From an uncultured Oscillospiraceae bacterium (GTDB taxonomy: Bacteria > Bacillota > Clostridia > Oscillospirales > Oscillospiraceae): a stretch of DNA of 39,485 nt. A program made the translations under genes and the position numbers. This document shows, in pieces, positions 1-39,485 of this stretch. Each line of letters starts with the position of its first letter. Positions within the stretch are counted from its first letter, which is position 1. The notes under the pieces were generated by a model. That model was given only the letters and a program-made list of their open reading frames with translations. It did no database searches and was not told where the DNA came from. Location: assembly GCA_944385035.1 (NCBI GenBank), contig CALWVV010000019.1, positions 1-39,485 on the forward strand, in the 5' to 3' direction.

Positions 1-188
1 AAACTGTCCATGGAGCGCTCTTCTGCCATTAGATTCTGGGTATCCATGATCCGCAGCACCAGTTTTCTCTCCGGTTTTTCCAGTCGCTCAATGAGCTGAC
101 GGTGGCAAACTTCAATTTCCTGTTCAGCTTCTGCCATGGGCACAGGTGTATAAAATCTATCATACAGCAGTTTCAGTGTATTGCGCAT
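1..188 (-). CDS. DUF6809-like small protein, N-terminal part
   Basis: The gene is read leftward and runs off the window edge, leaving about 62 residues. It starts MRNTLKLLYDRF and continues with a charged helical segment containing LEKPERKLVLRIMD. The LYDxxxxP opening, the following Glu/Arg-rich helix and the later Met-Asp-Ser-Phe resemble the short DUF6809 proteins common in Clostridia, whose function is unknown. The ATG at 188 is preceded by an AAGGGGG ribosome site about 8 bases upstream, which fixes the start. The family call is from pattern memory and moderate only. Confidence 0.65.
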   Translation of the reverse strand, partial: MRNTLKLLYDRFYTPVPMAEAEQEIEVCHRQLIERLEKPERKLVLRIMDTQNLMAEERSMDS

Positions 189-313
189 ATTATCCTACCC
201 CCTTGTAGCAAGACAACATACCACAAGCGGATAGAAAAAGCCACAACAATATTTGCATCACTGCAATTTAACTGCATCCAAATTTCGGAAGTTGTTTTTG
301 TGAAGCATAGGCC

Positions 314-351
314 AAAATGAAGGCATATGGAACACCACATGCCCTCATTTT
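314..351 (-). terminator. Intrinsic terminator (second of two)
   Basis: Arms of 16 nt at 314-329 and 336-351 enclose a 6-nt loop. On the minus strand all positions pair, two of them as G·U, and the stem ends in TTTT. It lies 150 bp beyond the first transketolase terminator and 126 bp before the DUF6809-like gene. It could end a small RNA or act as a backup terminator. Confidence 0.55.
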
Positions 352-465
352 CCCCATATACGGCTGGGGCTTAACCCGTATCGAGAGATCGTTTTTCGCA
401 GCACTTCTCAAATAGCGGGGGCGAGGACAGTTAACCGGCTGTTTTCGCCCTTTTCTGACGTGCGC

Positions 466-501
466 AAAAAGAAGGGCCTGCGGATTTTCCGCAGGCTCTT
501 C
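466..501 (-). terminator. Intrinsic terminator of the transketolase unit
   Basis: A 14-bp stem with one G·U pair (arms 471-484 and 488-501) has a 3-nt loop and is followed on the minus strand by TTTTT. It lies about 120 bp beyond the stop codon of the C-terminal transketolase gene. Confidence 0.75.
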
Positions 502-620
502 CACGCTGATGCGCAAAATCGGTTTTTTGTTGTCCTTTTGCGGGGGTGCCTATGGGGCACAGGCGTTTTTTGTTCTGTATAGGCTCGCCGTCCTCAAGGC
601 GGCAGCCCCCATTTGATCCA

Positions 621-1562
621 TTACTTGCAGAAGTCCTTTGCGACCTCCACAATGTGCTCCGCGCACAGGCCGAACTGCTTGAGCAGGGCGGCGGCGGGGC
701 CGGAGTGGCCAAACTCGTCGTTCACGCCGATGCGGCGCACGGGAACAGGACACTTCTCACTCACAAGACCGCATACGGCCTCACCCAGACCACCCAGAAT
801 GGAGTGCTCCTCGCAGGTAATGATCTTCCCGCACTCCTGGGCTGCCTTCAGCACCAGCTCCTCGTCCAGAGGCTTCACCGTGGCCATGTTGATGACCCGT
901 GCGGAGATTCCGGCCTCCTTCAGAACTTTTCCGGCCTCCATCGCCTCGGCTACCATCAAGCCGTTGGCGATAATGGCCACGTCGGTGCCCTCCTGGAGGA
1001 CCTCGCCCTTGCCGATCTCAAAGGTATAGTTGGCCTCGTCGTGGAACACAGGAACGGCGGAGCGGCCAAAGCGCATATAGACCGGGCCCACATGCTCATA
1101 GGCGGCCTTTACCATGGCCTTTGCCTCCACGTCGTCGGCGGGGGACATGACCACCATGCCGGGGATGGAGCGCATCAGGGCGTAGTCCTCGCAGCACTGG
1201 TGGGAGGCTCCGTCCTCGCCCACGGAGATGCCGCCGTGGGTGGCGCCGATCTTCACATTCAGGTGGGGGTAGCCGATGGAGTTGCGCACCTGCTCAAAGG
1301 CGCGCCCGGCAGCGAACATGGCAAAGCTGGAGGCAAAGGGCACCAATCCCATGGTGGAGGCTCCGGCGGCCACTGCCATCATGTTGCCCTCGGCAATGCC
1401 GCAGTTGAAGTGGCGGTCGGGATAGGCCTTCTTAAAGGTACCCGTCTTGGTGGCTCCGGCCAGGTCCGCGTCAAAGACAATAACGTCCTCGTGCTCCGCG
1501 GCCAGCTCCTTCAGAGCGTTGCCATAGCTTTCGCGGGTCGCGATCTTCTTCACATCTGCCAT
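621..1562 (-). CDS. tkt: Transketolase, C-terminal subunit
   Basis: 313 residues. It carries the pyrimidine-binding (Pyr) and C-terminal domains of transketolase, a thiamine-diphosphate enzyme that moves two-carbon units between sugar phosphates in the non-oxidative pentose phosphate pathway. Visible landmarks are FNCGIAEGNMMAVAAG, which contains the Glu that activates the cofactor (near residue 58), and GATHGGISVGEDGASHQ. The C-terminal domain begins near residue 190 (VAIIANG). Split transketolase is normal in many Clostridia and Archaea. The start is 1 bp after the N-terminal gene's stop, and its GGAGG site lies inside that gene, so the halves are translationally linked and should form the active enzyme together. 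Confidence 0.95.
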   Translation of the reverse strand: MADVKKIATRESYGNALKELAAEHEDVIVFDADLAGATKTGTFKKAYPDRHFNCGIAEGNMMAVAAGASTMGLVPFASSFAMFAAGRAFEQVRNSIGYPHLNVKIGATHGGISVGEDGASHQCCEDYALMRSIPGMVVMSPADDVEAKAMVKAAYEHVGPVYMRFGRSAVPVFHDEANYTFEIGKGEVLQEGTDVAIIANGLMVAEAMEAGKVLKEAGISARVINMATVKPLDEELVLKAAQECGKIITCEEHSILGGLGEAVCGLVSEKCPVPVRRIGVNDEFGHSGPAAALLKQFGLCAEHIVEVAKDFCK

Positions 1563-1563
1563 C

Positions 1564-2409
1564 TTACATCGCCTCCAGTTCCGCCAGCTGAGCCTTAAGC
1601 TCCTTCATGGCAATTGCATATTCCTCATCGTTGGGGGCCTTGCCGTGCCAGCCCACCTGGTTCTCCATGTAGCTGACGCCCTTGCCCTTGGTGGTCTTCA
1701 TCACAATGGCAAAGGGCACACCCTTTGTCTGGCGGGCCTTGGCAAAGGCGGCCTCTATCTGGTCAAAGTCGTGTCCGTCGATCTCCGCCACCTCAAAGCC
1801 AAAGGCACGCAGCTTCTCGGGGATGGGATAGGGACTCATGACCTCGTCGATCCTACCGTCGATCTGCAGGCCGTTGTTGTCGATGATCACGCACAGGTTG
1901 TCCAGCTTATAGTGGTGGGCGAACATCATGGCCTCCCACACCTGGCCCTCTTCGATCTCACCGTCGCCCAGCAGGGCATACACCCGGCAGTCCATCCCCT
2001 TGTGCTTGGCAGCCAGAGCCATACCGGCTGCAGCAGAGATGCCCTGGCCCAGAGAACCGGTGGACATATCCACACCGGGGGTCTCGTTCATGTTGGGGTG
2101 GCCCTGGAGGTAGCTGCCGATATGGCGCAGGGTGGGCAGATCCTCCACAGGGAAGAAGCCCCGGTTGGCCAGAGCGGCATACAGCCCAGGGGCAGTGTGC
2201 CCCTTGGAGAGGACAAAACGGTCCCGCTCCTCCCACTTGGGGTTCTTGGGGTCCACCTTCATCTCTTTAAAATAGAGGTATGTAAACAGGTCCGCGGCGG
2301 ACAGGCTTCCGCCGGGATGGCCCGCCTTGGCGCCGTAGGTGCCTTCAATGACTCCCATGCGCACCTTACAGGCGGTCACCATGAGCTGCTTTTTCTCGCT
2401 GGCTGTCAT
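1564..2409 (-). CDS. tkt: Transketolase, N-terminal subunit
   Basis: 281 residues forming the pyrophosphate-binding (PP) domain of split transketolase. GHPGGSLSAADL, VLSKGHTAPGLYA, GSLGQGISAAAGMA and GDGEIEEGQVWEA are all present. The last is the GDG-x(n)-N magnesium-diphosphate motif, completed by DNNGLQIDG. The ATG at 2409 is chosen over the longer reading because GAAAGGGAG sits 7 bases upstream of it. A good promoter (2475-2503) lies ahead. Between promoter and gene is a 19-bp palindrome almost identical to one in front of the iclR operon, suggesting shared control by that regulator. Confidence 0.95.
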   Translation of the reverse strand: MTASEKKQLMVTACKVRMGVIEGTYGAKAGHPGGSLSAADLFTYLYFKEMKVDPKNPKWEERDRFVLSKGHTAPGLYAALANRGFFPVEDLPTLRHIGSYLQGHPNMNETPGVDMSTGSLGQGISAAAGMALAAKHKGMDCRVYALLGDGEIEEGQVWEAMMFAHHYKLDNLCVIIDNNGLQIDGRIDEVMSPYPIPEKLRAFGFEVAEIDGHDFDQIEAAFAKARQTKGVPFAIVMKTTKGKGVSYMENQVGWHGKAPNDEEYAIAMKELKAQLAELEAM

Positions 2410-2436
2410 AGCGTTCTCCCTTTCATCAAAAGATAT

Positions 2437-2455
2437 CGTTCTCCTATAGAAAACG
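2437..2455. promoter_or_regulatory. Putative IclR-type operator before transketolase
   Basis: The 7-5-7 palindrome CGTTCTC-N5-GAAAACG has one mismatch and lies about 14-32 bases after the predicted transcription start. It aligns without gaps to the palindrome at 26092-26110, including the flanking TAT, and sits at the same distance from its promoter. This is sequence inference; no binding is shown. Confidence 0.6.
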
Positions 2456-2474
2456 GCCAAATTGGTTACAAATC

Positions 2475-2503
2475 ATTATAAAACAGGCCCGTTAAAATTA
2501 CAA
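2475..2503 (-). promoter_or_regulatory. Sigma-A-type promoter of the transketolase pair
   Basis: TTGTAA and TATAAT are separated by 17 bp on the minus strand (-35 at 2498-2503, -10 at 2475-2480). The promoter starts directly after the lipoprotein terminator. Confidence 0.8.
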
Positions 2504-2513
2504 GAGGGCGCAC

Positions 2514-2546
2514 AAAAAAAGCCCGTCCTGCCGTGGCAGGACGGGT
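2514..2546 (-). terminator. Intrinsic terminator of the GerMN lipoprotein gene
   Basis: Arms 2521-2532 and 2535-2546 (GCCCGTCCTGCC with its complement) are followed on the minus strand by seven T. Confidence 0.85.
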
Positions 2547-2559
2547 CTTGCTTGTGCGT

Positions 2560-3180
2560 TTACTGTGCCTCGCCTGAGGGGAAAGCGGTATAGGCCTCAT
2601 CGGCGGAGATGGTCACGCCGATGTCCTCCAGCACCAGATCCCCGCCATCCGCGGCGGTGAAATAGACCTCAACGGTGCCGTCCTCGGTGCCGACCCACTT
2701 CTCAAGCGTTCTCTTGATGCTGTCCAGAATGGTCTGATCCAGCTGTCTGGCATCCAGGACATGGAACTCTTCCTTCTGCTCCTGGGGAGGACCCACATAC
2801 AAAGCGCTGGTCTCAGCAAAGGACACCACGATCTTTCCGTTGCCCTCCACGGCGCTCACCACATCCAGATTCCAGCCGGTCAGTTCGGCCATGCTCTGAA
2901 TAATGGACTCAGGAGTGACCTCCCCGGAAATCTCCTGGGTATAGACGTAAAAGTCGCCGTCTCTTCCTACGTAGAGGCTGACACTTTCCGTCTCCTGCTG
3001 GGAAGTGGAAGCGCTGCTTCCCGCACTGCTCATATCGCCGCCGGAGCTGGAGGCTGAGCTGGAAATGGAGCTGGAACTGCCGCCCGCAGAGGAAGAGGCA
3101 GGTTCCTTCTCCCCACCGGAGCAGGAGGTCAGGGCCAGCAGCAGGGCGCCGGCACAGGTGATGGCTAGCATTCGTTTCAT
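2560..3180 (-). CDS. GerMN-domain lipoprotein
   Basis: 206 residues. The start at 3180 has AAAGGAG 8 bases upstream. The protein opens with a short basic region, a hydrophobic stretch and the lipobox LTSC, so it is probably exported and lipid-anchored. A Ser/Ala/Gly-rich linker of about 40 residues follows. From about residue 65 a domain of the GerMN type begins (SVSLYVGRDGDFYVY, TGWNLDVVSAVEGNGKIVVSF, LDQTILDSIKRTL). In Bacillus GerM and related lipoproteins this domain is linked to sporulation and cell-wall functions. The exact role here is not visible. It may be transcribed on its own, but no strong promoter was seen in the 135 bp before it. Confidence 0.75.
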   Translation of the reverse strand: MKRMLAITCAGALLLALTSCSGGEKEPASSSAGGSSSSISSSASSSGGDMSSAGSSASTSQQETESVSLYVGRDGDFYVYTQEISGEVTPESIIQSMAELTGWNLDVVSAVEGNGKIVVSFAETSALYVGPPQEQKEEFHVLDARQLDQTILDSIKRTLEKWVGTEDGTVEVYFTAADGGDLVLEDIGVTISADEAYTAFPSGEAQ

Positions 3181-3316
3181 CGTTTGTTCTCCTTTCTTGG
3201 ACGCCGCCCCTCCCGGAGTGGAGGGGACGGACCGGGGGAACACCTGGGTGTCCCCTTCGGTAGGTGCCATCATACCCGACATCCGTGAAGAAATCATGGC
3301 TCCAATATGAACTTTC

Positions 3317-4414
3317 CTAAAACGTTTTCTGAAGTTTCTGTTCCATCAAAACCAGATTTTTTTGCAGCCGCTCATTGCCCGGCTCCTTTTCCAGCGCCTT
3401 TTTCACCTCTTCCACCGCTTGGGCATAGGCTCCGGTGCGGTAGTAGGCCATGGCACGCAGATCATAGGGAAGGCTGCCCCAGGCCTCGGCCTCACAGATG
3501 TAGCTGGCCGGCCGTTCGGTGATGGCCAGAGCACAGGCGGTAAAATACAGCACTCCCTCCCACTCTCCCTGGAGATAGAGCATAAAAGCCAGATCCATAT
3601 AGGGCTCCCGCAGGTGGGGGGCCTCGGTAATGGCCCGGAGGTACCAGTCCCTGGCCTCCAGCTTCTCCCCTTTGTTCCAATAGGCCTTGGCAATGTAGCG
3701 CATGGAGGCCGCCCGCTCATCCCGCCAGGTGGCCCTTGGAAGGGCAAGGTGGCGCTTCAGCGTGCGGATACAGTCGTCCCACCGGCGGCGGTAAAGGTAC
3801 TCCCGCCCCAGATAATGGACGTTCCGGTCATCCTCCGGAGCCTCCTTCACCGACAGCTCCAGAAGAGGTAAGTACTGTGCCCTGGACTTCTTCGGGTCTG
3901 GGTGGTGGTCCAGTTGGATGCCCTCCGCCCGCACCATGGGGCCCTCCCGCCCCTCGCCCGTCCATTCCAGCACCTCATGGACCGGATGGACCCATTGGTA
4001 GCCACGGCGGGCGTGGATCTTCTCGTACCAGAAGGTCACCCCCTCTGACCCGTCCGCGTTAAAGGACCAGGTATAGCGGTAATTGGCCCGCCCTGCCCCC
4101 GGCACCCAGGCCCGCTCCAGTTTTTCCCGCCAGCCGGGATGAAAGACCTCATCCAGATCGGTACACACACAGATGTCCACGTCCTCGTCCACCAGCTCCA
4201 TGGAGCGGTTTCGGGCCACGTCAAAACGCCAGGGAACGATTGTTTCCACCGTGACCTGTGCCCCCCGCGCTCTCAGCCGCTGCACCGTGTCGTCCTCTGA
4301 CCCGGTATCCAGCACCACCACCTGGTCCGCCTCGGACATGGAATCCATCCACCGGTCTACAAACTGACTCTCATTTTTACAGATGGCATAGACCCAAACC
4401 TTATATTGACTCAT
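3317..4414 (-). CDS. Family 2 glycosyltransferase with TPR-like C-terminus
   Basis: 365 residues, start at 4414 with an AAAGGGGGG site. The N-terminal GT-A fold shows ICKNE near residue 11, VLDTGSEDDT near 35 and the metal-binding DLD at about 86-88 (CTDLDEVF). From about residue 190 the chain becomes a series of helix pairs with a TPR look (RYIAKAYWNKGEKLEARDWYLRAI, AYYRTGAYAQAVEEVKKALEKEPGNERL). No signal peptide or membrane segment is present, so it should act in the cytoplasm. It lies 63 bp after a collagen-like gene full of Gly-Pro-Thr triplets, and by analogy with the SgtA-BclA3 pair of Clostridioides difficile it probably glycosylates those threonines. The acceptor is inferred. Confidence 0.85.
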   Translation of the reverse strand: MSQYKVWVYAICKNESQFVDRWMDSMSEADQVVVLDTGSEDDTVQRLRARGAQVTVETIVPWRFDVARNRSMELVDEDVDICVCTDLDEVFHPGWREKLERAWVPGAGRANYRYTWSFNADGSEGVTFWYEKIHARRGYQWVHPVHEVLEWTGEGREGPMVRAEGIQLDHHPDPKKSRAQYLPLLELSVKEAPEDDRNVHYLGREYLYRRRWDDCIRTLKRHLALPRATWRDERAASMRYIAKAYWNKGEKLEARDWYLRAITEAPHLREPYMDLAFMLYLQGEWEGVLYFTACALAITERPASYICEAEAWGSLPYDLRAMAYYRTGAYAQAVEEVKKALEKEPGNERLQKNLVLMEQKLQKTF

Positions 4415-4433
4415 AAGTCCCCCCTTTGAAAGG

Positions 4434-4459
4434 GCCGGCACCCCCGAAGGGGCGCCGGC
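4434..4459 (-). other. Intercistronic hairpin with UUCG loop
   Basis: An 11-bp stem (GCCGGCGCCCC with its complement, one G·U) is capped by the very stable C(UUCG)G tetraloop on the minus-strand RNA. No T-run follows, so it is not a classical terminator. It sits between the collagen-like gene and the glycosyltransferase and could stabilise the upstream message or set unequal expression. Confidence 0.6.
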
Positions 4460-4477
4460 TGCAGGTTTTACACGAAC

Positions 4478-5812
4478 TTATTCGGCCAGGATGCCTACCG
4501 CGCGCAGGCTGGAGAGCAGCTGGTTGAAGGCCGTGACCACGTCGCTGGTGCTGGTGGCATTGGGCACCGCCGCCGCCCGTGCCAGCAGTCCGCTCGGGCC
4601 GGTGGGGCCAGTAGGACCGGTGGGACCGGTGGCACCCTCCGCGCCCGCAGGTCCCTGGGCACCGGCAGGGCCTTCCGGCCCAGTGGGGCCAGTGGGACCG
4701 GTCTCGCCAGTATCACCCTTCGCGCCGGCAGGACCCGCAGGACCCGTATCGCCGGTATCACCTTTAGCCCCCTGGGGTCCAGCAGGGCCGGTGGGACCGG
4801 TAGCGCCTTCCGCTCCAGCGGTACCCTGGGGACCCGTGGGACCGGTAGGACCAGTAGGCCCGGTGGGACCAGTGGCGCCCTCCGCGCCCGCAGGTCCCTG
4901 GGCACCGGCAGGGCCTTCCGGCCCGGTGGGGCCAGTGGGGCCATCCGCTCCAGCCTGACCCTGAGGCCCGGTGGGACCAGTAGGACCGGTGGCGCCAGTA
5001 CCCGCAGGGCCAGTGGGTCCAGTGGGACCAGTGACTCCGGCAGGGCCGGTAGGTCCGGTGGGACCGGTCACACCGGCAGGGCCGGAGGGGCCAGTGGCAC
5101 CTTGGATTCCCTGGGGCCCGGTGGGGCCAGTGGGACCCTGGACAGAAACCAACTCATAATCTGCAGAACTGCCCGGTGTGCCGGTGGGGTTTCCGATCCG
5201 GGCCCGGTACAGGCTTCCGTTATAGGTGACAAAATCGCCCAGAGCATAGGGAGTGCCGGGAACAAAGGTAGTCACCGTCTGTAACCCCTCTCCCATGGGC
5301 CCGGTGGGACCAGTGGGGCCCGTGGGGCCCTGAAGTCCCTGGGGACCAGTGGGTCCGGTGGGACCGGGGATGCCGTTGGGGCCGGGAATCCCCTGAGGCC
5401 CGGTGGGTCCGGTGGCGCCGTTGGGGCCGGGATAGCCCTGGGGGCCAGTGGGTCCGGTGGGACCGGCAGGGCCGGTGGGTCCGGTGGGACCGCTCACCGG
5501 ACCGGGACAGGGAGGTACGGGACCGGGACCAGGACAGGGAGGCACCGGGTTGGGGCCTGGGCAGGGAGGCACCGGCCAAGGATTGGGGCAGGGGTCCGGA
5601 CGGGGGCAGGGATCCGGACAGGGGCAGGGATTGTGCCCATGGCAGGGAGGTACCGGAGGCATGGGCGGAGTGGGACAGCAGCCGGAATTGCAGCCGCAGC
5701 CGGAATTGCAGCCGCAGCCGGAATTGCAGCCGCAGCCGCTGTTTCCGCTCAGATAGGCCACGACCCCGTCTCTGCGGCTCTGCTCCCACTCAGAAGCATA
5801 GCATCGTTTCAT
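4478..5812 (-). CDS. Collagen-like (Gly-Pro-Thr) surface/exosporium protein
   Basis: 444 residues, start at 5812 with AAGGAG 7 bases upstream. Order of parts: short head (1-22); three tandem CNSGCG-type cysteine repeats (about 25-46); Pro/Cys-rich stretch (47-106); Gly-X-Y collagen block (about 107-174); a 50-residue globular insert with [16 protein letters not shown] (176-225) resembling small carbohydrate-binding folds; a longer collagen block (226-408); and a 35-residue tail ending [16 protein letters not shown], a helical tip like those that trimerise BclA-like and phage fibre proteins. There is no Sec signal. The layout fits an exosporium or spore-surface filament, with cysteines for cross-linking and Thr residues as sugar acceptors for the adjacent glycosyltransferase. 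Confidence 0.85.
4590..5500. repeat. Collagen-coding tandem repeat tract
   Basis: Short-period repeats of 9 and 18 bp encode [12 protein letters not shown] and related triplets, interrupted once at about 5135-5285 by the non-repetitive globular insert. The block [19 protein letters not shown] occurs twice (around 4630-4690 and 4870-4930), showing internal duplication. The repeat number is likely to vary between strains. Confidence 0.8.
5679..5732. repeat. Three perfect 18-bp tandem repeats
   Basis: The unit CAGCCGGAATTGCAGCCG is repeated exactly three times, with a fourth partial copy to 5738. On the coding (minus) strand it encodes the Cys-Asn-Ser-Gly-Cys-Gly units near the N-terminus of the collagen-like protein. 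Confidence 0.85.
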
Positions 5813-5912
5813 AAAACGCTCCTTCTTCAAAGTTGATGGTTGTGGCCATGCCCATCCTCTGGGTACGCCACACTCCATACTATGTTCCCCGCCCACATGG
5901 GTGCGTCCAGCC

Positions 5913-5941
5913 TTTACACAGCCAAAGATTTCTGTCATAAT
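5913..5941 (+). promoter_or_regulatory. Putative promoter of glpK
   Basis: TTTACA (5913-5918) and CATAAT (5936-5941) are 17 bp apart, 27 bp before the GTG start of glycerol kinase. The same 155-bp interval must also hold the promoter of the divergent collagen-like gene, which was not identified. Confidence 0.55.
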
Positions 5942-5967
5942 AGGGGACAAGAAAGGGGGAGCGCGCC

Positions 5968-7461
5968 GTGAAGCAGTATGTCGTCGCCCTGGACCAGGGC
6001 ACCACCAGCAGCCGGTGCATCATCTTTGACCGGGATCAGCGGATCGTGGGAGTGGCCCAACGGGAATTTACCCAGATTTACCCAAAGCCGGGCTGGGTGG
6101 AACACGATCCTATGGAGATCTGGTCCAGCCAGTACTCCGTCCTTACCGAGGCCCTGGCCCAGACGGGCATCGCCCCCGAGGACATTGCCGCCATCGGCAT
6201 CACCAACCAGCGGGAGACCACCATCGTCTGGGATAGACAGACCGGCCGTCCCATCTATAACGCCATTGTCTGGCAGTGCCGGCGCACGGCAGGACTGTGC
6301 GAGGAGCTGAAGAAAGACCAGGCGTTCACCGACTACATCCAGACCCACACTGGCCTTCTCATCGACGCCTATTTCTCTGCCACCAAAATCAAGTGGATTC
6401 TGGACCAGGTGGAGGGGGCCCGGCAGCGGGCAGAGGCGGGAGAGCTTCTCTTTGGCACAGTGGACAGCTGGCTTGTGTGGAAGCTCACCGGCGGAAAGGC
6501 CCACGTCACCGATTACACCAACGCCAGCCGCACCATGCTTTTTGACATTGAGAAGCTATGCTGGGACGCCTCCATCTGTGAAAAGCTGGGCATTCCCCAA
6601 GCCATGCTCCCTCAGGTGATGGACTCCAGCGCCATCTACGGCACCGTCAACCTCCAGGGCGTGGAGGTGCCCATTGCGGGCATCGCAGGGGATCAGCAGG
6701 CCGCCCTCTTCGGCCAGGCCTGTTTTGCTCCGGGCGAGGCCAAAAACACCTACGGGACCGGTTGCTTCCTGCTGATGAACACCGGCAGCCGCCTGTGCCG
6801 CAGCCAGAACGGCCTGGTATCTACCATTGCCGTGGGCCTCAACGGCCAGGTGGAGTACGCCCTGGAGGGCTCTGTCTTTGTCGGCGGGGCGGTCATCCAG
6901 TGGTTGCGGGATGAGCTGCGCTTTATTACCGAATCCAGAGACGCGGAGTATTACGCCTCCAAGGTCCCCGACACAGGGGGCGTCTATCTGGTCCCCGCCT
7001 TTACCGGTCTGGGTGCCCCCCACTGGGACATGTATGCCAGGGGCGCCCTGGTGGGCCTTACCCGCGGCACCAGCCGGGAGCACATCATCCGGGCCGCCCA
7101 GGAGTCCATCGCCTATCAGGTCTATGACCTGGTGGAGGCCATGGAAAAGGACACGGGCATCCCCCTGTCCGCCCTCAACGCCGACGGAGGAGCCAGCCGG
7201 GACAAGTTCCTCATGCAGTTCCAGTCGGACATTTTGAATAAGCCCCTCCACCGCCCCGCCATCACCGAGACCACCGCCCTGGGGGCAGCCTGTCTGGCCG
7301 GGCTGGCCGTGGGCATGTGGAAGGACCGCTCGGAGCTGCGTCAGCGCCGGCTTCTCTCCCAGAACTATGAACCCCACATGGACCAGGCCCGGCGGGAGCA
7401 GCTCCTCCGGGGCTGGCACAAGGCGGTGGGGCGCAGCCTTGACTGGGAAGAGCACACATAA
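5968..7461 (+). CDS. glpK: Glycerol kinase
   Basis: 497 residues, the usual length for GlpK. It phosphorylates glycerol with ATP to glycerol 3-phosphate in the cytoplasm. The FGGY-kinase landmarks are [15 protein letters not shown] at the N-terminus, GITNQRETT with the glycerol-binding Arg-Glu pair, [48 protein letters not shown] and [12 protein letters not shown]. The start is GTG with AAAGGGGGAG upstream. No glycerol facilitator or glpD/glpO is adjacent; a short unknown gene follows after 12 bp. Near identity to the family makes the call secure. Confidence 0.97.
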
Positions 7462-7473
7462 GGAGGCACATCC

Positions 7474-7743
7474 ATGTTAAAACCCATTGAGCTGCCCACC
7501 CTCCTCTTTTGGGAGAACGGCAACAGCTGGTACGGCAGCAAGGGCCTGGCCCGCTTTTTTATCAAGCCTGAAAAGCCCGAGGGGGAGGAGGAGCCCCGGC
7601 TGAACGTCCAGCTGTGGCGGGGGCCGCTGTGTATGGACTTAAGCGAGATTCTCTCCACCGCACAATTCCCCGTCACCGAGGAAGGCCTCCAGCAGACCAC
7701 CGCCTGGCTGGAGGAACAGGTCAAAATGCTTAACGAAGGGTAA
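7474..7743 (+). CDS. Small conserved-looking protein of unknown function
   Basis: 89 residues, not recognised. It has a perfect AAGGAGG site 7 bases before its ATG and lies 12 bp after glpK and just before a terminator, so it is very probably translated in the same message. The composition is soluble and slightly acidic, with WENGNSWYGSKGLARFFIKP near the start, a short charged linker (PEGEEEP), then LNVQLWRGP and a helical end. No signal, membrane segment or cysteine cluster is present. A link to glycerol metabolism is suggested only by position. Confidence 0.75.
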   Translation: MLKPIELPTLLFWENGNSWYGSKGLARFFIKPEKPEGEEEPRLNVQLWRGPLCMDLSEILSTAQFPVTEEGLQQTTAWLEEQVKMLNEG

Positions 7744-7753
7744 ATAAGGCTAC

Positions 7754-7791
7754 AAAAAATCCCATCCGTTATCGAACGGATGGGATTTTTT
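7754..7791. terminator. Bidirectional terminator between glpK unit and antiporter
   Basis: Arms of about 16 nt (A6-TCCCATCCGTT and its complement) enclose a short loop, with A6 on one side and T6 on the other. It serves both the rightward glpK unit and the leftward antiporter gene. Confidence 0.9.
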
Positions 7792-7851
7792 AGTTCTTTG
7801 GCAAGGCGTTCCGCTGCCCACAGGCAGTGGAATCAAATAAAATCTGATTTG

Positions 7852-9033
7852 TTAAAGCTCCGCCACAGGATTTTTCCCCACCGCGATCTTCAGCAGAATG
7901 GGGGTCACCAGGGCCGAGGCCACAATGCTCAGCACAATGGCGGGCAGGGCCACCTCGGGGATCAGGCCGGAGTCCAGGCCCTTCTGGGCCACCATCAGAG
8001 CTACCTCACTCCGGGCCACCATGCCGATGCCCACCACCAGGGACTGGTGTCCGGACATCCCGCACAGCTTGGCCCCCAGGCCACAGCCCATAATCTTAGA
8101 GATCACCGCCGCCACAATGAGCAGCAGGGCAAAGAGTAAAATCTCCGAGTTCATATTGCGCATATTGGTCATCATACCGATGTTGGCAAAGAACACGGGG
8201 GTAAAGACCATGTAGGCAGTGACGGTAAACTTCTTAGCCACAAACTGCCGGGCCTTGGTCACGTTGCAGAGGATGAGGCCGGCAAAGTAGGCGCCGGTGA
8301 TGTCGGCCACGCCGAACCAGACCTCGGCCACATAGGACATCAGCAGACAGAAGGCCAGGGCCCACACCGCCACCCGGCGGCTGTGCCAGTGTTCCTCGGC
8401 GATATAGCCGAAGAGCTTGCGCACCACCAGGCCCACCACCAGTACAAACACAAAGAAGAGCACAATGTGGGTGATGACCTCCAGGGGGTTGGACTCCCCG
8501 GTGCTGAAGCCGCTGAGGAAGGACAGCACGATGATTCCCAGGATGTCGTCAATGAGGGCGGCGCTCAAGAGCACTGTTCCCGTCTTGGTTTTCAGCTTGC
8601 CCATCTCATTGAGGGTCTCCACCGTGATGGACACGGAGGTGGCAGCAAATACCGCGCCCATAAAGCTGGCCTTCAAAATGGCCATGGCGCTGGACTGCTC
8701 GGGGAAGAAGATCAGATACACCCCGCCGCACAGGATCATGGGGAAAATAACGCCCAGAAGGGCCACCACAAAGGCCTGTACACCGGTGGCCTTCAGTTCC
8801 TTCATATCCGTGTCGATACCGGCGGTGAACATGAGCATGATGACGCCGATCTCCGCCGTCTTGACCAGAAAGTCCGTGCTCTCCAGCACGCCGAAGCCCG
8901 TGGGGCCCAGGATGATACCGGCAAGCAGCGCACCCAGGACCTGGGGCAGCTGGATTCGCTCGGTGGCCAGGCCCAGCACCTTGGTGGAGAGCAGTATGAT
9001 GGCTAAAAGCAGCAAAAAGGTATACGATTCCAT
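7852..9033 (-). CDS. Cation:proton antiporter, CPA2 (Kef/NapA) family
   Basis: 393 residues, start at 9033 with GGAGG 6 bases upstream. About 12 hydrophobic segments form one Na+/H+ exchanger domain. Landmarks are QLPQVLGALLAGIILGPTGFG in the first helices, TAEIGVIMLMFTAGIDTD, and SAALIDDILGIIVLSFL, whose Asp-Asp corresponds to the ion-binding pair of electrogenic CPA2 members. No TrkA-N/RCK regulatory domain is attached. It probably exchanges Na+ or K+ for protons in the membrane. It is a single-gene unit with its own promoter and a leader hairpin at 9054-9089. Confidence 0.92.
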   Translation of the reverse strand: MESYTFLLLLAIILLSTKVLGLATERIQLPQVLGALLAGIILGPTGFGVLESTDFLVKTAEIGVIMLMFTAGIDTDMKELKATGVQAFVVALLGVIFPMILCGGVYLIFFPEQSSAMAILKASFMGAVFAATSVSITVETLNEMGKLKTKTGTVLLSAALIDDILGIIVLSFLSGFSTGESNPLEVITHIVLFFVFVLVVGLVVRKLFGYIAEEHWHSRRVAVWALAFCLLMSYVAEVWFGVADITGAYFAGLILCNVTKARQFVAKKFTVTAYMVFTPVFFANIGMMTNMRNMNSEILLFALLLIVAAVISKIMGCGLGAKLCGMSGHQSLVVGIGMVARSEVALMVAQKGLDSGLIPEVALPAIVLSIVASALVTPILLKIAVGKNPVAEL

Positions 9034-9053
9034 AATTCCCTCCAAAAATCAAA

Positions 9054-9089
9054 GAAGTCGTCCGGAAGCCATTGCTCCGGGCCGACTTC
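9054..9089 (-). other. Leader hairpin of the antiporter gene
   Basis: GAAGTCG/CGACTTC arms with an inner CCGGA/TCCGG pair sit at the very 5' end of the predicted transcript, between the promoter and the ribosome site. This may be a simple 5' stabiliser or part of a regulatory leader. No known riboswitch was recognised. Confidence 0.45.
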
Positions 9090-9093
9090 AAGC

Positions 9094-9122
9094 ATTATAA
9101 TCACCTGACCCTCACAAGTCAA
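9094..9122 (-). promoter_or_regulatory. Sigma-A-type promoter of the antiporter gene
   Basis: TTGACT and TATAAT are 17 bp apart on the minus strand (-35 at 9117-9122, -10 at 9094-9099). Confidence 0.8.
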
Positions 9123-9227
9123 CCAGCATTTCCACAGGAAATTTCCCGTTTCACTTTCCTTTGTGAGGAAAATTGTCCCCTTTTCTTTTTCTGCCGTTTC
9201 CGGCGCTTATCGTCCCCGGTCATCCCC

Positions 9228-9256
9228 TTGCACGGCAGAGCGGCTCATGGTAAAAT
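9228..9256 (+). promoter_or_regulatory. Promoter of the importer-siroheme operon
   Basis: TTGCAC (9228-9233) and TAAAAT (9251-9256) are 17 bp apart, 65 bp before the substrate-binding protein start. No cobalamin riboswitch box is visible in the leader. Confidence 0.65.
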
Positions 9257-9321
9257 GAGATATTCCTTTGCCCTGGGACAAGCCACGGGCTATTCTTGTA
9301 ATTGGAAATGAGAGGATCATC

Positions 9322-10302
9322 ATGAAACGAACGCTGATCTGCGCCCTGCTGTGCGCCGCCCTGGCGCTGAATCTGGCAGGCTGTGCCGGACAGAGCGCCC
9401 CCAGCGCCTCTGCCGGGGCCTCCGCTTCCGCCGCCCAAAGTACCCCCGCCGGGGAGAGCATCACCTTTACCGACGATCTGGGGCGGGAGGTCACCCTCTC
9501 CTCCCCCAAACGGGTGGCCGCCCTCATCGGCAGCTTTGCCGACGTGTGGTGCCTGGCCGGGGGGAAGGACACCCTGGTGGCCGCCGCCGACGACAGCTGG
9601 ACCCAGTTTGACCTGGGGCTCGGTGAGGAGGTCAAAAATCTGGGGGCAGTGAAGACCCCCAGCCAGGAGATCCTCCTGGCCGCCGACCCGGACTTTGTCA
9701 TCGGCAGCACCAAAACCGCCGCCGATGTGGAGCTCATGGACCTGATGGACGAGCTGGGCATCCCTGCGGCCTGCTTTGACATCAGCTCCTATGAGGACTA
9801 CCTGCGCATGCTGGACATCTGCACCCAGCTCACCGGGGACACGGAGGCCTATGAGGCGCACGGCACCGCAGTGCAGGAGCAGATCGATGCCGCACGCTCC
9901 CGCGCCGACGGCAGCAATCCCACCGTGCTCTATGTCCGGGCCACCGGCTCCAGCTGCAAGGTGAAAAACAGCGAAAACACCGTTCTGGGCGAAATGCTCG
10001 CTGACCTGGGCTGTGTGAACATCGCCGACAGCGAGACCTCCCTGCTGGAGAGCCTGAGCATGGAGACCATTCTGGCCTGTGACCCGGAGTACATCTTTGT
10101 GGTCCTCCAGGGCTCCGATCCCACCGACGCCGAGATCACCCTTCAGAACGCCCTGCTGTCCGACCCCGCCTGGAACAGCCTCACCGCGGTGAAGGAGGGG
10201 CGGCTTTACTACATGGACCAGCAGCTCTACAACGTCAAACCAAATGCCCGGTGGGGAGAGGCCTATGAAAAGCTTGCGGACATCCTCTATCCAGAGGAGT
10301 AA
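9322..10302 (+). CDS. ABC importer substrate-binding lipoprotein (iron/cobalamin/heme type)
   Basis: 326 residues, start at 9322 with AGAGG upstream. The N-terminus is a lipoprotein signal with lipobox LAGC, followed by an Ala/Ser-rich linker. The rest is a class III (PF01497, BtuF/FhuD-like) binding protein: ITFTDDLGREVTLSSPKRVAALIGSFAD, then ILLAADPDFVIGST, and a C-terminal lobe with ILACDPEYIFVVLQGSDP and VKEGRLYYMD. It captures a metal chelate or tetrapyrrole outside the membrane and delivers it to the next two gene products. The substrate cannot be read from sequence; the siroheme genes downstream hint at iron, cobalt or a corrinoid/heme. Confidence 0.9.
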   Translation: MKRTLICALLCAALALNLAGCAGQSAPSASAGASASAAQSTPAGESITFTDDLGREVTLSSPKRVAALIGSFADVWCLAGGKDTLVAAADDSWTQFDLGLGEEVKNLGAVKTPSQEILLAADPDFVIGSTKTAADVELMDLMDELGIPAACFDISSYEDYLRMLDICTQLTGDTEAYEAHGTAVQEQIDAARSRADGSNPTVLYVRATGSSCKVKNSENTVLGEMLADLGCVNIADSETSLLESLSMETILACDPEYIFVVLQGSDPTDAEITLQNALLSDPAWNSLTAVKEGRLYYMDQQLYNVKPNARWGEAYEKLADILYPEE

Positions 10303-11284
10303 TCACAACTTCATCGTGCTGTGCCTGCTGGGACTCTTTCTGGCCGTGGGAGCTTTGAGCCTGCTGCTGGGGCCAGAGGCCATTGCCCCCGGCCAGGTGC
10401 TCCAGGGCCTTTTTGACCCGGCGGACACTGTTGTCCGGCGCATTGTCCTCTATGTGCGCCTGCCCCGCACCCTGGCCGGGCTGCTGGCCGGGGCGGCGCT
10501 GGCCTGTGCGGGGGTCATCGTCCAGGTGGTGCTCTCTAACCCCCTGGCCGCCCCCAGCACCATCGGGGTCAACTCCGGGGCGGGCCTGGCCGCGGCCCTG
10601 TGCTGTGCCCTGGCCCCCACCCATTTGACCGCAGTCCCCTTTGCCGCCTTTGCCGGGGCCTTTTTGGGGGCGGTGATCGTGCTGGCCATTGCCGAGCGCA
10701 CGGGGGCCTCCCGGCTCACCCTGGTGCTGGCGGGCCTTGCCATTTCCGGTATCTTCAGCGCCGGGGTGGACACCATCCTCACCTTTGTCCCCGAGTCCCT
10801 CAACGGCTACTCCGACTTTCGCATCGGCGGGCTGGACGGGGTATCCCTGCGCCAGCTTAAGCCCGCCGCCCTGCTCATCCTTCCCTCCCTGCTGCTGTCC
10901 CTGTCCCTGCACAACGAGCTGGACCTTCTCTCCCTGGGCCAGGAACAGGCCCAGGCTCTGGGTCTGCGGGCGAAAAAGCTGCGTCTTGTGGCCCTGGGTC
11001 TTGCTTCGGTCCTGGCGGGGGCGGCGGTAAGCTTCTGCGGCCTCATTGGCTTTGTGGGATTGATGGTCCCCCACATCATGCGCCGCCTGGTGGGAGAGGA
11101 GAGCGGAGCGCTCCTGCTCACCTGCGCCCTGGGCGGCGGGACGGTGTTGTGCGGATGCGACCTGCTGGCCCGGCTGCTCTTTGCCCCCTATGAACTGCCC
11201 GTAGGCATTCTCATGTCCCTGCTGGGCGGTCCCTTCTTTATCTGGCTGCTTCTGCGGCAGAGAGGGGGGCGCCACCGTGGTTGA
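10265..11284 (+). CDS. FecCD-family ABC importer permease
   Basis: 339 residues with about nine or ten hydrophobic segments, a BtuC/FecD-type permease. Landmarks are VRLPRTLAGLLAGAALACAG near residue 55, NPLAAPSTIGVNSGAGLAA, and the C-terminal coupling region LIGFVGLMVPHIMRRLVG. The ATG at 10265 has GGGGAGAGG just upstream and lies 38 bp inside the binding-protein gene, an unusually long overlap that implies coupled translation. The reading can be extended to 10244, but that start lacks a ribosome site. Confidence 0.92.
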   Translation: MKSLRTSSIQRSNHNFIVLCLLGLFLAVGALSLLLGPEAIAPGQVLQGLFDPADTVVRRIVLYVRLPRTLAGLLAGAALACAGVIVQVVLSNPLAAPSTIGVNSGAGLAAALCCALAPTHLTAVPFAAFAGAFLGAVIVLAIAERTGASRLTLVLAGLAISGIFSAGVDTILTFVPESLNGYSDFRIGGLDGVSLRQLKPAALLILPSLLLSLSLHNELDLLSLGQEQAQALGLRAKKLRLVALGLASVLAGAAVSFCGLIGFVGLMVPHIMRRLVGEESGALLLTCALGGGTVLCGCDLLARLLFAPYELPVGILMSLLGGPFFIWLLLRQRGGRHRG

Positions 11285-12044
11285 AGTGCAAAACCTGTTT
11301 GTGGGGTATGGCGAGACCCCCGTCCTTTCCGACATTTCCCTGGCCTTCCCGCCCGGACAGGTCACTGGGGTACTGGGCCCCAACGGCTGCGGCAAAAGCA
11401 CCCTTCTGAAGGCCGCTTTGGGTCTTATTCCCATTCAGGGGGGCCAGGTGCTGGTGGACGGCAAACCGCTCAGCACCCTGCCCCCCCGTGATGTGGCCCA
11501 GCGGGCCGCCTACCTGGCCCAGAGCCGCAGTGTACCCAGCATCACCGCCCGGCGCATGGTGCTCCACGGCCGCTTTCCCTATTTGTCCTACCCCCGGCGC
11601 TACCGCCCCGAGGATTACCAGATGGCCGACCAGGCCCTTCAATGGGCGGACGCGGCGGACCTCAGCCACCGGCTGATGGAGGAGCTCAGCGGCGGCCAGC
11701 GGCAGAAGGTCTATCTGGCCATGGCCCTGGCCCAGGACACCCAGACCATTTTCATGGACGAGCCCATCACCTTTCTGGACATCAGCCACCAGCTGGAGGT
11801 AATGGCCCTGGCCCGGCGGCTTGCCGCTATGGGCCGGGCGGTGGTGCTGGTGCTCCATGACCTCAGTCTGGCCCTGCGGGGCTGCGACCGGATCGCCCTG
11901 CTGTCCGGAGGGGCTCTCCGGGCTCTGGGCTCTCCAGAGGAGGTCTTTCTCAGCGGGGTGCTGGACGAGGTCTTTCAGGTCCAGGTGGGCCGGATGAACA
12001 CGGAGGAGGGCTGGCAGTACTACTGCTCCCCTCTCCTCCGGTAA
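11277..12044 (+). CDS. ABC importer ATPase (FepC/BtuD type)
   Basis: 255 residues, GTG start overlapping the permease end by 8 bp, with a GAGGGGGG site upstream. It powers uptake by the preceding permease and binding protein. Walker A GPNGCGKST is near residues 36-44, the signature is LSGGQRQKV, Walker B is IFMDEPITFLDISHQ, and the switch histidine is in LVLHDLSLAL. The three genes make a complete importer, and the next gene follows after only 11 bp. Confidence 0.93.
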   Translation: MVEVQNLFVGYGETPVLSDISLAFPPGQVTGVLGPNGCGKSTLLKAALGLIPIQGGQVLVDGKPLSTLPPRDVAQRAAYLAQSRSVPSITARRMVLHGRFPYLSYPRRYRPEDYQMADQALQWADAADLSHRLMEELSGGQRQKVYLAMALAQDTQTIFMDEPITFLDISHQLEVMALARRLAAMGRAVVLVLHDLSLALRGCDRIALLSGGALRALGSPEEVFLSGVLDEVFQVQVGRMNTEEGWQYYCSPLLR

Positions 12045-12055
12045 AGGAGGACACC

Positions 12056-12676
12056 ATGGCATATTTCCCTTTTTTTATTGATATCGCCGGGGCAGATGGC
12101 CTGGTGGTAGGGGGCGGTACCGTGGCCCTTCGGAAGGTGGAAAAGCTCCTTCCCTATGGCCCCCGGCTCACCCTCATCGCCCCGGACATCCGCCCGGAGC
12201 TGGAGGAAATTCCCGGCTTGACTATCCTACGCCGGGCCGCCCAGCCCCAGGACCTGGAGGGCCGGGCCTTTGTCATCGCCGCCGCGGGGGACCGGACGGT
12301 GAACGCCCAGTTTTCCCGCCTGTGCCGGGAGCGGAACATCCCGGTGAATGTGGTGGACAACAAGCAGGAGAGCTCCTTCCTCTTCCCCTGCCTCATCAAG
12401 CGTGGAAGCCTGTCTGTGGGCATCTCCACCGGCGGGGACAGTCCCTCAGCGGCCATTTATTGGAAGGAACGCTTTGCCGCTCTCATTCCCGGACAGATGG
12501 AGGAAATCCTGGATTATCTGGCCTGGGAGCGGCTGGCTGTCAAAGAAACGGTGCCCCAGCTCAAGCAGCGGGAGGCCATCCTGAAGGCCCTCTTTTCCGC
12601 CTGTATGGAGCGCCGCCGCCCCCTTACGCCTGAGGAACGAACTGAGATTGTTCGAAAGCTGGAGGAGAAACCATGA
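12056..12676 (+). CDS. Precorrin-2 dehydrogenase (siroheme/cobalamin branch)
   Basis: 206 residues, matching the stand-alone Met8p/SirC type or the N-terminal part of CysG. It oxidises precorrin-2 to sirohydrochlorin with NAD+. The NAD-binding LVVGGGTVALRKVEKLL is at residues 16-32. NVVDNKQESSFLFPCLIKRGSLSVGISTGG carries the conserved Asp, and a helical C-terminal domain follows. Some members also act as ferrochelatase. It overlaps the next gene by 4 bp (ATGA), so substrate is likely handed directly from the methyltransferase it precedes. Confidence 0.92.
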   Translation: MAYFPFFIDIAGADGLVVGGGTVALRKVEKLLPYGPRLTLIAPDIRPELEEIPGLTILRRAAQPQDLEGRAFVIAAAGDRTVNAQFSRLCRERNIPVNVVDNKQESSFLFPCLIKRGSLSVGISTGGDSPSAAIYWKERFAALIPGQMEEILDYLAWERLAVKETVPQLKQREAILKALFSACMERRRPLTPEERTEIVRKLEEKP

Positions 12677-14154
12677 GCGAACACACTGGGTACGTCTATC
12701 TGATCGGGGCCGGGTGCGGCCGGTGGGACCTTATCACCCTCCGGGGCCTGCGTCTGCTGCAAAGCTGCGATGTGGTGGTCTATGACGATCTCATCGACCC
12801 CGCCCTGCTCTCCGCCGTCCCGGCCCAGACAGAGAAACTCTACATGGGCAAACGCCAGGGGAAGCACTCCGCCCCCCAGGAGGAGATCTCCCAGACTCTG
12901 GTCCGTCTGGCCCAGGCGGGCAAACGGGTGGCCCGGCTGAAGGGAGGCGACCCCTTTGTCTTCGGCCGGGGGGGCGAGGAGATGCTGGCCCTGAAGGAAG
13001 CGAGGGTCCCCTGTGAGGAGGTGCCCGGCATCCCCTCTCCCGTGGCCATTCCCGCCGAGGTGGGGATTCCCGTGACCCACCGGGGGCTCAGCCGGAGTTT
13101 TCATGTGATTACCGCCCACACCGCTGCCGACGGTTTGCCCCAGGATCTCAGCAAGCTGGCAGCACTCTCGGGCACTCTTGTCTTTCTCATGGGCCTGTCC
13201 CGGCTGGAGGCGCTGGCCCGCGGGCTGATGGAGGCGGGGAAAGACCCCAGCACTCCGGCGGCCGTGATCTCCGGGGGCTGTGCCCCAAAGCCTATGGCGG
13301 TGCGCAGCACCCTCTCCAACATTGCCCAAAAGGCGGCCCAGGCGGGGGTGGAGCCCCCCGCGGTCATTCTGGTGGGCGAGGTGGCCGCCCTGGACCTGAC
13401 CTCCCCTCTCTCCCGGCCTTTGGAGGGGCTTGCGGTTGGCCTGACCGGAACCGGTGCCATTCAGGACAAGCTGCGCCCCCTTCTGGAGCAGCAGGGCGCC
13501 CTTGTCCACACTGTGATGAAGTCCCAGGTGGAGCCCCGCACACCATTCTTTGACCCCCAGCGGCTGTGCGATGGGACGCGGCGCTGGCTGGTCTTTACCA
13601 GCGCCAACGGGGTGGAGGAATTTTTCCGCCGGGTTTGCCGGAAGCGGCTTGATCTGCGCCGGTTCGCCTCCTGCTCCTTTGCCGTCATCGGTCCGGCCAC
13701 CGGCAGGGCCCTGGAAGCGCACGGGTTCTTCCCCGACCTGTGCCCGGCGGAGCACACCAGTGCCGGCCTGGCCGATGCCCTGTGCAAGGCCCTCTCCCCT
13801 GGGACAGAATGTGTCCTTCTGCGTTCCGAGCTGGGGGCAGAGATTTTACCCCGGCTGCTGCGGGAGCACGGCATGTCCGTGCAGGAAATCCCCCTCTATA
13901 CAGTGGAGACCACCGCCTCTGAGGAGGCGCTCCCATCCCTCTCTTACCTGTTTTTCGGCAGCGCCCAGGGGGTGGATGCCTATTTCAGCCGCTTCTCTGT
14001 CCTGCCGGAGGGCACCGTCCCGGTGTGCATAGGTCCAGTGACCGCCCAGCGGCTGAAGACATGGACCGGCAGGCCCTTTCTCACCGCTTCCACTCCCTCT
14101 GTTTCCGCCATGGTGGACGCTGTGTGCCGCCACGCGGCCTCAAAAATCCCATAA
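12673..14154 (+). CDS. cobA-hemD: Uroporphyrinogen-III C-methyltransferase / synthase fusion
   Basis: 493 residues with two enzymes. Residues 1 to about 240 are the SAM-dependent methyltransferase (CobA/SUMT) with YLIGAGCGRWDLITLRGL, YDDLIDPALL, LKGGDPFVFGRGGEE and PVTHRGLSRSF; it turns uroporphyrinogen III into precorrin-2. From about 250 to the end is uroporphyrinogen-III synthase (HemD) with VFTSANGVEEFF and a SYLFFGSAQGVDAYF segment. The usual GAGPGDP loop is replaced by GAGCGRW, a variant I believe is common in this clade. With the preceding dehydrogenase and CbiK across the terminator, hydroxymethylbilane to metallated sirohydrochlorin is covered. Confidence 0.95.
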   Translation: MSEHTGYVYLIGAGCGRWDLITLRGLRLLQSCDVVVYDDLIDPALLSAVPAQTEKLYMGKRQGKHSAPQEEISQTLVRLAQAGKRVARLKGGDPFVFGRGGEEMLALKEARVPCEEVPGIPSPVAIPAEVGIPVTHRGLSRSFHVITAHTAADGLPQDLSKLAALSGTLVFLMGLSRLEALARGLMEAGKDPSTPAAVISGGCAPKPMAVRSTLSNIAQKAAQAGVEPPAVILVGEVAALDLTSPLSRPLEGLAVGLTGTGAIQDKLRPLLEQQGALVHTVMKSQVEPRTPFFDPQRLCDGTRRWLVFTSANGVEEFFRRVCRKRLDLRRFASCSFAVIGPATGRALEAHGFFPDLCPAEHTSAGLADALCKALSPGTECVLLRSELGAEILPRLLREHGMSVQEIPLYTVETTASEEALPSLSYLFFGSAQGVDAYFSRFSVLPEGTVPVCIGPVTAQRLKTWTGRPFLTASTPSVSAMVDAVCRHAASKIP

Positions 14155-14157
14155 AAT

Positions 14158-14191
14158 ATCCCCCTGCTCCCATATTGGGAAGCAGGGGGAT
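14158..14191. terminator. Bidirectional terminator between converging units
   Basis: ATCCCCCTGCT and AGCAGGGGGAT (14158-14168, 14181-14191) pair, with an extra CCC/GGG in the loop. T-rich sequence follows on the plus side and TTTTATGGGATTTTT on the minus side. Confidence 0.8.
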
Positions 14192-14197
14192 GTTTGT

Positions 14198-15046
14198 TTA
14201 TTCGCAGTGGAGCTCCGCCAAAACGATCTCCGGACGGTTGTTCACCCGCAGGGGCACAAGACTGTTGCCCAGTCCTCGGGACACCACCATTTGGGTATCC
14301 CCCAGGGTATAAAGCCCCCCGTCATATTGGGGGAAAAACCCCTGGTTGGGGGCAATCACCCCACCCACAAAGGGGAGGCGCACCTGGCCCCCGTGGGCAT
14401 GGCCGCTGAACACCAGGTTCATCCCCGCCTTGGCATAGGTCTCCAAAAGCTCCGGCCGGTGAATGAGAAGAATGGAATAGAGCTCCTCGTCCCGCAGCCG
14501 CTCCAGCTCTGCCTCTAAAAGCTCCGGCCAGCGGGCGGAATTTTTGTCCTGGAAGGTGGGGTCGTCCACCCCGATCAGGGCAATGGCAGCCCCCTGCCGG
14601 GTGAGGATAGCCCGCTCTCCACACAGGACATGGACCCCCATCTGGTCCAGGCTCCGCTCCAGCATCCAAAACTCCTCGGGAAGGCGGCTTTCATGGTTGC
14701 CGGGCACATAGTAGACCGGTGCCAGCTCCACCGCTCCTCGGGCAAACTCCAGAGCGGCATCCACATCGGTATGCCGGGAATCAATGAGGTCTCCGGTGAT
14801 CACGATCACATCCGGCTTTGTTTCGGCCAGCAGGGTCAACAGCTGCCCGTTTCCCGCCCCAAACACCTCGTTGTGCAGATCAGAAATCTGGGCAATGCGA
14901 AATCCCTCAAAGGCGTGGGGCAGGTTCCGGTCCGTCACCGAGATGGTATGGACCATCACCGCCCGGTTCCCCCACCAGAGCCATCCCGCTGTCCCCGCCG
15001 CCAGGGCAGAGGCCAGACACAGTCCCAAAATGGTCTTTTTCTTCAT
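14198..15046 (-). CDS. Membrane-anchored metallophosphoesterase
   Basis: 282 residues, start at 15046 with AAGGAGG 8 bases upstream. One N-terminal hydrophobic segment (about 5-25) anchors a calcineurin-like phosphoesterase that should face the outside. The metal-site motifs are all present: ISDLHN (residue ~55), GDLIDSRH (~85), GNHES (~117) and SGHAHGGQVRLP (~217-228). The type resembles YkuE/LpxG-like enzymes that act on membrane lipids, but the substrate is unknown. It is a single-gene unit between two terminators. Confidence 0.9.
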   Translation of the reverse strand: MKKKTILGLCLASALAAGTAGWLWWGNRAVMVHTISVTDRNLPHAFEGFRIAQISDLHNEVFGAGNGQLLTLLAETKPDVIVITGDLIDSRHTDVDAALEFARGAVELAPVYYVPGNHESRLPEEFWMLERSLDQMGVHVLCGERAILTRQGAAIALIGVDDPTFQDKNSARWPELLEAELERLRDEELYSILLIHRPELLETYAKAGMNLVFSGHAHGGQVRLPFVGGVIAPNQGFFPQYDGGLYTLGDTQMVVSRGLGNSLVPLRVNNRPEIVLAELHCE

Positions 15047-15076
15047 GGCAGGCCCTCCTTGCTGTGTGGTTCTATG

Positions 15077-15105
15077 CTATCACAGCTTTCAGGGAAAAAA
15101 AGCAA
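15077..15105 (-). promoter_or_regulatory. Putative promoter of the metallophosphoesterase gene
   Basis: TTGCTT and TGATAG are 17 bp apart on the minus strand, with a TG before the -10. The -10 is imperfect. Confidence 0.5.
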
Positions 15106-15125
15106 CTTTTTGAAAATTTTTTCTG

Positions 15126-15158
15126 AAAAAAGGGCCCGCCCTCTTCTGGGCGAGCCCT
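15126..15158 (-). terminator. Intrinsic terminator after cbiK
   Basis: AGGGC-CGCCC (15131-15141) pairs with GGGCG-GCCCT (15148-15158), with one mismatch inside, and the stem is followed on the minus strand by a run of T. Confidence 0.8.
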
Positions 15159-15179
15159 CTGTGTTTCTCCAAAATGTGG

Positions 15180-16022
15180 TCACAAGCCAGGAGCTTCCAT
15201 CGCTTCCTGGGCGTGGCGGACAAAGATCCGGCGGACCTCCTCCAGCTCTCCCAGTCCCTGGAGCTGGCACAGGACCTCATAGCCCGCCAGGGCAAAGGCC
15301 TGTTTCCAGGAGTCCTCCTCCCCGGCCATGTCGTTGGTGGCGTGGTCCCCGGCCACGATCATCAGCGGCCGCAGCACCACCCGGCGGTACTGTCCTTCCC
15401 GGACCCGCTCCAGCACCGCTTCCAACCCCGGATCCGCTTCCACGGTACCCACAAACCAGTTCTTTCCCCCCAGTGCCCGAAGGACTTGCTCAAAGCGGGG
15501 ATAAACCGCATTGCACCGGGCGGTGGTCCCATGTCCCATGAGTACCAGGGCAGTCTCCCCATCGTCCAGATGGGCCTGGGCCTGGATCAGCGCCCGAGCC
15601 ACCCCTTGAACGTCTTCCTGGCTGGTGAGCAGGGGCTTTCCCACTGCCACACGCCGGAAATCCCCGGCCCGCTCCCGGACCGCCTCCAGCAGCTTCTGGT
15701 ATTCCAGCCCCTCCAGCAGGTGGGTGGGCTGGACCACCAGCTCCTCCACCCCGTTGTCCACCGCGCGCTGCAGGGCCCGCTCCGTATGGTCAATGGTCAG
15801 CCCCTCCCTCTTTTCCGTCAGGGAGATGACTACCCGGCTGGTAAACGCCCGGCGCAGATCATAGGTGGGAAAGGCCTTCTCCAGGGTCTGTTCAATGGCG
15901 GCGATGGTCCGTTCCCGGCTCTGGGGGTAGCTGGTGCCAAAGCTCACGGCCAGCAGCTCCCGCTTGCCAATGCCATCCTCGCTGCGCGCCCGGTTGGATC
16001 CAACGGCGCCCGGTTCTCTCAT
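15180..16022 (-). CDS. cbiK: Sirohydrochlorin chelatase CbiK
   Basis: 280 residues, a class II chelatase that inserts cobalt (or iron) into sirohydrochlorin. Metal-binding histidines are in QPTHLLEG (about 101), LMGHGT (about 164) and GDHATNDMAG (about 227). ELLAVSFGTSYPQSRERTI marks the conserved beginning, preceded by about 20 extra residues of low conservation. ATG 16022 is preferred over GTG 16025 because AGGAGG lies 7 bases before it. No export signal is seen, so it acts in the cytoplasm. It provides the metal-insertion step for precorrin-2 made by the facing operon and points to a cobalamin or siroheme branch. Confidence 0.93.
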   Translation of the reverse strand: MREPGAVGSNRARSEDGIGKRELLAVSFGTSYPQSRERTIAAIEQTLEKAFPTYDLRRAFTSRVVISLTEKREGLTIDHTERALQRAVDNGVEELVVQPTHLLEGLEYQKLLEAVRERAGDFRRVAVGKPLLTSQEDVQGVARALIQAQAHLDDGETALVLMGHGTTARCNAVYPRFEQVLRALGGKNWFVGTVEADPGLEAVLERVREGQYRRVVLRPLMIVAGDHATNDMAGEEDSWKQAFALAGYEVLCQLQGLGELEEVRRIFVRHAQEAMEAPGL

Positions 16023-16098
16023 CACAATTCCTCCTGCTCTGGGGTTTGACGCGGATGCGGAGAAATCGATCCCGAACCCCGGCCGCGCGGCAGCTTTG

Positions 16099-16128
16099 AT
16101 GATACAATATCACCCGCGCTTCTGTCAA
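16099..16128 (-). promoter_or_regulatory. Promoter of cbiK
   Basis: TTGACA (16123-16128) and TATCAT (16099-16104) are 18 bp apart on the minus strand. The -35 overlaps the stop region of the kinase gene, and no terminator separates the two, so cbiK may also receive read-through. Confidence 0.7.
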
Positions 16129-16748
16129 GGCAGCGCAGGCAGCGTTCCAGCCTCCAGACGGCAGTCACACCGCCGCTCCACATCCCAGGCAGAAAGGTAG
16201 GACTCCTCCAGGGGAATCCACCGCTCCTGAAATACCCGCAGCCTCTCCGGGCCGTTGCGCGCCAAAATCCGCGTCCGCTGAAGCTCCGGCTCCACGGTAA
16301 GAAATGCCCTGAGGTCATAGTAGTCCCACAGGCGTGGATGGCAGGCGTAGGCCCCCTCCACCAAAACTACCCTTCCGGGCTCCACCCGGACAGGCTCGCC
16401 CAGGGTCATGGTGCGGCAGTCAAACCGCCGGTAGCAGGCACTGCGCCCCTCGCTCAAAGGGCGCAGCACCTCCTCCAAAAACCGCTCATGGTCCACATTC
16501 TCCCCCGGAGTGCTCAGACGTTCCGGGGTGCGCTGCTCCGGGCGGAGAAAAAAGTGGTCCATATGAATGACCTGCCAGCCATACCGCTCTCCCAGAGCTC
16601 CGGCCAGGGTAGTTTTTCCCGACGCACACCGGCCATCCAGGGCCGCCAGCACCGGCTTTTGATCCCGGCTCAACACCTGAAGCCGCCGGACCAGTTCCGC
16701 AAGGCCATCTATGTGCCGGGGGGACGTACAGAGGTTTTCTGTCTTCAC
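16125..16748 (-). CDS. Uridine-kinase-like P-loop kinase
   Basis: 207 residues, GTG start with GGGGAG upstream, 16 bp after the ECF gene. Walker A is GRCASGKTT (residues 39-47), followed by HMDHFFLRPEQRT, which corresponds to the MDxFY substrate segment of uridine kinase and phosphoribulokinase-like enzymes. VVLVEGAYACHP is the second acidic strand, and RILARNGPERLRVFQERWIPLEE is the lid region. It phosphorylates a small nucleoside or vitamin-like substrate. Being co-transcribed with an uptake S component, it may trap the imported compound as a phosphate. The true substrate is unknown. Confidence 0.8.
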   Translation of the reverse strand: MKTENLCTSPRHIDGLAELVRRLQVLSRDQKPVLAALDGRCASGKTTLAGALGERYGWQVIHMDHFFLRPEQRTPERLSTPGENVDHERFLEEVLRPLSEGRSACYRRFDCRTMTLGEPVRVEPGRVVLVEGAYACHPRLWDYYDLRAFLTVEPELQRTRILARNGPERLRVFQERWIPLEESYLSAWDVERRCDCRLEAGTLPALP

Positions 16749-16764
16749 TGCGCGCTCCCCGTCC

Positions 16765-17313
16765 TCAGGCCTGGGCCCGCTGGGGATACCGGGTGGGAAC
16801 GAGCCCCGCTTTCACCAGCACCATCACCAGGGCAGGCAGTACAATCAGCTGCAAAATAGCCCCAGGCATGGTACCCACAAAGTAGCTTCCCGTCCACATG
16901 GCCAGGGAATAGTGCTCCGTTCCGCCCAGATACTCCAGGGCCTGGACTGCGCCGCCCACCACACGGCCCAGCAGCATGGCGGGTACCAAAGCCAGATAGA
17001 GGTCGGCGTACAGGCTGCCGGTACGCCAGAGCTTCAGGAGCAGGCCGGCAAACAGCCCATAGGCCACCAGCTCCGGCACCATGTGCAGCAGCTGGGCCGA
17101 CCCCGGCATTCCGGTGATCACACTGGATAAAATGGGCCCGGCGGCGCCGCACACCGCCCCCAGGCCTCCGCCGCAGATCAGGCCGCACAGCAGCACCGGC
17201 AGATGCATGGGGGACAGAGCCATTCCCAGCCCAAAGCTGTGGAAGGCAGTGGGAAGGACACAGCAAAGGGCAATACAAAGGGCACAAATACAGAGTTTTT
17301 TCACAGAGGACAT
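16765..17313 (-). CDS. ECF transporter S component
   Basis: 182 residues with about six hydrophobic segments. It begins MSSVKKLCICALCIALCCVL, a typical S-component first helix, followed by GMALSPMHLPVLLCGLICGGGLGA and a C-terminal YFVGTMPGAILQLIVLPALV. The start at 17313 has AAAGGAG 8 bases upstream; a longer reading to 17490 would run through the leader terminator and is not credible. S components bind a vitamin or other micronutrient and share an EcfA/EcfT energising module, which is not in this window. The kinase and cbiK downstream make a vitamin or cobamide precursor plausible, but this is inference. Expression is probably controlled by the leader at 17335-17454. Confidence 0.85.
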   Translation of the reverse strand: MSSVKKLCICALCIALCCVLPTAFHSFGLGMALSPMHLPVLLCGLICGGGLGAVCGAAGPILSSVITGMPGSAQLLHMVPELVAYGLFAGLLLKLWRTGSLYADLYLALVPAMLLGRVVGGAVQALEYLGGTEHYSLAMWTGSYFVGTMPGAILQLIVLPALVMVLVKAGLVPTRYPQRAQA

Positions 17314-17334
17314 GTTTTTTCTCCTTTCCGACAC

Positions 17335-17454
17335 ACAAAAAAGGTATGCTCTTTTCCTATGGAAAAGGGCATACCTTCCTGATACGCATAAAAATAGAAT
17401 CGGTTCGCGGGGACAGGGCGCTTCAGCGCCGGGGGCCGGCTTCTTGCCGACAGT
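17335..17454 (-). promoter_or_regulatory. Terminator-type leader controlling the ECF gene
   Basis: The predicted transcript starts near 17454. It contains two short stable hairpins (GTCGGC/GCCGGC around 17430-17446 and GGCGC/GCGCC around 17412-17425), then a segment GCGUAUC near 17381-17387 that can pair with the left arm of a strong terminator. That terminator has 17-bp arms at 17341-17357 and 17361-17377 with a 3-nt loop and T6, and it lies only about 30 bp before the start codon. This is the layout of a riboswitch or attenuator. It does not match TPP, FMN, cobalamin, THF or preQ1 consensus as I know them. Confidence 0.6.
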
Positions 17455-17460
17455 GGCTCT

Positions 17461-17490
17461 ATTGTACCGGAGAAGGGGGCTTCTTGTCAA
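17461..17490 (-). promoter_or_regulatory. Promoter of the ECF-kinase unit
   Basis: TTGACA (17485-17490) and TACAAT (17461-17466) are 18 bp apart on the minus strand, directly downstream of the preceding gene's stop. Confidence 0.8.
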
Positions 17491-17499
17491 GAAAAGCTT

Positions 17500-17901
17500 C
17501 TACTTTTTTCCTTTCGTCCAGGCAAAGTCATAGGCCTCCCTCAGCCAGCCCAGCAGTTCTTCATCGATCTCCTCCGCCCGGGCGACCAGCACATGGTTGG
17601 TCCAGCGCCCAGGGTAGGGCTCCACCTTCACCGCCGCCCGCCTGGATTCCAAAGGGCGATCAAGGCCGATGGTCACCACAAGGCACTGCTCCGGCCAGTC
17701 CTTCTTCCGCCGCAGGGGCAGCGAGGCGGCAGCAAACAGGTGCTTGTGATAAAAGCTGATTTGGCTTTTCTGCACCTTCACCGAAGCTTCGGGAAAAGCC
17801 TGTTCCATCTGGGTGAACAACGCCTCATAGAGGGCCCGCTCCCGGAGCTTTTCTCCAAAAAAAGCCAGCACATCGGACGGGTAGTACTCAGATCGTTCCA
17901 T
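17500..17901 (-). CDS. DUF5655-like protein
   Basis: 133 residues, start at 17901 with AAAGGAGG. A soluble alpha/beta protein with QKSQISFYHKHLFAAASLP, then LVVTIGLDRPLESRRAAVKVEPYPGRWTNHVLV and a helical C-terminus. The KSQISF-x-F/A pattern and the RWTNHV-type ending fit the DUF5655 domain, which is found alone or beside transport regulators and has no firm role. It is a single gene with its own promoter, and no functional tie to its neighbours can be seen. Confidence 0.7.
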   Translation of the reverse strand: MERSEYYPSDVLAFFGEKLRERALYEALFTQMEQAFPEASVKVQKSQISFYHKHLFAAASLPLRRKKDWPEQCLVVTIGLDRPLESRRAAVKVEPYPGRWTNHVLVARAEEIDEELLGWLREAYDFAWTKGKK

Positions 17902-17921
17902 CTGCGTTCCTCCTTTGTTTC

Positions 17922-17950
17922 ATTTTAGCACAGCCCAGGCTTCCTGAACA
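17922..17950 (-). promoter_or_regulatory. Putative promoter of the DUF5655-like gene
   Basis: TGTTCA and TAAAAT are 17 bp apart on the minus strand, with an extended TGC before the -10. It lies just past the terminator of the catabolic operon. Confidence 0.5.
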
Positions 17951-17953
17951 GGG

Positions 17954-17991
17954 AAAAAAGCGCCCCGACGCAGATTTCTCCGCGCCGGGGC
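17954..17991 (-). terminator. Intrinsic terminator of the catabolic operon
   Basis: GCCCCGGCGC pairs with GCGTCGGGGC (17962-17971, 17982-17991; one G·U), and the stem is followed on the minus strand by GCTTTTTT. It closes the iclR-to-rbsD unit. Confidence 0.85.
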
Positions 17992-18018
17992 AACACACAC
18001 ACAAATGGAAACTTTCGC

Positions 18019-18426
18019 TCAGGCCACACCCACGGTGATGAGCAGGTTGGCAAACACCCGCTTCTCGCCGGTGGACACGGCCACGCGCACCTGGGGCAGG
18101 CCGCAGGCATCGTAAAACTCATACCGGCCCAGCTTATCCAGCTCCATGCCGCCCAGCATGGTCTGGAACTCCCCGAAAATCTCGGGGGTGGTGCCGTCGG
18201 CGGGGTCCATGACCTCAGCCTTTTCAATGTTGATGACGCTCTGGATGGCCTCCAGCACATCGGTGACGGTGGGAAGGCCGGGCTTCAGACCCAGGTAGAT
18301 CTTCTCGGCGTTGCCGGTCTTGGAGTCCAGAGGATAGTTTCCGTCGGCAATGAGCACCTTGTCTCCGTGGCCGCACAGGGCCAGGGCGGCCATCAGATCG
18401 GGATGGATGAGCGTTCCCTTCAGCAT
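18019..18426 (-). CDS. RbsD/FucU-type sugar mutarotase
   Basis: 135 residues, start at 18426 with AAGGAGGGG. RbsD/FucU proteins speed the interconversion of sugar ring forms so that a kinase or isomerase receives the right anomer. MLKGTLIHPDLMAALALCGHGDKVLIADGNYP contains the conserved His-Gly-Asp and the N-terminal substrate segment, and YEFYDACGLPQVRVAVSTGEKR the C-terminal one. Ring-type decamers are typical of the family. As the last gene of the iclR operon, 13 bp after the SIS gene, it probably acts on the sugar phosphorylated by the PfkB kinase. Which sugar is unknown. Confidence 0.88.
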   Translation of the reverse strand: MLKGTLIHPDLMAALALCGHGDKVLIADGNYPLDSKTGNAEKIYLGLKPGLPTVTDVLEAIQSVINIEKAEVMDPADGTTPEIFGEFQTMLGGMELDKLGRYEFYDACGLPQVRVAVSTGEKRVFANLLITVGVA

Positions 18427-18439
18427 AAACAGCCCCTCC

Positions 18440-19054
18440 TTACTTCTCGTTGTCCCGCAGCTGGCCCAGCTTTCCGCCGGGATGGCAGCGCACATACTTG
18501 ATGGGGTCCCAGTCCTGCTCCACCTGGAGGGCCACGGACAAAGCCTGGAGGGTGAGGATCTCCGCCAGGATGGAGTTGCGAGGGGCCCGGTTCAGGGGGC
18601 CGCCCTCCTCCTTCACGCCGGCAAAGAGGAAGGCGTCACTCTCTTTGGCCAGCCAGCTGTCCGGGTTGCCGGACACGCCGATGACCTTGCAGCCGTTGTT
18701 TTTCACAGCCAGGACAGTGGCCTTCAGCTCCCCGGTCTCACCGGAATTGGAGATGGCAATGACCACATCTCCGGCCACCAGCTGGCCGCAGGAACCGTGA
18801 ACGGCCTCAGTGCCGTGGAGGAAATAGCAAGGATTACCAGTGGAGGAAAACAGAGAGGCCATGTAGGCGGACACATGGCCGGGCTTGCCGATACCGGTGA
18901 TGTGCAGCCGGTTGCCCTTGGCCTGGGCCTCCAGGATGATCTGGGCGGCAGCCTCGTAATCATCGGGGCTCAGGGACTTCAAAAAGGTATTCATCTGGGT
19001 GTCCACGCTCTGGAAGAAGTTGGACACCGCCTGCTTGCTTTCAGGTTTCAGCAT
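18440..19054 (-). CDS. SIS-domain sugar phosphate isomerase
   Basis: 204 residues, start at 19054 with AAAGGGAG upstream. A single SIS fold of the KpsF/GutQ/HxlB kind: LHITGIGKPGHVSAYMASLF (phosphosugar loop), FLHGTEAVHGSCGQLVAGDVVIAISNSGETGEL, and ILTLQALSVAL near the end. The CBS pair of true KdsD/KpsF is absent. It probably interconverts an aldose phosphate and a ketose phosphate, such as an arabinose-5-phosphate or hexulose-6-phosphate type reaction. Placed between the kinase and mutarotase genes, it fits the step before transketolase. Confidence 0.88.
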   Translation of the reverse strand: MLKPESKQAVSNFFQSVDTQMNTFLKSLSPDDYEAAAQIILEAQAKGNRLHITGIGKPGHVSAYMASLFSSTGNPCYFLHGTEAVHGSCGQLVAGDVVIAISNSGETGELKATVLAVKNNGCKVIGVSGNPDSWLAKESDAFLFAGVKEEGGPLNRAPRNSILAEILTLQALSVALQVEQDWDPIKYVRCHPGGKLGQLRDNEK

Positions 19055-19110
19055 AGCGTCATACTCCCTTTCATAGTTTGCAGATGGTTTCAAAAGGTCC
19101 GGACGGTTCG

Positions 19111-19137
19111 CTTCCCCGGAGAACATCTCCGGGGAAG
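19111..19137 (-). other. Intercistronic perfect hairpin
   Basis: CTTCCCCGGAGA and its exact complement (12 bp) enclose a 3-nt loop, between the kinase stop and the SIS gene. No T-run follows, so it is more likely a stability or processing element than a terminator. Confidence 0.65.
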
Positions 19138-19144
19138 TATGGGC

Positions 19145-20140
19145 TTATTTCAGCGCATCCAGCAGGGACAGGTCAAAGCCCTGATAGCCCCGCTCCTCCA
19201 TCAGCGCCTTTACCTCGTCCACCGTGGGCAGGCTGGGCATAGCTCCCATCCGGGAGACGGTGATGGCGGCGGTGTGGCTGGCAAAGGCCAGGGCCTCCCC
19301 CTGGGGCAGGCCGGCGGTGAGTCCGGTGCAGAAGGCGGCCACGAAGGAGTCACCGGCGGCAGTGGGGTCGGCCACATGCTCCATCTTCACACACTGGGTG
19401 TGGTGGATGCCGTTCTTGCCGGCCACGATGGAGCCGTTCTCCCCCATGGTGATGATCAGGTTCTCCACCCCACGGGCCTGGAAGGCCTTGGAGACAATAT
19501 CCACATCCTCCATGTTGATGCCGTTGGACACGTCAATGGAGTGGCCCGCCAGCAGGGCGGCCTCGTGCTCGTTGGGGGAGAGATAGGTGGTGCAGGCCAG
19601 GAGCTTGTCGGACATGGGAGCGGCGGGAGCAGGATTGACCATCACGATGACCCCCGCGTCGTGGGCCCACTGGGCCACGGTCTCAATGACCTCCATGGGC
19701 AGCTCAAACTGCATCATGACCAGGTCATAGTTGCCGATCTCGTCCTTCAGCCAGGCCACATCCTCCACCGTCAGGGTGAAGTTGGCGCCGGGGCAGACGG
19801 TAATGCGGTTCTGGGCCCCGTGCTCGGTGACCTCCAGGGTGATATGGCCCACACCGGAGGACTCGTTGGGGTCTACCGACACATGGGATACGTCCACGCC
19901 GGATGCGGCGGCGGTATCCGTCATGATCTTGCCAAAGGCATCGTCACCCACCTGACCTGCCATGGTCACATGGGCACCCAGGCGGGCACACTGGACAGCC
20001 TGGTTGGCGCCCTTGCCGCCGGGAGCGGTTTGGAACTTTAACCCCACCACCGTCTCGCCGGAGTTGGGGGCTCGCCTGGTGGAGGCGATCAGGTCCATCA
20101 TAAAACTGCCCACCACCAGAATGTTGGGTTTTTTCAACAT
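19145..20140 (-). CDS. PfkB-family (ribokinase-like) sugar kinase
   Basis: 331 residues, start at 20140 with AAGGAG 8 bases upstream. Ribokinase landmarks are NILVVGSFMMDLIA, GGKGANQAVQCARLGAHVTMAGQVGDDAFG, and the ATP and catalytic segment DPTAAGDSFVAAFCTGL, in which the usual GAGD anion hole reads AAGD with the base Asp kept. It phosphorylates a free sugar or sugar-like alcohol. It lies 16 bp after tctA and is followed by the isomerase and mutarotase. It is close to RbsK in form, but ribose is not assured because the uptake system is for carboxylates. Confidence 0.9.
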   Translation of the reverse strand: MLKKPNILVVGSFMMDLIASTRRAPNSGETVVGLKFQTAPGGKGANQAVQCARLGAHVTMAGQVGDDAFGKIMTDTAAASGVDVSHVSVDPNESSGVGHITLEVTEHGAQNRITVCPGANFTLTVEDVAWLKDEIGNYDLVMMQFELPMEVIETVAQWAHDAGVIVMVNPAPAAPMSDKLLACTTYLSPNEHEAALLAGHSIDVSNGINMEDVDIVSKAFQARGVENLIITMGENGSIVAGKNGIHHTQCVKMEHVADPTAAGDSFVAAFCTGLTAGLPQGEALAFASHTAAITVSRMGAMPSLPTVDEVKALMEERGYQGFDLSLLDALK

Positions 20141-20155
20141 GGGAGTCACTCCTTC

Positions 20156-21661
20156 TTACTGCTTGACCGGCTTTTTAAAGACCTTCTTAAGGGCAGGACC
20201 CAGGATGGGGGCAAACAGAGAGACTAAGGCAATGAGCAGGAAAATAGCGCAGATGGGATGCTCCAGGAAGATCATCATGCTGCCGTCGGACATCATCAGT
20301 GCACCGCGGAAGTTCTGCTCAGCCAAAGAGCCCAGGATGATACCGATGACGATGGCGCTGCTGGAAAACTCCATCTTGTTGAGGAAATAGCCCAGGAAGC
20401 CAAAGGCCACCATGACAAACACATCGGTAATGGAGTTATTGTAGGCAAAGGCGCCCACAAAGGTCATCACAAAGATGATGGGCATAAGGTACTTTTTGGG
20501 GACATTGATGACCTTGACAAACAGACGGATCACGGAGAAGCCCAGCAGGCCCATCACCAGGTTGGCCGTCATCAGGCCCAGGAAAATAGTATACACCTGG
20601 GGAGCCTGGTTCTGGAACAGCAGGGGGCCGGGCTGCATCCCCTGCACCATCAGGGCACCCAGCATAATGGCGGTGGCACCGTCGCCAGGGATACCCAGGG
20701 TCAGCATGGGGATCATGGCGCCGCCGGACACGGCGTTGTTGCCAGCCTCGGGGGCACAGATGCCCTCGGGCGCGCCGTCGCCGAACTTCTCCTTTTCCTT
20801 GGACCAGCGCTTAGCCTCGTTATAGGAGATGAACGAGGAAATGTCGCCGCCGGTGCCGGGGACGGCGCCGATGACAGTGCCGATGACAGAGGAGCGGAGA
20901 ATCGTAATGGCACACTTCTTTAAGTCAGCAAAGGTGGGGAAGACTCGCTTGAGCTTCACATCATGCTTGACGTAGGTTTCATTGTAAGAATCCTCAATGG
21001 AGGTAAGGACCTGGGAGAAGGCGAACAGACCGATCAGGACAGGGACAAAGGACAGTCCGCCCAGCAGATAGGTGGTACCGAAGGTCATGCGCATCTGGCC
21101 GCTCATAGCATCAATGCCGATGGTAGCAATGATCAGGCCCACCAGGCCGCCCATCAGGCCCTTAAGCACAGAGCCGGAGGAGACGGAGGTGATGATGGAA
21201 ATTCCAAACACGGCCAGGGCAAAGTACTCCGGCTTGGAGAACTGCAGAGCCACAGAGGCCAGCATGGGGGAAAACAGCACAAGGCAGATGGCGGAAAACA
21301 CACCTCCAAAGGTGGAGGAGAAGGTGGACAGGCCCAGAGCCCGTCCCGGTTGTCCGTATTTGACCGCCATGGGGTAACCGTCAAGGGTGGTAGCGGCGGA
21401 TGCGGGGGTTCCCGGTGTTTTCAGCAGGATAGCAGTGATAGAACCGCCGTAAATGGCACCGCAGTAAATACCCAGCAGCATCAGAATGCCGCCGATGCCC
21501 TGGAAGGAGAAGGTTAGTGGGAACAGCAGGGCAATGCCCATATTCACGGAAAGGCCGGGCAGTGCTCCGATCACAATGCCCACAGCCACGCCGAAAATCA
21601 GGCCGCCCAGATTCAGGGGAGATAAAAATACATTACCAAAAGCAGCTAAAATCGCATCCAT
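20156..21661 (-). CDS. tctA: Tripartite tricarboxylate transporter, large membrane subunit TctA
   Basis: 501 residues with about 11-12 hydrophobic segments. TctA landmarks are GVAVGIVIGALPGLSVNMGIALLFPLTF (the GxxxGxxPGL region), YGGSITAILLKTPGTPASAATTLDGYPMA and GTGGDISSFISYNEAKRWS. It forms the ion-driven membrane channel of a TTT importer with TctB and the binding protein TctC, all present. The start at 21661 has GAGGAGG upstream, 11 bp after tctB. TTT systems take up carboxylates such as citrate, and also terephthalate and sugar acids. Confidence 0.95.
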   Translation of the reverse strand: MDAILAAFGNVFLSPLNLGGLIFGVAVGIVIGALPGLSVNMGIALLFPLTFSFQGIGGILMLLGIYCGAIYGGSITAILLKTPGTPASAATTLDGYPMAVKYGQPGRALGLSTFSSTFGGVFSAICLVLFSPMLASVALQFSKPEYFALAVFGISIITSVSSGSVLKGLMGGLVGLIIATIGIDAMSGQMRMTFGTTYLLGGLSFVPVLIGLFAFSQVLTSIEDSYNETYVKHDVKLKRVFPTFADLKKCAITILRSSVIGTVIGAVPGTGGDISSFISYNEAKRWSKEKEKFGDGAPEGICAPEAGNNAVSGGAMIPMLTLGIPGDGATAIMLGALMVQGMQPGPLLFQNQAPQVYTIFLGLMTANLVMGLLGFSVIRLFVKVINVPKKYLMPIIFVMTFVGAFAYNNSITDVFVMVAFGFLGYFLNKMEFSSSAIVIGIILGSLAEQNFRGALMMSDGSMMIFLEHPICAIFLLIALVSLFAPILGPALKKVFKKPVKQ

Positions 21662-21672
21662 ATGATCCCTCC

Positions 21673-22140
21673 TCAGCGCAGCCAGATGGGCTCAGGCAGC
21701 GGGGTGTGCAGCAGCTCCACAAAGGCCAAATACAGCACCAGCACGAATACCACATCCAGAATGATCACAGCCTTGCCCCTGCCGCCCAGCATATAGGAGC
21801 AGATGGGAATAAAGATCAGCGCCGCAATCAGCAGTCCAAAAATGTACATGACCACACAGAATCCCACCGTCAGCGCCATGAACTTATAAACCAGCATGTT
21901 CTGGGGCAGGGTCATGGTAAAGGTCTTTGCCTCGTCTTTTTCTTTGTTTTTCGTGGTCATCACCGCGAGCAAAATGGCGAGTAAAATCAGCAGACCGCCC
22001 AACAAGGTGGGCCAGAAGCCCGCGCCGGGATCTCCCACGCCAAATTCAATGTCGAACTTGGAGTTGATGGCAATCACTCCAATTCCCAAGGCCGCAACGA
22101 TGATCGCAATGACATAGTTCCACTTTCTCATGTTTGTCAT
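21673..22140 (-). CDS. tctB: Tripartite tricarboxylate transporter, small membrane subunit TctB
   Basis: 155 residues with four hydrophobic segments: YVIAIIVAALGIGVIAINS, FWPTLLGGLLILLAILLAVM, FMALTVGFCVVMYIFGLLIAALIF, and VIILDVVFVLVLYLAFVELL. GVGDPGAGFWPTLLG is the typical TctB loop. It partners TctA in the membrane. The start at 22140 has only a weak AAAGAG site, and ATG 22131 is possible. A stable hairpin lies between it and tctC. Confidence 0.9.
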   Translation of the reverse strand: MTNMRKWNYVIAIIVAALGIGVIAINSKFDIEFGVGDPGAGFWPTLLGGLLILLAILLAVMTTKNKEKDEAKTFTMTLPQNMLVYKFMALTVGFCVVMYIFGLLIAALIFIPICSYMLGGRGKAVIILDVVFVLVLYLAFVELLHTPLPEPIWLR

Positions 22141-22171
22141 AGCATATCAACTCTTTCTGCTTAAATTAAGT

Positions 22172-22201
22172 GTGGGGGGCGACCCCTTCGGCCGCCCCCA
22201 C
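22172..22201 (-). other. Intercistronic hairpin after tctC
   Basis: GTGGGGGCG pairs with CGCCCC(C)CAC with one bulged base; no T-run follows on the minus strand. Such a hairpin after a binding-protein gene could raise the stability of the tctC message relative to the membrane subunits. Confidence 0.6.
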
Positions 22202-22241
22202 AAATAGTCAAGGATTTGCGCGGGAGGTGACGATCGGGAGA

Positions 22242-23282
22242 TTACACGTCCAGCTCAGCCAGAACCTCGCCGAACATCGCGTGGTCTTCCTCCATCATCT
22301 GATAGCAATCGTCGCCAATAATGCACACGGGGTCAATGCCCTGGTTCATCAGGTACTCCTGATACTCAGGATCGTTGCAGGTCTTCTCAGCGGCATCGCG
22401 CAGGATCTGCAGGATCTCAGCGGGGGTATCCTTGGGGGCCACAACGCAGGCCCAGGAGCGGATGGTCATGTCGTAGCCCAGCTCCTTGAAGGTGGGCACG
22501 TCGGGGAACATAACGGAACGCTCGTCGGCCATGATGGCCAGGATCTTCAGAGTGCCGGCCTGAACCTGGCTGACAAAGCTGGAGGGATCGGCCAGAGTGC
22601 CGTCGATGTGACCGCCGGTCAGAGCAGCGGCGATGTCAGCGGTGCCGTTGGGATAGGGAATGTGCTTGACCTCAATGCCAAACTCTTTCTCCATCTGGAC
22701 GGTAGCCACGTGCCAGATAGCGCCCATGCCGGAGTTGCCCATCTGGACAGTGCCGGGATTCTCCTTGCAGTAGTCCACGAACTCCTGCAGGCTGTTGTAG
22801 GGAGCGTCGGCGGGAACGATCAGAGCGGCGGGAGCGGCGATCTGAGCGCAGATGGGGGCGTAGTCCTCATAGGTGACGGTGCACTTGCCCTGGTGAGGGA
22901 ACATAGCCAGCTCCACGGTCACAGCGCCCAGGGTGTAACCATCGGCCTTGGCATTGGCGGTCTCCACCATGCCGGTAACGCCGCCGCCGTCGGGCTTGTT
23001 GGTGGGCACAAAGTTGGCCCCGTCAATGTAGTTCTTCATGTACTGGAGCAGGCCGCGGGTGGACACATCAGTGCCGCCGCCGGGATTCTTGGGGATGATG
23101 ACAGTAATGTCCTTGGTGGGGTAGTCCACAGTGGTGGCCTGGCTGCCGGCGGCGGAAGCGCTGCCGGCAGAGCTGGCATCCGCGCTGCCAGCGGAACTGG
23201 TGGTGTTGCCGCCACAGCTGGCCAGCAGGCTGACAGACAGAGCGGCGCTCAGACACAGAGCGATTGCTTTCTTGAACTTCAT
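22242..23282 (-). CDS. tctC: Tripartite tricarboxylate transporter substrate-binding lipoprotein TctC
   Basis: 346 residues, start at 23282 with AAGGAGG. A lipoprotein signal ends in LLASC, followed by a Ser/Ala-rich linker, as expected in a Gram-positive cell. The Bug/TctC fold shows YPTKDITVIIPKNPGGGTDVSTRGLLQYM, VPTNKPDGGGVTG, ALTGGHIDGTLADPSSFVSQVQAGTLKILAIMADER and VPTFKELGYDMTIRSWACVVAPKDTP. The PGGGTD and following loops bind a carboxylate group, so the imported compound is probably an acid, perhaps a sugar acid given the operon. Confidence 0.95.
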   Translation of the reverse strand: MKFKKAIALCLSAALSVSLLASCGGNTTSSAGSADASSAGSASAAGSQATTVDYPTKDITVIIPKNPGGGTDVSTRGLLQYMKNYIDGANFVPTNKPDGGGVTGMVETANAKADGYTLGAVTVELAMFPHQGKCTVTYEDYAPICAQIAAPAALIVPADAPYNSLQEFVDYCKENPGTVQMGNSGMGAIWHVATVQMEKEFGIEVKHIPYPNGTADIAAALTGGHIDGTLADPSSFVSQVQAGTLKILAIMADERSVMFPDVPTFKELGYDMTIRSWACVVAPKDTPAEILQILRDAAEKTCNDPEYQEYLMNQGIDPVCIIGDDCYQMMEEDHAMFGEVLAELDV

Positions 23283-23313
23283 GTTCTTCGTCCTCCTTCT
23301 TTTTCAAACAAGC

Positions 23314-24225
23314 TTAGAGATATTCCTTACTCATACGCTCCGTAATGCGGTGCAGCATCTCAACCTCACTGCGGAACGTAGTCGTCAAATCCTTATCGCT
23401 CTTCGAGCGAGTCTCCGTGGTGATGGGCAGTCCCTCCAGAGAGAGGTAGTACTTGGCGTTGACGGGGTAGAGCTGACGCTCAATGAGCGAACAGATGGTC
23501 AGCTCATCAGAGAGCTTGTCGGCCTTTGGATCATGAATGTGATCGCACAGCCAGGCATACAGCTCACACTGCATATTTGCCATGACACCGCTGTAGCCAG
23601 TGGCTCCGTAGCGCAGGGACTCCAACAAAGTGGAGGTGTTGGCATTGTAGAGCCTCAGGTTGCTGCCCTTGCAGATGTCCACTTTTTCCTTGATCTGCTC
23701 CAGGTCGCAGCAGGTGTCCTTCAGGAAGAAGAACCGGCCGCTCTCAGCACACCAGCGGGTCACACGGGGGCTGAGCACCCGCTTGTAGGGGAAGGGGCAC
23801 TCATAGAAGCCCAGAGGCACATCCTCAGGCATCTGGGCCAGGATGGTCTGGAGATTCTCCAGCCACACATCATCGCTCTCGTCCTCTTTGGCCAAACGAT
23901 TGGTAATCAGGATCACCGCGTCCACACCGGTCTCAGCCATGGCCTTGAGCTCGTCGATCTGGTCCTCGATAGCGTCAGAGATGTGGCCGGAAGCAATCAC
24001 GGGCACCCGGCCGGCGGCATGCTCCTTTACAAACTTGGCCACGCCCACTCGCTCTTCCTTGCTGAGAAAGAACATCTCACTGGACTGGCACACAGCGAAC
24101 AGGCCGGAAACCTTGTGGGCAATATACCACTCGATAAGCTCTGCCAGGGCGGGATAGTCCACTTTGCCGTCCCGGAAAGGGGTCAGCATTGTGGGCCATT
24201 CTCCGCCGGGAAAATGGTTTGTCAT
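23314..24225 (-). CDS. NAL/DHDPS-family aldolase (pyruvate-lyase type)
   Basis: 303 residues, start at 24225 with AAGGAGAGG. A class I Schiff-base TIM-barrel enzyme: Lys169 (FFFLKDTCC) and Tyr141 (GFYECP) are 28 residues apart, as in DapA and NanA. The usual GTTGE loop is replaced by QSSEMFFLS, which argues against dihydrodipicolinate synthase and NanA proper. Such enzymes cleave or form 2-keto-3-deoxy acids with release of pyruvate. It lies between the sialidase-like gene and the carboxylate importer and is the likely carbon-carbon cleaving step of this pathway. Confidence 0.88.
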   Translation of the reverse strand: MTNHFPGGEWPTMLTPFRDGKVDYPALAELIEWYIAHKVSGLFAVCQSSEMFFLSKEERVGVAKFVKEHAAGRVPVIASGHISDAIEDQIDELKAMAETGVDAVILITNRLAKEDESDDVWLENLQTILAQMPEDVPLGFYECPFPYKRVLSPRVTRWCAESGRFFFLKDTCCDLEQIKEKVDICKGSNLRLYNANTSTLLESLRYGATGYSGVMANMQCELYAWLCDHIHDPKADKLSDELTICSLIERQLYPVNAKYYLSLEGLPITTETRSKSDKDLTTTFRSEVEMLHRITERMSKEYL

Positions 24226-24262
24226 ATATATCCTCTCCTTACATTATTTATCGTTTGATCGG

Positions 24263-25291
24263 TCAGGCTTGCTCCCCGACCAGACGGATATGCCAATAGG
24301 CAATGTTTTCCCGCTTCCAGGTATAGGTGATCCGCACCTCGTCCCCCCGGCACAAAATGGCGGGATAGGCAAACTCTCCAATGCCAGTATCCAGGTCCAT
24401 GACCTTCTCCCATGTGAAGCCGTTATCTCGGGACAGAAGCAGGCTGATGGGGGTACGAGCTCCCCAGTTGTCGGCAACAGGGTTGCAGACCAAAAGCAAT
24501 TCCCCGCTGTCCAGCCGGTCCAGGTCAATGCCGCTGTTGTTGTTGGGCAGCTCCAGCGGGTAGGGGGCACACCAACTCTCACCGTTGTCACTGCTGTCAC
24601 TGCGGTAGACATGGCCCTCGGTGGAGCGCAGGAGCATATGGACCTTACCAGGCTCCGACTCCCACAAAGTGGGCTGGATCACGCCCCGGCCATAAAAGGA
24701 CTGCTCGGCTACCGGTACATCGCTGTTCTCCACCGTCCGGGTTCCATCGTTCACCAGTCCCTGGATCCGGATGGGGTTGGAACGCGTCCAGGTCTCCCCC
24801 TCATCATCGGACCGGTCTGCGTAAGCCGTCCAGGGACCCAGCTCGGTGGAACAGGGGGCCAGCAGCCGCCCGGAGGCAAGGCGGATCACCTTGCTGCGCA
24901 CAGGGCCGCGGCCGCCATTTTCATCTCCAGGTACCAGCTCTTGGGGCACGCTCCAGGTTTGTCCGCCGTCCGGAGACTCACATACCATCGTCCGCCAATG
25001 GGCGATAATCTGTCCTACCTTATAATAAAGCCGAATGCTGCCGTCCTTTTTCTGCTGCAGCACCGGATTCCAGTGGGCTTCGTTCACATGTGCAATGGAA
25101 AACGGAGGCTGCCACACACCATCCACCCTGCGTGCCACCCAGATGGCCACATCCCGCTCTCCTTCGTGGGAGCCGCCAAACCAGGCGCACAGGACACTGC
25201 CGTCCTCCAGATCCAGCACCGTGCTGGCGTGGCAGATGGCGGTGGGAAGCTTGGCGCAGATCATTTGCCGGCTGAGTACTTCATAGTTCAT
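24263..25291 (-). CDS. Cytoplasmic sialidase-like BNR_2 protein
   Basis: 342 residues with no signal peptide, so unlike classic bacterial sialidases it stays inside the cell. Four Asp boxes mark a beta-propeller: SPDGGQTW, SDDEGETW, SDNGESW and SRDNGFTW. The N-terminus has AICHASTVLDLEDGSVLCAWFGG-type sequence with WFGGSHEGERDVAIW, typical of the BNR_2/COG4409 group, and no clear FRIP motif. The true reaction of this group is not settled; it may be a hydrolase or lyase on an acidic sugar. Its ATG overlaps the iclR stop (ATGA), and it precedes the aldolase gene by 37 bp. Confidence 0.82.
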   Translation of the reverse strand: MNYEVLSRQMICAKLPTAICHASTVLDLEDGSVLCAWFGGSHEGERDVAIWVARRVDGVWQPPFSIAHVNEAHWNPVLQQKKDGSIRLYYKVGQIIAHWRTMVCESPDGGQTWSVPQELVPGDENGGRGPVRSKVIRLASGRLLAPCSTELGPWTAYADRSDDEGETWTRSNPIRIQGLVNDGTRTVENSDVPVAEQSFYGRGVIQPTLWESEPGKVHMLLRSTEGHVYRSDSSDNGESWCAPYPLELPNNNSGIDLDRLDSGELLLVCNPVADNWGARTPISLLLSRDNGFTWEKVMDLDTGIGEFAYPAILCRGDEVRITYTWKRENIAYWHIRLVGEQA

Positions 25292-26058
25292 CGGTAGATC
25301 CTCTCCCTCATATGAGCGGTGGCACTGCGCAAAATGTCAGCGCATTCCATCAGCTTTTCATCCGTCATGGTAGAAGCGGGGCCCGAGGTACTCATCCCCG
25401 CCACCAATTGTCCCATAGCGTTATATACCGGCACACCTACACAGCGCACATTGTAATCATGTTCCCCGTTGTCGATGGCAAATCCCATCCGCCGGGTCCG
25501 GCGAAGCTCTTCAAAAATGGCCTCCCGGTCGGTAATGGTGTTGGGCTGATATTGAATCAGCTGTTCTGGGAGATGCTCTGCCCACTCTGTCTCCGGCATG
25601 TGGGCCAGCATAGCCTTGCCCAGCCCCGTACAATACATGGGGCTGGTCTCTCCCAGCATGTCCCGGTAGGGCAGCACGCCCATGCGGTTGATGGGATGGG
25701 CCACATAGAGGTAAAGTACATTGGTACCGTAGGGCAGGCCAAAATAGACAATCTCATCGGTCTTAGAAGCGGTGTCTACCATAATATCATACACCGCATT
25801 GGGGTAACCCAGGTTCTGATTGATGATAAAGGCGTATTCCAGCATTTTCAGCCCCAAGGTGTACCGCCCGTCCGGAGTGCGGTCCAGATAGCCCAGGTCA
25901 TGGAAGGTGGAGACGATGTTATGTACGTTGGACTTTGTCACACCCATCCGCTCCGCCAGCTCACTGACCCCCAAAACAGGCTGTTCATGGGTGAAGCAGG
26001 ACAAAATATTCAGTGCCTTTGCCAGGGATTTTACTTTGGGCTCCTGTTTCTCCCCCAT
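25288..26058 (-). CDS. IclR-family transcriptional regulator
   Basis: 256 residues, start at 26058 with AAGGAGGAGG. The winged helix lies at about 12-75 (LAKALNILSCF, LGVSELAERMGVTKSNVHNIVSTFHDLGYL, YTLGLKMLEYA). The effector domain follows, with VLYLYVAHP, CTGLGKAMLAHMPE, RRMGFAIDNGEHDYNVRCVGVPVYN and ISTSGPAS-like MSTSGPASTM. It is the first gene of the catabolic operon and overlaps the sialidase-like gene, so it is expected to control its own operon. Palindromes at 26092-26110, 26225-26243 and 2437-2455 are the candidate binding sites. The effector is probably a pathway intermediate. Confidence 0.93.
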   Translation of the reverse strand: MGEKQEPKVKSLAKALNILSCFTHEQPVLGVSELAERMGVTKSNVHNIVSTFHDLGYLDRTPDGRYTLGLKMLEYAFIINQNLGYPNAVYDIMVDTASKTDEIVYFGLPYGTNVLYLYVAHPINRMGVLPYRDMLGETSPMYCTGLGKAMLAHMPETEWAEHLPEQLIQYQPNTITDREAIFEELRRTRRMGFAIDNGEHDYNVRCVGVPVYNAMGQLVAGMSTSGPASTMTDEKLMECADILRSATAHMRERIYR

Positions 26059-26091
26059 ACAGCCTCCTCCTTCCAGTTGGCCCATCGGTAT

Positions 26092-26110
26092 CGTTCTCTA
26101 TTGAAGAACG
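26092..26110. promoter_or_regulatory. Putative IclR operator at the catabolic operon
   Basis: CGTTCTC-N5-AAGAACG, a 7-5-7 palindrome with one mismatch, lies about 15-33 bases after the predicted start of transcription and before the iclR ribosome site. It is closely similar to 2437-2455 and 26225-26243. Confidence 0.65.
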
Positions 26111-26130
26111 CCTTTTCTTATTACAAATGT

Positions 26131-26159
26131 ATTGTAGCAAAGCGCATGATTTTTTGCAA
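26131..26159 (-). promoter_or_regulatory. Sigma-A-type promoter of the catabolic operon
   Basis: TTGCAA (26154-26159) and TACAAT (26131-26136) are 17 bp apart on the minus strand. Confidence 0.8.
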
Positions 26160-26609
26160 GAGGCTAAATTTTTTTTGGAAGATTCGTGTGCATACATGAA
26201 CTTTTTATGAAGAAAAAAGACCGCCGTTCTCTTATTAAGAACAGCGTTAAAAAGTTTTTGACATTGCCTCCGCGCTCGCCCAAGTTCTGCCTCCCGCAAC
26301 GGTCGATTGCGAAAGGTAAACGCACACCTTCTTTCGGCAAAATCCCTCTTTTCAAGGAAAATGATCATCATTTTTTTATTTTTTCTCGCGCCTCTTTTTC
26401 CCTTCTCTTTTTCTCTTTTGCCGCCTTTGCAAGCCATGGACAGAAGACAGGCTGATACGCTCCACACGGTGTCCTAAGCACCGCTTCGATTTCATAATTT
26501 AGTCTAATATGTTGTAATTTTCCTCCATTTCTGTGAATCTTGCCGGATTTTGCTTCGTTAAGTTCCCGCTTTTCTTTCAGTTTCGTTCGTTAAGAAGCTG
26601 TTAATTTCG
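26160..26609. other. Intergenic region between divergent iclR and activase units
   Basis: About 450 bp without a credible gene; open readings here lack ribosome sites and are low-complexity. It is AT- and pyrimidine-rich compared with the rest. It holds the third operator, the short palindrome AAAATGA-TCA-TCATTTT followed by T-rich sequence (26358-26374), a small CGGTG/CACCG dyad near 26467, and two copies of TTCGTTAAG (about 26553 and 26587) before the activase promoter. Confidence 0.6.
26225..26243. promoter_or_regulatory. Upstream copy of the IclR-type operator
   Basis: CGTTCTC-N5-AAGAACA shares the complete GAGAACG half (minus strand) with the other two sites. Its centre is 133 bp from the promoter-proximal site, a distance suited to looping by a multimeric regulator. 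No good promoter is seen directly next to it. Confidence 0.5.
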
Positions 26610-26638
26610 TTGTTTTCGGCAAAAAAACTCAGTATGAT
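26610..26638 (+). promoter_or_regulatory. Putative promoter of the activase pair
   Basis: TTGTTT (26610-26615) and TATGAT (26633-26638) are 17 bp apart. Transcription would start about 55 bp before the ATG at 26699. Confidence 0.55.
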
Positions 26639-26698
26639 TATAAAGCTAAACTAGAATGGTTGTACTGGAAGGACCCCGGAAAGGCGTGAATTTTCCCT

Positions 26699-29632
26699 AT
26701 GAGTCTGCGCGTAGGTATTGATATTGGCTCCACCACGGTGAAGGTGGTTGTCCTGAACGAACAAAACAAACTTCTGTTCCGCTCCTATGAGCGGCACTTT
26801 TCCAAAACACGGGAGCGTGCCCTGGAGACCCTTCACTCCATCCAGGATATGCTTGCCGGCCAGAAGATCAAGGTCACCATCACCGGCTCGGCCGGCCTGG
26901 GCGTGGCTAATGCCGCGGGCATCGATTTCGTTCAGGAGGTCTATGCCACCGCCGCGGCTGTGAATACTTACATCCCCGACACCGATGCCGTCATTGAGCT
27001 GGGGGGCGAGGATGCCAAGATCATTTTCTTCGGCGGTGCCCTGGAGGAGCGCATGAACGGTTCCTGCGCCGGCGGCACCGGCGCTTTCATCGACCAGATG
27101 GCCACCCTGATGAATGTCACCGTGACCGAACTGGATGCGCTGAGCCTGAAGCATGAAAAGATCTACCCCATCGCTTCCCGGTGCGGTGTATTTGCCAAGA
27201 GCGATATCCAGCCCATTTTGAACCAGGGCGGCCGGAAAGAGGATGTGGCCGCCTCCATCTTCCAGGCGGTGGTGGACCAGACGGTGGCCGGCCTGACCCA
27301 AGGCCGGGAGCTGAAGGGCAAGATCGTCTTTCTGGGCGGCCCGCTCCACTTCCTTATGGGCCTGCGCCAGCGCTTTGTGGAGACCCTGAAGCTGGATGGC
27401 GAACACGCCATTTTTCCCGAGGACGGCGACTGCTTTGCCGCTATGGGCGCGGCCCTGTGCGCTACCGACTATGAGCCGGTCCTCTTTGAGACGGTGCTGA
27501 AAAAGCTGGAGGACAGCGCCGAGACCACCACTCTGGTGGACACCATGCCCCCTCTCTTTGAAAATCAGGAGGAGTATGACGCCTTTGTGGCGCGCCACAA
27601 CGCCAACCGCCCTCCCGAGGTGGACATCCATACCTACACCGGCCCCGCTTGGCTGGGTCTGGACTCCGGCTCCACCACCATCAAGCTGGCCCTCATTACC
27701 GAGAACGGTGGGCTTCTCTATACTTATTATCACTCCAACCTAGGCAACCCCGTCTCCATCGTCCTGGAGCAGTTGAAGAAGATCTACGAGCTGTGCGGCG
27801 ACCGGATCGAAATCAAGGGCGCCGCCGTCACTGGCTATGGCGAGGACCTCATCAAAAACGCCTTTAATTGTGACTTAGGCCTGGTGGAGACCATGGCCCA
27901 CTATAAGGCCGCCGCCCACTTTGAGCCCGATGTGGACTTCATTATCGACATCGGCGGCCAGGATATGAAGTGCTTCAAAATCCGCAATGGAGCGGTAGAC
28001 TCCATCATGCTCAACGAGGCCTGCTCCTCCGGCTGCGGCTCCTTCATCGAGACCTTTGCCAAGGCCCTGGGCTATGACATCGCCACCTTCTCCAAGCTGG
28101 GCCTGTTCACGCAAAAGCCGGTGAATCTGGGCTCCCGGTGCACCGTGTTTATGAACTCCAGCGTCAAGCAGGCCCAGAAGGACGGGGCCAGCGTGGAGGA
28201 CATCTCCGCCGGTCTCTCCACCTCCATTGTGAAAAACGCCATTTACAAGGTCATCCGGGCCGCCAGTGCCGACGATCTGGGCCAGCACATTGTGGTCCAG
28301 GGCGGCACCTTCCTCAACGACGCGGTCCTTCGTGCCTTTGAGCAGGAGCTGGGGAGAAATGTGACCCGTCCGGTGATCTCGGGCATCATGGGTGCCTTCG
28401 GCGCCGCTCTGGCCGCCCGTGACCTGCACCTGGAAAAGAGCTCCCTGCTGGGCCCCAAGGCTTTGGAGAAATTTGTCCACACCGCCAAGCCCGCCACCTG
28501 CGGACTGTGCACCAACCACTGCTCCCTCACCGTCAACTCCTTTGACGGCGGACGGCGCTTCATCTCGGGCAACCGCTGCTCCCGCCCCCTGGGGGAGGAG
28601 CCCACACGCCAGCCCGACCTTATGCGCTATAAATACGCCAAGCTCCGTGCCCTGCACGGCAAAGGCCAGGGGGACGGTTCCCGCGGACGGATCGGCATCC
28701 CCTTCGGGCTCAACATGTACGAGAATCTGCCCTTCTGGTTTGAGCTGTTCACCCGGCTCAACTTTGAGGTGGTCCTCTCCCCCGAGTCCTCCCGGAAGCT
28801 CTACTTAAAAGGCCAGCGCACCATCCCCTCGGATACAGTGTGCTACCCCGCCAAGCTCCTCCACGGCCATGTGGAGGCCCTGGTGGAGGCGGGGGTGGAC
28901 GCCATCTTCTACCCCTGCATGCCCTATAACTTCAACGAAGGGGTCAGTGACAACAACTATAACTGCCCTGTGGTAGCCTACTACCCCGAACTGCTGGCGG
29001 CCAACGTCCCGGAACTGAAGACCACCCGGTTCCTGGATCCCTATTTTGGTCTGCACCGTCCAAAGGACTTCGAGCGCCGGGCCGGGGAGTGGTTCTTCAA
29101 CGAGTTCCAGGTTCCCAAGCGGGAGACCTCCGCCGCCGTAAAGGCCGCCTACGCCGCTTATGAGGCCTACAAGAACGATCTGCGTGAGACGGGTAGGGCC
29201 TATATCGACCAGGCCCGCCGGGAAGGAAAACCCATTCTGGTAGTGGCCGGCCGGCCCTACCACATGGACCCCGAGATCAACCACGGCATCAACGACCTCA
29301 TCACCTCCTACGGCTTCATTCTGGTCACCGAAGACGCGGTGGCCTACCTGGAGGATAAGGCCCCACGCCATGTGCTCAACCAGTGGACCTACCACGCCCG
29401 GATGTACAACGCCGCAAGGTATGTGTGCACCCAGAAGGATATGGAGCTTATCCAGCTGGTGAGCTTTGGCTGCGGCATTGATGCCATTACCGGCGATGAG
29501 ATGCGCTCCATCCTGGAGCAGGGCGGCAAGCTTTACACCCAACTGAAAATTGATGATATCAGCAACCTGGGCGCGGTGAAGATCCGAATCCGCTCCCTGA
29601 TGGCAGCCATTGAGGCAAGAAAGGAACATTGA
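26699..29632 (+). CDS. Double-headed 2-hydroxyacyl-CoA dehydratase activase homologue
   Basis: 977 residues. Two BadF/BcrA/HgdC ATPase units in tandem: unit 1 from GIDIGSTTVKVV (6-17) with Cys123 and Cys162 for the bridging 4Fe-4S cluster, and unit 2 from GLDSGSTTIKLA (320-331) with Cys442 and Cys481. A further cluster C601-x2-C604-x3-C608 and C627 precedes a DUF2229/HgdB-like region with DTVCYPAKLLHGHV. The known family uses ATP to push an electron into a dehydratase. This fused form is common in anaerobes but its client is unknown. The ATG at 26699 has only a distant GGAAAGG site. The next gene starts 2 bp after the stop and completes the unit. Confidence 0.88.
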   Translation: MSLRVGIDIGSTTVKVVVLNEQNKLLFRSYERHFSKTRERALETLHSIQDMLAGQKIKVTITGSAGLGVANAAGIDFVQEVYATAAAVNTYIPDTDAVIELGGEDAKIIFFGGALEERMNGSCAGGTGAFIDQMATLMNVTVTELDALSLKHEKIYPIASRCGVFAKSDIQPILNQGGRKEDVAASIFQAVVDQTVAGLTQGRELKGKIVFLGGPLHFLMGLRQRFVETLKLDGEHAIFPEDGDCFAAMGAALCATDYEPVLFETVLKKLEDSAETTTLVDTMPPLFENQEEYDAFVARHNANRPPEVDIHTYTGPAWLGLDSGSTTIKLALITENGGLLYTYYHSNLGNPVSIVLEQLKKIYELCGDRIEIKGAAVTGYGEDLIKNAFNCDLGLVETMAHYKAAAHFEPDVDFIIDIGGQDMKCFKIRNGAVDSIMLNEACSSGCGSFIETFAKALGYDIATFSKLGLFTQKPVNLGSRCTVFMNSSVKQAQKDGASVEDISAGLSTSIVKNAIYKVIRAASADDLGQHIVVQGGTFLNDAVLRAFEQELGRNVTRPVISGIMGAFGAALAARDLHLEKSSLLGPKALEKFVHTAKPATCGLCTNHCSLTVNSFDGGRRFISGNRCSRPLGEEPTRQPDLMRYKYAKLRALHGKGQGDGSRGRIGIPFGLNMYENLPFWFELFTRLNFEVVLSPESSRKLYLKGQRTIPSDTVCYPAKLLHGHVEALVEAGVDAIFYPCMPYNFNEGVSDNNYNCPVVAYYPELLAANVPELKTTRFLDPYFGLHRPKDFERRAGEWFFNEFQVPKRETSAAVKAAYAAYEAYKNDLRETGRAYIDQARREGKPILVVAGRPYHMDPEINHGINDLITSYGFILVTEDAVAYLEDKAPRHVLNQWTYHARMYNAARYVCTQKDMELIQLVSFGCGIDAITGDEMRSILEQGGKLYTQLKIDDISNLGAVKIRIRSLMAAIEARKEH

Positions 29633-29634
29633 TT

Positions 29635-30966
29635 ATGGCGAAATTGGTATATGATGAATCCGGTCGTCTTCTGTTTACCAAGGAGATGAAGGAGGAGTAC
29701 ACCCTCCTGATGCCTCAGATGCTCCCCGTCCACTTCGGCATGCTGAAAAAGCTTCTGGAGTGCGAGGGGTATAAGGTAGATATGCTCACCACCAACCACC
29801 GTGGGATTGTGGATGAGGGCCTCAAGTACGTCCACAACGACACCTGCTACCCCGCCCTGCTGGTCATCGGCCAACTCATCGATGCGGTGAAGCATGGGGG
29901 CTACGACCCCCACAAGGTGGGCCTGCTCATTACCCAGACCGGCGGCGGCTGCCGGGCCAGCAACTACATCCACCTGCTCCGGAAAGCCCTGGAGAAGGCG
30001 GACATGGCCTACATCCCCGTGGTATCCGTCAACCTGTCCGGCCTGGAGAAGAACCCCGGTTTTTCTCTGACCCTCCCCTTCGTCCGCAAGGCAGTGTACG
30101 CCATGATGTACGGCGATATCATTGTCAATGTGGCCAACCAGGTACGCCCCTACGAGGTGAAGGAAGGTGCCGCTGACGAGATGATTGACCACTGGTCCCA
30201 GAAGCTGGTGGACGGTTTCCAGGCGGGCAAGGGCATGAGCCGGGCTCAGATGCGCCAGAACTTTGACGCCATCTGCGCCGACTTTGCCGCCATCCCCGTG
30301 GCGGGCGAGCCCAAGATCCGCGTAGGCGTGGTGGGCGAGATCTATGTGAAGTTTGCCCCTCTGGGCAACAACAACCTGGAGAAGTTCCTCCTCAGCGAGG
30401 GGGTGGAGCCGGTAGTGCCTGGCCTGACCGACTTCATCATTTTCAAAATCTTCAACCGGGTGTCCGATGTGGACCTGTACGGCGGCAAGTGGATCAAGAA
30501 AGCGGCCTGTAAAGCCTTTATGGCTTACATCGAAGGCTGTCAGAAGGACATGATCGAGGCCCTGGAGCGCTCCGGCCGCTTCCGCGCCCCCGGCACCTTC
30601 CGCCAGCTCCACAGTCTGGTACAGGGCTATCTGGGCGACGGCAACAAGATGGGCGAGGGATGGCTGCTCACCGCCGAGATGCTGGAGCTCATCCACTCGG
30701 GCACCAACAACATCGTCTGCACCCAGCCCTTTGGCTGTCTGCCGAACCACATTGTGGGCAAGGGTATGATCCGCAAGCTGAAGGATGACTATCCTTATAG
30801 TAATATTGTGGCTATTGATTACGATCCCGGCGCCACTAAGATCAACCAGGAGAACCGCATCAAGCTCATGCTGGCCAACGCCAAGGGCCTCACCCATCAG
30901 GAGGCGGCCCCCCAGCGCGCTCCCCAGCCCCAGCGGGAGCCCAAGCTGGCCCACGCCAACGTATAA
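29635..30966 (+). CDS. HgdB-like partner of the activase protein
   Basis: 443 residues. It continues the module that in other anaerobes is the C-terminal part of one protein of about 1,400 residues. It resembles the 2-hydroxyacyl-CoA dehydratase / CoA-enzyme activase fold, with HNDTCYPALLVIGQLIDAV, LLITQTGGGCRASNYIHLLRKAL, VGVVGEIYVKFAPLGNNNLEKFL and CTQPFGCLPNHIVGKGM. The four Cys near 67, 105, 359 and 365 could hold an Fe-S cluster. ATG 29635 is preferred over TTG 29629, with AAAGGA upstream. A Pro/Gln-rich tail follows residue 425. Substrate unknown. Confidence 0.85.
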   Translation: MAKLVYDESGRLLFTKEMKEEYTLLMPQMLPVHFGMLKKLLECEGYKVDMLTTNHRGIVDEGLKYVHNDTCYPALLVIGQLIDAVKHGGYDPHKVGLLITQTGGGCRASNYIHLLRKALEKADMAYIPVVSVNLSGLEKNPGFSLTLPFVRKAVYAMMYGDIIVNVANQVRPYEVKEGAADEMIDHWSQKLVDGFQAGKGMSRAQMRQNFDAICADFAAIPVAGEPKIRVGVVGEIYVKFAPLGNNNLEKFLLSEGVEPVVPGLTDFIIFKIFNRVSDVDLYGGKWIKKAACKAFMAYIEGCQKDMIEALERSGRFRAPGTFRQLHSLVQGYLGDGNKMGEGWLLTAEMLELIHSGTNNIVCTQPFGCLPNHIVGKGMIRKLKDDYPYSNIVAIDYDPGATKINQENRIKLMLANAKGLTHQEAAPQRAPQPQREPKLAHANV

Positions 30967-30985
30967 GAAGCTGTGGAATTTCCAG

Positions 30986-31013
30986 ACCCTCCGCTCTACG
31001 GGCGGAGGGTTTT
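30986..31013 (+). terminator. Intrinsic terminator of the activase unit
   Basis: ACCCTCCGC and GCGGAGGGT (30986-30994, 31002-31010) are followed by TTTTGTCTT. Its sequence is very close to the terminator at 36895-36923. Confidence 0.8.
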
Positions 31014-31016
31014 GTC

Positions 31017-31045
31017 TTGCCCCGGAGCCCCGGAGCTGATATGAT
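31017..31045 (+). promoter_or_regulatory. Putative promoter of the DUF1643 gene
   Basis: TTGCCC and TATGAT are 17 bp apart, starting right in the T-run of the preceding terminator. Confidence 0.55.
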
Positions 31046-31074
31046 AGGGGAAGAAACAAAAAGGAGGCTATCCC

Positions 31075-31692
31075 ATGCACATTCCCGCCTGCGAAACAAA
31101 GGAACTGGAGCTGGTGCGCTTTGACGCCGCTTTGGAAGAGGCCAACCGTCCCAACCCCAATTATGATATTACAAAATGGCTTTATGTGCCAAATTTCTAC
31201 TCTGAGTATCGTTACATTCTGGGGACACGGGGCAGCAAGCCCCTGATCTGCGTGGGCATCAACCCCTCCACTGCCGCTCCCGACGACCTGGACAACACCC
31301 TGAAGTCGGTGGAACGGGTGGCCCACCACAACGGGTACGACAGCTTCATTATGTTCAATGTCTACGCCCAGCGGGCCACCAACCCCGATGACATGGAGCT
31401 CACCTATAACCGGGAGCTCCACCAGGAGAATATGCGCGCCTTTGACTACGCCCTGTCCCTGGATAAGGCCGCCTCCCCCGCCGTGTGGGCCGCCTGGGGG
31501 ACCATCATCGAAAAGAGGCCCTATCTCCCCGGCTGCGTCCGTGACATGATCGAAATTGGAGCGCACCGGGGGGCCCGGTGGTATTCGGCGGGAAAGCGTT
31601 CCAAAAAAGGGCACCCCCACCACCCCCTTTATCTGCGGAAGGACAGCCCCCTGGAGGTGTTTGACGTGGCCTCCTACCTGGATCTTCTCTGA
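31075..31692 (+). CDS. DUF1643-family protein
   Basis: 205 residues, ATG at 31075 with AAAAAGGAGG. DUF1643 proteins are small alpha/beta proteins of unknown function, often in gut bacteria and phages. Family marks are YRYILG near residue 46, LICVGINPSTAAPDDLDNTLKSVER, FIMFNVYAQRATNP, WAAWGTIIEKRPYL and the end HPHHPLYLRKDSPLEVFDV. The fold resembles uracil-DNA glycosylase-like domains, but no enzyme activity is established. It is a monocistronic gene between two terminators. Confidence 0.88.
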   Translation: MHIPACETKELELVRFDAALEEANRPNPNYDITKWLYVPNFYSEYRYILGTRGSKPLICVGINPSTAAPDDLDNTLKSVERVAHHNGYDSFIMFNVYAQRATNPDDMELTYNRELHQENMRAFDYALSLDKAASPAVWAAWGTIIEKRPYLPGCVRDMIEIGAHRGARWYSAGKRSKKGHPHHPLYLRKDSPLEVFDVASYLDLL

Positions 31693-31703
31693 TTGGCAGC
31701 AAA

Positions 31704-31739
31704 AGAGCCTGACCGTTTTTCGGTCAGGCTCTCTTTTTT
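31704..31739. terminator. Terminator between DUF1643 and lysR genes
   Basis: A perfect 12-bp stem AGAGCCTGACCG with its complement (31704-31715, 31721-31732), followed by CTTTTTT on the plus side; the minus side has TTTT. It ends both converging genes. Confidence 0.9.
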
Positions 31740-32628
31740 ATTGGGTGTCAGACTTCCCCATGGTCTCCTCCAGCAGCTTCACCAGCCGGCGTACACCGGG
31801 GTGTTTCTGTCCCGGCAGGCTGAGGGCCCCAAAGGACAGGGGCTCCACATCTGCAATGGGGCGGCGGCACAGCCCTGTCGTCTGGCTTCCGGGTACGTCG
31901 GCGGTCACTCCAAAGGCATAGCCCGCCTCCACCAGGGTAAAGAGCACCTCCTGGTTGTCACAAAAGAGGATTTCCTTCGTGGGCCTGCCTCCCACCGCCC
32001 GGCCCTGAACCGCAAACAGGCCCTCCGGACAGATGGGAGGACGGCAGACGGCAATTCTCCCACCCTGATGAAGCTCCTCCATGGTCACCGGTCCCTCTCC
32101 CGCCAGGGGATGCCCCGGCGCGCAGACACAGCACACCGGGCAGCGCCGCAGCTCCCGGTACTGGACCCGCTTGGAGGCGGCACCGGAAAAGGAGAACATC
32201 AGATGGATTTCTCCCTCTGTCAGCAGATTTTCCAGAGAATCAAAGGGAATCAGGCGCAGCACAGGCAGCAGCTGAGGCTCCTCCCGGCGCAGCTGGTCCA
32301 GGGCCGGAATCAGCACGCGGAGCTCTCCGGTGTTCCGGCAGCCCACCACCAGGCGCTGGGGAGCCTCCTTCTGGGCCTCCTTCATCCGGGCCCTGGACAG
32401 GTCCGTGAGCTTTAAAATCTCCCCGGCGTAGTGGGTAAATTGAAATCCCTCCTGGGTCAGACGCACACTCTTGCTGGTGCGGTGAAAGAGCTTGACCCCC
32501 AGCTCGTCCTCCAGGGTGTTGATCTGATGGCTCACCGCCGGCTGGGTGATGCGAAGCTGCTGGGCTGCCCTGGAAAAGTTGAGAAAATTGGCCACTGCCA
32601 TAAAGCATTCCAGCTGTGTGGTGTTCAT
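31738..32628 (-). CDS. LysR-family transcriptional regulator
   Basis: 296 residues, start at 32628 with GAGGGGG upstream. The N-terminal winged helix shows the family pattern LECFMAVANFLNFSRAAQQLRITQPAVSHQI and LEDELGVKLFHR. A type 2 periplasmic-binding-like effector domain follows from about residue 90 (LVVGCRNTGELRVLIPAL). It is divergent from the marR-ABC unit, with overlapping promoters and a palindrome on its own -10 region, so it probably represses itself and may act on the exporter. The effector is unknown. Confidence 0.92.
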   Translation of the reverse strand: MNTTQLECFMAVANFLNFSRAAQQLRITQPAVSHQINTLEDELGVKLFHRTSKSVRLTQEGFQFTHYAGEILKLTDLSRARMKEAQKEAPQRLVVGCRNTGELRVLIPALDQLRREEPQLLPVLRLIPFDSLENLLTEGEIHLMFSFSGAASKRVQYRELRRCPVCCVCAPGHPLAGEGPVTMEELHQGGRIAVCRPPICPEGLFAVQGRAVGGRPTKEILFCDNQEVLFTLVEAGYAFGVTADVPGSQTTGLCRRPIADVEPLSFGALSLPGQKHPGVRRLVKLLEETMGKSDTQ

Positions 32629-32664
32629 AAAATGCCCCCTCTTCCCCGCTTTAATAACATTGAT

Positions 32665-32689
32665 CTATAAATATTCTTTATAGAATATA
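32665..32689. promoter_or_regulatory. LysR-type palindrome(s)
   Basis: Two overlapping dyads: CTATAAA-N5-TTTATAG (32665-32683) and ATATTC-N6-GAATAT (32671-32688). They overlap and follow the lysR -10 element, a usual place for autoregulation by LysR proteins. Confidence 0.6.
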
Positions 32690-32712
32690 GCACATTTGAA
32701 TTTCACATACAA
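32684..32712 (-). promoter_or_regulatory. Putative lysR promoter
   Basis: TTGTAT and TATATT are 17 bp apart on the minus strand, with TGC before the -10. It overlaps the start of the divergent marR promoter. Confidence 0.65.
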
Positions 32713-32730
32713 GACAAATCGTGCTATAAA
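32702..32730 (+). promoter_or_regulatory. Putative marR-ABC exporter promoter
   Basis: TTCACA and TATAAA are 17 bp apart, with an extended TGC before the -10. Its -35 lies inside the -35 region of the divergent lysR promoter. Confidence 0.6.
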
Positions 32731-32733
32731 AAG

Positions 32734-32759
32734 TAAGGGTCCAAACTATTTTGCCCTTA
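32734..32759. promoter_or_regulatory. Putative MarR operator
   Basis: TAAGGG and CCCTTA are inverted 14 bp apart, with inner CAAA/TTTG, directly after the -10 and before the marR ribosome site. This position suits repression by the first gene product. Confidence 0.5.
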
Positions 32760-32781
32760 ACCAACGTAAAGAAGGGAGCTT

Positions 32782-33249
32782 ATGACAACACCAGCCAAAG
32801 AACGGATCCTGCGGGACAACCGGCGCATCTCCATCCAGGTGGAACAGTGGATCAACAGCACCATGGCCCTCTGGGGGCTTACCGCCGCCCAGGTGCAGGT
32901 GCTGCTGTATGTACTGGGCCACAGTGGCCAGGGCACCTCCCTCACCCAAATTCACCAGGAATATGGCTATTCTATGGCCGCCCTGTCCTGCATCGTCAAG
33001 CGTCTGCGGGAAAAGGGCTACATCCGGGTGGAGCCCTGGGCCGGGGATGAACGGCGCAAGCTCCTCTTTGCCACCCAGGCAGCACAGGAGCTGCAGCACC
33101 ACCTGGACCACTCCACCCAGCGGCTGCATCAGCAGCTGTACCGGGACTTCACCCCCCAAGAACTCTGCGAACTGGACCGGCTGCAGCGCAAGCTGCTCTC
33201 CAGCCTGTCCGCACTCACCCATTCAGCAAAGGAGGAACCATCACCATGA
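32782..33249 (+). CDS. MarR-family regulator of the ABC exporter
   Basis: 155 residues, ATG at 32782 with GAAGGGAG upstream. The winged helix is at about 30-100: LTAAQVQVLLYVL, TSLTQIHQEYGYSMAALSCIVKRLREKGYIRVE, then the wing AGDERRKLLFAT and a helical dimerisation end. It overlaps the first exporter gene by 4 bp (ATGA), a usual design in which the repressor senses the exported toxic compound and relieves repression of its own operon. Confidence 0.9.
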   Translation: MTTPAKERILRDNRRISIQVEQWINSTMALWGLTAAQVQVLLYVLGHSGQGTSLTQIHQEYGYSMAALSCIVKRLREKGYIRVEPWAGDERRKLLFATQAAQELQHHLDHSTQRLHQQLYRDFTPQELCELDRLQRKLLSSLSALTHSAKEEPSP

Positions 33250-34985
33250 AATCTGTACTTCGGCAGCTGGGGCGCTTTCGGAAAGACGCTCTGGCCTGTG
33301 TGGGCCTGACCACTCTGGAGGTCATCACAGACATCCTGCTGCCTTTTATCACCGCCATCATTATTGACCAGGGTCTGGAACAGGGGGACCTGCTCACCGT
33401 CTACCGCTACGGCGCTCTGATGGTGGTCATGGCCTTTCTGGGGCTCATTTTCGGGGCCCTGGCGGGCAAATATGCCGCCGCTGCCTCCGCCGGCCTGTCC
33501 GCCAACCTGCGTCAGGCCATCTACCACAACATTCAGACCTTTTCCTTCTCTAACATCGACAAGTTCAGCGTCCCCGGCCTGGTTACCCGCATGACCACCG
33601 ATATCACCAACGTGCAAAATGCCTTTATGATGGTCATCCGGGTGGCGGTGCGGGCCCCTCTCACCTTTGTGTTCAGCTATATCATGTGCCTGATCATCAG
33701 CCCCAAGCTGAGCCTCACCTTCCTCATCGCCGTGTTCTTCCTGGTGGCAGTGCTGGGAGGCATCATGGTGGTCACCATGAAGATCTTTAACCAGGTGTTC
33801 CGCAAGTATGACGACCTGAACGCCAGCGTACAGGAGAATATCTCCGCCATCCGGGTCGTCAAAGCCTTTGTCCGGGAGGGGTATGAGAACGAAAAGTTCT
33901 CCCGCGCCTCCCAGAACCTCTACCGTATGTTTGTCAAGGCCGAGGGCCTGCTGGCCTTTAACAGTCCGGCCATGATGACAGCCGTATACTTCTGTATCAT
34001 CATGGTCTCCTGGATGGGCTCTCAATTCATTGTGGCCGGAGAGATGACCTCAGGCAACCTCACCAGTCTCTTCAGCTACGTGATGAGCCTTCTTATGAGT
34101 CTGATGATGCTCTCCATGGTGGTGGTCATGATTTCCATGTCCATGGCCAGCATCCGGAGAATCGACGAGGTGCTCAAGGAGCGGCCCGACCTCCACAATC
34201 CTGCCCGTCCCGTTCACGAGGTGGCCGACGGCGCCATCGACTTTGACCATGTGAACTTCTCCTACAAGCACGGCAGCGGGAAAAACGCCCTCACTGACAT
34301 TGACCTGCATATCCGCGCGGGAGAGACTATCGGCGTCATCGGCGGCACCGGGTCGGGCAAGAGCAGTCTGGTCAACCTCATTTGCCGGCTCTATGACGTG
34401 GACAGCGGCCAGGTCCGGGTAGGCGGCCGGGACGTGAAGGAGTACGACATGGAGGCGCTGCGCAACCAGGTCTCCGTGGTGCTTCAGAAAAACACTCTGT
34501 TTTCCGGCACCATTCTGGACAATCTCCGCTGGGGCGACCCCAATGCCACCCAGGAGGAGTGCCAGGCCGCCTGCCGGGCGGCCTGTGCCGACGAGTTTAT
34601 CGACCGCTTCCCGGATGGTTACCAGACCCGCATTGAGCGGGGCGGCGCCAATGTGTCCGGCGGTCAGAAGCAGCGCCTTTGCATCGCCCGCGCTCTGCTG
34701 AAAAAGCCCAAGGTCCTGATTCTGGACGACTCCACCTCCGCGGTGGACACCGCCACCGACGCCAAAATCCGCGCCGCCCTGGCCAAGCACCTGCCCGGCA
34801 CCACCAAAATCATCATCGCCCAGCGGATCTCCAGCGTGGAGGACGCCGACCGGATCCTGGTGCTGGACAACGGCCGGATCGATGGCTTTGATACCCATGA
34901 AAACCTGCTGAAAACCAACGCCATTTACCAGGAGATCTACGACTCCCAGGTAAAGGGCGGGGGCGACTTTGACCAGAGCGCGTGA
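33246..34985 (+). CDS. Heterodimeric ABC exporter, degenerate-site subunit
   Basis: 579 residues: six membrane helices (1 to about 310) and an ATPase domain. Walker A GGTGSGKSS starts near residue 366 and the signature VSGGQKQ near 470. The catalytic Glu after Walker B is replaced by Asp495 (LILDDS), and the switch His by Gln526 (IIIAQRIS). These two changes mark the non-hydrolysing half-site, as in the TM287/TM288, BmrC/BmrD and LmrC/LmrD pairs. It works with the next gene product to export drugs, lipids or peptides. ATG 33246 has AGGAGG 10 bases upstream. Confidence 0.92.
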   Translation: MKSVLRQLGRFRKDALACVGLTTLEVITDILLPFITAIIIDQGLEQGDLLTVYRYGALMVVMAFLGLIFGALAGKYAAAASAGLSANLRQAIYHNIQTFSFSNIDKFSVPGLVTRMTTDITNVQNAFMMVIRVAVRAPLTFVFSYIMCLIISPKLSLTFLIAVFFLVAVLGGIMVVTMKIFNQVFRKYDDLNASVQENISAIRVVKAFVREGYENEKFSRASQNLYRMFVKAEGLLAFNSPAMMTAVYFCIIMVSWMGSQFIVAGEMTSGNLTSLFSYVMSLLMSLMMLSMVVVMISMSMASIRRIDEVLKERPDLHNPARPVHEVADGAIDFDHVNFSYKHGSGKNALTDIDLHIRAGETIGVIGGTGSGKSSLVNLICRLYDVDSGQVRVGGRDVKEYDMEALRNQVSVVLQKNTLFSGTILDNLRWGDPNATQEECQAACRAACADEFIDRFPDGYQTRIERGGANVSGGQKQRLCIARALLKKPKVLILDDSTSAVDTATDAKIRAALAKHLPGTTKIIIAQRISSVEDADRILVLDNGRIDGFDTHENLLKTNAIYQEIYDSQVKGGGDFDQSA

Positions 34986-34999
34986 AAGGAGGAACTACT

Positions 35000-36880
35000 A
35001 TGAATCACACACAATCCCGCGCTGCCTCTCTCCATGTGCTCAACCGGGTCCTGGGCTATATGCTCCGGCTTTATGCCCTGCCCTTCCTGGCAGTCATTTT
35101 GTGCATTATCATCTCCGCCGGGGCCACCGTTATGGGGGCCACCTTCCCGCAGACGCTGGTAGATGATTACATCGTCCCCATGCTCAGCAGCGGCAGCACC
35201 GACTTCTCCAGTCTGGGAGCCGCCATTATCCGTCTGGCCTGCATTATGGCCCTGGGCGTGGCCGCCTCCTTTGCCTATAACCGTATGATGGTCACTATCA
35301 GCCAGGGGACCATGCGCCGGCTGCGCAACGACCTTTTCCAGCGGATGGAATCTCTGCCCATCCAGTATTTTGACACCCACGCCCACGGTGACATCATGTC
35401 TGTATACACCAACGACGTGGACACCCTCCGCCAGCTTTTGAGCCAGAGCATTCCCCAGGTCATCAATTCCGTGGTCACCATGGCCGCCACTCTGGGGACC
35501 ATGCTCATTCTCAATCCTGTTCTCACCCTCATCTCCCTCCTCACCGCCATTGTCATGCTTCTGGTCACCAAAAACTTCTCCGCCCTGTCTGGTAAGTACT
35601 ACGTCCAGCAGCAAAAAAATCTGGGCATTGTAGACGGATTTATTGAGGAGATGCTGGACGGTCAAAAGGTAGTAAAGGTCTTCTGCCACGAGGAGCAGGC
35701 CATGAGGGACTTTGACAAGGTCAATGAGGACCTTCGGCAAAGCGCTGAGCTGGCCAACCGGTATGCCAACCTCCTCATGCCCATCAACGCCAACATCGGT
35801 TGGCTCAGCTATGTGCTGGTGGCCATCGTGGGCGCCATTCTGGGCATCAACGGCCTGGCCGGAGTGACTCTGGGCACTGTCATTACCTTTGTGGGCCTCA
35901 ACAAGAGTTTTACACAGCCCATTACCCAGGTGAGCCAACAGGTAAACTTTGTGGTCACCGCCGCCGCCGGCGCCTCCCGTGTCTTTGAGCTCATGGACCA
36001 GCAGCCGGAAGAAGATCACGGCTATGTGGAACTGGTCAATGCGAAGGAAGATTCCCAAGGCCAGCTCAGCGAAGCCCCGGAGCGCACCAACGTGTGGGCC
36101 TGGAAACACCCCCACAAGGCCGATGGCACCATCACCTATACCCGCCTGGAAGGCGGCGTAGTCCTGGACGGGGTGGACTTTGGCTACACACCAGACAAGA
36201 TGGTCCTCCATGATATCTCCCTGTGGGCCAAGCCGGGACAGAAGATCGCTTTTGTGGGAGCCACCGGCGCGGGCAAGACCACCATCACCAACCTCATCAA
36301 CCGCTTCTATGACATTGCCGACGGTAAAATCCGCTATGACGGCATCAACATCACCAAGATCAAAAAGCCCGACCTGCGCCGCTCTCTGGGCATCGTCCTT
36401 CAGGACACCCACCTCTTTACCGGCACTGTGCTGGAAAACATTCGCTACGGCAACCTAGACGCCAGCGATGAGGAGTGCATGGCCGCGGCCAAACTGGCCA
36501 ACGCCGACGGCTTTATCCGCCGTCTCCCCGACGGATATGACACCATGCTCACCGGAGACGGGGCCAACCTCTCCCAGGGCCAGCGGCAGCTTCTGGCCAT
36601 CGCTCGGGCCGCTGTGGCTGACCCACCAGTGCTGATTCTGGACGAGGCCACCTCCTCCATTGATACTCGCACCGAGAAGCTGGTCCAGGACGGTATGGAC
36701 GCCCTGATGTGCGGGCGCACCACCTTTGTTATTGCCCACCGGCTCTCCACCGTCCGCAACGCCGACTGCATTATGGTCATGGACCAGGGCCGGATCATTG
36801 AACGGGGCACCCACCAGGAGCTTATGGAAAAGAAAGGTACCTACTACCGGCTCTACACCGGCAATTTTGCAGAGGACTGA
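35000..36880 (+). CDS. Heterodimeric ABC exporter, canonical subunit
   Basis: 626 residues: six membrane helices and an ATPase domain with Walker A GATGAGKTT near 420, signature LSQGQRQ, Walker B LILDEAT with Glu549, and switch His580 (FVIAHRLST). Both catalytic residues missing in the partner are present here. Gln in the signature (LSQGQ instead of LSGGQ) faces the degenerate site. An extended segment between membrane and ATPase domains (about 345-395) is typical of this subfamily. ATG 35000 has AAAGGAGG 7-8 bases upstream, 14 bp after the partner's stop. Confidence 0.93.
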   Translation: MNHTQSRAASLHVLNRVLGYMLRLYALPFLAVILCIIISAGATVMGATFPQTLVDDYIVPMLSSGSTDFSSLGAAIIRLACIMALGVAASFAYNRMMVTISQGTMRRLRNDLFQRMESLPIQYFDTHAHGDIMSVYTNDVDTLRQLLSQSIPQVINSVVTMAATLGTMLILNPVLTLISLLTAIVMLLVTKNFSALSGKYYVQQQKNLGIVDGFIEEMLDGQKVVKVFCHEEQAMRDFDKVNEDLRQSAELANRYANLLMPINANIGWLSYVLVAIVGAILGINGLAGVTLGTVITFVGLNKSFTQPITQVSQQVNFVVTAAAGASRVFELMDQQPEEDHGYVELVNAKEDSQGQLSEAPERTNVWAWKHPHKADGTITYTRLEGGVVLDGVDFGYTPDKMVLHDISLWAKPGQKIAFVGATGAGKTTITNLINRFYDIADGKIRYDGINITKIKKPDLRRSLGIVLQDTHLFTGTVLENIRYGNLDASDEECMAAAKLANADGFIRRLPDGYDTMLTGDGANLSQGQRQLLAIARAAVADPPVLILDEATSSIDTRTEKLVQDGMDALMCGRTTFVIAHRLSTVRNADCIMVMDQGRIIERGTHQELMEKKGTYYRLYTGNFAED

Positions 36881-36894
36881 CCCCTCTGTTCCAA

Positions 36895-36923
36895 AACCTC
36901 CGCTCTTGCCGGCGGAGGTTTTT
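36895..36923 (+). terminator. Intrinsic terminator of the exporter unit
   Basis: AACCTCCGC and GCGGAGGTT (36895-36903, 36912-36920) are followed by TTT and a short C-T stretch. Confidence 0.8.
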
Positions 36924-36924
36924 C

Positions 36925-36954
36925 TTGCTTTGGAGCGGCCCGATTTGGTACAAT
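36925..36954 (+). promoter_or_regulatory. Putative promoter of the PstS-like gene
   Basis: TTGCTT and TACAAT are 18 bp apart, immediately after the terminator. Confidence 0.6.
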
Positions 36955-36984
36955 GGGACCAAGCTCAGAAAGGAGGCCCTGTCC

Positions 36985-38202
36985 GTGAAGCTTCCCTGGA
37001 AAACCATCCTCTATCGCCTGGCCTACGCCGTTTTGGCCGCCATTTTTCTGGTCCCCGCTGTATGTTTTCTCATCATCCTCCTGCTGTTTTCCTTCAACCT
37101 GCCCCCCTACGGACAGTGGGCCATTCTGGTCCTGGGATGGGCCGCTGTGGCTGCCATCCTGCTGGCCATTCTCCTTCCTCGGCGCTGCCGCAAGCTCCTG
37201 GGAGTACTCCTCCTGGCGACGGCAGTAGGCTGTGGGGGCTACTGCTGCTTTGGTCTGTGGCGGGACAGCATTCCAACCGTGGGGGAAGTTGGCCGCTACA
37301 CCCTCCTGTCCAGCTACCAGCCCTTTACCGAGGGGTCTCTCACCGCCCGTCTGGACGGCCCCGCCTCCCTCCGGCTGAGCCGGGAGGACTGTCCCCGTCT
37401 GGACGGGGCCACCGCCCTTTACCCGGTCTACGCTGCCTTTGTCCAGGCCGTCTACCCGGAAGGCGATTATCCCTTCTTACAAAGCCCCGGAGAGATCAGC
37501 CCCAAGGGTGCCTGCACCGGCACTGTGGAAGCCTACGAGCGGCTGATTGCGGGGGAGACCGACTTAATTTTTGTCGCCGCCCCCTCCCAGGAACAGTTGG
37601 ACCTGGCCGCGAGCCAGGGAATGGAGCTGTACCTCACCCCGATCGGGCGGGAGGCCTTTGTCTTTTTTGTCAACAGCAAAAATCCTGTGGCGGAACTCAC
37701 AGTGGATGAAATCCGGGGAATCTACTCGGGCTCCCTTACCAACTGGAGCCAGGTGGGCGGAAAAAACCAGTCCATCCGCCCCTTCCAGCGCATGGAGAAC
37801 AGCGGCAGCCAGACCGCCCTGCTGCAGCTGATGGAGGGGCTTACTCTCGTCGAGCCTGAGCAAGAGGACCGGGTGGCCGATATGGGGGGCATTATCAGCC
37901 AGGTAGCCGACTACCGCAACTACCAAAACGCCATCGGTTTCTCCTTCCGCTTCTACTCCACTCAAATGGTACAAAATGGGGACATCCGTCTGCTGGCTCT
38001 GGATGGAGTATTCCCCACCAGGGAGACCATTCGGGACGGGAGCTACCCCATCTCCGCCCCCTTCTACGCGGTCACCGCCGCACCCATAGGCCACTCCGCC
38101 CCCCAGGAGAGCAATCCGATACTGGCTGATTTCCTCGCCTGGATTCTATCCCCGGAGGGGCAGTCTCTGGTGGAGGCCACAGGCTACGTCTCCCTCTCAT
38201 AA
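36985..38202 (+). CDS. Membrane-anchored PstS-like substrate-binding protein
   Basis: 405 residues, GTG start at 36985 with AAAGGAGG 8 bases upstream. Three hydrophobic segments in the first 95 residues precede a phosphate-binding-type (PBP-like, PF12849) domain: GACTGTVEAYERLIAGETDLIFVAAPS, LTPIGREAFVFFVNSKNPVAELTVDEIRGIYSGSLTNWSQVGG and RMENSGSQTALLQLM. The last is the conserved substrate-contact part of PstS-like proteins. Unusually it has a multi-helix anchor instead of a lipobox, and no pst permease or ATPase lies nearby. It may be a sensor or sequestering protein for phosphate or a similar anion. The substrate is not proven. Confidence 0.85.
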   Translation: MKLPWKTILYRLAYAVLAAIFLVPAVCFLIILLLFSFNLPPYGQWAILVLGWAAVAAILLAILLPRRCRKLLGVLLLATAVGCGGYCCFGLWRDSIPTVGEVGRYTLLSSYQPFTEGSLTARLDGPASLRLSREDCPRLDGATALYPVYAAFVQAVYPEGDYPFLQSPGEISPKGACTGTVEAYERLIAGETDLIFVAAPSQEQLDLAASQGMELYLTPIGREAFVFFVNSKNPVAELTVDEIRGIYSGSLTNWSQVGGKNQSIRPFQRMENSGSQTALLQLMEGLTLVEPEQEDRVADMGGIISQVADYRNYQNAIGFSFRFYSTQMVQNGDIRLLALDGVFPTRETIRDGSYPISAPFYAVTAAPIGHSAPQESNPILADFLAWILSPEGQSLVEATGYVSLS

Positions 38203-38203
38203 T

Positions 38204-38238
38204 AAAAAAAGAACCGGCAGGCAACCTGCCGGTTCTTT
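38204..38238. terminator. Bidirectional terminator
   Basis: GAACCGGCAGG and its complement (38211-38221, 38225-38235) have a 3-nt loop, A7 to the left and TTT to the right. It ends both the PstS-like gene and the opposing exporter-like gene. Confidence 0.9.
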
Positions 38239-38247
38239 CCGTTTTTC

Positions 38248-39165
38248 CTATTTTTTTCGCTCAGCAAGCTTGTCCTTTAACTCCCGCCGCAGACGGAGCA
38301 CCCGAGCGATGTGGTAGTTGACCACGGTGTGCTCCACCCGTCCCTCCTCCATTAAACAGCGATCGGACACTTGAGCACCCAGGGCCCGGAGGGCCTGCCG
38401 GTTTTCTTCGTTAAGGCAGCCCAAATGTTCCATATTCCGCAGGGTAATGAGTTCCGTCAGCAAATCCTGGGCAATGTCCTCGCAGCACTCCAACCGGCAC
38501 AGCTCCCGCTTCTGGCGCTTGCGCCGCAGCAGCCGCTGCTCGGAAAACAGCGCCAATTGGCCCTCCAGGGCGTCAATTTTCTTTTCCAGCCCCTGGGTTT
38601 CCGGGAGATGACTGTCTCCGTCAAACATGTCCTCTAAAAATGCAATCAGGTCCCGGTCCAGTCCCTCCATGGTCTGCCGGATTTTTAGACTATTGTCATA
38701 GGGGAAAATGAGGGTATTCACCGCCATGCCGATGGCCAGGCCGATGGCTGTATCCCAGATCCGCCCCATAGAATAGGACAGCGCTTCTATCTCTGGATTG
38801 AGGCATGCATTCACCAGCACCAAACAGGGCAGCACCGGCACAAGCTTCAGGCGAAGGCTCTGATATCCTGCCAGAATGGCAATGATTCCTACACCTACGG
38901 CAACCATGGGTGGAATCTTTAGAGACAGCATGAACAGTGCCAGCAAAGCCCCCACCGTCACTCCGCAGATCTGGGTCAAGCAAGCCAGAAGAGACGCGGT
39001 AAACGTAGGCCCTACCGCGGAGATGGCACCAATGGTGGCAAACACCACTTTAGCCGGACTTGCTCCATAGTGCTCCACTACCATCAAGGCCAACACCACA
39101 GCAAGGGCGGTCTTGATGGTACGCATGCCCACAGGAAGCTTCATGGCGGCAAGCCGTTTGTTCAT
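38248..39165 (-). CDS. Aromatic acid exporter (ArAE/FUSC) family membrane protein
   Basis: 305 residues, start at 39165 with GAGGTG about 8 bases upstream. The first half has about six hydrophobic segments (MRTIKTALAVVLALMVVEHYGASPAKVVFATIGAIS, GVTVGALLALFMLSL, MVAVGVGIIAILAGY). The C-terminal half is a charged helical domain (ALFSEQRLLRRKRQKRELCRLECCEDIA). This is the small YgaH/ArAE_1-type arrangement found in Firmicutes. It may export aromatic acids or act in membrane homeostasis; substrate unknown. It is a single gene just downstream of the 5S rRNA unit. Confidence 0.85.
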   Translation of the reverse strand: MNKRLAAMKLPVGMRTIKTALAVVLALMVVEHYGASPAKVVFATIGAISAVGPTFTASLLACLTQICGVTVGALLALFMLSLKIPPMVAVGVGIIAILAGYQSLRLKLVPVLPCLVLVNACLNPEIEALSYSMGRIWDTAIGLAIGMAVNTLIFPYDNSLKIRQTMEGLDRDLIAFLEDMFDGDSHLPETQGLEKKIDALEGQLALFSEQRLLRRKRQKRELCRLECCEDIAQDLLTELITLRNMEHLGCLNEENRQALRALGAQVSDRCLMEEGRVEHTVVNYHIARVLRLRRELKDKLAERKK

Positions 39166-39198
39166 GTCTTTCACCTCATCTTTTCTCTGTACTGGTTT

Positions 39199-39228
39199 AG
39201 TATATATAAAAAAAGAAGGAACAGTCAA
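39199..39228 (-). promoter_or_regulatory. Promoter of the ArAE-like gene, inside the 5S terminator
   Basis: TTGACT (39223-39228) and TATACT (39199-39204) are 18 bp apart on the minus strand. The -35 is formed by the loop and edge of the 5S terminator hairpin. Confidence 0.7.
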
Positions 39229-39242
39229 GCTGTTCCTTCTTT
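39208..39242 (-). terminator. Intrinsic terminator of the 5S rRNA unit
   Basis: A perfect 13-bp stem AAAGAAGGAACAG with its complement (39212-39224, 39230-39242), loop of 5, followed on the minus strand by a long T-run. Confidence 0.9.
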
Positions 39243-39244
39243 GT

Positions 39245-39359
<115 letters not shown>

Positions 39360-39409
39360 TATTTTAATCACCGAAGCGACTAAAATCATATCAAATTGTA
39401 GAGAAAACT

Positions 39410-39484
39410 TGGTGACCCGTACGGGAATCGAACCCATGTTTGCGGCGTGAGAGGCCGCCGTCTTAACCGCTTGACCAACGGGCC
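39410..39484 (-). tRNA. tRNA-Glu(CTC)
   Basis: 75 nt including an encoded CCA at 39410-39412. The acceptor stem GGCCCGT/ACGGGTC pairs. The anticodon stem GCGGC/GCCGC holds loop CTCTCAC with anticodon CTC, which reads GAG (Glu). The T-loop TTCGATT is standard. The first base is at 39484, one base from the window edge, and the 5S rRNA follows after 50 bp. Confidence 0.95.
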
Positions 39485-39485
39485 A

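Follow-up and report, generated by a model that had tools for sequence, protein, structure and literature searches.

Does one regulator act at two promoters of this locus, or do the near-identical palindromes found there differ in origin? The question arises in a 39,485-nt stretch of DNA from an uncultured Oscillospiraceae bacterium (hereafter the window, in its whole length). One palindrome, CGTTCTC-CTATA-GAAAACG, occupies positions 2437-2455 in front of tktN, which encodes the N-terminal part of a transketolase (1564..2409, minus strand; PF00456, below NCBI cut-offs); the open reading frame at 621..1562 (minus) is presumably tktC, the C-terminal part. The other, CGTTCTC-TATTG-AAGAACG, occupies 26092-26110 in front of a gene for an IclR-family regulator. 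The initial annotation had matched the two without gaps, together with a TAT directly ahead of each on the plus strand, and this was confirmed; its list had missed a third copy, CGTTCTCTTATTAAGAACA, at 26225-26243, 133 bp from the second. Sigma-A-like promoters, recognised by consensus match only, were located at 2475..2503 (minus; TTGTAA-17-TATAAT) for tktNC and at 26131..26159 (minus; TTGCAA-17-TACAAT) for the iclR operon. The promoter-like pairs thus have the 17-bp spacing that was described, but the distance from the -10 box to the palindrome on the minus strand, described as equal, is 19 bases at tktN and 20 at iclR, near-equal rather than identical. The half-sites have the same orientation at both places.

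Such a resemblance had been called unlikely by chance. With a matrix built from the iclR sites of other genomes (2 of its 12 training sites chosen by position, not strength), scores for the tktN site were 17.2 (mRNA strand) and 22.9 (opposite strand); a score of at least 17.2 is expected by chance about 3 times per genome (0.05 per window), and one near 22.5 about 0.08 times per genome. The palindrome pair was, moreover, chosen as striking out of many possible pairs. When up to 3 mismatches were allowed, 12 matches to the pattern were found in the window (5.8 expected; at least 12 in 4 of 100 shuffles), and 9 copies of the half-site GAGAACG lie in it, one of them at the tktN ribosome-binding site. 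Unlinked copies, raised beforehand as an argument against co-control, amounted to a single exact one: the exact pattern is present at three places in the 2.52-Mb assembly (89.5% complete), and the only one outside the window lies within a glycogen-phosphorylase-like coding sequence. The genome-wide scan with up to 2 mismatches gave no excess (46 matches versus 62 for the reversed-pattern control), while the 17-bp core was matched somewhere in 36 of 63 genomes.

The regulator gene (25288..26058; PF09339, HTH_IclR, 53.1 bits; PF01614, IclR_C, 113.7 bits) heads an operon read from the minus strand. It includes genes for a sialidase-like BNR_2 protein (24263..25291; PF13088, weak sialidase matches), a DHDPS/NAL-family aldolase (23314..24225; PF00701), in which we take residues found by pattern to be candidate Schiff-base Lys and Tyr motifs, the carboxylate-binding subunit TctC (22242..23282; PF03401), TctB (21673..22140; PF07331), TctA (20156..21661; PF01970), a ribokinase-like PfkB kinase (19145..20149; TIGR02152, 288.0 bits against a cut-off of 299.65), a KpsF/GutQ-like SIS-domain sugar-phosphate isomerase (18440..19126; 122.9 bits against a cut-off of 203.7) and an RbsD/FucU mutarotase-like protein (18019..18453; PF05025). 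NCBIfam cut-offs were reached by none of the operon proteins searched. The proposed route would start with aldolase cleavage to pyruvate and D-arabinose and continue through the mutarotase, a 5-kinase and an arabinose-5-phosphate isomerase to ribulose 5-phosphate. NALs make KDO from D-arabinose and pyruvate at an activity of about 1-1.5% relative to ManNAc, according to the available excerpt of PMC4016182, and KdsD/GutQ-type isomerases, as read from their family names, are linked to arabinose 5-phosphate; catabolism of a KDO-like ulosonate via D-arabinose 5-phosphate is therefore a reasonable inference for this operon. The NAL-family aldolase, the sialidase-like protein, the carboxylate transporter and the DUF386 gene beside iclR in several relatives recall sialic-acid/ulosonate catabolism with NAL-type aldolases as outlined in that excerpt, whereas the kinase, the KpsF/GutQ-like isomerase and RbsD/FucU point to D-arabinose 5-phosphate rather than ManNAc (PMC4016182). 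In the open-licence literature, KDO aldolase catabolism with D-arabinose was found only in work on NAL enzymes, and nothing was found that joined IclR with a TTT transporter and an A5P isomerase, or with Kdo and TRAP.

IclR orthologues, 62-79% identical, are present in 7 of the 64 genomes of the genus (the window's own included), and also in L058 (Lawsonibacter sp. MAG), L059 (Pseudoflavonifractor sp. Marseille-P3106) and L060 (Ruminococcaceae MAG RUG12832). Kinase, isomerase and RbsD parts 74-93% identical to those of the window occur in G017, G020, L059 and L060, there behind an aldolase of 40-42% identity. G035 has the transporter, aldolase and sialidase-like parts, and its kinase, isomerase and RbsD were not found; in L058 the search recovered iclR and, of the rest, only an aldolase (43%). 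The stretches examined of G002 and G005 showed iclR without any other operon gene; for G002 this absence is uncertain, since its contig ends about 1.5 kb past iclR and the genome is 58% complete. A DUF386 (YhcH-like) gene adjoins iclR in several relatives (L119, 3379-3825; L059, 9284-9733; L120, 13621-14067), and in the window genome such a gene lies on contig C14, close to another IclR-family gene.

The palindromes near iclR are very likely operators of this regulator, as judged from their distribution among the orthologues. O1 (26092..26110, minus; CGTTCTTCAATAGAGAACG on the mRNA strand) lies just downstream of the iclR promoter and O2 (26225..26243, minus; TGTTCTTAATAAGAGAACG) 133 bp upstream of O1, both predicted by pattern scan and orthologue comparison. 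The 430 bases upstream of iclR were searched for paired sites with a leave-one-genome-out matrix, two weak sites being excluded from training; the upstream sequence of L058 equals that of G040 and was counted once. In 6 of the 7 operon-bearing genomes the two best sites were 125-134 bp apart: 133 bp in the window (G000) and in G017, 132 bp in G035 and G040, 134 bp in L059 and 125 bp in L060. Shuffled sequences matched the weaker partner in 0% of cases for the window, G040 and L060, 1% for G017, 3.5% for G035 and 6.5% for L059, so that the second site is modest in G017 (p 0.01), G035 (0.035) and L059 (0.065). The proximal site was found in all 7, weakly in G035; G020 keeps it with only a weak, third-ranked partner at 129 bp. 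No paired sites were detected upstream of the IclR orthologues of G002 and G005; a lone match lies at -260 in G005. In the proximal site, 8 columns show no variation among the 7 genomes, and its covariation is no better than that of shuffles (129 to 256 of 500, depending on the measure), the pattern expected of a DNA site. With these conserved, mostly paired sites, there is high confidence that IclR would regulate its own operon through the predicted operators; this half of the control proposed in the initial annotation is well supported, while co-control of tktNC is judged less likely than not.

The likeness to autoregulated catabolic operons of the IclR family extends to the HTH and C-terminal domains of the window's regulator, as far as these are described in the excerpt of PMC8222616. 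In that motif comparison sites lie mostly at -20 to -80, a range that includes the centre of the window's proximal site, about 43 bp before the start codon. Compared by eye, the 17-bp palindromic site with its outer GTTC/GAAC resembles group 1 sites, but its inner bases deviate from the group 1 consensus GKTYCRYW3-4RYGRAMC (PMC8222616). The same excerpt puts the tandem sites of 94 orthologous groups, though not of all, at intervals of 18-22 bp, whereas pairs of the O1/O2 type are 125-134 bp apart; it also reports tetramer binding for the family (PMC8222616).

Further operators were sought with GTTCTN5AGAGAACG and 1 mismatch, which gave 28 matches in nine IclR-bearing genomes and 22 in nine IclR-less ones (reversed controls, 22 and 21, respectively). 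Ten of the 28 are iclR operators. Other matches inspected were rejected: that of the window genome lies in the glycogen-phosphorylase-like coding sequence, those of G031 and G001 at the ribosome-binding site of a peptidase-like gene, and that of G017 within an open reading frame. The idea that O2 serves a divergently read DUF386 gene was likewise discarded: DUF386 is divergent beside iclR in G017, G035, G040 and L059, but in L060 it points the same way as iclR, and in the window genome it is found away from this locus. A possible target of the IclR orthologue of G002 is a pair of weaker motif matches in that genome, separated by 158 bp (L121, 4857-5033); the gene nearby is apparently a TRAP-type transporter, on our assumption.

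At tktN the comparison gave another picture. Some tktN match exists in all 64 genomes of the genus, several of them distant; the nearest relatives are those of G001 (95%) and of G031 and G043 (93%), and a search for IclR orthologues at E<=1e-60 found none in these three genomes. The segment with the iclR operon and both operators (17971..26488) is missing at the locus in the sister genomes G001 and G043, where the flanks are 52 bp (window 17970 and 26489) and 87 bp (17934 and 26490) apart, respectively. As the locus is otherwise collinear, the operon was either acquired by the window lineage or lost from the sisters. In G031 the flanks are on two contigs beside other genes, and no iclR was seen. 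If the tktN repeat were an IclR operator, it was expected to be missing or decayed where IclR is missing; this expectation failed, because G001 and G031 hold similar repeats (GGTTTTCTAGAAGAGAACC and TGTTTTTCATGGAAGAACA, respectively). An inverted repeat is in fact present in the tktN leader of all three IclR-less relatives, at or a few bases off the window position, that of G043 being a different, stronger stem (-17.3 kcal/mol) with another sequence, shifted by a few bases.

The window's repeat (2437..2455, minus; mRNA CGUUUUCUAUAGGAGAACG) is predicted, from the fold of a 25-nt piece and from covariation, to form an 8-bp RNA stem with a 3-nt loop. The piece folds at -7.5 kcal/mol (z -2.8). In an alignment of three related sequences (window, G001 and G031; G043 was left out), all 8 pairs are kept, and in 3, the outer pair included, both partners have changed; the sequence varies while the pairing is kept. 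On these three related sequences, then, compensatory changes were found. The observed covariation was reached by shuffles in 21, 34, 21, 59 and 21 of 500, by measure, and pairing falls to 54-75% with slid partners. Whole-leader folds were unremarkable in the window (z -0.6) and G031 (z -0.5); in G031 another pairing wins in the whole-leader fold and the hairpin has p 0.23. Hairpins reach p<=0.1 in 11 of 18 tktN leaders of at least 50 nt (mean z -1.7) and in 1 of 20 shorter ones. This sample of 38 comes from 58 tktN loci with 52 parsed starts, less 10 without a promoter call and 4 too short; its members are not independent, several being near-identical (G039 and G042), and the promoter call of G025 is apparently misplaced. 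At gathering scores, Rfam gave no leader family at tktN or iclR, and only 5S rRNA and tRNA; these lie at the contig end (39244-39484, minus). The open-licence literature yielded nothing on transketolase leader stem-loops. As a short leader stem-loop, the tktN element resembles those that stabilise bacterial mRNAs, insofar as the excerpt of PMC7509114 describes them, and differs in that its function is a prediction from sequence.

Two further elements of tktN leaders were observed. A reading frame of 6 codons (ATGAAAGGGAGAACGCTATGA; window 2406-2426, minus), whose stop runs into the start codon of tktN, recurs unchanged in G001, G031 and G043; its conservation may have arisen by chance through the ribosome-binding site. 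In G061, which is without an IclR orthologue, CGTTTTGGCCGGAAGAACG (L155) lies 70 bases before tktN and is another look-alike inverted repeat.

The tktN palindrome is thus more likely an RNA hairpin of the leader, which is similar to the operator by accident or else was recruited as one. Modestly favoured overall is a split origin, with O1 and O2 as a putative IclR operator pair and the tktN repeat as a probable RNA hairpin. This reading is built on the observed sequences, positions, conservation, pairing and operon absence in two sisters, from which DNA binding, repression, bridging and hairpin function are deduced. Its strongest competitor is the co-control originally proposed, in which IclR would repress tktNC at 2437-2455, as a true operator or a co-opted older hairpin, and pentose-phosphate flux would be joined to the catabolic operon. 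The 22.9 strand score of the window exceeds those of the IclR-less G031 (19.5; 18.3 on the mRNA strand) and G001 (17.2; 13.5), the repeat shares the near-equal promoter-proximal position and orientation of O1, and transketolase would be a sensible partner for a pathway thought to deliver ribulose 5-phosphate, all of which counts against a mere hairpin. On the mRNA strand the order is reversed for G031, whose 18.3 exceeds the window's 17.2. Yet none of the five other IclR-bearing genomes with a close tktN (G002, G005, G040, G020 and G017; 84-86% identity, the G017 match covering residues 1-245) has the repeat at that place, nor does a second G020 copy (80%). Conservation in related strains, on which the earlier proposal had been made to depend, is therefore lacking at the site itself in these five, while moderate matches occur further upstream in three of the five.

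These upstream matches deserve weighing. Within 200 nt before tktN, matches of 13.9-18.6 were found in 3 of the 5 IclR-bearing genomes (G005 at -122, score 18.6; G002 at -120, 13.9; G040 at -154) versus 3 of 46 IclR-less leaders, two of the latter being G001 and G031; Fisher p is 0.009 at the threshold behind these counts and 0.07 at 15, both thresholds having been picked afterwards. The iclR-pair matrix scored the G005 and G002 matches at 19.4 and 14.3. As operators the half-sites of G005 and G002 were set aside, since by eye they align with a stretch also present in the IclR-less G060, G045 and G041 behind terminator-like stems, though they still weigh against the hairpin reading; the G040 match, again by eye, falls within a terminator-like stem. 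Changes of RNA-stem type at the tktN repeat in two IclR-less relatives, the comparable repeats of the IclR-less sisters and an outer pair that covaries, which an operator would not need, all speak against co-control. Because of the one-strand match quality, the position, the functional fit and the upstream matches, weighed with their caveats, IclR control of tktNC is retained as a minority possibility, unlikely on balance.

Much less probable is the binding of another DNA-binding protein to the tktN repeat, in the sisters as well, the likeness to the IclR operator being incidental: the GTTTT/GAAC core is common to the window, G001 and G031, but symmetrical changes of the outer pair and the different stem of G043 are unlike a fixed operator, and none of the 46 IclR-less leaders other than those of G001, G031 and G041 scores at least 15. 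That O1 and O2 are themselves RNA elements is hardly credible, for although the 25-nt RNA of O1 folds at -7.1 kcal/mol (z -3.1) and the proximal sites of the 7 genomes are 91% paired against 43-66% for slid versions, as would be true of any palindrome, O2 precedes the predicted iclR promoter and would hence fall outside that transcript, and the sites conserve their sequence with covariation at shuffle level.

Under the split origin favoured here, IclR at O1 would block transcription of its own operon just past the start. O2, some 130 bp farther upstream, would probably strengthen the repression, perhaps by way of a tetramer that holds both sites together. With a helical repeat of 10.5 bp, most O1-O2 distances do not correspond to an integral number of turns, so bridging is just a proposal. 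The inducer may be a sugar acid of the pathway. The tktN repeat would work as an RNA stem-loop close to the leader's 5' end; in the simplest case it would stabilise the transcript or shape ribosome access, and it would be maintained by compensatory change in the IclR-less sisters. That the KDO/ulosonate route, the two-operator IclR control and a tktN hairpin recruited as a further operator feeding the pathway all hold jointly is doubtful; equally doubtful, as part of that joint reading, is the suggestion that the proposed ulosonate operon is a hitherto uncharacterised gut-bacterial route. The window also encodes a long collagen-like Gly-Pro-Thr repeat protein (4478-5950, minus).

Taken together, the operator pair would be of an already known kind, its twin at tktN is probably a look-alike hairpin, and a predicted pathway adjoins them. 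Near-identical palindromes at near-identical promoter positions may thus differ in origin, and sisters with an empty site can tell them apart. The long-distance paired IclR operators and the predicted ulosonate operon would offer, in gut bacteria akin to Lawsonibacter and Pseudoflavonifractor, a regulon that can be tested.
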